This document shows positions 1-38,022 of a stretch of 38,022 nucleotides of DNA, one piece after another. Origin of the DNA: Novosphingobium sp. (GTDB lineage Bacteria > Pseudomonadota > Alphaproteobacteria > Sphingomonadales > Sphingomonadaceae); assembly GCA_015657645.1 (NCBI GenBank), contig JACDQK010000223.1:1-38022 (forward strand). Reading direction: 5' to 3'. Position 1 is the first letter of the stretch, and the number at the start of each line of letters is the position of its first letter. Made by a program: the position numbers and the translations under genes. The notes under the pieces were generated by a model. The model worked only from the letters and a program-made list of their open reading frames with translations. It searched no databases and was not told the DNA's origin.

Positions 1-370
1 CGCCCCGGCGCGTCGCTCGGCCCGCGATGAAGACAAGGGCGGTGTCCTTGGCGATTACGGCCTGAGCGAAGAGCAGGGCAACGAAATCATCATGGCCGAC
101 CCGATCGGTACCCTTGCCGAGCCGGTCATAGGCCTGGGCCGAGAGCAGCTTCGCCTCGTCGGCGGATTCGGCGATGTGGCGCTGGTCGAGTTCGAGGGCG
201 CTGGCGATCTCGTCGAGCTCGGCGAGGTCGGAGATCTGGCGCTGCATCTGGTCGGTGGCGCGCTCGATCTGGCCGGCGGCTTCGGTGCAACCCACTGCAA
301 GTTCACCGCAATGTGTCGCGGCGGACTGGTCAAGGATCGGAAGTCCGGTGGGAATGGGTTCAACGTACAT
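1..370 (-). CDS. N-terminal part of a helical/coiled-coil protein, possibly chemoreceptor-like (runs off the window edge)
   Basis: Open minus-strand frame from ATG (complement 368-370): MYVEPIPTGLPILDQSAATHCGELAVGCTEAAGQIERATDQMQRQISDLAELDEIASALELDQRHIAESADEAKLLSAQAYDRL...; divergent from cheA. No diagnostic motif within the visible part. Confidence 0.5.
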   Translation of the reverse strand, partial: MYVEPIPTGLPILDQSAATHCGELAVGCTEAAGQIERATDQMQRQISDLAELDEIASALELDQRHIAESADEAKLLSAQAYDRLGKGTDRVGHDDFVALLFAQAVIAKDTALVFIAGRATRRG

Positions 371-520
371 GCTAGCAGCCCCGGTTAGTCGCCCGGTCTG
401 GCTAGCTTGCAATGGTTAACAGGAGGTCAAGCAGAGCGGAACGGCGGGAGGCGGAACGCGGGCGGGAATAACCCGCAATTAACTATCTTGGGCCATAGCC
501 AGCAGCGGAGACTGCGGCCC

Positions 521-2770
521 ATGGATGACCTGATTACCGAATTCATCGCCGAAACGCGCGAGATGCTGCAGGCACTCGAACGCGGGCTGGTGGCGTGGGA
601 GCGGGACCCGGGTGACCGCGAGCGGCTTTCCGAAATCTTCCGCTTTGTCCACACGGTGAAGGGCAATTGCGGCTTTTTCGACCTGCCGCGGCTCGAAGCC
701 CTGGCCCATGCCGCAGAGGATGCGCTGGGCGAGGTTCGGGCCGGCAAGCGGACCATCGGGCGTGGCCTGGTCGATGCAGTGCTGGCCGTGCTCGACCGGA
801 TCGGCGAGATGGTTGAGGCCATCGCGGCGGGCGAGGATATTTCCGGCGGCGATGACAGCGACCTGATCGCGCGGCTGGCCGAACGGGATCCCGAGCCGGT
901 TGCGGCCCAGCCGGTGCAGGCTCCGGTCAAGGCGGCTGCGGCGCGCGAACCGTTCCGTTCGGTCCGGCTGCCGACCAGCCTGGTCGACCGGGTGATGAGC
1001 GGCGTGTCGGACATGATCCTGGTGCGCAACGAGCTGGAACGCCAGCTGCGCCACAGCGATGGCGATCCGGCGCTGCTGGCCAACTTCGGGCGGCTCTCCT
1101 CGCTGCTGTCGGAAATGCAGTCGGCGATGGCGCGGGTGCGGATGCAGCCGATCGGCACCCTGCTCGACAGCTACCAGCGGATGGTCCGCGACCTCGCCGC
1201 CGAGCTGGGCAAGGACATCGTGGTCGAGATCGAGAGCGGGCAGGTCGAGCTTGACCGCGAGATGATCGAACTGCTGCGCGATCCGCTGCTCCATGTGATC
1301 CGCAACGCGATCGATCACGGGATTGAAACACCGGCCGAGCGGCAGGCCGCCGGCAAGCGGCCGCAGGGACGGCTGATGCTCTCGGCCCGGCAGACCGGCA
1401 ACGAGATCCGCATCGCCATCCTCGACGATGGCCGCGGGATCGACGCGACGCAGGTGGTGGCCCGGGCGATCGAGCGCGGGGTCGTTACCGCCGAACAGGC
1501 CGCCCGGATGGAGCCGGGGCAGCAGCTGATGCTGATCTGCGAACCGGGCCTCTCGACCGCGCGCGAAGTCACCGCGATCTCCGGGCGCGGGGTGGGCATG
1601 GACGTGGTCCGCGCCAGCATCGAGCGCATCGGCGGCAAGCTGCGGATCGCGAGCACGCCGGGCGAGGGCACCCGCTTCCTGCTCGACGTGCCGCTGACGC
1701 TCAGCATCGTTCCGGCGATCACGGTCGAGGTTGGCGGGCAGGTCTTTGCCATGCCGCGCTCCTACGTCCGTGAGATCGTCCGCAATGGCCGTGATGTCGA
1801 GGTCGATCCGATCGGCGGCGTCCGCCATGTCCGCGTCCGCGGCGAGCTCTATCCTTGTGTCGGGCTGGGAGCGATCTTCGGGCTCGAAAGCCGATCCGAT
1901 CCCGACCGGCAAGTGCTGGTCATGGTCAAGATGATCGACGGGTCGGTCTTCGCGCTCTGCATCGACGACATTGCCGACCACTGCGACCTGGTGATCCGCC
2001 CGGTCGCGCCACAAGTGATCAACACGGGACTTTACGTTGGCGTGGCCCAGCTCAATGACGGGCGCCCCGCGCTGATGCTCGATCCGTTCGGGGTCTCGCA
2101 GCTTGGCGGCATCGCCAGCGACAAGCAGGCCCGGCTCGTGAGCGAGCCTGTCGCTCAGGCTGACGCGCGCGATCTGGCGATGATGATCGTCTTCGCCGGG
2201 CTGGATGGAATGCGCCGTGCCGTTCCGCTGGACAGCGTCGAGCGACTGATCGAAGTGCCAATGACCGAGATCGGCCGAGGCAATCCAGCGCATATCGTGT
2301 TCGAAGGCGCGATTGTCCTGCTCCATGGACTGGCCGTGCAGCCGGGTGGCGAATCGATCGATGTCCTGGTGCTGGCCCACCAAGGCCGCCGCCTGGCCTA
2401 TGCCACGGCTGGGGCAGTCGATACGGCCGATGTCGATCTGGGGACTGTGACGGTCGAGACCGGACGGCGGCTGGCGCTGCTCGATGGCCAATCGATCGAA
2501 CTGCTTGAGCTTGATCGGCTGCTTCAAGCCCAACCTACCTGCCGACTGCCGGGGGACGACGCCTGGACTAACGCCTTCTTGCGGCCGCTGGTGGAGAGCG
2601 CTGGATACCGGGTGGTCGATCAGTCCAACCCGGCCGATCTTGAGATCCGCCTCGATGCGGGCCGCGCCGACAGTCTGGTGATTGGCGATGATGGCCTGGC
2701 CGTGGCGAAAGACGACGCTGCCGCCCTGCAGGCGGCCTTGCGGCTCGCGAGCCTGCGGAGGGCTTCATGA
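521..2770 (+). CDS. cheA: Chemotaxis histidine kinase CheA
   Basis: HPt motif (FRFVHTVKGNCGFF), dimerisation region, HATPase motifs (HVIRNAIDHGIE, DDGRGID, GRGVGMDVV), C-terminal CheW-like region. ATG at 521 preferred over the 407 ORF start because conserved sequence begins there. Confidence 0.92.
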   Translation: MDDLITEFIAETREMLQALERGLVAWERDPGDRERLSEIFRFVHTVKGNCGFFDLPRLEALAHAAEDALGEVRAGKRTIGRGLVDAVLAVLDRIGEMVEAIAAGEDISGGDDSDLIARLAERDPEPVAAQPVQAPVKAAAAREPFRSVRLPTSLVDRVMSGVSDMILVRNELERQLRHSDGDPALLANFGRLSSLLSEMQSAMARVRMQPIGTLLDSYQRMVRDLAAELGKDIVVEIESGQVELDREMIELLRDPLLHVIRNAIDHGIETPAERQAAGKRPQGRLMLSARQTGNEIRIAILDDGRGIDATQVVARAIERGVVTAEQAARMEPGQQLMLICEPGLSTAREVTAISGRGVGMDVVRASIERIGGKLRIASTPGEGTRFLLDVPLTLSIVPAITVEVGGQVFAMPRSYVREIVRNGRDVEVDPIGGVRHVRVRGELYPCVGLGAIFGLESRSDPDRQVLVMVKMIDGSVFALCIDDIADHCDLVIRPVAPQVINTGLYVGVAQLNDGRPALMLDPFGVSQLGGIASDKQARLVSEPVAQADARDLAMMIVFAGLDGMRRAVPLDSVERLIEVPMTEIGRGNPAHIVFEGAIVLLHGLAVQPGGESIDVLVLAHQGRRLAYATAGAVDTADVDLGTVTVETGRRLALLDGQSIELLELDRLLQAQPTCRLPGDDAWTNAFLRPLVESAGYRVVDQSNPADLEIRLDAGRADSLVIGDDGLAVAKDDAAALQAALRLASLRRAS

Positions 2771-3198
2771 CCAACGACTTGCTGATCGCCCGCGTGGCCG
2801 GAGAGCGGATCGCGCTGGCGGCGATTGAAGTCCAGTCGGTGATCGAATTGGGCGAGATCGTCCCGGTTCCGCTGGCACCTTCGCCAGTAGTGGGCCTTGC
2901 CACTCAGCGCAGCCGGACGCTGACCGTGATCGATGTCGCTCTGGCGCTCGAATTGCCGCCTGCTGGAGCCAGTGCCCGCTTTGCAGTGGTCGTGGAACTC
3001 GATGGGGTCGGTTACGCGCTGGCGGTCGAAGCGGTCGAGAATGTCATTCCCGCCCTTGGCGAGCTTCGCCCGGCCAAGGTCAAGCTCTCTCCTGGCCGCG
3101 CCCGTAGCGCGATGGGGATGGTCGATACATCCGTCGGTACGGTCCTGCAGGTCGATCTGACCCGCCTGGTCGGCGGCGCAGAACAGAAGGCAGCCTGA
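2767..3198 (+). CDS. cheW: Chemotaxis coupling protein CheW
   Basis: CheW-like fold (ERIALAAIEVQSVIELGEIVPVPLAPSPVVGLATQRSRTLTVIDVALAL); overlaps the cheA stop by 4 nt. Confidence 0.85.
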   Translation: MTNDLLIARVAGERIALAAIEVQSVIELGEIVPVPLAPSPVVGLATQRSRTLTVIDVALALELPPAGASARFAVVVELDGVGYALAVEAVENVIPALGELRPAKVKLSPGRARSAMGMVDTSVGTVLQVDLTRLVGGAEQKAA

Positions 3199-3199
3199 G

Positions 3200-3618
<419 letters not shown>

Positions 3619-3622
<4 letters not shown>

Positions 3623-4719
3623 ACATGTTTGCCCCGCGGCATGACCCCGGAGGCGCGGCACAGTCAGGTTCGGCTTCCGGCGCAATCCGGGTCTTCATTA
3701 TCGACGATTCCAGCGTGGTTCGCGCGATCTTCTCGCGGCTGGTGGAAAGTGAACCGGGCCTGGAATTGGCCGGAACCGCGGGTTCAGCTGAAGAGGCCCT
3801 GGCCCAGCTTGGTGTCTTGCAAGTCCATGTGGTCCTGCTCGATCTTGAAATGCCAGGGATGGGCGGGATGCGGGCCTTGCCCGAGATCATCCGCCGGTCC
3901 GGCTTGGCGCGGGTCATGGTCGTTTCAAGCCTGACCGGGGAAGGCGCCGAACATACCGTTCAGGCGCTGGCGCTTGGCGCTGCCGATGCCCTGTTGAAGC
4001 CAGGTGCCGGCGGCTTTGATCGCGCCTACCGCGACCGACTGGTCGAACGGATCCGCAGCCTGGGCCGTCGTCCGCTGCTGCGGGCTGATGATGGGGCCGA
4101 TGCGGCAAGACCCCCGCTGGTGCGCCGTCTGCAAAGCCCCGTGCGACCCGAGGTGCTGGCGATCGGCGCTTCGACGGGCGGTATCCACGCGACTGGTCAG
4201 CTGCTGGCCGCGCTGCCACCGGTGATCGGCATTCCGATCATCATCACGCAGCATCTCCCGTCCGAATTCAGTGAGCCTTATGCGCGCCAGTTGCGCGATC
4301 TTTGCGGGCGTGAAGTGGAACTTGCTGCCAACGGACAGGTACTCCGCAGCGATTGCATCCACCTGGCACCCGGCAATGCGCACCTGACCGTGCAGCGCCG
4401 CGCAGAGCAGGTCGTGATTCGGCTCGATCGTCGTCCGGCCGACAGTGGTTGCATGCCCTCGGTCGATCCGATGTTTGCTTCGCTGGCAGAGGTTTACGGC
4501 GCGAAGGCGCTGGGCATCGTGCTGACCGGAATGGGGCGCGATGGCACCGAAGGCGCGCGTACGCTGGTTGAGGCTGGCGGCAACATGCTGGTCCAGAACG
4601 AGGCGAGCTCGGCCGTTTGGGGCATGCCGGGCTCGATTGCCCGGGCGGGCCTGGCCGCAGCGATCCTCCATCCGCGCGATCTGGCCCTGCGGATCGCCGC
4701 TTCGCTGGGCCGAGGCTGA
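3619..4719 (+). CDS. cheB: Protein-glutamate methylesterase CheB
   Basis: Receiver domain (IIDDSSVVRAIF ... LLDLEMPGMGG) plus CheB methylesterase motifs (AIGASTGGIHA, ITQHLPSEFS, LAPGNAHL, LTGMGRDGTEG). Confidence 0.93.
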
Positions 4720-4725
4720 AGCAAG

Positions 4726-5568
4726 TTGGAACCCGTCATCCATCAACATGCGATCGGTCTGATTGCGCGGCTGCTCCGCGACCGGACCGGGCAGGTGATC
4801 AACGAGGATCGGCGCTGGCGGGTTGATCGAGCGATCGAAACCGTGCTGCGCGAGCGCGGGGTAACTCGCAGCAACGACATCCTGACCTTGTTGACCCAGC
4901 CTGATGCGGCGGCGGTCAAACAGGAACTGGTTGAAGCGTTGCTCAACAACGAAACCTACTTCTTCCGCGACCGTCAGGTGTTCAACCAGCTGGCCGGTAC
5001 GGTGCTGCCTGCGCTGTGCCGGGCCCGCAGTGAAAGCCGCACCTTGCGAATCTGGTCGGCCGGCTGCTCGACTGGGCAGGAGCCGCTTTCGCTGGCAATC
5101 ATGCTGATCGAACAAGGCCTTACGCCTGGCAATGGCTGGGCGGTCGACCTGGTTGCGACTGATGTATCGCACACTGCGATCGAAGCTGCCCGGATCGGCC
5201 GCTATTCCCGCTTTGAGATCCAGCGCGGGCTGGGTGTGACGCAGATGCTGCGCCACTTCGAAGAGGGGCCGGATGGCTGGCAGGCCTCGCGCCAGGTGCT
5301 CGGCATGGTCCGCTATCAGGTCGCCAACTTGCTCGATTGTCCGCCGCCAGGGGGGGCGTTTGACCTGATCCTGTGCCGAAACCTGCTGATCTATTTCGAC
5401 GATGAGGCCAAGCGGCTGGCCTGCGCGCAATTGCGCCAAGCCCTTGCTGCGCACGGGCGACTGTTGCTGGGTGGCGGGGAAGGCACGCTAGAGCCAGCCA
5501 GTGGCCTGATTGCAGCCGCGTCAGATTGCGCCCTGTACCGGCTTGGGGAGCGCGCCCTGGCTGCCTGA
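4726..5568 (+). CDS. cheR: Chemotaxis methyltransferase CheR
   Basis: NNETYFFRD, RIWSAGCSTGQEPLSLAI, FDLILCRNLLIYFD motifs; apparent TTG start. Confidence 0.92.
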   Translation: MEPVIHQHAIGLIARLLRDRTGQVINEDRRWRVDRAIETVLRERGVTRSNDILTLLTQPDAAAVKQELVEALLNNETYFFRDRQVFNQLAGTVLPALCRARSESRTLRIWSAGCSTGQEPLSLAIMLIEQGLTPGNGWAVDLVATDVSHTAIEAARIGRYSRFEIQRGLGVTQMLRHFEEGPDGWQASRQVLGMVRYQVANLLDCPPPGGAFDLILCRNLLIYFDDEAKRLACAQLRQALAAHGRLLLGGGEGTLEPASGLIAAASDCALYRLGERALAA

Positions 5569-5639
5569 TCGGACAAGCAGTTAGCACCATCTTAACTGTA
5601 ACTGGCCTAGGCAGATGCGGAATTTTTGGGGGCAGCGCC

Positions 5640-7174
5640 TTGCGTCGATTTACCGAAATTGCCGTATCATGGCGATTAGCGCTGCTGTTTGGCGTGCCCG
5701 CAGCAATCCTCGCGGCCATGCTGCTGGCGGAGCAGGCCGGGCTGGGTGGGAAGGCTTGGCACGGCGCCGTACTGCTCAGCGGCATTGCGCTCTATTTCAT
5801 CGCTGCAGCGATCTTCGTCTGGCGTGAATGGCGCGAACGTCAGCACCTTGAGCGCCTGGCGCTGACCGACAGTCTCTGCGGCCTGCCCAATCGGCGCGCG
5901 CTCCATGTCGACAGCGCCGGTCAACAGGCCGACGATGCCGAGTTGGCCATAGCCTTGGTTGATCTCGACGGGTTCAAACTGGTCAATGACTTCTATGGCC
6001 ATTCGGTTGGCGACCGGACGGTCAAGGCATTTGCCGGAATTCTGCTCGAACTGTGCGGCGACAGCGCGCGTGCTTACCGGCTTGGGGGTGACGAATTCGC
6101 CATCGTCGCCACCGGACCACTTGCCGGCAATATCCTTGAAGGCATCTGCCGGCGTGTTCTGGCGCGACTAGCGAGCCCGGTGATGGTTGAGGACCGCGCG
6201 ATCGGCCTGGGTGCCAGCGTCGGTCTGGCGCGGGCGCATGCCGGGCAAGGGGTAACTTCCTCCAACTTGCTGCGCCAGGCGGATGTCGCCACGGGTGTGG
6301 CCAAGGCGCGCGGCAAGGGTCGACTGACCTGGTTCAGCGAAGAGTTTGACCGCGATCGGGCCGAGCATCAGGCGATCGATCTTGACTTGCGTGCCGCATT
6401 GGAGCGCGAAGAACTGCAGGTCCATTATCAGCCACTGATCGACAGCGGCACGGGACGGGTTACGGCAGTCGAAGCACTGCTCCGGTGGGAACGCCCGGAC
6501 GGACTGCGGATCGGCCCAGATAAGTTCATTCCGGTCGCTGAGGAAACCGGCTTGATCGAAGCCATCGGCCTTTGGGTCCTGCGCCGCGCTTGCCGCGATG
6601 CGCGCGACTGGGACGGGATCAAGGTTTCGGTCAACGTCTCAGTGGCCCAGCTCCGGAACACCCAGTTTCCGCTGCAACTCGGTCAAATCCTTGAGGAAAC
6701 CGGCTTTCCGGCCGAACGGCTCGAGCTGGAGTTGACCGAGACCTTCCTGGTCGGCGATCCGCTGATTGCCGGTCGAAACCTTGAGATGTTGCGCGACTTC
6801 GGCGTCGGTATTGTCCTCGACGACTATGGCACCGGCTATGCCTCGATCGGCTTCCTGCGCCGCTTCCGCTTTGAAAAGCTCAAGCTCGACCGATCGCTGA
6901 TCGTCGATGCGGCAGGCGATGCGGCGACCCGAACGGTGATGGCATCCAGCGTCACCATGGCCAAGGCCCTGGGAATGCAGGTGACGGCCGAAGGGATCGA
7001 GACCGAGGTCCAGGCCTCGATGGCCAGGAATGCTGGCTGCGACCAGATGCAGGGCTGGCTCTATTCAAAGGCAGTGCCGGCTGCCGAGCTCGAGCGGCAA
7101 CTGGACGCCCAGAACGAACAGCTTGCCAAGATTGAACATCTTCCCCTGCGGCCGGATGCCGCAAAGAAGCTAGG

Positions 7175-7178
<4 letters not shown>
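5640..7178 (+). CDS. Membrane-associated GGDEF-EAL protein (diguanylate cyclase/phosphodiesterase)
   Basis: TM segment near the N-terminus, intact [10 protein letters not shown] and VEALLRW (EAL) motifs, [16 protein letters not shown]. The 5526 ORF start overlaps cheR; TTG at 5640 ([11 protein letters not shown]) is a more plausible start but is uncertain. Confidence 0.85.
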
Positions 7179-8452
<1,274 letters not shown>

Positions 8453-8490
8453 GGGGCCAGCCGTCGATCGCGATTTCGTGATTGGGGGAG

Positions 8491-8566
8491 TGGTGCCCGG
8501 AGGCGGATTCGAACCACCGACACGCGGATTTTCAATCCGCTGCTCTACCAACTGAGCTATCCGGGC
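8491..8566 (-). tRNA. tRNA-Phe (GAA), CCA encoded
   Basis: Minus strand GCCCGGATAGCTCAGTTGGTAGAGCAGCGGATTGAAAATCCGCGTGTCGGTGGTTCGAATCCGCCTCCGGGCACCA; cloverleaf arms visible, anticodon GAA, 76 nt including CCA. Confidence 0.97.
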
Positions 8567-8650
8567 AACGCATCCTGAAGTGACCGTGATGGCCGCTTCG
8601 CGTCAGGAAGCGCGCCTATGGCGAAGCGAAGGCGGCTTGGCAAGAGCCTT

Positions 8651-8821
8651 TCAGGCCTTTCCTTCTTCCTCATCCAGCGCAGGCGGGCCGGGCAGGGCAT
8701 AGCCATCATCGAGCCAGCGGACCAGGTCGCGGTCCTTGCAGCGGGTCGAGCAGAATGGCGTGTGATCGGCGCTGCGGGGCTTGCCACAAACGGGACACTT
8801 GCGAGCGGTAGGGCTGGTCAT
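8651..8821 (-). CDS. yacG: DNA gyrase inhibitor YacG-like zinc-ribbon protein
   Basis: Translation [60 protein letters not shown]...FCSTRC zinc ribbon and [15 protein letters not shown] signature. Not in the ORF track (56 aa). Confidence 0.9.
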
Positions 8822-9768
8822 GGCTGCAGCGCCTGGGCGAATCCGCCATCGAGCGCAAGACTGGCATCGTCGTGACAGCGGATTGTGCGCCCAGTCCGGC
8901 GCGACAGTTCAGTCAGCCATTCTTGGGAGATGGCGGCCCGCACCGCAGGATGAGCGGTCAGCAGCAGCTCTGATCCCGGTTCCGACACCAGTTCGGCCCG
9001 GCGCAGCAGCAGGCGGGCGGCCGCATCTGCCCGGCTGGCGCAAAGCCGGTGGAGGAGCGAGGGCCGCTCAAGCCGGGCGACCAGCTGCACCAGGCCAAAG
9101 CCGTTCATCGCCGTGCGCTCATGCGGCCAGCCCGTCAGCGCGGCAGCGAGTGCTGCGTCGACGGCTTGCCGGTCAGCTTTGTCTGCCAGCGAAGGGAAGT
9201 CGATCGCGATTGAACCGGCCAGGTCCATCCGGCGGATTGCTTGCGCAAGGGCCGGAACCGCAGCCAGCGCCAGTGCGCGCGGCGGCAGGTCACCGTCGAT
9301 ATCGATCACTGTCATGGCCGGGGTCGGCGTAGCCGTCAGCGCCCCGCCGGCAAATTCGACCTGGCCAAGCCAGGCCTCAGACCAGACCTCTTCCCACAAG
9401 GCTGCGGGAAAGCGGGTAACCGTTCTGCCGGCTGGCGCAGGGGCGGGGCAGGGGGCATCCGTGGTGGGCCGGGCCTGGGCGCGCTTCAGTCGACCCGCTT
9501 CGGCCATGGCTGCACGCAGGACCGTGAGACGAATCGGCGCGCCTTCGCGGGCGTCCTGCGGCAATTGATCGACCAGTGCTTCCTCGCCGCTCGCAAAGCG
9601 GGCGGTGCCACGGCGCGAGCCGGCGGCGCGGGCGATTAGAACTGCGTCCTCAACCTGCCCGGCGGCGAGCGCTCCCGGCCAGTCGAGCCGCGCTGCCACG
9701 ACTTCGCCGCCCTCGATCAGGATCGCCCGGGTCTCGCCGATCCCCGCTTCGACCAGCCATTCAGCCAA
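8818..9768 (-). CDS. Ribonuclease E/G-family protein (short, diverged)
   Basis: N-terminus ([22 protein letters not shown]) and DIDGD/AIDFPSL...[10 protein letters not shown] resemble the RNase E/G catalytic core; overlaps yacG start (ATGA). Confidence 0.65.
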
Positions 9769-10339
9769 GGGGATAGCCTGCCGACAGCAACAGCGCCCGG
9801 GTTTCGAACAGCGGCAGGCCGATTACGCCCGAATGGCTGCCCGATACGAACCGGATCAGCGCCTCGGCCCGGCCCTGGATGGCATAGCCGCCGGCCTTGC
9901 CCAAGCCTTCGCCGCTGGCGACATAGGCGTCGATCTCCTGGTCGGACAGCCGCTTGAAGGCGACCACGGTTTCGACCATCCGGGTGCGAGCCAAGCCGGC
10001 CCGGTCGATCAAGCAGATCGCCGAAATGCAGCTGTGGCGGCGGCCAGACAGCAGGCCCAGCAGCTTGCGCTGGACCATTTCATCATCGGCAGGGGGCAGG
10101 ATCCGGCGGCCGAGCGCGACTGTGGTATCCCCGGCCAGAACAATCTCATCCGGGCCGCGCGTTACAGCTGCCGCCTTGGCCTGAGCCAGACGCAGCGCAT
10201 AGGCGCGCGGCAATTCGCCCTTCAGCGGCGTTTCATCGATATCGGGGCTGGCAATCCGGGCCGGGGCAACGCCGATCCGGGCGAGCAGATCGCGGCGGCG
10301 CGGCGAGGACGAGGCCAGGACCAGGCTGGGCGCGGTCAC
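9761..10339 (-). CDS. maf: Maf-family nucleotide pyrophosphatase
   Basis: [15 protein letters not shown]-terminal signature, [26 protein letters not shown]. Confidence 0.93.
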
Positions 10340-10348
10340 CCGCCGGGC

Positions 10349-10597
10349 TTAGCCGAACTGGCCAGGGCCGCCACGGCCGGGCATGAAGCGATAAGTGATG
10401 CGGCCCTTGGTCAGGTCATAGGGCGTCAGTTCCACAAGAACTTCATCGCCCACCAGCACGCGGATGCGGTTCTTGCGCATCTTGCCGGCGGTGTGGCCAA
10501 GGATCTCGTGATCATTTTCCAGGCGGACGCGGAACATCGCGTTGGGCAGCAGTTCCACCACCGTCCCGCGCATTTCGAGGAGTTCTTCTTTCGCCAT
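10349..10597 (-). CDS. infA: Translation initiation factor IF-1
   Basis: [71 protein letters not shown]...; canonical IF-1. Confidence 0.97.
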
Positions 10598-10818
10598 CCG
10601 GGCCTAGATTCCGTTGTTGTTCGCCGACATTGCGGCGCGCCATAGCGACGGAAGGTTAAAAAGGAAAGCCTTCGGCGCTGGTCCTGCTGTGATCACCGTT
10701 CGTCGACTTGCGACATTATGTTACCTTGGAATGTCTTGCCATTACCGTGGCAACAGACCATTTGCGCTGCCGGGTAGGGGATACCAGATCGTATTTGTCG
10801 AGCGATCACGGAGTATTA

Positions 10819-13341
10819 ATGCGCAGCTTGTCCCTCCTTCCGCTTCCGCTGGCTCTGTTGGCTGCCCCCGCGTTGGCCACTGGTGAAGGCGAAACGCAGG
10901 CCACACCGCCAGCCACGCAGGACGCCGAACCGGGCGATACCGAGCGGCATGGCAGCGAAATTCTCGTGGTGGCCGAACGGATTCGGGGCCAGGTGGAAAG
11001 CCCGGCTCCGCCAATCGCCGTGCTCGATGAAAAGGACGTCCAGGCGCTGGGAGCGACGACCCTGGCGGATGTGCTGACCCAGCTGGCCCCTCAGACCGGC
11101 TCCGGTCGCGGGCGCGTCAGTGGTCCGCCGGTGGTGCTGATCAACGGCCAGCGGATCGGCAACTTCCGCGAAATGCGCAATTTTCCGCAGGAAGCGATCC
11201 GCCGGGTCGAGATTCTGCCCGAAGAAGTGGCACTGCGGTTCGGCTTCCCGGCCAACACCCGGGTCGTCAACATGATCCTCAAGGACAACTTCTCTTCGAA
11301 GACAATCGAAGCGGAGACCGCCTTCCCAACGCGCGGCGGCTTCCAGACCTATGAGGTTGAGGCGACGACGCTGCGCATTGACGGACCGCAGCGTTTCAGC
11401 GTGACGGCGAGAATCGACGACACCTCGGAACTGACCGAAGCCGAGCGCGGGGTGATTCAGACCCCGGGTTCGATCGCAACCGTGTCGACCGATCCCAACC
11501 CGGCCGAATTCCGCTCACTCATTGCCGACAGCCGCGAACTCAGCCTCAACGCCTCGCTGGCGCGGGGCCTGGGCAAGGATGGGCTTGGCGGCAATGTCAG
11601 CCTGAACGGCAACATTACCCGCACCGACAGCCGGCGCAATTCGGGTCTCGACGTGGTCGTGCTGACCGCACCTGGCGGGGTAACGGCGATCCGCGCGCTG
11701 GATGATCCGCTTGAGCGTACCACGCGTACCACTTCTGTGCAGGGCGGGGCCGCGCTCAACACGCGTCTGAGCGACTGGCAACTCAATGCTACACTTGACG
11801 GCAATCATACCGAAAGCCGCACTGTCATTGACCGCCGAGCCAATACCAGCGCGCTAGTCGCGGCGGCGGCGGCGGGTACCTTGTCGATCACCGGCGCCTT
11901 GCCGGCGGTGGCCGATGCGGGTCAGGATCTGGCGCTGTCCAATTCCGACCGCCTCGATGGCCTGGTCACGCTGATCGGCCGGCCGGCCCGTCTGCCCGGC
12001 GGTGAAGTGACCGCGACGCTGCGCACTGGCTTCACGTTCCTGTCGTTCGATACCGAGGATACGCGCAGCGCGGTCGGCAAGGTCAGCCTGAACCGCAACC
12101 GCTTTACGGCGGGCAGCAACTTGGGTGTGCCAATCACCAGCCGCCGGGAGAATTTCGGCGCTGGATTGGGCGACCTGGCGCTCAACTTCAGCCTGGGCTG
12201 GGATCACCTGTCAGATTTCGGTTCGGTCATGGACTGGAGCGCCGGCCTGACCTGGTCGCCCTTCCGGTTCGAGAAGCTGAGCCTCAGCGCCAGCTACCTG
12301 GTCAACGAACAGGCGCCCGGCCTTTCAGAACTGGGCAATCCGATTGCGACCACGCTCAACGTGCCGATCTTCGATCTGGTGCGCGGAGAAACGGTGCTTG
12401 CCACTGTGATCAGCGGCGGCAATCCGGCGCTGCTGAAGGAGAAGCAACGCGACCTCAAGTTCGGGGCGAACTGGCAGCTGCCGTTCCTCCAGAACTCGAG
12501 TCTGGTGGTGGAATATTTCCGCAATCGTTCGGACAACGTCACGGCCAGCTTCCCGCTGCTGACGCCCGAAATCGAGGCGGCTTTCCCAGGCCGTGTCACC
12601 CGCGATGCGAGCGGCCGCCTGGTTTCGATCGACCAGCGCCCGGTGACCTTTGACGAGCAGCGCGCCTCGCGGCTGCGCTGGGGCCTCAATCTGTCTGGCC
12701 AGCTGGGCAAGGCGCCGGCTGGCGGCGGGTTCCCTGGCATGATGGGCGGCGGACCGCCTCAGCGCCCGGCCGGCGCCGGCGCTCCCCCGGCTGGTCCGCG
12801 TCCGCAGGGCGGCGGAGCTGGTCGTGGCGGCGGTGGCGGCGGCATGATGGCGATGATGGGCGGCGGGCGTGGTCCCGGCCGCTGGAGCCTGGGCGTGTTC
12901 CACACTGCGCAGTTTGACAGCACGGTGCAGATCGCACCGGGCGGGCCCGTGCTCGATCTGCTGGACGGGGATTCGCTCTCTTCCACCGGATCGCCGCGGC
13001 ACACGATCGAATTCAACGGCGGCCTCTTCAAGAATGGCTTCGGTACCTTCTTCAATGGCACCTGGACCAGTCCGTCGCGACTGACCGGCGCGACCAACCT
13101 GCGCTTTGGCAGTGTGACACGAATGAACATCAACTTCTTTGCGGCGCTCGGCCAGCAGCAGAAGCTCGTCAAGAAGGCACCCTTCTTCAAAGGCTCGCAA
13201 GTTTCGCTGCGGTTCGAGAACCTGTTCGATTCCCGCCAGAAAGTGACCGATGGGACTGGCGCGGTGCCGATCGGCTATCAGGCCGATCTGATCGACCCTC
13301 GCGGCCGGCTGATTGAGATCGAGTTCCGCAAGATGTTCTGA
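10819..13341 (+). CDS. TonB-dependent outer-membrane receptor
   Basis: Signal peptide (MRSLSLLPLPLALLAAPALA), TonB-box-like EILVVAE, plug domain (GATTLADVLTQLAPQ ... VVLINGQRIG ... IRRVEILPEE), C-terminal aromatic F. ATG at 10819 preferred over 10708. Confidence 0.9.
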   Translation: MRSLSLLPLPLALLAAPALATGEGETQATPPATQDAEPGDTERHGSEILVVAERIRGQVESPAPPIAVLDEKDVQALGATTLADVLTQLAPQTGSGRGRVSGPPVVLINGQRIGNFREMRNFPQEAIRRVEILPEEVALRFGFPANTRVVNMILKDNFSSKTIEAETAFPTRGGFQTYEVEATTLRIDGPQRFSVTARIDDTSELTEAERGVIQTPGSIATVSTDPNPAEFRSLIADSRELSLNASLARGLGKDGLGGNVSLNGNITRTDSRRNSGLDVVVLTAPGGVTAIRALDDPLERTTRTTSVQGGAALNTRLSDWQLNATLDGNHTESRTVIDRRANTSALVAAAAAGTLSITGALPAVADAGQDLALSNSDRLDGLVTLIGRPARLPGGEVTATLRTGFTFLSFDTEDTRSAVGKVSLNRNRFTAGSNLGVPITSRRENFGAGLGDLALNFSLGWDHLSDFGSVMDWSAGLTWSPFRFEKLSLSASYLVNEQAPGLSELGNPIATTLNVPIFDLVRGETVLATVISGGNPALLKEKQRDLKFGANWQLPFLQNSSLVVEYFRNRSDNVTASFPLLTPEIEAAFPGRVTRDASGRLVSIDQRPVTFDEQRASRLRWGLNLSGQLGKAPAGGGFPGMMGGGPPQRPAGAGAPPAGPRPQGGGAGRGGGGGGMMAMMGGGRGPGRWSLGVFHTAQFDSTVQIAPGGPVLDLLDGDSLSSTGSPRHTIEFNGGLFKNGFGTFFNGTWTSPSRLTGATNLRFGSVTRMNINFFAALGQQQKLVKKAPFFKGSQVSLRFENLFDSRQKVTDGTGAVPIGYQADLIDPRGRLIEIEFRKMF

Positions 13342-13343
13342 TT

Positions 13344-13382
13344 GAGCAGGCCCGGCCGATCGCGGATCGGCCGGGCCTGCTC
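13344..13382. terminator. Strong hairpin, likely bidirectional terminator between convergent genes
   Basis: Perfect 18-bp inverted repeat gagcaggcccggccgatc-gcg-gatcggccgggcctgctc, fitting exactly between the TBDR stop (13341) and the MAPEG stop (13385). No classic T-tract. Confidence 0.75.
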
Positions 13383-13384
13383 GA

Positions 13385-13816
13385 TTAGTGGAAGACAGCC
13401 AGGATCAGGTGCAGCGTTAGCGCGATCAGCGCCAGGCTCGACAGGGCGAACAGCAGGAAGCGGATCATGACCCGGTTCCAGACCGCCTGTACGACCGAAT
13501 GGGCAATGCGCAGGCCGACATAGGCCCAAGCAAGCTGGGCATTGAGGCCATCGCCCTGGCCGATCAGGGCCAGGGCCAGCGCCACTGCATAAAACACGGT
13601 CGGTGCTTCGTGCAGGTGGTTGTAGTTGTGGGCGATCCACTGGATGTTTGGCGGAAGCACTTGGTCCAGCGACTGGCCGGTCCCGCCGACCAGGTTCTTG
13701 CTGTCAATCTTGGCCTTGTTCATGGCCGGGATGCGGGTGACGTACATCCACAGCCACATCACCATGGTCCAGCCGGCCAGCGCGGCCACTGGTTGCAGGA
13801 TATCCATTCCAATCAT
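13385..13816 (-). CDS. MAPEG-family membrane protein
   Basis: Four hydrophobic segments; NIQWIAHNYNHLHEAPTVFYAVALALALIG typical of MAPEG family. Confidence 0.8.
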   Translation of the reverse strand: MIGMDILQPVAALAGWTMVMWLWMYVTRIPAMNKAKIDSKNLVGGTGQSLDQVLPPNIQWIAHNYNHLHEAPTVFYAVALALALIGQGDGLNAQLAWAYVGLRIAHSVVQAVWNRVMIRFLLFALSSLALIALTLHLILAVFH

Positions 13817-13831
13817 TGGTATTCTCCCCCG

Positions 13832-14263
13832 TTACGCGCCAAGCAGGGTCAGCTTGGCGGCGTGTAAAGCCAGCATCAGCAGGCAAGCAGTCGACAGCAT
13901 GAAAAGTGTGAAGCGCACCGGCACCTTGTTGACGGTAGCCTGCCACAGCGAATGAATGATCCGGATGACAACATAGGCCCAGGCAAACAGCACGTCGTGC
14001 TCGGCCGGTCCCATGATCGCCAGGATCGCGACCGTGGCATAGAACAGGGTCGGCTGTTCCATCAGGTGGGCATAATTGTGGGCCTTCCAGTTGATCTGGT
14101 CAGGCAGTACGCCTTCCAGATCCTGGCCGCGCCCGCCTGGCTTAGCCGCTCCCAGGCCGCCGCTTTTCGCAATTGCCGGTAACCGCGACGCCGCCAGCCA
14201 GACCAGCATGATCAGCGACCACAGCACCAGCACTGCCGCCGGTGCAAGGATTTGGGCCTGCAT
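13832..14263 (-). CDS. MAPEG-family membrane protein (tandem paralogue)
   Basis: QINWKAHNYAHLMEQPTLFYATVAILAIMG aligns with the adjacent 13385-13816 product. Confidence 0.8.
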   Translation of the reverse strand: MQAQILAPAAVLVLWSLIMLVWLAASRLPAIAKSGGLGAAKPGGRGQDLEGVLPDQINWKAHNYAHLMEQPTLFYATVAILAIMGPAEHDVLFAWAYVVIRIIHSLWQATVNKVPVRFTLFMLSTACLLMLALHAAKLTLLGA

Positions 14264-14334
14264 TTTCTCCCCCTTCGTCTCATTGAACGGCAGGGCGGCA
14301 GGTTGTTACGGCGGAAACCAATTGTCAAATGCAA

Positions 14335-15312
14335 CTAATCGTTGCGGCTGAGCACCTTGGCAAAGCTGGCCGGATCGGTGTTGCTGCCAGTCAGCATGAT
14401 CGCCGTGCGCCCGTCCAGCGGCACCTTACCGGCCAGAGCCGCTGCCAGGGCCGCCGCGCCGCCCGGCTCCAGCACGAGATGCAGCTTCGAGAAGGCAAAC
14501 CGCTGGGCTGCGCGGACCTCGGCTGGCGTGACCGACAGGCCATAGGTGCAGCGCTCCTTGAGGATCGCAAAGTTGATCGGCCAGGTTGCGGGGGTCTGCA
14601 GCGCATCGCAGTCCGTCGGCGGAGCATCCTTGGCAACGCGTTGGATCGCGCCAGTTGCCAGACTGCGGGCCACATCATCCCAGCCTTCAGGCTCGACCGG
14701 CACGATCTCAGCATCTGGACAGGCGAGGGCAAGGCCCGCCGTGAGGCCACCACCGCCGCAGCAGGCGACGATCCGCGTTGGGCCATCCAGCCCGCGCGCA
14801 CGCAGCTGCGCCGCAATCTCGATCCCGGCCGATCCTTGCCCCTCGATCACCCAGGGATCGCCATAGGCATGGACCAGGGTGGCGCCAGTCTGGTCGATCA
14901 GCCGCTGGGCAACGGCATCGCGGTCCTCGCCGCCAGGGCGGTCGTAGAGCACGACATTGGCGCCCATCGCCCGCGTTGCATCCAGCTTCACCTGCGGGGC
15001 GTCGACCGGCATGACGATCGTCGCCGGGATTCCCAGCCGCGCTGCCGCCCAGGCAACGCCTTGCGCATGGTTGCCGCTTGAAACGCCAACCACGCCGCGC
15101 TGGCGCTCATCAGCGGATAGGTCGCTCAGCCGATGCCAGGCGCCGCGGATCTTGAAAGCGCCGATCGGTTGCAGGCTATCGGCTTTGCACCACACTTTTG
15201 CCCCGTTGACCTCGGTCTCCAGGAGTGGTGTCTGCACCAGCAGTTCTGCGATCTTGGCGGCGGCGCGAGCCACGCCTTCAACGGTCGGAGCGCGCATCGG
15301 TTGTGTCGTCAT
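14335..15312 (-). CDS. PLP-dependent threonine/serine dehydratase-like enzyme
   Basis: Fold-type II motifs: SLQPIGAFKIRGAWHRL (PLP Lys), GVSSGNHAQGVAWAA, CCGGGGLTAGLALA. Confidence 0.88.
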   Translation of the reverse strand: MTTQPMRAPTVEGVARAAAKIAELLVQTPLLETEVNGAKVWCKADSLQPIGAFKIRGAWHRLSDLSADERQRGVVGVSSGNHAQGVAWAAARLGIPATIVMPVDAPQVKLDATRAMGANVVLYDRPGGEDRDAVAQRLIDQTGATLVHAYGDPWVIEGQGSAGIEIAAQLRARGLDGPTRIVACCGGGGLTAGLALACPDAEIVPVEPEGWDDVARSLATGAIQRVAKDAPPTDCDALQTPATWPINFAILKERCTYGLSVTPAEVRAAQRFAFSKLHLVLEPGGAAALAAALAGKVPLDGRTAIMLTGSNTDPASFAKVLSRND

Positions 15313-15356
15313 AAAACCAGCCTATATGCGCGCCTTCGCGCCTCGCAAAGGAGAGA

Positions 15357-16572
15357 TGAAGGTGAGCAAGGTTCTGGTGATCGGTGCGGGCGGGGTAAGC
15401 TCGGTCTGCGTCCACAAGATGGCGATGAACGCCGGGATTTTCAGCGAAATCCACCTGGCCAGCCGCACCAAGTCAAAGTGCGATTCCATTGCCGCTTCGG
15501 TCAAGGAACGCACCGGCCAGACCGTTGCGACCTATGAGATCGATGCCGAGGAAGTGCCGGCGCTGACCCGTCTGATCCAGCAGATCGGCCCCAAGCTGGT
15601 GGTCAATCTGGCGCTGCCCTACCAGGACCTCCCAATCATGGACGCCTGCCTCGCCGCCGGGGTCGATTACCTCGACACCGCGAACTACGAGCCTAAGGAC
15701 GAGGCCAAGTTCGAATACAAGTGGCAGTGGGCCTATCAGGACCGCTTCAAGGAAGAGGGCCTTATGGCGCTGCTCGGCTCGGGCTTCGATCCGGGCGTCA
15801 CCTCAGTCTTTGCGATGTGGCTCAAGAAGCACAAGCTCAAGACCATCCGCACGCTCGACATCCTCGATTGCAACGGCGGCGATCACGGCCAGGCCTTTGC
15901 CACCAACTTCAACCCGGAAATCAACATCCGCGAAGTGACCGCCCCGCGCGCCACTGGAACCAGGGTGAGTGGGTCGAAACCCCGGCAATGACGATCCGCC
16001 AGAACTTCGATTTCGAAGCGGTCGGGCCGAAGAACATGTACCTGATGTACCATGAGGAGCTGGAAAGCCTCGCCAAGTTCCTGCCCGAGCTGGAACGCGG
16101 CCGGTTCTGGATGACCTTCGGCGATGCCTATATCAATCACCTGACCGTGCTGCAGAACGTCGGCATGACCGGGATTGAGCCGATCGTGTACCAGGGCAAG
16201 GAAATCGTGCCGTTGCAGTTCCTCGCTGCTGTGCTGCCCAAGCCGGAAACGCTGGGTCCGACCACCACCGGCAAGACCAACATCGGCGATATCGCCACTG
16301 GCATGGCGCTCGATGGCTCGGGTGAGAAGACCTATTACATCTACAACATCTGTGATCACGAAGAGGCGTTCCACGAAACCGGGAACCAGGCGATCAGCTA
16401 TACCACTGGCGTTCCGGCAATGATCGGTGCGGCGATGATGCTGACCGGCGCCTGGCGCGGTGAGGGCGTGTTCAACATGGAGCAGATGGATCCCGATCCC
16501 TACATGGACATGCTCAACACCCAAGGGCTGCCATGGCAGGTCAAGGAACTGGCCGGGCCGCTGGACTTCTGA
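15357..16572 (+). pseudogene. Carboxynorspermidine dehydrogenase/synthase (saccharopine dehydrogenase family), interrupted by a -1 frameshift near 15945
   Basis: N-terminal half MKVSKVLVIGAGGVSSVCVHKMAMN...DYLDTANYEPKDEAKFEYKWQWAYQDRFKEEGLMALLGSGFDPGVTSVFA; C-terminal half continues in another frame (ARHWNQGEWVETPAMTIRQNFDFE...GPLDF). Adding one G in gccccgcgcgcc restores the frame. May be a sequencing error rather than a true pseudogene. Confidence 0.85.
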
Positions 16573-16587
16573 GGCGAAGAAAAAGGG

Positions 16588-16629
16588 GTTCACGCAGAGG
16601 CGCAGAGCAGAAAGTGGAGGCGCAGAGCG
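16588..16629. repeat. Left inverted repeat of the GxxExxY cassette
   Basis: gttcacgcagaggcgcagagcagaaagtggaggcgcagagcg; 38/42 identical to the reverse complement of 17023-17064. Confidence 0.9.
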
Positions 16630-16632
16630 GCT

Positions 16633-17022
16633 GTGATTTCTATCAACGAACTGAGTGAAATCGTCATTGCCGAAGCGATCGGGATCCATAAGGAATTTGG
16701 GCCGGGTTTGTTTGAATCTGTTTATGAGTCGGTGCTTGCCGGACGCTTGACGAAGCGTGGTCTGAAGGTCGCCCGGCAGGTTCAGGTTAAAGCCGTCTTC
16801 GACGGGGAGACCTTCGATCCGGCTTTCAAGATCGACATATTGGTCGAGGACCGATTGGTTCTCGAAATCAAGGCAGTCGAACAGCTGAGCCGCGCTCACG
16901 GCAAGCAGGTTTTGACCTATCTCAGGTTGCTCAAGCAGCCGGTCGGGCTGCTTCTGAATTTCTCGGAGGAGACGATGAAGGAAGGTATTCGGAGAGTAGC
17001 CAACGACTACCAACCCGAATAA
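16633..17022 (+). CDS. GxxExxY protein (PD-(D/E)xK nuclease-superfamily-like)
   Basis: Motif GLFESVY (GxxExxY) and FKIDILVEDRLVLEIKAVE (D...ExK core); GTG start 3 nt after the left IR and TAA directly abutting the right IR. Confidence 0.88.
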   Translation: MISINELSEIVIAEAIGIHKEFGPGLFESVYESVLAGRLTKRGLKVARQVQVKAVFDGETFDPAFKIDILVEDRLVLEIKAVEQLSRAHGKQVLTYLRLLKQPVGLLLNFSEETMKEGIRRVANDYQPE

Positions 17023-17064
17023 GCCTCTGCGCCTTCACTTTCTTCTCTGCGCCTCTGCGTGAAC
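17023..17064. repeat. Right inverted repeat of the GxxExxY cassette
   Basis: gcctctgcgccttcactttcttctctgcgcctctgcgtgaac; reverse complement matches 16588-16629 at 38/42 positions. Confidence 0.9.
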
Positions 17065-17080
17065 TAATCGGACCTCGAAA

Positions 17081-18280
17081 ATGGAAACCAGAGCTGGCGA
17101 TCCGGGCGCCTTTGCCAACTTCGACCTCAGCCGGGTCGATAGTCCTGCTTTCGTGGTCGATGCCGCGAAGCTGCGGGCGAACCTGGCCGTGCTGGCAGAA
17201 GTGCGCGACCGGGCCGGGATCAAGGTGCTGGCGGCGCTCAAGGCCTTCTCGATGTGGAAGGTCGCGCCGATCGTCGGTGAATACCTCGACGGGGTCTGCA
17301 CTTCGGGCCTGTGGGAGGCGCTACTGGCGGCCGAGCATTATCAGGGCGAGATCGCGACCTATTGTGCGGCCTACAAGGCGGACGACCTGCCGGAAATCTG
17401 CCGACTGTCGGATCATATCATCTTCAACTCGCCGACGCAGATTGCCCGCTTTGCGCCGCAGATCGAGGCAGCTCGGCAGCGCGGCGATACCTTCGACGTT
17501 GGGCTACGGATCAATCCGCTCCACGCCGAGGGCGAAGTGCCCAAGTATGACCCTTGCGCCCCGCACTCGCGGCTGGGCTTCCCGGCCGATCAGCTGACCG
17601 ACGAGCACATGGCGGGCGTCAACGGCCTGCACTTCCACACCCTATGCGAGCAGGATTTCGAACCGCTGGAACGGACCTGGCAGGCGCTACTACCGCGGAT
17701 CGAGCGGTTCCTGCCGCAATTGGAATGGCTGAACTTCGGTGGCGGCCATCACATCACTCGCGCCGATTACCAGCGCGATGAGCTGGTTGCGTTTCTGAAG
17801 GCGGTGAAGGCGCAGACTGGCTGCGAGATTTATCTGGAGCCGGGCGAGGCCGTGGCGCTCGATGCCGGGATCCTGGTCGGCACCGTGCTCGACCGGCATT
17901 GGAACGGCATGCCGATCGGCATCATTGACATCTCCGCCACCTGCCACATGCCCGACGTGATCGAGGCGCCCTATCGCCCGGCCATGCTGGGCGAACTGCC
18001 GCCGGTCGATACCGAGACCGATGAAGGCGCAGGCGGGGCAGTGCGGCTCGGCGGGCCGTCATGTCTGGCGGGCGATGTAATCGGGGACTATCGCTTTGCG
18101 AGCGGCCCGGAGATCGGTCAGCGCTTCGCCTTCCTCGACCAGGCGCATTACTCGATGGTCAAGACCACGACCTTCAACGGCGTGCCACTGCCCTCGATCT
18201 GGCTGTGGGACAGCGAGACCGACCAGCTCGAGTGCATCAAGCGCTTCGACTACGAGGACTTCCGCGACCGGCTGAGCTAG
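17081..18280 (+). CDS. nspC: Carboxynorspermidine decarboxylase
   Basis: Fold-type III PLP decarboxylase: VLAALKAFSMWKVAP, GVNGLHFHTLCEQ, LEWLNFGGGHHIT, GGPSCLAGDVIGDYRF; downstream of the dehydrogenase. Confidence 0.92.
   Translation: METRAGDPGAFANFDLSRVDSPAFVVDAAKLRANLAVLAEVRDRAGIKVLAALKAFSMWKVAPIVGEYLDGVCTSGLWEALLAAEHYQGEIATYCAAYKADDLPEICRLSDHIIFNSPTQIARFAPQIEAARQRGDTFDVGLRINPLHAEGEVPKYDPCAPHSRLGFPADQLTDEHMAGVNGLHFHTLCEQDFEPLERTWQALLPRIERFLPQLEWLNFGGGHHITRADYQRDELVAFLKAVKAQTGCEIYLEPGEAVALDAGILVGTVLDRHWNGMPIGIIDISATCHMPDVIEAPYRPAMLGELPPVDTETDEGAGGAVRLGGPSCLAGDVIGDYRFASGPEIGQRFAFLDQAHYSMVKTTTFNGVPLPSIWLWDSETDQLECIKRFDYEDFRDRLS
18184..18280 (+). repeat. Direct repeat copy 1: 3' end of nspC
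   Basis: 97 nt encoding PLPSIWLWDSETDQLECIKRFDYEDFRDRLS*; aligns without gaps to 20387-20483. Confidence 0.85.
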
Positions 18281-18394
18281 CAATGACGCGGACTTGTCGG
18301 CCCTAGTCCCGCATCCCTTGTTGCAGCTTAATTTTGTCGGTTGCGAAATCCCTTTACTGGCGTGATGCTAAGGACAGGGAGTTGGGAAGCCTGC

Positions 18395-19645
18395 ATGGCA
18401 GTTGTAGCGGCTATACATGGTATCGGATTTTCTCAGCCTGGGGCACTTGAACCGTTCCTCAAGAAGGTAGCCTCCGGGGGAGGTGATTGCTTTGTAGATG
18501 CCAATTGGAACGATGTGGCTACCAAAGATTACGGTGATGAAATTACGCTGAATAAGGTTGCACAACTGGCGGCTGCCCTTGCGGAAATCTCTGAGATACG
18601 CCCAATGTCACGAATTTCAGGTCGGCTTGATCGCGCTACTGAATGGTCTATCGATCTAATTGATATATATTTGACGGCCATTTTTTGGTTGCTCCCGCCG
18701 ATTTTTGCCACACTTCTTCTCACACTAGTTCAAGATTTGCACTTCCCGTTACTTCCCAGTGTACTGCTGAAATTTGCCACGATCTACTCGATCGGTTTCA
18801 TCGTTATTCTCGGCGTTTCGGGACTGGCTTTGCTGTTGCTGGTGCTTACGGGTGCACCGGCACTAGCCATCGCTCGGGTAAACCATATTTTTGTGGCAGG
18901 GTTGAGGCCAGGTCTGATCATGGCCTTTGCCTATCTGGCCATCACGCGTTGGAAGGGAGCCTTGGGCTGGTATGGCTCGTTGACGCTCCTTGCGCTGCTG
19001 GCCTTGCTTGGTTTCGGACTGCTCCAGTACCTGGATATCGCAGGCGATGTGAGGTGGATACTCGGTGCAGGCATGTTTGTGGTTTACATCGTAGCTCCGC
19101 TGCTTGCTGCCCGATTGATCATGCCCGCGCTTAAATTGACTTTTGACGTACTTCTTTACGTAACCGATCCCGAATATCGCGCAGCAATCATCACAAGTGT
19201 GATAAGCAAAATTAATGAGAAACAAAAAGAAATTGAATCTGATGGTCGACTTATATTAATTGGACATAGTCTTGGATCGGTGATCGCGGCAGACATAATA
19301 AATTCAGGACGTCTTTTTGGAAAGTTCGATACGGTTTTGTTGGTGACCGCTGGGTCCCCTATCCGCCGTATGTTCCAAAGACTGCTTCCTGGGCATTTAC
19401 TGCCACCGCACTCCGAGGAGATTCTCAAAGCCGGAATGCAACAATTTCGGTTCCGCTGGATAAACTTTTACCGAAGGTTCGATGGAGTTGGCGCCAAGCT
19501 TGGCTTGCCCGCTGCCTACGGCTGTGCAGAGCGCGCATCGCGTTTGATCCGAGATCCATTGACTTCGCACGTCGGGTACTGGGATGAACCCGACTTCGTT
19601 TCGTTCATCCGATGCGCTGCTGAAGGGATGGACAGCGATGGATGA
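18395..19645 (+). CDS. Predicted integral-membrane alpha/beta (serine) hydrolase
   Basis: AAIHGIG (oxyanion-strand motif) near the N-terminus, several TM segments, then LILIGHSLGSVIAADI nucleophile elbow and a C-terminal SHVGYWDEPDF candidate His. ORF opens at 18341; ATG at 18395 (MAVVAAIHGIG) preferred. Confidence 0.75.
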   Translation: MAVVAAIHGIGFSQPGALEPFLKKVASGGGDCFVDANWNDVATKDYGDEITLNKVAQLAAALAEISEIRPMSRISGRLDRATEWSIDLIDIYLTAIFWLLPPIFATLLLTLVQDLHFPLLPSVLLKFATIYSIGFIVILGVSGLALLLLVLTGAPALAIARVNHIFVAGLRPGLIMAFAYLAITRWKGALGWYGSLTLLALLALLGFGLLQYLDIAGDVRWILGAGMFVVYIVAPLLAARLIMPALKLTFDVLLYVTDPEYRAAIITSVISKINEKQKEIESDGRLILIGHSLGSVIAADIINSGRLFGKFDTVLLVTAGSPIRRMFQRLLPGHLLPPHSEEILKAGMQQFRFRWINFYRRFDGVGAKLGLPAAYGCAERASRLIRDPLTSHVGYWDEPDFVSFIRCAAEGMDSDG

Positions 19646-20321
19646 AGCGATTTACCGATGGTCTAAACCAAAGCGGCCGTTTTCTAAGTCGTGGCAGCAG
19701 AGCCTGCGAAAGTTTGTGCTGTTCATCGCTATCGCCTATTTTGCACTTGAGCTCGGCGCAGACTTCTTTTTTGCATTTAAAACCAATAAGTTGCAGCAGG
19801 AAACGGATCTGGCTTTGGTACATGTGCCAGGCAAGAAGATATGGATGAGGCGAGTGGTTTGGCAAAGCATTTCTGCGACGCCAGGGAGCCCCGGTTCCAG
19901 TGAAGTCGTGCTTGAAGGGCTGCCCAGTCACTGCAATCGAGGCACTGAGGTTATCAGGCAAACCGGACCTGAAGTGCGCGACTGGTGCTCAAAGGTTCTG
20001 GTTGATATCAACGCCGTAACCAAGACAATGAAACCGTGCAAAGCCCGTCCAACCTTGGCCGATTTGTGCTCTGAAGGATGGGTGGAAGTTAAGATCAAGG
20101 GCGATCGTATATCCTTTGGTCCGGCCAGTGGAACCTACGGTGAAGTAGTACTTTTCTTTCGAATTCTCATAGCGAAGGTTCGAGTCTTGATTTTGTGGCC
20201 ATTCGCCTTGGGCCTGGCGGTTCTTCCATTAGGACTTCTCGATTTCGTTTACGGTCGGGAGGAGATGGACTGGCTCGATGACCTGGACGAGGCAGAGGAT
20301 GGGGAACAGTTGAAAAGCTGA
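19638..20321 (+). CDS. Hypothetical two-TM protein, partner of the upstream membrane hydrolase
   Basis: Starts MDEAIYRWSKPKRPF with ATG overlapping the upstream stop (ATGGATGA). N-terminal TM (KFVLFIAIAYFALELGADFFFAF), central region with four Cys, C-terminal TM, acidic tail. Confidence 0.65.
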   Translation: MDEAIYRWSKPKRPFSKSWQQSLRKFVLFIAIAYFALELGADFFFAFKTNKLQQETDLALVHVPGKKIWMRRVVWQSISATPGSPGSSEVVLEGLPSHCNRGTEVIRQTGPEVRDWCSKVLVDINAVTKTMKPCKARPTLADLCSEGWVEVKIKGDRISFGPASGTYGEVVLFFRILIAKVRVLILWPFALGLAVLPLGLLDFVYGREEMDWLDDLDEAEDGEQLKS

Positions 20322-20386
20322 GGCTATGGACTCGCTTTGGTAAAGGGGGGCGGCCAGCGGATCTTGCTTGGTCGCAAAATATTCAC

Positions 20387-20483
20387 GCCATTGCCCTCGA
20401 TCTGGCTGTGGGACAGCGCGACCGACGAACTCGAGTGCGTGAAGCGGTTCGGTTACGAGGACTTCCGCGGCCGGCTTTCCTGA
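20387..20483 (+). pseudogene. Direct repeat copy 2: remnant of an nspC 3' end
   Basis: Encodes PLPSIWLWDSATDELECVKRFGYEDFRGRLS*; 82/97 nt and 26/31 aa identical to the nspC terminus at 18184-18280. Confidence 0.85.
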
Positions 20484-20519
20484 GGCACAGTCCCCGGCAT
20501 AACAAAGCCGGAGAGCGCA

Positions 20520-21764
20520 GTGCCTGACAAGATCCTAGACGCCCATTCATCCGACCCCGTCACTATGGGCTGGATGGAAGGCCTGCCGCCTGCGCCGGAC
20601 AAGCGGCTGGCCTGGGCGCGGGCCGATCACATGCGCTTTCCCACCCACCGCTATGCCTATTCGCGCATGCGTGAGTTTCTGCCAACTGCGCGCGTCTCGC
20701 GCGGGACAGGGCCGGTCTGGGACCTGCCGGTGGCGCTGCGCGACGATATCGACGGCATCACCTTCAACGCGATGGACGATGGCCGCGCGCTGACCTGGGC
20801 GGAATCGCTGGCGGTCAACTTCACCGATGCCGTGCTGGTGCTGCATCGGGCCGCGATTGTTTATGAGCGCTACCTCGGCGTCACGCGGCAGGACACGCCG
20901 CATATCGCCTTTTCTGTGACCAAGAGCTTTGTCGGCACCCTGGCGGAGATGCTGGTCCGGGAAGGACGACTTGACCCCTCAGCTCCTGTCGCGGCCTTGC
21001 TGCCCGAAATGGCCGGTAGCGGCTTTGCCGATGCCACCCTGGCCCAGGTCATGGACATGACCACGGCGCTCGACTTCTCGGAAGAGTATACCGATCCCAG
21101 CTCCGGCATCGGGGCGATGAGCAATGCCCTGGGCCTGACCCCGCGTGCACCCGGCTACACCGGCCCCGGCGATGTCTATGCCTTCCTGCCGACGATCCGC
21201 AAAAGCGGCGAGCATGGCGAACGGTTCACCTACCGGACCTGCAACACCGAAGTGCTGGGGTGGATCGTCGCTCGCACCGAAGGCAAGCGAATCGACCAGG
21301 TGCTGTCAGAGCGAATCTGGGCGCCGCTGAGCATGGAACAGGATGCCGATTTCCTGATCGATTCGACTGGCATGCCCTTCGCGGGCGGGGGACTAAATCC
21401 CGTACTGCGCGACATGGCCCGATTCGGGGAAGCGATGCGCTGCGACGGGCAAGGCAACGGGGGGCAGGTGATCGCCCGCGAAGTGGTCGCGGCGGTCAAG
21501 GCCGGAGGCAGCAAAGCAGCCTTCGCACCGGCCGGATATCAGTGGCTCAAGGACGGATCCTATACCCGCCAATGGTGGATAATGCCCGGAAATGACGGCG
21601 CTTTTTCCGCGCGCGGGATCCATGGCCAGGCGATCTATGTCGATCCGGTGGCAGAGGTGGTGATCGTCCGGTTCGGCTCGCATCCCATCGCCGCCAACAC
21701 GGCCTTTGACCCCACCTCGCTGCCGGCCTTCCGGGCGGTTGCCGAGCACCTCTCGCGGGCTTGA
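20520..21764 (+). CDS. Serine hydrolase, beta-lactamase/class C-like family
   Basis: SVTKS (SxxK) nucleophile motif, YRTCNTEVLGWIV, C-terminal GIHGQAIYVDP; resembles 6-aminohexanoate-dimer hydrolase/beta-lactamase-related proteins. Confidence 0.82.
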   Translation: MPDKILDAHSSDPVTMGWMEGLPPAPDKRLAWARADHMRFPTHRYAYSRMREFLPTARVSRGTGPVWDLPVALRDDIDGITFNAMDDGRALTWAESLAVNFTDAVLVLHRAAIVYERYLGVTRQDTPHIAFSVTKSFVGTLAEMLVREGRLDPSAPVAALLPEMAGSGFADATLAQVMDMTTALDFSEEYTDPSSGIGAMSNALGLTPRAPGYTGPGDVYAFLPTIRKSGEHGERFTYRTCNTEVLGWIVARTEGKRIDQVLSERIWAPLSMEQDADFLIDSTGMPFAGGGLNPVLRDMARFGEAMRCDGQGNGGQVIAREVVAAVKAGGSKAAFAPAGYQWLKDGSYTRQWWIMPGNDGAFSARGIHGQAIYVDPVAEVVIVRFGSHPIAANTAFDPTSLPAFRAVAEHLSRA

Positions 21765-21775
21765 GCTGAGGCTGC

Positions 21776-21793
21776 TTGTAACAAAATTGTCAT
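21776..21793 (+). promoter_or_regulatory. PHO-box-like direct repeat upstream of the decarboxylase
   Basis: ttgtaac-aaaa-ttgtcat: two 7-mers at 11-bp spacing resembling the PhoB direct-repeat consensus. By eye only. Confidence 0.35.
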
Positions 21794-21803
21794 GAAAATT
21801 CGT

Positions 21804-21831
21804 TTGCACTTGAAGAGCGAATCTCTATAGC
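21804..21831 (+). promoter_or_regulatory. Possible sigma70-type promoter
   Basis: TTGCAC - 16 nt - TATAGC upstream of the decarboxylase leader. Confidence 0.3.
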
Positions 21832-21924
21832 CCGCCCCCGCTGCCCCAAGGGGACTTCCAATAACCGCAAGGCAGCCTCGTCTTCGTGTTACCTGGCCGT
21901 AAGGCCTATTGGGGGTCCCTTGAG
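21832..21924 (+). ncRNA. Candidate structured leader RNA upstream of the ornithine decarboxylase-like gene
   Basis: ccccaagggg hairpin; ccGCAAgg and tggccGTAAggcct with GNRA-type loops; caaggggac can pair with downstream gtcccttg. Region precedes the conserved protein start (HQYPDALSVVRALAPEEP). Identity with the alphaproteobacterial speF leader is a hypothesis. Confidence 0.4.
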
Positions 21925-23114
21925 TTGCACCAGTATCCTGACGCTCTGTCCGTAGTTCGCGCCCTCGCGCCCGAAGAACCGGTCATCCTGAACCGCCCGC
22001 ACGCCGCCACGCGCGCCGCCCGCTTCTTCGTTGAGAAGTTTCCGGGCAAGTCGCTCTATGCGGTAAAGGCCAATCCCTCGCCGGACCTGCTCAAGGTCCT
22101 GTGGGACGCCGGCGTGACCCATTTCGACGTTGCCTCGATTGCCGAGGTGCGGCTGGTCCGCGCAACCCTGCCCGAGGCCGTGCTGTGCTTCATGCACCCG
22201 GTGAAGACCCCCGGCGCGATTGCCGAGGCCTATCGCCAGCACGGCGTCCGTGTGTTCAGCCTCGATTCGACCGAAGAGCTTGAGAAGATCGTTGCGGCGA
22301 CTGAAGGGGCGACTGATCTGTCGCTCTGCGTCCGTCTGCGCGTCTCCTCGGACTATTCGGAGCTGAGCCTTGCCTCGAAGTTCGGGGTCGACCTCGCCGA
22401 TGCCGCACCGCTGCTGCAGGCCGCCCGTCAGGTCGCTGACAGCCTTGGCATCTGCTTCCACGTCGGCAGCCAGGCGATGACGCCCTTTGCCTATGTCCAG
22501 GCCATGGAGCGCGTCCGTGCGGCGATCGTCGATGCCTCGGTCACGATCGATATCATCGATGTCGGCGGGGGCTTCCCGTCGATCTATCCGGGCATGGAGC
22601 CGCCGCCGCTCGAGGACTACTTCGGCGTAATCCACCGCGCGGCGGAATCGCTGCCGGTGTCCTATTCGTCGGAACTGTGGTGCGAACCCGGCCGGCGCTG
22701 TGTGCGGAATACAACTCGCTGATCGTGCGGGTTGAGAAGCGCCGCGGGAATGAGCTGTACATCAACGACGGGGCCTACGGCGCGCTCTATGACGCCGCGC
22801 ACGTCGGCTGGCGTTTCCCGGTGCAGTGCCTGAATGAAGGCCGCAGCGAGAGCGGGGAGGGCTTTGCCTTCTATGGACCGACCTGTGACGATGCCGACTA
22901 TATGGAAGGCCCCTTCCAACTGCCGGCCGACATCAAGGCCGGTGACTATATCGAGATCGGCATGCTGGGCGCCTATGGTGCAGCGATGAAGACCGCCTTC
23001 AACGGCTTTGGCCAGGCCCAGGCGATCGGCGCGACCGATGAGCCGATGGCCAGCCTCTATCGCGGTGACCGGGCCGACCCGCGCCAGAGCGACAACGTCG
23101 TCAGCCTGCGCTGA
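21925..23114 (+). pseudogene. Ornithine/lysine decarboxylase-like (fold-type III PLP), interrupted by a -1 frameshift near 22694
   Basis: YAVKANPSPDLLKVLWDAG, CFHVGSQ, IIDVGGGFPSIYPG, SELWCEPGR | ALCAEYNSLIVRVEKRRGNELYINDGAYGALYD ... GPTCDDADYMEGP. Restoring one G in ggccggcgctg rejoins the halves. Start uncertain (GTG 21886 or TTG 21925). Confidence 0.85.
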
Positions 23115-23132
23115 GCGGACTGCAAGGAAAAG

Positions 23133-23169
23133 GAAGGGGGCGGGTCACGCGGTGGCCTGCCCCTTTTTC
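23133..23169 (+). terminator. Rho-independent terminator after the decarboxylase
   Basis: aagggggcgggtcac-gcg-gtggcctgcccctttttct: GC-rich stem followed by a T run. Confidence 0.75.
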
Positions 23170-23185
23170 TATGCTGCTGGCAGCC

Positions 23186-23376
23186 TCAGAACAGCCATCG
23201 CGCGAGGGCGGCGACCATTGCAATCAAGAGCAGCCACCAGCGCCGCTGAGCGCGGGCGCATACTTTGGGCTGTCAGCTTCAGCTGGGGTTTCGGCTTCCT
23301 GCTGCAGATCGGTTGACTGATCGTCTGCAAAGTTGCTTCCAGAATGGAATTCTGTCGCTTCAGGTGTAGCTGCCAT
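23186..23376 (-). CDS. Possible small single-TM protein, apparently frameshifted
   Basis: MAATPEATEFHSGSNFADDQSTDLQQEAETPAEADSPKYAP in one frame, then RAQRRWWLLLIAMVAALARWLF* in another; one missing G/C near 23254-23256 would join them. Confidence 0.3.
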
Positions 23377-23492
23377 ATCCCCCTCCGCAATCTTACTTGG
23401 GTTAACCCTATAAGTTGCGGAGAAAGAATACTAAGTTCTTACTGTCAATTGAACGGCACTAAAAAAGACTGCCGCTCTAATTACTTTCGAGC

Positions 23493-24707
23493 TCAGGCTG
23501 CCCGCTTGAGTTCGAGCCGTTCCCAGATCTCAACCAGCGCATCGGTCAGCTCGCGCATCATGGCTTCGGTATGGGCCGGGCCAGGGGTGAAGCGCAGGCG
23601 CTCGGTCCCGCGCGGCACGGTCGGGAAGTTGATCGGCTGCACATAGACACCGTATTCGGCCAGCAGGATGTCGCTGATCTGCTTGGCGCGGACCGGATCG
23701 CCGACCATCAGCGGGACGATATGGGTGGTGCTGGGCATCACCGGCAGGCCGGCCTCGGCAAAGGCCTGCTTGAGGAAGGCTGCAGCAGCCTGCTGGCCTT
23801 CACGCTCGATGCTCGACTGCTTGAGGTGGCGGACCGAGGCGAGCACCCCGGCAACCAGCACCGGCGAGAGCGACGTGGTGAAGATGAAGCCCGGGGCATA
23901 GGAGCGGATCACGTCGATAATCTTCGAATCCGCCGCGACATAGCCGCCCATCACGCCAAAGGCCTTGCCAAGGGTGCCTTCAATGATGGTGATGCGCTCT
24001 GCGGCCTCATCCCGTTCCGAGATGCCGCCGCCGCGCGCGCCGTACATGCCGACTGCATGGACCTCGTCGATATAGGTCAGGGCGTTGTACTTGTCCGCAA
24101 GGTCACAGATCGCGTGGATCGGGGCGACATCGCCGTCCATCGAATAGACGCTTTCGAAGGCGATCAGCTTGGGCAGCGCCGGGTCGGTTTCGGCCAGCAG
24201 CTCTTCCAGGTGCGCCACATCGTTGTGCCGGAACACCTTCTTTTCGGCCCCCGAATTGCGGATGCCGGCGATCATGCTGGCGTGGTTCAATTCGTCCGAG
24301 AAGATTACGCAGCCCGGCAGGATCTTGGCGAGCGTCGAAAGCGTCGCATCGTTCGAGACGTAGCCGGAGGTGAACAGCAGCGCGCCGTCCTTGCCATGAA
24401 GATCGGCCAGTTCGCGCTCAAGGTCGACGTGGTAATGCGTATTCCCGCCGATGTTTCGGGTGCCGCCCGAACCGGCGCCGACATCGTGCAGCGCCTCTTC
24501 CATCGCAGCGATTACCGTGGGGTGCTGCCCCATTGCGAGATAATCGTTGGAACACCAGACGGTGATTGGCTTGGGACCGTTGTGGCCGGCAAAGCACCGT
24601 GCGTTGGGATATGCGCCCTTGTTGCGCAGGATGTCGATGAACACCCGATAGCGGCCTTCCGAATGCAGCCGGTCGATCGCCTGGTCGAAAATCTGGTCGT
24701 AGTTCAC
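23493..24707 (-). CDS. hemA: 5-aminolevulinate synthase (C4 pathway)
   Basis: [36 protein letters not shown]...[21 protein letters not shown]...[13 protein letters not shown]...[14 protein letters not shown]; alphaproteobacterial ALAS. Confidence 0.96.
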
Positions 24708-24770
24708 TAGCGGGTTCCGCTTCCTGCTTTCCGGCGCCTCTAGCTTATGCGGGGTCCGCGCGCCAGCGAC

Positions 24771-25685
24771 TTATTGCTGAAAGCCTACCCTAACAGTGGC
24801 CTTCGCCGCTTTGTCATGGATCAACCATTCGAAGTCGTGTCCGGGAACGATCAGCAGGTTTGGCGCCTCGGCTTTGAGCGCCCGGATTGTACGCAGCCAG
24901 GCATAGACCTCACGCCGGTCCTCGGGTGCCAGATAGTCGCCGATCAGGCGCGAACGCGCGCGCAGCTCCTGCCAGCTCGCCGCCATGGTCGCGATATCGC
25001 CGGCAAACAGAACTTCGCGCCCGTCGGCCAAGCGGACGTAAATCATCTGCGATCCGGAGGTGTGACTGGGAGCCGGGATTACAACCACCCCCGGCGCGAC
25101 CGCCTGGGGATCGTCCGGGGCAATCCTCGGCTGGGGCGGGGTGCCCGCCCAGGCGAGCTGCGCTGCATAGGGTGAAGGGGGCAGTTGTCCGGCATTGAGC
25201 CGCGCCGTTTGGGCCAGGGACGTGCCTCCTTTGCGTGCCAGTGCGCCAAGGTGATCTGGGTGCTCATGTGTCGCCAGGATCAACCCGGCCTCGTCCATCG
25301 CGCGTTCGACCTTGGCCTGGCGGGCCGGCCAGAACTCGCCCATGCCCATGGCCTTAGCATCGACTGCGTGAAGGCCGGTGTCGATCAGCACAGGCTTGCC
25401 ACCGGGGACGGGCAAGCGCCAGGCCATGACGCCGATAACTGCCCGCTTGATGCCATTGCCAGCCGCAAACAGCGTGCGGGGCACCAGGCGCTGGGCGACC
25501 AGTTCCAGCTCGAGCGCAGCGGGTGCCTGACCCGGAACCGAGCTGGCGAGCTCGCGCAATTGCCCGATCGTCACCGGCTTGGGCGCGGCCTTGCCCGGGC
25601 GGTTATCGAGCAGCAGCCAGTAGTAGGGCAGGCCGATCAGCAGGATCAGGACCAATAGCGCGATGTTGATCTTGCGGCGCATCAC
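24771..25685 (-). CDS. MBL-fold metallo-hydrolase with N-terminal membrane/signal anchor
   Basis: THEHPDHLGAL metal motif, PSHTSGSQMIYV, FAGDIA, VPGHD. Confidence 0.85.
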   Translation of the reverse strand: MMRRKINIALLVLILLIGLPYYWLLLDNRPGKAAPKPVTIGQLRELASSVPGQAPAALELELVAQRLVPRTLFAAGNGIKRAVIGVMAWRLPVPGGKPVLIDTGLHAVDAKAMGMGEFWPARQAKVERAMDEAGLILATHEHPDHLGALARKGGTSLAQTARLNAGQLPPSPYAAQLAWAGTPPQPRIAPDDPQAVAPGVVVIPAPSHTSGSQMIYVRLADGREVLFAGDIATMAASWQELRARSRLIGDYLAPEDRREVYAWLRTIRALKAEAPNLLIVPGHDFEWLIHDKAAKATVRVGFQQ

Positions 25686-26485
25686 AACAGCTCCATGCGG
25701 GACAGGCCATAGCTGGCCAATGCGGGGGCGAGCGCGGCCAGGCCAGGCTCGTCGCGGGTGAACAGGGCAAAGTCGGGCCGGGCCCGATCCATCGGCTGGC
25801 CTTCGCTCAATCGCGCGATGCGGCGGCCGATCCCGGCAGCGCCGTGGACGAAGCTTGCGCCAGCGCCGAATGCCTCGGCCAGTTCAGCCTCGACCAGCGG
25901 GAAATGGGTGCAGGCCAGGACGACGGTGTCGATCGCTTCGCCGCCGGGCTGGTCGCGCAAGGCTGCGGCGGCGCGCTGGTAGACCGCCGGGTCGACCGGT
26001 TCGCCGCGCAGCTTAGCCTCAGCCGCCGCCACGAGGTCTGGTGCGGCGGCGCGAAGCAGCAGCTTGCCTTGGGCAAACTCCGCCTCGAGCCGATCGACGT
26101 AAGGCTGGCGGATCGTCGCGGACGTGCCGAGCAGGCCGATTGTGCCGCTGCGGGTCTGCTCGGCCGCCGGCTTGATCGCGGGAACGCTTCCGACAATCGG
26201 AATCTCCAGCACGTCGCGGACCATGCCGAGCGCGATGGTCGAGGCGGTGTTGCAGGCAATGCAGATCAGCCGGGGGGAAAAGCGCTCGGCCATGCGCCCC
26301 AGCAGCCCGCAGACCCGCGCGGCGACTTCCGCCTCGGTCTTGGGACCATAAGGCAGACCGCCGTTGTCCGCCGCGTAAATCACCGGCGCGGTGGGGAGCA
26401 GGCGGCGCACTTCGGCCAGGACGGACAGGCCGCCAACCCCGGAATCGAACAAAAGCAACGGTGCAGCAGGATCGATTTCGGACAT
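25682..26485 (-). CDS. murI: Glutamate racemase
   Basis: LLLFDSGVGGLSVLAEVRR, IACNTASTIAL, VLACTHFPLVEAEL. ATG at 26485 (MSEIDPAAP); the track ORF start at 27082 reads through plsY antisense. Confidence 0.93.
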   Translation of the reverse strand: MSEIDPAAPLLLFDSGVGGLSVLAEVRRLLPTAPVIYAADNGGLPYGPKTEAEVAARVCGLLGRMAERFSPRLICIACNTASTIALGMVRDVLEIPIVGSVPAIKPAAEQTRSGTIGLLGTSATIRQPYVDRLEAEFAQGKLLLRAAAPDLVAAAEAKLRGEPVDPAVYQRAAAALRDQPGGEAIDTVVLACTHFPLVEAELAEAFGAGASFVHGAAGIGRRIARLSEGQPMDRARPDFALFTRDEPGLAALAPALASYGLSRMELL

Positions 26486-26560
26486 ATCCCCCCGGGCCGG
26501 TCTTGCCGGTGTGCCTCCCTTGTAGCTAGGTTGCGGCGGCAAAGGGAAGGGATCGATTGC

Positions 26561-27142
26561 ATGGAAAACCTGCTGGCACTCACGCTGGGTTACGCGTTGG
26601 GGTCGATCCCCTTTGGCCTGATCCTGACCAGCCTGTCCGGCGCGGGAGACCTGCGTAGCATCGGCTCGGGCAATATCGGCGCCACCAATGTGCTGCGCAC
26701 CGGGCGCAAGGGGATCGCTGCGGCAACCCTGCTGCTTGACCTGCTGAAGGCGCTGGCAGCGGTCCTGATCGCGCGGGCCATTTGGCCGGGGCATGAGGCA
26801 CTGGCCGCGCTCGGCGCGATCCTGGGCCACTGCTTCCCGGTCTGGCTGCGGTTCAAGGGCGGCAAGGGCGTCGCCTCGATGATGGGCGCCTCCCTCGCGC
26901 TCGCTTGGCCGATCGGGCTGGCCTATGCTGTCACCTGGCTGGGCCTGCTGGCGATCACCCGGATTTCCTCGCTGGCGGGGATGACAGCCGCGATTGTTGC
27001 GCCGATTGCAGCCTGGTGGCTGGGCCGGACCGACTACGCCCTGGTCCTCGCCGCCATCGCCGTGCTCGTGCTCGTCCTCCATCGCGGCAATATCCAGCGG
27101 CTGCTAGCCGGGACCGAGCCGCGCGTGGGCAGCAAGGGCTGA
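26561..27142 (+). CDS. plsY: Acyl-phosphate glycerol-3-phosphate acyltransferase PlsY
   Basis: GYALGSIPFGLILT, GSGNIGATNVLRTG, GHCFPVWLRFKGGKGVAS. ATG at 26561. Confidence 0.95.
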   Translation: MENLLALTLGYALGSIPFGLILTSLSGAGDLRSIGSGNIGATNVLRTGRKGIAAATLLLDLLKALAAVLIARAIWPGHEALAALGAILGHCFPVWLRFKGGKGVASMMGASLALAWPIGLAYAVTWLGLLAITRISSLAGMTAAIVAPIAAWWLGRTDYALVLAAIAVLVLVLHRGNIQRLLAGTEPRVGSKG

Positions 27143-28227
27143 TGGAGCCGCTTAGCCAGACGGATGCCTTTGCGCGCATCCGCCTGCTGCGCTCACCCAA
27201 CGTCGGCCCGGTCTCCTATCGCCAGCTGCTCCGGCGGTTCGGCACGGCGGAGGCGGCGGTGGCGGCTCTGCCCGATCTCGTCCGGCAGAGCGGGGCGGGT
27301 TACCGGGTCGCCGCTGAGGATCGCGTCGCAGCGGAGATTCAGGCGGTTCGCTCAGCCGGTGCGCGCTACCTGTTTCACGACTCGCCGGACTATCCGCCGC
27401 TGCTGGCCGAGCTTGAGGGCGCGCCGCCGATCCTGATCTGCCGCGGCGATATGGCCCTGGCGCAGCGGCCCTGCGTGGCGATTGTTGGCGCGCGCAATGC
27501 CTCGGCGGCGGCGGTCAAGCTGGCGCGGATGTTCGCCGGGGAACTGGCCGAAGCGGGCTTCGTGGTGGTCTCTGGCCTGGCGCGCGGTATCGACGGCGCG
27601 GCGCATCAGGCCAGCCTGACTGGCGGCACCATCGGCGTGATCGCCAGCGGGATCGAGATTGCCTATCCGCCCGAACATGCCGACTTGCAGGAGGCCGTTG
27701 CAGCGCAGGGCCTTCTGCTGGCCGAACAGCCGCCAGGGACCGAGCCGCTGGCCCGCCATTTCCCCTCGCGCAACCGGATCATCGCCGGGATCGCTGCGGG
27801 CACCCTGGTGGTCGAAGCCGCACCCAAGTCCGGCTCGCTGATTACGGCGCGGCTGGCGGGGGAGGCCGGACGCGAGGTGATGGCCGTGCCTGGCTCCCCG
27901 CTCGACAGCCGCTCGCAGGGCTGCAACCAGCTGATCCGCGACGGGGCGACTCTGGTCCAGCGGACCGAGGACGTGATCGAACTGCTGACCAGCTTCCAGG
28001 GCCAGCCCCGCTCGGTCCTGCGCGAAACGGCGGCCGATTGGGAACTGGCCGAAGCAGACAGCGACCCCGCTGACATTGCCAGCCTCCTAACCACGGCGCC
28101 CGTCGCGGTCGATGAGCTGGTGCGGCAAAGCGGAGCCAGCGCCGGGGCCGTGCAACTCGCCCTGCTCGAGCTTGAACTGGCTGGCAGCCTGGTGCGCCAC
28201 GCCGGAGGGCGAGTCAGCCGATCGTGA
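27142..28227 (+). CDS. dprA: DNA-processing protein DprA
   Basis: VAIVGARNAS, VVSGLARGIDGAAHQASL, GTIGVIASGIEIAYPPEH, FPSRNRIIAG, VEAAPKSGSLITARLA, plus C-terminal winged-helix-like region; ATG overlaps the plsY stop. Confidence 0.94.
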   Translation: MEPLSQTDAFARIRLLRSPNVGPVSYRQLLRRFGTAEAAVAALPDLVRQSGAGYRVAAEDRVAAEIQAVRSAGARYLFHDSPDYPPLLAELEGAPPILICRGDMALAQRPCVAIVGARNASAAAVKLARMFAGELAEAGFVVVSGLARGIDGAAHQASLTGGTIGVIASGIEIAYPPEHADLQEAVAAQGLLLAEQPPGTEPLARHFPSRNRIIAGIAAGTLVVEAAPKSGSLITARLAGEAGREVMAVPGSPLDSRSQGCNQLIRDGATLVQRTEDVIELLTSFQGQPRSVLRETAADWELAEADSDPADIASLLTTAPVAVDELVRQSGASAGAVQLALLELELAGSLVRHAGGRVSRS

Positions 28228-28589
28228 AGGATGCAAGTATGACCGACCTCAAGTTTCCCCGCCGGATGTTCCGCTGGGCTGCGATCTATGGCGTGATCGT
28301 GCTGGCCCCGCTTTACCTTACGCCGCTTCCGCTGGTCGGGGCTGAGGTGTTCCTCGGCTTTGTCGGCCTCGCGCTGGTGTTCCAGACGGTGTTCTGGATC
28401 ATCGGCAGTGATCCCGTGAAGTACCGGGCGCTGATGCTGCCGGCCGTGGCGGAAAAGCTGGTGTTCGGCTTGCCGGCTCTCGCCCTGTTCGCACAGGGCT
28501 ATCCGGTGCCGCCACCGGTTGCCGGGTTCGCGGCGATCGATGTCGCGCTGGGGCTGGGCTTCTGGCTGGCCTGGCGCCAGACTCGCTAG
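28224..28589 (+). CDS. Small membrane protein of unknown function
   Basis: About 120 aa with several hydrophobic segments; overlaps the dprA stop; alternative ATG at 28239. Confidence 0.65.
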   Translation: MKDASMTDLKFPRRMFRWAAIYGVIVLAPLYLTPLPLVGAEVFLGFVGLALVFQTVFWIIGSDPVKYRALMLPAVAEKLVFGLPALALFAQGYPVPPPVAGFAAIDVALGLGFWLAWRQTR

Positions 28590-29146
28590 TCGTTCCGATC
28601 GCAGGGCGGGTCCATGTCCCCGCTCTTGCAGATCACCGAGCCGCTCAGCACCGCATCGGCCCATTGCAGGTCATCCTCGGTCGGCACGCTGCGGAATGCC
28701 ACCTGCCGGGCCAGTAGGTCCTGCTCGCCCGCCACCACCAGCAGGACGAAGGTCTCAGGCTTGCCGGTGGCCGGAACCTGCGGACAGTCAACGCGCAACT
28801 GCGCGGCGGGCCGCCCGGAAACAGTCAGCTCGGTCGGCGGCGAGCTGGTCGAGCCGAGGCAGGAGCCGGTCACACCGCGGATCATCAGCCGGGCAAAGTT
28901 GGCCGGGGCGATCCGCGCGGCGATGCCAGCGAAGCGCTGGGTCGTGATCATCCGCGACCAGCGCTGCACGTTTTCGCCCTGCGGCACTTCCTCGCGGATC
29001 GAGCGCTGCTGGTCGCCGGCCTTGTAGGCCACGACATAGCCCGGCAGCAGCGCGCCCTCCAGCCGTTCGGCCGTGGGAGCCTGCGCGGTCAGGCTGGACG
29101 ATGCCAGCGTCAGCGCCAGTCCCAGCTTGCCCCAAAACCGCATCAT
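28586..29146 (-). CDS. Hypothetical secreted protein
   Basis: Signal-peptide-like N-terminus (MMRFWGKLGLALTLASSSLTAQA), three Cys in the remainder; convergent with 28224-28589. Confidence 0.6.
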   Translation of the reverse strand: MMRFWGKLGLALTLASSSLTAQAPTAERLEGALLPGYVVAYKAGDQQRSIREEVPQGENVQRWSRMITTQRFAGIAARIAPANFARLMIRGVTGSCLGSTSSPPTELTVSGRPAAQLRVDCPQVPATGKPETFVLLVVAGEQDLLARQVAFRSVPTEDDLQWADAVLSGSVICKSGDMDPPCDRND

Positions 29147-29224
29147 TCATCCCCCTTGACGTCTGGCCAACCGCGCCGCCACCCTCGCGTGTACGTATAC
29201 GCGTAAGGATTGCAATCACCCGTC

Positions 29225-31756
29225 ATGCAACTTGTCATCGTAGAATCCCCGGCCAAGGCCAAGACCATCGAGAAGTATCTGGGCAAGGATTTCACCGTCC
29301 TCGCCTCCTATGGTCACATCCGCGATCTGCCGCCCAAGGACGGCTCGGTCCGCCCCGATGAAGACTTCGCGATGGACTGGGAGCTCTATGGCGACAAGGC
29401 CAGCCGGGTTAAGGCTATCACCGATGCGGCCAAGACCGCTGACCGCCTGATCCTCGCGACTGACCCTGACCGCGAGGGTGAGGCGATCTCGTGGCACGTC
29501 CGCGAGCTGCTGGCCAAGCGCAAGGCGCTGCCCAAGGACGTCCAGCGCGTCACCTTCAACGCGATCACCAAGGATGCGGTGACCACGGCGATGGGCCGCC
29601 CGCGTGAGCTCGATCAGGACCTGATCGATGCCTACATGGCCCGCCGCGCGCTCGATTACCTGTTCGGCTTCACGCTCTCACCCGTGCTGTGGCGCAAGCT
29701 GCCGGGCGCGAAGAGCGCGGGCCGCGTCCAGTCGGTCGCGCTGCGGCTGATCTGCCAGCGCGAGCATGAGATCGAGCTGTTCCGCCCGCAGGAATACTGG
29801 TCAGTCGCCGCGCAGCTGGAGCATGACGGGACGGCCTTCACCGCCCGCCTGGTCAAGTTCGATGGCGAGAAGCTGGAGAAGCTCAGCCTGGGTGATCAGG
29901 GCAGCGCCGACCGCGCCAAGGCGGCGGTCGAGGGCGGGGCCTTCCGCGTCGAAGAGGTCGAGACCCGGCCGACCCGCCGCAACCCCTGGCCGCCGTTCAC
30001 CACCTCGACCCTGCAGATGGAAGCCGCGCGCAAGCTGGGCTTTGCTGCTGCTCACACCATGCGGGTGGCGCAGAACCTCTACGAGGCCGGCGCGATCACC
30101 TATATGCGGACCGACGGGGTGCAGATGGACCCCAGCGCGATTTCCGCGGCCCGCAAGGCGATCAGTGACCGCTACAACAATGGCCATTACCTGCCTGAAA
30201 AACCGCGTCATTATGAAACCAAGGCCAAGAACGCGCAGGAAGCCCACGAGGCGATCCGCCCGACCGACTTTGGCCGTGATCACTTCGGCAGCGGGGACGA
30301 GGCCCGGCTCTACGAACTGATCTGGAAGCGCGCGATCGCCAGCCAGATGGCCAGCGCCAATATCGAACGCACCACCGTCACCCTGCGCGATGGCACCGGT
30401 CGCCACGAACTGCGGGCGACTGGCCAGGTCGTGAAGTTCCCCGGCTTCCTGGCGGTCTATGACGAGACGCTCGACCAGAAGCCCGGTGATGACGAGGATG
30501 ACAGCGGCCTGCTGCCGGTTATGGCCAAGGGTGACAGCCCGGCCAAGCGCGGGGTCGAGGCCAGCCAGCACTTCACCCAGCCGCCGCCGCGCTATTCCGA
30601 AGCGACGCTGGTCAAGCGGCTGGAAGAGCTCGGCATCGGCCGTCCTTCGACCTATGCCGCGACGATCCAGGTGATCAAGGATCGCAACTACGTCCGGACC
30701 GAGAAAAACCGTTTCTTCGCAGAGGAATCAGGCCGACTTCTCACGGCATTCCTCGAACGCTTCTTCCCGCGCTATGTCGCCTATGACTTCACCGCCGGGA
30801 TGGAAGAAGAGCTCGACGATGTCTCCGGCGGGCGGGCCGAATGGAAGGCTGTGCTCGCCGCTTTCTGGAAGGACTTCAAGCCCAAGTCCGATGAGGTGAT
30901 GGGCCAGAAGCCATCAGAAGTGACCGAGGCGCTCGACGAATACCTCTCCGACTACCTCTTCCCGGCGCAGGAAGACGGCGGTGATCCGCGCAAGTGCCCG
31001 AACTGCGGCACCGGCCGGCTGGCGCTGCGCGGGGGCCGGTTCGGAGCTTTCGTCGCCTGCTCGAACTATCCCGAGTGCAAGTTCACCCGCAAGTTCGCCC
31101 AGCCGGGCGGGGCGGGCGCCGAGGCCGATGGCGAGATCGGCAAGCACCCTGAAACTGGCGAACCGATCAGCCGCAAGGCCGGCCGGTTCGGTCCCTACAT
31201 CGAAATGGGCAGCGGCAAGGAAGCCAAGCGCAGCTCGATCCCCAAGGACATTGGCGAGCTCGACCTCGACTGGGCGGTCAAGCTGCTGAGCCTGCCGCGC
31301 ACGATCGGCAATCACCCCGAATCAGGTGAGCCGATCACCGCCAGCCTGGGGCGCTACGGCCCCTACCTGGCGCACCAGGGCAAGTACGCCAAGCTGCGCT
31401 CCACCGCCGAGATTTTCGAGACCGGCATGAACAGCGCCGTGGCCAAGCTGGCCGAGGCAGCCAGTGGCGGCGGGCGCGGTGCGCGCGCTGCGGCCGAGCC
31501 GCTCAAGACCTTTGGCCCGCATCCCGAAAGCGGCGGCGAAATGAAGCTGATGGCCGGGCGCTATGGCCCCTATGTCACTGACGGAACGACCAATGCCACC
31601 CTGCCGCGCGACAAGCAGCCCGAGGATTTGACGGCCGAGGAAGCCGCCGTGCTGATCACCGAAAAGGCGGCCAAGGGACCGGCGAAGAAGGGTGGGCGCA
31701 AGAAGGCTCCGGCGAAGAAGAAGGCACCCGCCAAGAAGGTCGCCAAGAAGGCCTGA
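29225..31756 (+). CDS. topA: DNA topoisomerase I
   Basis: MQLVIVESPAKAKTIEKYLG, TDPDREGEAISWHV, YMRTDGVQMDP, CxxC zinc ribbon (CPNCGTGRLALRGGRFGAFVACSNYPEC), Lys/Ala-rich C-terminal tail. Confidence 0.97.
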   Translation: MQLVIVESPAKAKTIEKYLGKDFTVLASYGHIRDLPPKDGSVRPDEDFAMDWELYGDKASRVKAITDAAKTADRLILATDPDREGEAISWHVRELLAKRKALPKDVQRVTFNAITKDAVTTAMGRPRELDQDLIDAYMARRALDYLFGFTLSPVLWRKLPGAKSAGRVQSVALRLICQREHEIELFRPQEYWSVAAQLEHDGTAFTARLVKFDGEKLEKLSLGDQGSADRAKAAVEGGAFRVEEVETRPTRRNPWPPFTTSTLQMEAARKLGFAAAHTMRVAQNLYEAGAITYMRTDGVQMDPSAISAARKAISDRYNNGHYLPEKPRHYETKAKNAQEAHEAIRPTDFGRDHFGSGDEARLYELIWKRAIASQMASANIERTTVTLRDGTGRHELRATGQVVKFPGFLAVYDETLDQKPGDDEDDSGLLPVMAKGDSPAKRGVEASQHFTQPPPRYSEATLVKRLEELGIGRPSTYAATIQVIKDRNYVRTEKNRFFAEESGRLLTAFLERFFPRYVAYDFTAGMEEELDDVSGGRAEWKAVLAAFWKDFKPKSDEVMGQKPSEVTEALDEYLSDYLFPAQEDGGDPRKCPNCGTGRLALRGGRFGAFVACSNYPECKFTRKFAQPGGAGAEADGEIGKHPETGEPISRKAGRFGPYIEMGSGKEAKRSSIPKDIGELDLDWAVKLLSLPRTIGNHPESGEPITASLGRYGPYLAHQGKYAKLRSTAEIFETGMNSAVAKLAEAASGGGRGARAAAEPLKTFGPHPESGGEMKLMAGRYGPYVTDGTTNATLPRDKQPEDLTAEEAAVLITEKAAKGPAKKGGRKKAPAKKKAPAKKVAKKA

Positions 31757-31794
31757 TCTGGCCCGTCGCGACATTGGGAAATCGGTAAGGAATA

Positions 31795-32097
31795 TTGCTT
31801 ACCTCGGCAGGGACGGCCTTCGGGAGGGCGACCTTGATCGAGATCGAAATCCAGAACGAATCCTACCAGAGCCAGGAGCGGCTGCGCTTCGCCTCGGTCC
31901 CCCGGATCGGGGAAGGGATCCGTTTGCAGGAACCCAACGGGTTCTGGGCATCCTACGACGTGCTCGACGTCTGGTACCAGAAGGCCGATTTCGGCGATGT
32001 CTGGATGCCCTATCTCCACGTCCGCCGTACGGCTGGTGAGGCAGGCGGGATGCTGCCGGGCATGGTTGGCGGGGAGGTCGTGCCATTCGCGACCTGA
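31795..32097 (+). CDS. Small conserved-looking hypothetical protein
   Basis: ORF IEIEIQNESYQSQERLRFASVPRIGEGIRLQEPNGFWASYDVLDVWYQKADFGDVWMPYLHVRR; start uncertain (31795 ATG or TTG near 31834). Confidence 0.55.
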   Translation: MLTSAGTAFGRATLIEIEIQNESYQSQERLRFASVPRIGEGIRLQEPNGFWASYDVLDVWYQKADFGDVWMPYLHVRRTAGEAGGMLPGMVGGEVVPFAT

Positions 32098-32132
32098 TCA
32101 AACGTTCGCACCAACCGGTCGAGCCGGCGGCG

Positions 32133-32579
32133 ATGGGCCGGGCGGCGATCCCGCCGGTCCAGATGCCCTCCGCGCCGGTGGCCGTGCCGCAGCCGCAAGT
32201 CCAGGTGCCGCGCCAGCGCCACTGCTTGATCGTCGACGATTCGCGCGTCGTCCGTAAAGTCTCGCGCCGGATCGTCGAGGCGCTGGGCTATGTCGTGACC
32301 GAGGCTGAGAACGGCCAGGAAGCGCTTGGCCGCTGCCAGCTTTCCATGCCCGATCTGGTCCTGCTCGATTGGGACATGCCGGTGATGACCGGGATCGAAT
32401 TCATCGCCTCGTTCCGCGCGATCCGCGGCAATGAAAAGGCCAAGGCGGTGTTCTGCACCAGCAAGTCCGGCGCGCATGACATTCACCGCGGCATCGCTGC
32501 GGGGGCCGACGAATATGTCACCAAACCGTTCGACGAGGCGACCCTGCGCGCCAAGTTGCAGACGATTGGTGCAATCTGA
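32133..32579 (+). CDS. CheY-like response regulator with Pro/Gln-rich N-terminal extension
   Basis: CLIVDDSRVVRKVSRRIVEALGY ... LVLLDWDMPVMTGIEF ... EYVTKPFDEATL. Confidence 0.88.
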   Translation: MGRAAIPPVQMPSAPVAVPQPQVQVPRQRHCLIVDDSRVVRKVSRRIVEALGYVVTEAENGQEALGRCQLSMPDLVLLDWDMPVMTGIEFIASFRAIRGNEKAKAVFCTSKSGAHDIHRGIAAGADEYVTKPFDEATLRAKLQTIGAI

Positions 32580-32777
32580 GCGCACAAAGCGCGCACAGGC
32601 CAACGCAGCCCTGCGGAGTCGCCGGACTTTAGTTGATGAAACACATCCGCACGGCCTATATGGGCAAGTGCGACAAGTGCATGAATTAACAGTACAAAGA
32701 GCGGCGGCCAGTTTACCTTATTGAGGACGGGTAGGAAAATCGTGGGGCAGGCCGCCCGATTGCGCTAAGCCCCCGCC

Positions 32778-32957
32778 ATGGCCGAACAGTTCACCAAGCA
32801 TCGCCAGCCGTGGAAGAGCGACGAAGTCGCCAAGCTGCGCACCCTTGCCGCCAAGGGCAAAGGCCTGAAGGAAATCGCCAAGGCGCTTAACCGCAGCGAG
32901 GAATCGACCAAGGAGCGCGCCAAGATCGACGGGATCGGGATCGCCAAGCTGCGGTAA
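32778..32957 (+). CDS. Small putative HTH/SANT-like protein (59 aa)
   Basis: MAEQFTKHRQPWKSDEVAKLRTLAAKGKGLKEIAKALNRSEESTKERAKIDGIGIAKLR*; helix-turn-helix-like pattern; too short for the ORF track. Confidence 0.55.
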   Translation: MAEQFTKHRQPWKSDEVAKLRTLAAKGKGLKEIAKALNRSEESTKERAKIDGIGIAKLR

Positions 32958-33032
32958 TCCAACGCGAAAGTTCTGGCATCTTCAACGCACCTGCGGCATC
33001 ATTAGTCTCTCTACCGGATCACGGGAGGTGAC

Positions 33033-33638
33033 ATGATTGAGCTCCTCGCTTTTGCGGCCCAGGCTCTGACCATGGCCAGTACGGCTCCGCTTAATTGGCC
33101 GCAGGACAGCGGTCAGCAAGCCGGTGCGGCCGCGGTTGAAGTGCTGATTGATCCTGCGGGCAAGGCCCTGCGCTGCGATACAGCGGCGACTGTCGGCGAT
33201 GCGGCCACGGTCGCGCGCATCTGCCCGCTACTGCAGTCGCGGCGCTGGCGGCCAGCCAATCTGGCTGACGGGCAGCCGGCCTATGCGGTCTATCGTGATG
33301 TTGCGAAATACCGTCGCGGCGAAGCGGGCGGCCCCGATACCGTCCCGAGCCGTTCGGTCGAGCAAGTCCGGCTGGCCTATCAGATGGCCGATTTCACGCT
33401 GGCCACGGCCGGGCCGCTTCCTGGCAAGACAAGCGAGCGAGAGGCCGCCACGACCGTGCTGGTGAACGAGTCAGGGGTGATCGCGGCCTGCGACGCTGCC
33501 AGTGGCACCGGCGCCCGCAAGCTGCGCAAGGCCGCCTGCGCTGCCTTGCCGGGGCGCAAGCTGAAGCGGCAGCTCGATCCCGCTGGCTCGGCAGTGGCCT
33601 ATGTCACGACGGTGAAGGTCGGCTTCACCGCTAGCTGA
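33033..33638 (+). CDS. Hypothetical protein with two TonB-C-like segments
   Basis: AAAVEVLIDPAGKALRCDTAATVGDAATVARICPLLQSRRWRPA and a similar later segment (TTVLVNESGVIAACDAASGTGARKLRKAACAAL...); internal-duplication appearance. Confidence 0.5.
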   Translation: MIELLAFAAQALTMASTAPLNWPQDSGQQAGAAAVEVLIDPAGKALRCDTAATVGDAATVARICPLLQSRRWRPANLADGQPAYAVYRDVAKYRRGEAGGPDTVPSRSVEQVRLAYQMADFTLATAGPLPGKTSEREAATTVLVNESGVIAACDAASGTGARKLRKAACAALPGRKLKRQLDPAGSAVAYVTTVKVGFTAS

Positions 33639-34352
33639 TCTTCCGGAACGCCAGCATTTCACCGATCTGACGGGTCGAGCCGGGGTGGAAACCGGCCTCT
33701 TCCTGCCAGTCCTTCGGATTGCGGAAGGTGCCGAAGATAATGTCGAAGACCGGCAGATCGCCATAATTGTAGGCATGGACCCCGCGCTGGTGGTGGATCG
33801 AATGGCTTTCCGGGCGCTGGACGATGTAGCCCAGCCATTGCGGGGTCTTGATGTTGACGTGCTGGAACATGGCCGGGAAGGTTCCGATCGCACTGACAAT
33901 CAGCGCCGCCTCGGCCGAAACGCCGACGATCCAGACCAGCGAGAGCGAACCCAGCAGGGCCCAGCCGAGCGAATCCAGCGGGTGGAACCAGAAGGCCCCC
34001 CCAGATGTCGACGCGCTCGGCGCTGTGGTGCATCTGGTGAGTGTGGCGCCACAGCCAGTCGTAGCTGTGCATGGTGCGGTGCCACCAGTAGACCCCCCAG
34101 CTCATAGACGAACAGGCCGCCGATGACTTGCGCCCACAGCGGATAGGTATCAGCCGGGATCAGCCGGTATTGCCCCAGCACAGCGTCCCACAGCAGCGGC
34201 GCATAAGTGATGATCGCGAAGTAGCTGAGCGCCGAAAGCGTGCCGAGCAGGTGCCAGCCCGGCACTTTGGCCAGCTGGTGCCCGCGCCCGACAAAATCGA
34301 GCAGCGCCAGCAGCACGAACATGCTCAGGGCAATGTAGTGATAGGTACCCAT
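33631..34352 (-). pseudogene. Sterol desaturase/fatty acid hydroxylase family protein, interrupted by two +1 frameshifts
   Basis: His clusters HRTMHS, HQMHHSAE, HSIHHQRG split over three frames; extra base in the C6 run at 34093-34098 and the C7 run at 33996-34002. Confidence 0.8.
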
Positions 34353-34429
34353 CGGCAGTCTCCCCAAGAGAACTGCGACCCCGATGTGGAGATGCTATCC
34401 CAGCTTTGGCGATCCGGCAAATCGCGGGG

Positions 34430-35334
34430 CTACTTGACCCACTCCAGCCCCAGCTCTTCGTAGATTTCCTTGTCCTCGCCCCACTTCTCATCGACCTTGA
34501 CGTGGAGGAAGAGGTGGACCCTGGTGCCGAGCAGCTCGCTCAGCTCCTTGCGCGCTGCCTCGCCGATGGCCTTGAGCTTTGAGCCGCCTTTGCCCAGCAC
34601 GATGCCCTTCTGGCTGTCCCGCGCGATGACGATCTGCTGGTGGATCTCGACCGAGCCGTCCTTGCGCGGCGTGTAGCTTTCGGGCCGCACGGTGCTGTCA
34701 TAAGGCAGCTCGTCGTGGAGCTGGCGGTAGAGCTGCTCGCGGGTGATTTCGCAGGCCAGCAGGCGTTCACTGGCGTCGGAGACCTGGTCTTCGGGATAGT
34801 GCCAGGGGCCTTCGGGCATCAGCTCGGCCAGCCGCGCCTTCAGTTCGGGCACGCCGTCGCCGGTCAGGGCCGAGATGAAGAACACCTCTGAAAACTGGCC
34901 TTCGCCGGCCAGGGCCTGGGCGGTGACCAGCAGCGGCTCCTTGGCCACTTCATCGACCTTGTTGAGCACCAGGATCTTGCGCTCTGGCCGTCCGGCCAGG
35001 CTGGTGAGGATCGGCTCAAGGTAATCGAGCTTCTTCTTGCGGCCATCGACGATCAGCAGGATCGCATCGGCTTCCGAAGCGCCTTCCCAGGCGGCGTTGA
35101 CCATCGCCCGGTCGAGCCGGCGGCGCGGTTCGAACAGGCCGGGGGTATCGGCCAGGATGATCTGCGCGGTCCCTTCCAGCGCTATCCCCATCAGCCGCGC
35201 ACGGGTGGTCTGCGCCTTGGCCGAAACGATCGCGACCTTTTGGCGACCAGGGCATTGACCAGGGTGGACTTGCCCGCATTGGGCGCGCCAAGCACGGCGA
35301 CAAGGCCGCAGCGGGTTTCTGTGTTGTCTGTCAT
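34430..35334 (-). pseudogene. era: GTPase Era, interrupted by an apparent -1 frameshift near 35244
   Basis: N-terminus MTDNTETRCGLVAVLGAPNAGKSTLVNALV (G1) in one frame, then KVAIVSAKAQTTRARLMGIALEGTAQIILADTPGLF...NKVD...C-terminal KH domain in another; adding one G restores the frame. Likely a sequencing error given normal Era essentiality. Confidence 0.88.
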
Positions 35335-35379
35335 TGGGGGCGCTTTACCTGAGCCGGACCGGAATGTCGAAGGGGTGGC

Positions 35380-36048
35380 TCAGCCAAACCGCTTCATGAA
35401 CTCCGCCGCTGCCAGCGTTTCGGCTTCCTGCTTGCTTCCGGCGCTGGCCTCGGCCTCACCCACGCCGTGGACGCCGACCGCGACGGTGAAGCGGGCGGCG
35501 TGGTCCGGGCCAGAACGTTCGACCAGGCGGTATTCGGGCATGCGCTTGCGGTTGCCGGCGCACCATTCCTGAAGCGCGGACTTGGGGTGCTTGCGCTGGC
35601 CGGTCTGCCCGCCGACGGCATCGGCCCAGAGCCGGCGGACCATGGCGCGCGTGGCATCGAAGCCGTGAGTGACGAAGCTGGCGCCGATCACCGCCTCCAT
35701 CACATCGCCCAGGATGTTGTCGCTCTCCGCCCCGCCATCGTCGCGGGCCTGCTTGCCGAGCCGGATATGCGCGCCAAGGCCGATCGAGCGGGCGATCCGG
35801 GCGCAGGTGGCGCGGGAGACCAGCGCGTTGAGCCGCTGCGAGAGGCGGCCTTCGTCGCCCGTTTCGGCGGCGTGAAGCCATTCGGCGATGACCAGGCCGA
35901 GCACCCGGTCACCGAGGAATTCGAGCCGCTGGTAATCGCGCGCCGCGCCGGTCGAACCGTGGGTGAGCGCTTCCAGCCACAGCCCCTCGTCAACCGGCGG
36001 ACGATCGGCCAGTTCAGTCAGGAAGGCATGGGTTTCCGGCGCCAGCAT
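35380..36048 (-). CDS. rnc: Ribonuclease III
   Basis: RLEFLGDRVLGLVIAEWL signature, ESDNILGDVMEAVIGA, C-terminal dsRBD; start MLAPETHAFL at 36048. Confidence 0.95.
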   Translation of the reverse strand: MLAPETHAFLTELADRPPVDEGLWLEALTHGSTGAARDYQRLEFLGDRVLGLVIAEWLHAAETGDEGRLSQRLNALVSRATCARIARSIGLGAHIRLGKQARDDGGAESDNILGDVMEAVIGASFVTHGFDATRAMVRRLWADAVGGQTGQRKHPKSALQEWCAGNRKRMPEYRLVERSGPDHAARFTVAVGVHGVGEAEASAGSKQEAETLAAAEFMKRFG

Positions 36049-36052
36049 GGGC

Positions 36053-36922
36053 TCAGAAGGTCCCGCCGAGCCGGTCCCAGCGCGCGGCGGTGAACCAGGT
36101 CCAGGGCTTGAACCATTCGACGCTGCCATCGGTTGACCACATCACGACGGTTGCGCGGCCGACCAGGTTGTCCATCGGCACCAGCCCGATCCCGCGGCCG
36201 GGTTCGGCCGGGAAGCGGCTGTCTTCCGAATTGTCGCGGTTATCGCCCATCAGGAACAGGTGGCCTTCGGGGACCATGACCGGTTCGGTGTTGTCCATCT
36301 GGCGCGGGCCGAGGTCCAGCACTTCGTAATAGCGCCCACCGGGCAGGGTTTCGCGATAGCGCGGATAGCGGCAGACGTCGGTCCCGGCGGCGTTCTTGGC
36401 AATGAACTGCAGCGAATAGCACTGGGTATTGGCCGAAATCGGGATCTCGAAATCGGCGATCCGCTGCTTGGGCACCGGCACGCCATTCAGGTAGAGCTGG
36501 CCATCGACCATCTGCACCAGATCGCCGGGCAGGCCGATCACGCGCTTGATGTAATCCAGCTCTTTCAGCGGCGGCTGCTTGAAGATCACCACGTCGCCGC
36601 GCTCGGGCGTGGCGGCCAGTACGCGTGTTTCGGGCAGGATCGGCAGGCTGAAGGGCAGCGAATGGCGCGAATAGCCATAGGGCCACTTGGCGGCGAGCAG
36701 GTAATCGCCGTTCACCAGCCGCGGCAGCATCGATTCGCTGGGGATGTTGAAGGGCGAGAAGATCAGGCTCCGGAAGATCGTGACCAGCACTACCAGCTTC
36801 AGCAGGAAGATCAGGAAGCTGTCTTCCTTGCGCTCCACAGACTGCTCCGGCGCAGATTCCGCTGCCGGTTCAGCCGCTTCCGGCGCAGGCTTGGGTTCTG
36901 GAATGGCGACCGGTTCGTTCAT
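36053..36922 (-). CDS. lepB: Signal peptidase I
   Basis: IPSESMLPRLVNGDYLLAAKWPYGYS, RGDVVIFKQPPLKELDYIKRVIGLPGD, FLMGDNRDNSEDSR; start 36922 or 36958. Confidence 0.95.
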   Translation of the reverse strand: MNEPVAIPEPKPAPEAAEPAAESAPEQSVERKEDSFLIFLLKLVVLVTIFRSLIFSPFNIPSESMLPRLVNGDYLLAAKWPYGYSRHSLPFSLPILPETRVLAATPERGDVVIFKQPPLKELDYIKRVIGLPGDLVQMVDGQLYLNGVPVPKQRIADFEIPISANTQCYSLQFIAKNAAGTDVCRYPRYRETLPGGRYYEVLDLGPRQMDNTEPVMVPEGHLFLMGDNRDNSEDSRFPAEPGRGIGLVPMDNLVGRATVVMWSTDGSVEWFKPWTWFTAARWDRLGGTF

Positions 36923-37083
36923 GCCCTTGTCCATCGGAGGGCGCGCCGCGCGCGTCAAGGGGCTTGGTTGATCGCATGGGGCGGGCGGCCCGGGGGCAAG
37001 GTGCTGGCCTGCATACGATTTTACCGCTCTTCCCCTGATCGGCGCGGGCGGGCATTAGGGCGGCAATCTGAAGGAGCGAGACG

Positions 37084-38022
37084 ATGAGCGATGCAGTGGC
37101 CGCAGCCTGGGACCATCTGGCGGGTCTGCCCCGGCCGAGCCTGGCCGAACTGTTCGCCGATCCGGCGCGGCTGGACCTGCTGTCGGCCAGGCTCGATCTG
37201 CCGGGCGGGGCGATCCGGTTTGACTGGTCGAAGACCCACCTCGATGCCGCGCACCTGGCGGGCTTTACCGCGCTGGCCGAGGCCGTGGCCTTCAAGCGGC
37301 AGCGCGGCGCGATGTTTGCGGGTGAGAAGATCAACGTCACCGAAGGCCGTGCGGTGGAGCATACCGCCCAGCGGGGCGTGGGGCGCGATACCAGCGTCGA
37401 GGAAGCCGCCATGCTTCACACTCGCATGGCCGGACTGGTCGCAGCGATCCACGGCGGCGCGCTGGGCGAGGTGCGGCACCTGATCCATATCGGCATTGGC
37501 GGCTCAGCACTCGGCCCGGCGCTGGCGCTTGATGCGCTGACCCGGGGCGGGGCAGTGGTCGATGTCCAGGTCGTTGCCAATATCGATGGCTGCGCGCTGG
37601 AAGCCGCCTTTGCCAAGTGCGATCCGGCGACCACGTTGATCGCGGTTGCCTCCAAGACCTTCACCACCACCGAGACCATGACCAATGCCATGTCGGCGCT
37701 GGCCTGGCTGCGCGAGCACGGGGTGGAGGATCCCTACGGACGCGTGATCGCGCTGACCGCTTATCCGGACAAGGCAGTCGAATGGGGTGTCGATGAAACC
37801 CGCGTCCTGCCGTTCGGGGAAAGCGTGGGCGGGCGCTATTCGCTGTGGTCCTCGATCGGTTTTCCGATCGCCCTGGCGCTCGGCATGGATGAGTTCGCCG
37901 AATTCCTTGATGGCGCCGCGGCGATGGACCGGCATTTCCTGGAGGCTGACGGGGCGGATAACCTGCCACTGCGCGCCGCCTTTGCCGACCTGACCTATGC
38001 CCGGCTGCGCGGCTGCCAGACC
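37084..38022 (+). CDS. pgi: Glucose-6-phosphate isomerase (5' part; truncated by window end)
   Basis: MFAGEKINVTEGRAVEHTAQRG, IHIGIGGSALGPALALDAL, VASKTFTTTETMTNA, GGRYSLWSSIGFPIAL. Confidence 0.95.
   Translation, partial: MSDAVAAAWDHLAGLPRPSLAELFADPARLDLLSARLDLPGGAIRFDWSKTHLDAAHLAGFTALAEAVAFKRQRGAMFAGEKINVTEGRAVEHTAQRGVGRDTSVEEAAMLHTRMAGLVAAIHGGALGEVRHLIHIGIGGSALGPALALDALTRGGAVVDVQVVANIDGCALEAAFAKCDPATTLIAVASKTFTTTETMTNAMSALAWLREHGVEDPYGRVIALTAYPDKAVEWGVDETRVLPFGESVGGRYSLWSSIGFPIALALGMDEFAEFLDGAAAMDRHFLEADGADNLPLRAAFADLTYARLRGCQT

Follow-up and report, generated by a model that had tools for sequence, protein, structure and literature searches.

GxxExxY nuclease genes framed by matched inverted arms probably belong to a widespread kind of miniature mobile DNA

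What is a short gene, bounded on both sides by inverted repeats, doing between two polyamine genes of a Novosphingobium genome? By recounting the window, i.e. the whole 38,022-nt stretch of DNA analyzed here, we could confirm all coordinates and counts of the initial annotation (42-nt arms, 38/42 identity, the ORF and its spacings). By direct count, the left arm (16588-16629) is identical to the reverse complement of 17023-17064 at 38 of 42 positions, and a repeat search of the window found the pair 16588-16627/17025-17064, with 95% identity over 40 nt. The ORF starts 3 nt past the left arm and its TAA abuts the right arm; GGAGG in the left arm, 12 nt 5' of the GTG start, is a possible ribosome-binding site. 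Profile matches identified the upstream neighbor as a carboxynorspermidine synthase/dehydrogenase gene (NF043000) and the downstream neighbor as nspC (TIGR01047). The features are as follows:

16570..16572, + strand: TGA stop of the upstream carboxynorspermidine synthase/dehydrogenase gene, left insertion edge (empty site TTCTGATGG in L191)
16573..16587, + strand: left linker, 15 nt from the upstream stop to the left arm, missing from the empty site
16588..16629, + strand: left inverted arm, GTTC plus 8-nt-type units (sequence count and repeat search; recurs in 117/133 loci)
16633..17022, + strand: GxxExxY ORF, 129 aa, GTG start (TIGR04256/PF13366; predicted PD-(D/E)xK nuclease fold)
17023..17064, - strand: right inverted arm, abutting the TAA of the ORF (sequence count and repeat search)
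17065..17080, + strand: right linker, 16 nt, 5' of the nspC ATG (junction comparison)
17081..18280, + strand: nspC, carboxynorspermidine decarboxylase, its ATG being the right insertion edge

The inverted repeat (IR) score of this pair is 35. At random positions with the same geometry, drawn from the window and three samples of 250-400 kb, a score of at least 14 was reached in 0.2-0.4% of draws, and a single draw (0.07% of 1500), from the window itself, reached 35. The upstream gene is spread over two frames, with the break at 15940-15991 and NF043000 profile positions 3-201 and 206-403 on either side of it, which is either a frameshift or an assembly error.

The window protein matched TIGR04256 (GxxExxY) with 124.5 bits for a cut-off of 35, and PF13366 (PDDEXK_3) with about 128 bits (128.1) for a cut-off of 22. 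By aligning 19 sequences, we found H19, D68, E78, K80, Q92 and Y96 to be invariant, and the D...ExK core of PD-(D/E)xK enzymes is intact in the window protein (D68, E78, K80). The top Foldseek match in the PDB of its AlphaFold2 model (pLDDT 94) was the Cas4 protein SSO0001 (E 6.7e-4), with weaker matches to archaeal tRNA-splicing endonuclease, AdnAB, lambda exonuclease and RecE; as modeled, the fold is that of a Cas4/RecB-like PD-(D/E)xK nuclease. A sequence search of the PDB detected no similarity to any solved structure. In Pfam, a search up to E=10 gave nothing apart from PF13366 and a match to Cas4 below threshold (PF01930, 17.9 bits, cut-off 22.7), with no match to PF04754 (Rpn); the weak profile matches are to Cas4-like and reverse transcriptase (RT)-associated PDDEXK families. 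None of the 129 residues is a cysteine, and the protein therefore has no Cas4-type Fe-S cluster. It is the only recognized gene product between the arms, where we found no DDE, serine or tyrosine transposase or recombinase. Among the cassette genes compared, dN/dS ranged from 0.04 to 0.21 (0.07 for the window against L033), values that speak for purifying selection on the protein, while synonymous sites are saturated (dS of 1.8 between the window gene and L033). The GxxExxY annotation is common, and no function for it is known from the searchable literature, in which we found passing mentions only and no printed repeats.

By comparing syntenic junctions, we could see that the cassette is an insertion inside a polyamine operon, as first proposed from the window sequence. 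In G253, the closest relative by nspC (94%), and in several other genera, the upstream stop and the nspC start overlap as TGATG without a cassette; therefore, the window carries an insertion of about 509 bp, including both linkers, between the TGA and the ATG of this ancestral arrangement. Most relatives lack the cassette at this junction. The sequence TRATCGGACC of the right linker is also found in two relatives, L033 and L367. In the tree, nspC-site cassettes form one clade (98/95) that spans several genera and is nested among fabD/fabG-site cassettes, so that the lineage switched site at least once; we infer one change from the fabD/fabG to the nspC junction, after which the cassette would have been inherited, lost and possibly transferred. 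In G271, the copy (L367) is frameshifted, and the flanks of the nspC junction are too diverged to define a target-site duplication. A recent IS-like burst of the gene-bearing form was not seen, gene copies within one genome being nearly all divergent, with few near-identical. Many unrelated inserts, such as small ORFs and GC-rich palindromes, were found at the same junction when about 95 genomes of the genus were compared (L191-L218, L361-L420); L374 has another ORF in addition to the GxxExxY cassette.

A GxxExxY protein is present in 41 of the 201 genomes of the host's family. We read the flanks of the genes in these genomes and at 80 loci that were found by scanning named genomes, among them Verrucomicrobiota, Acidobacteriota, Cyanobacteria, Bacteroidota, Chloroflexota, Planctomycetota, KSB1 and WOR-3. 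An IR score of at least 14 was reached at 117 of 133 scorable loci (88%), from more than 10 phyla, compared to the 0.2-0.4% at random positions. In a separate count, arms were found at 87.3% of 134 loci, against 18.7% when left and right flanks of different loci were combined and none for shuffled flanks. No IR was detectable at the remaining 16 loci, although 14 of them carry, on one side or on both, a motif resembling an arm, oriented as usual or the other way round. The arms begin with GTTC or GTTTC, their median length being 32 nt. Their self-identity peaks at a lag of 8 (0.46, other lags 0.23-0.33), each arm consisting of about three 8-nt units, RCRCnnAG, and a typical arm reads GTTC-ACGCGGAG-ACGCGGAG-ACGCGGAG. 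The spelling of the unit (CGCAGAG, CACGAAG, CGCTAAG, CGCCAAG, CGCAACG or CACAGAG) differs from locus to locus, yet it is the same in both arms of one locus. Moreover, the more similar two proteins are, the more similar are their arms (Mantel r=0.53, p=0.001, n=107; r=0.26 among pairs below 60% identity), which would be the case if a protein moved and changed jointly with its arms. The suggestion of a minimal cassette, in which a nuclease-like protein and its IRs belong together, is thus supported beyond the window. The upstream neighbor is on the same strand at 101 of 121 loci (the downstream one at 77 of 121), which is consistent with read-through expression. The hairpins gave no Rfam family match; phages gave no match, and plasmids gave hits in 8 of 72,556 records.

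Then, we compared the arms of 12 orthologous cassettes at the nspC junction. First, every left arm (12/12) was more similar to the right arm of its locus than to the left arm of any other, with a mean identity of 0.88 between own arms versus 0.65 between left arms of different loci, although the arms were trimmed here by within-locus alignment, which favors the own-arm result. Second, with fixed flank windows the median score was 33 for own arms versus 21 and 23, while at most loci the top-scoring left-left or right-right pair outscored the own-arm match, because such windows include homologous flank and gene sequence. Relatives with diverged IRs at the same site, which the initial annotation regarded as the mark of an old fixed gene, were indeed found, but the arms had not drifted apart: both arms of each locus had diverged jointly. 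This bears on whether the window copy might be a domesticated, immobile gene with a host role in DNA repair or defense and with arms that are mere relics. Strong purifying selection on the protein, the single clade at the nspC site over several genera, the weak Cas4-like and RT-associated PDDEXK matches and the window's own genome, where an arm search found no gene-less hairpins, would all suit such a gene. However, relic arms should drift apart, yet these match while synonymous sites are saturated; also, the junction of most relatives is without cassette and one copy is frameshifted. We therefore consider domestication unlikely.

The arms could alternatively be kept matched as a stem in the polycistronic mRNA, with pairing under RNA selection for processing, stability or gene isolation, as in the 23S rRNA intervening sequences, which share the outline (PMC4990558). 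The arms can pair across the ORF, and gene and upstream neighbor usually share a strand. However, among arm mismatches we counted 167 of wobble (G.U) type and 165 of A.C type, and this equality indicates that the match between the arms is not maintained by an RNA stem; the RNA-stem version of the earlier proposal was thus rejected. Furthermore, 35 of the 121 cassettes have a same-strand upstream gene and an opposed downstream gene, and gene-less hairpins are dispersed, all of which makes an RNA role improbable. The arms of one locus rather appear, from these sequence comparisons, to evolve together as DNA.

By searching the genomes of the host's family for the arm motif, with the genes' own arms discounted, we found a surplus of at least four in 25 of 40 genomes with a GxxExxY gene versus 14 of 161 without it (odds ratio 17.5, p=3e-12, a value that overstates independence since the 201 genomes are related to each other). 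A backward reading of the arm pattern gives no chance baseline, since CGCAGAG-type arms match it as well; the comparison was made instead between genomes that have the gene and those that lack it. Genome G110 has eight GxxExxY genes and 185 arm-motif matches. In a 400-kb sample of it, many of these matches pair as dispersed hairpins made of an arm, about 22 nt and an inverted arm. The arms of genes L056, L054 and L049 recur at gene-less places, with 0 matches for the reversed sequence. The L056 arm, GTTTCATAAAAGCCACAAAGGGAAAAAG, occurs 13 times in the sample, mostly bounding elements of about 237 bp that share the arms and a central GTCCCC..GGGGAC palindrome, their interiors being non-homologous between copies. 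Examples of gene-less elements in the 400-kb sample (L279-L298) are:

152664-152901: gene-less element
156370-156606: gene-less element
161213-161448: gene-less element
330211-330447: gene-less element

Two hairpins are nested in other elements (291,541-291,609 and 308,990-309,050). In G171, a relative of G110, we found arms at none of 11 orthologous intervals; four aligned G110 elements showed no visible target-site duplication, and the flanks of the two genomes are strongly diverged. IRs without a GxxExxY gene, which were expected to speak against a link between the two, thus do occur, but the arms of the gene-less elements match those of resident nuclease genes. Anabaena catenula has 91 and Dolichospermum 84 arm-motif matches. 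G157, G074 and G071 are rich in arms and have no detectable GxxExxY gene; these arms are either orphaned hairpins or accompany an enzyme too diverged for the profile. A separate palindromic repeat of about 90 bp, TTGCGAGCGCAGCGAAGCAATCC..., lies in L293 at about 16640-16745 (G110 296640-296745) and has about 20 or more copies in G171.

An unrelated enzyme, such as a REP-type Y1 transposase, might spread the hairpins and carry GxxExxY as cargo that happens to be bounded by two of them, the more so as some genomes have hairpins without the gene and single Y1_Tnp genes occur in 9 of 23 tested genomes, including G110 and G157. However, the hairpin-rich G068, G106, G044, G173, G195, G074 and G071 have no Y1_Tnp and the hairpin-poor G000, G021 and G033 do, a distribution over the 23 genomes on which we rejected a Y1/RAYT transposase as mobilizer. 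Captured cargo would also leave unexplained the near-universal framing across phyla and the tracking of nuclease sequence by arm spelling, and we give little credence to it.

The reading that we favor starts from what was observed, namely the gene-arm association, the matching of arms within a locus, the dialect-matched gene-less elements and a lineage-specific presence. Rather likely, there is a family of miniature mobile elements whose members with an enzyme are the GxxExxY genes, and whose arms also bound gene-less elements that depend on the nuclease; this kind of mobile DNA is probably both widespread and undescribed. An element would consist of an arm of about three 8-nt units, the nuclease gene and the inverted arm, with the nuclease usually made by read-through from the upstream gene. 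The nuclease would recognize the spelling of its own arms, in duplex or extruded hairpin DNA, and nick or trim them; host repair or replication would then copy arm to arm, so that both stay matched, and occasionally copy a hairpin into a new intergenic place. Gene-less elements would rely on the resident nuclease. The absence of a defined target-site duplication and of a recent burst, the arm-rich genomes without the gene, the window's own genome without gene-less hairpins, the 16 loci without a detectable IR and the non-homologous interiors speak against this reading. More tentatively, and with slightly less than even confidence, we propose a pan-bacterial class of minimal mobile DNA that has no recombinase: a stand-alone Cas4/RecB-like nuclease of about 129 aa would cut its own arms and leave the copying to host repair, and would in this way maintain and spread iteron-armed hairpins, the dialect of each locus co-evolving with its nuclease. 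A link of GxxExxY with gene-less hairpins and co-evolving arms would account for a large number of dispersed repeats and show that mobile DNA can work without a transposase. It would also offer natural experiments, with several nuclease dialects in one genome and arms kept matched at one fixed site.

Among known systems, REPIN/RAYT is by analogy the closest working one. Both have a resident enzyme gene flanked by a repeat and dispersed gene-less pairs of inverted repeats, a combination found for the GxxExxY family and not in the window's own genome. RAYT genes are distinctive and single-copy per genome (PMC3116915); GxxExxY genes are likewise individually distinctive and single-copy, and the four aligned G110 elements show no obvious target duplication. 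In contrast, the GxxExxY enzyme is a predicted PD-(D/E)xK nuclease and not a Y1/HUH transposase, its arms are 8-nt RCRCnnAG iterons that lack the tag, GTAG or CGTC, by which a REP palindrome is defined (PMC3733652), and gene-bearing cassettes occur in more than 10 phyla. Because the HUH enzyme and the tagged palindrome, both defining, are absent, we file these elements as a "resident enzyme plus dispersed hairpins" kind outside REPIN/RAYT. As with MITEs and their autonomous IS partners, terminal inverted repeats are common to gene-bearing and gene-less elements (the L056 and L054 dialects of G110), which are intergenic and lineage-specific; unlike MITEs, they have neither a DDE transposase nor a defined target duplication, and interiors are not homologous between copies. 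Cas4/RecB-type nucleases share the fold and the D...ExK...QxxxY core (top Foldseek match Cas4 SSO0001), whereas the window protein has 129 aa, no cysteines, hence no Fe-S cluster, and no CRISPR context. Rpn recombination-promoting nucleases (PF04754) are also stand-alone PD-(D/E)xK proteins linked to DNA mobility (PMC5350276), but GxxExxY belongs to a different Pfam family (PF13366).

Finally, 23S rRNA intervening sequences carry an S23 four-helix-bundle ORF within inverted repeats (PMC4990558). They resemble GxxExxY cassettes in having a short ORF between inverted repeats, a size of about 430-510 bp and a host transcript left unharmed; they differ in that the GxxExxY protein is another one, the cassette sits at a protein-coding junction and not in rRNA, and its arms show no sign of RNA-level constraint. 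In L188 (about 1450-1920), we observed a TIGR02436 four-helix-bundle ORF, apparently inside a 23S rRNA gene and framed by inverted GTGATCAG-type units of about 8 nt, with the architecture of GxxExxY cassettes and a different protein and unit.

Follow-up and report, generated by a model that had tools for sequence, protein, structure and literature searches.

A probable displaced nspC gene end beyond a two-gene insert in a Novosphingobium genome

This locus raises the question of why the 3' end of nspC, a carboxynorspermidine decarboxylase gene, occurs twice on one contig, and which of the two copies is native to the lineage. The contig (C2) is the entire window, that is, the whole 38,022-nucleotide stretch of Novosphingobium sp. 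DNA that was analysed, and belongs to a 3.0-Mb genome assembled in 334 contigs with contamination of 1.1%. The genes nspC, orfA, orfB and the serine hydrolase gene described below, and both copies of the nspC end, lie on the forward strand.

The repeated nspC end

Realignment confirmed the 97-nt direct repeat, in which positions 18184-18280 and 20387-20483 agree without gaps at 82 of 97 sites (15 differences) and close with different stop codons, TAG and TGA, respectively. The upstream copy, or proximal end (P, 18184-18280), is in use, and the nspC reading frame runs unbroken into it. The downstream copy, or distal end (D, 20387-20483), has no start codon. In a protein search this copy corresponded to nspC residues 368-399 with E = 4.5e-12, so its likeness to nspC is not a matter of chance. 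An independent conserved gene ending at 20483 was ruled out, given that a start is lacking and the nspC homology stops at 20387. Both copies open with an identical 27-bp run, which sits within a stretch conserved across the genus and is therefore unspecific as an attachment (att) core.

The inserted segment between the copies (18281-20386) has a GC content of approximately 51%, with no match at this site in relatives and none in plasmids. Homology to all close relatives stops on the left at the nspC end and resumes on the right at 20387-20394. As the original prediction had noted, the segment holds two ORFs of clearly lower GC (orfA, 0.503; orfB, 0.510) than the window (0.642), and every one of the six 2-kb windows with the lowest GC on the contig begins within 18100-18600. 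The ORF list and family profile searches returned only orfA and orfB from the 2.1-kb insert and no recombinase or integrase, in keeping with the earlier reading that none was visible. No convincing terminal inverted repeats flank the pair.

To assign the two ends, D and P were ranked by similarity against 47 nspC tails. The top six tails for D are exactly those of the six nearest species (85-89 of 97 positions), an outcome expected with a probability of about 1e-7 if the ranks were random. The nearest tails for P are those of G138 and G124 (88/97 each), and the sister species G131 reaches only 77/97. Taken species by species, sign tests at the 15 sites that differ within the 97-bp tails were individually weak (p = 0.03 for G131, 0.13-0.30 for others), so the argument for the native end rests on the ranking and on the continuation of D into native sequence. 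D is followed by the native spacer (20484-20519), with the 40-bp stop-to-start spacing seen in the sisters, and then by a serine hydrolase gene of the beta-lactamase family (20520-21764; PF00144, E 3.8e-33), the native neighbour of nspC. Identity to the sisters is 92-94% across 20484-20583 and again 92-94% for the hydrolase gene, which in those genomes adjoins nspC.

On these comparisons of sequence, D is the displaced native end of nspC, as had been proposed. P most likely arrived together with the cargo, as its affinity departs from the species tree. A recent tandem duplication or local copying, already doubted in the original prediction, was ruled out since each copy is nearer to the tail of another species than to its counterpart (P-D 84.5%, D-G122 91.8%, P-G138 90.7%).

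The predicted empty site was found in the four nearest species (G131, G077, G122 and G154), in which nspC is followed after 40 bp by the serine hydrolase gene and the cargo is missing. Their tails also bear out the expectation that the native terminus would resemble the copy at 20387. The two outcomes that the prediction had set against itself did not arise: empty-site genomes exist, and D is not the end of an independent gene. A tree of approximately 21 kb of flanking sequence gave (G131,(G000,(G154,(G122,G077)))), beside G004/G171, with every fork well supported; it places the source genome among those four species, which together with G004 and G171 make up the six nearest. As the site is cargo-free in the four nearest species and the cargo is absent from the other genomes of the genus that were searched, the insert would most simply have entered the lineage of the source genome after its split from G131, G077, G122 and G154.

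What arrived: nspC sequence and cargo

The original prediction had envisaged a foreign nspC allele arriving with its cargo. Import of the 3' end stands, but a whole foreign allele was not established, given that G131 shares the nspC body (17081-18183). Taken whole (17081-18280), nspC scores 409.1 bits against TIGR01047, barely above the cut-off of 409.05. In the block 17281-17880 the source genome and G131 are grouped (100/98), far from G077, G122 and G154 (loci L105, L108 and L107), and a topology holding the five species together was rejected (p-AU 7e-5). Identity to G131 is 84.7% in 17281-17980 versus 84.2% in the upstream flank, and a body at flank-like identity makes a wholesale foreign allele unnecessary. 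The body thus probably descends from a common ancestor with G131 and is native to the lineage. Against G077, G122 and G154 it is 76-77% identical, whereas the flanks are at 87-90%.

From approximately 17900 onwards, informative sites move toward G004/G138-like states, with p = 0.19 in a tree test of 17900-18280. The incoming nspC sequence may therefore be as short as a portion of the last 97 bp or as long as about 0.4 kb, and would be longer if the similarity to G131 had another cause; the 3' end is the only part of the gene that is demonstrably out of place. As a separate observation, the nspC block of G077, G122 and G154 is approximately 89% identical to G004/G171, with flanks at 80-86%, which suggests an older nspC replacement in their ancestor. 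The G154 gene (L107) also has about 100 bp missing internally.

The first cargo gene, orfA (18395-19645, with an alternative upstream TTG start possible at 18341), encodes a predicted membrane-spanning alpha/beta-hydrolase. Its product carries an N-terminal HGIG motif, GHSLGS and a C-terminal SHVGYWDE, with hydrophobic segments in between, and gave weak matches to alpha/beta-hydrolases, including sub-threshold matches to Pfam hydrolase families. Across 401 genomes of the family, a distant relative was found in G578, with one 31%-identical stretch and the corresponding motifs HGVG, GHSLGS and HLDYWHE. The best guess for this product is an enzyme of the serine hydrolase type, bound to the membrane. 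The second gene, orfB (19638-20321, with an alternative upstream ATG start possible at 19584), encodes a small protein for which a low-confidence model predicts two hydrophobic helices. Its likely start overlaps the orfA stop (ATGGATGA). Single-sequence structure models reached pLDDT values of 47 for orfA and 51 for orfB, which is too low for comparison of their folds.

Neither gene occurred in the genus search, which covered 195 other genomes, and orfA had no match in 319 genomes of the class. Profile and sequence searches returned neither a family nor a relative for orfB, and no relative of orfA was found among solved structures. Comparison with defence families gave no match to the cargo, plasmids and phages yielded weak hydrolase-like matches at most, and peptide-pattern scans of genome_contigs revealed no donor. 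With its low GC content and its absence from relatives, the cargo looks foreign, as the original prediction had held.

How the insert may have entered

The favoured explanation, judged reasonably probable, is a one-sided recombination at the 3' end of nspC in which the gene remained intact and its old end was displaced. Foreign DNA comprising an nspC 3' end followed by orfA-orfB would have entered the lineage and recombined with the chromosomal nspC through homology, so that the incoming end resealed the gene and left it complete. On the other side the junction would lie just within the native nspC end, and this end would have been pushed 2.2 kb downstream to become the fragment at 20387-20483 before its old neighbour, the serine hydrolase gene. 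We infer both that this was a single event and its route. A RecA-type one-sided event is favoured over an integrase, either as homology-facilitated illegitimate recombination or as a single crossover of a circularised fragment. The former has a homologous anchor on one side, which is present here in nspC, and would close the other junction through microhomology; in E. coli conjugation it is rare, at 3e-10 per recipient cell, and circularised DNA also integrates there by single crossover (PMC3240628). Of the two routes offered in the original prediction, insertion at the 3' end accounts for the locus no less well than allele replacement does, and so does a one-sided recombination.

The arrangement would also suit a small integrative element, such as a phage satellite or island remnant, that used an att site at the nspC 3' end, brought a gene end of its own, and had its integrase lost or supplied in trans. 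Its anatomy would be that of e14 in icd/icdC, where the element-borne end reseals the gene and the native end is displaced, and the identical 27-bp opening run would suit an att core. However, that run is conserved across the genus, the 2.1-kb insert holds no recombinase, and there was no sign of reuse of an nspC attachment site in the genus: no second nspC end was found in the other genomes of the 196, where short second matches span 32-50 bp. The missing recombinase and the missing second ends make an integrase origin less likely, and an element of this kind is considered rather unlikely. An undescribed integrase-less cassette, carrying its own gene end and a membrane-hydrolase module of two genes, using the nspC 3' end as its attachment site and mobilised in trans, appears very improbable. 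Replacement of native nspC by a whole foreign segment (a GxxExxY gene, a complete nspC and orfA-orfB) that spared the last 97 bp would explain the clearly different nspC body of G077, G122 and G154 and the absence of the upstream GxxExxY gene from G077, G122 and G131. This is improbable, given that G131 shares the body type, diverging there about as much as in the flanks, and has a D-like end but neither the cargo nor the GxxExxY gene, and that the GxxExxY gene has an inverted-repeat unit of its own and could have moved independently.

Two further explanations concern the repeat itself. In so fragmented an assembly, reads of two strains or of two organisms could conceivably have been joined at a gene end that occurs twice; such an artefact deserves little credence, as both sides of the contig are consistently affine to the same sister species, contamination is low and native synteny resumes exactly at the gene end. 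Tandem duplication of the native end, with the cargo later inserted between the copies, would account for a gene end that is present twice in tandem orientation, but D and P are not mutual nearest relatives, and this origin is hardly credible.

Parallels and the nspC/hydrolase junction

The displacement of a gene end by insertion is already documented in other bacteria, and nspC is an unusually clear example. In the account of PMC11148124, which cites Hill et al. (1989), the e14 prophage in E. coli icd leaves a 165-bp native end, icdC, beyond the insert, with 12 differences. In both cases a metabolic gene received an insertion in its 3' part, the incoming DNA supplied a working, somewhat changed end, and the native end lies beyond the insert. 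The displaced end here is 97 bp with 15 differences, and whereas e14 is described as a prophage with an integrase gene, the present insert is 2.1 kb with two genes and no integrase. In the immunity-gene arrays of V. cholerae type VI secretion (T6SS) clusters, old genes have been shifted downstream, for which homology-facilitated illegitimate recombination is a possible cause (PMC5361080). These arrays likewise have an anchor of upstream homology and old 3' sequence moved downstream with a remnant kept; however, their modules are effector-immunity pairs that underwent repeated rounds of displacement, in contrast to one proposed event beside a decarboxylase gene.

Minimal mobile elements consist of different cassettes found between the same two conserved genes across genomes, with no mobility genes. 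The nspC/hydrolase gap resembles them in holding alternative cassettes, with at least four contents across species, although the comparison here is between species and not strains. In addition, the duplicated nspC end remains, whereas a clean two-crossover exchange through both flanking genes leaves none. Such elements are known from Neisseria (Saunders and Snyder, 2002, as cited in PMC2649163).

The scar is of value in that it separates native from arrived sequence inside one gene, and it illustrates that a metabolic gene can survive an insertion at its end. With it, the nspC/hydrolase junction stands out as a settling place of unrelated cassettes in the genus, and its cargo genes are orphans there, one of them a predicted membrane hydrolase.

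Several other contents of this gap were observed. In G137, G204, G157, G152 and G008 (L142-L146) it holds a divergent gene pair, one member of which is LemA-like by eye, and in G186 and G130 it holds a gene for a small protein with a signal-like start. In G004 (L154), G121 (L150) and G143 (L080) it is occupied by gene-free palindromic elements of 187-217 bp, the ends of which resemble GxxExxY arms (in G004, TTCACGCGAAGACGC...GCGTCTTTGCGTGAA). These elements are possibly non-autonomous forms of the GxxExxY unit.

In the window, that unit lies between the upstream gene and nspC, with the GxxExxY gene (TIGR04256) at 16588-17064, and is bounded by 40-bp inverted repeats that are 95% complementary. 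Most of 15 GxxExxY genes sampled in relatives have such arms, which match within a locus, and in the source genome the arm sequence is confined to this one pair. The unit occupies the same junction in many species and is missing from the sisters G077, G122 and G131. Elsewhere in the window, a segment of approximately 0.67 kb (32957-33628) with an ORF whose start resembles a signal peptide is missing at that position in G077, G122, G131 and G004.
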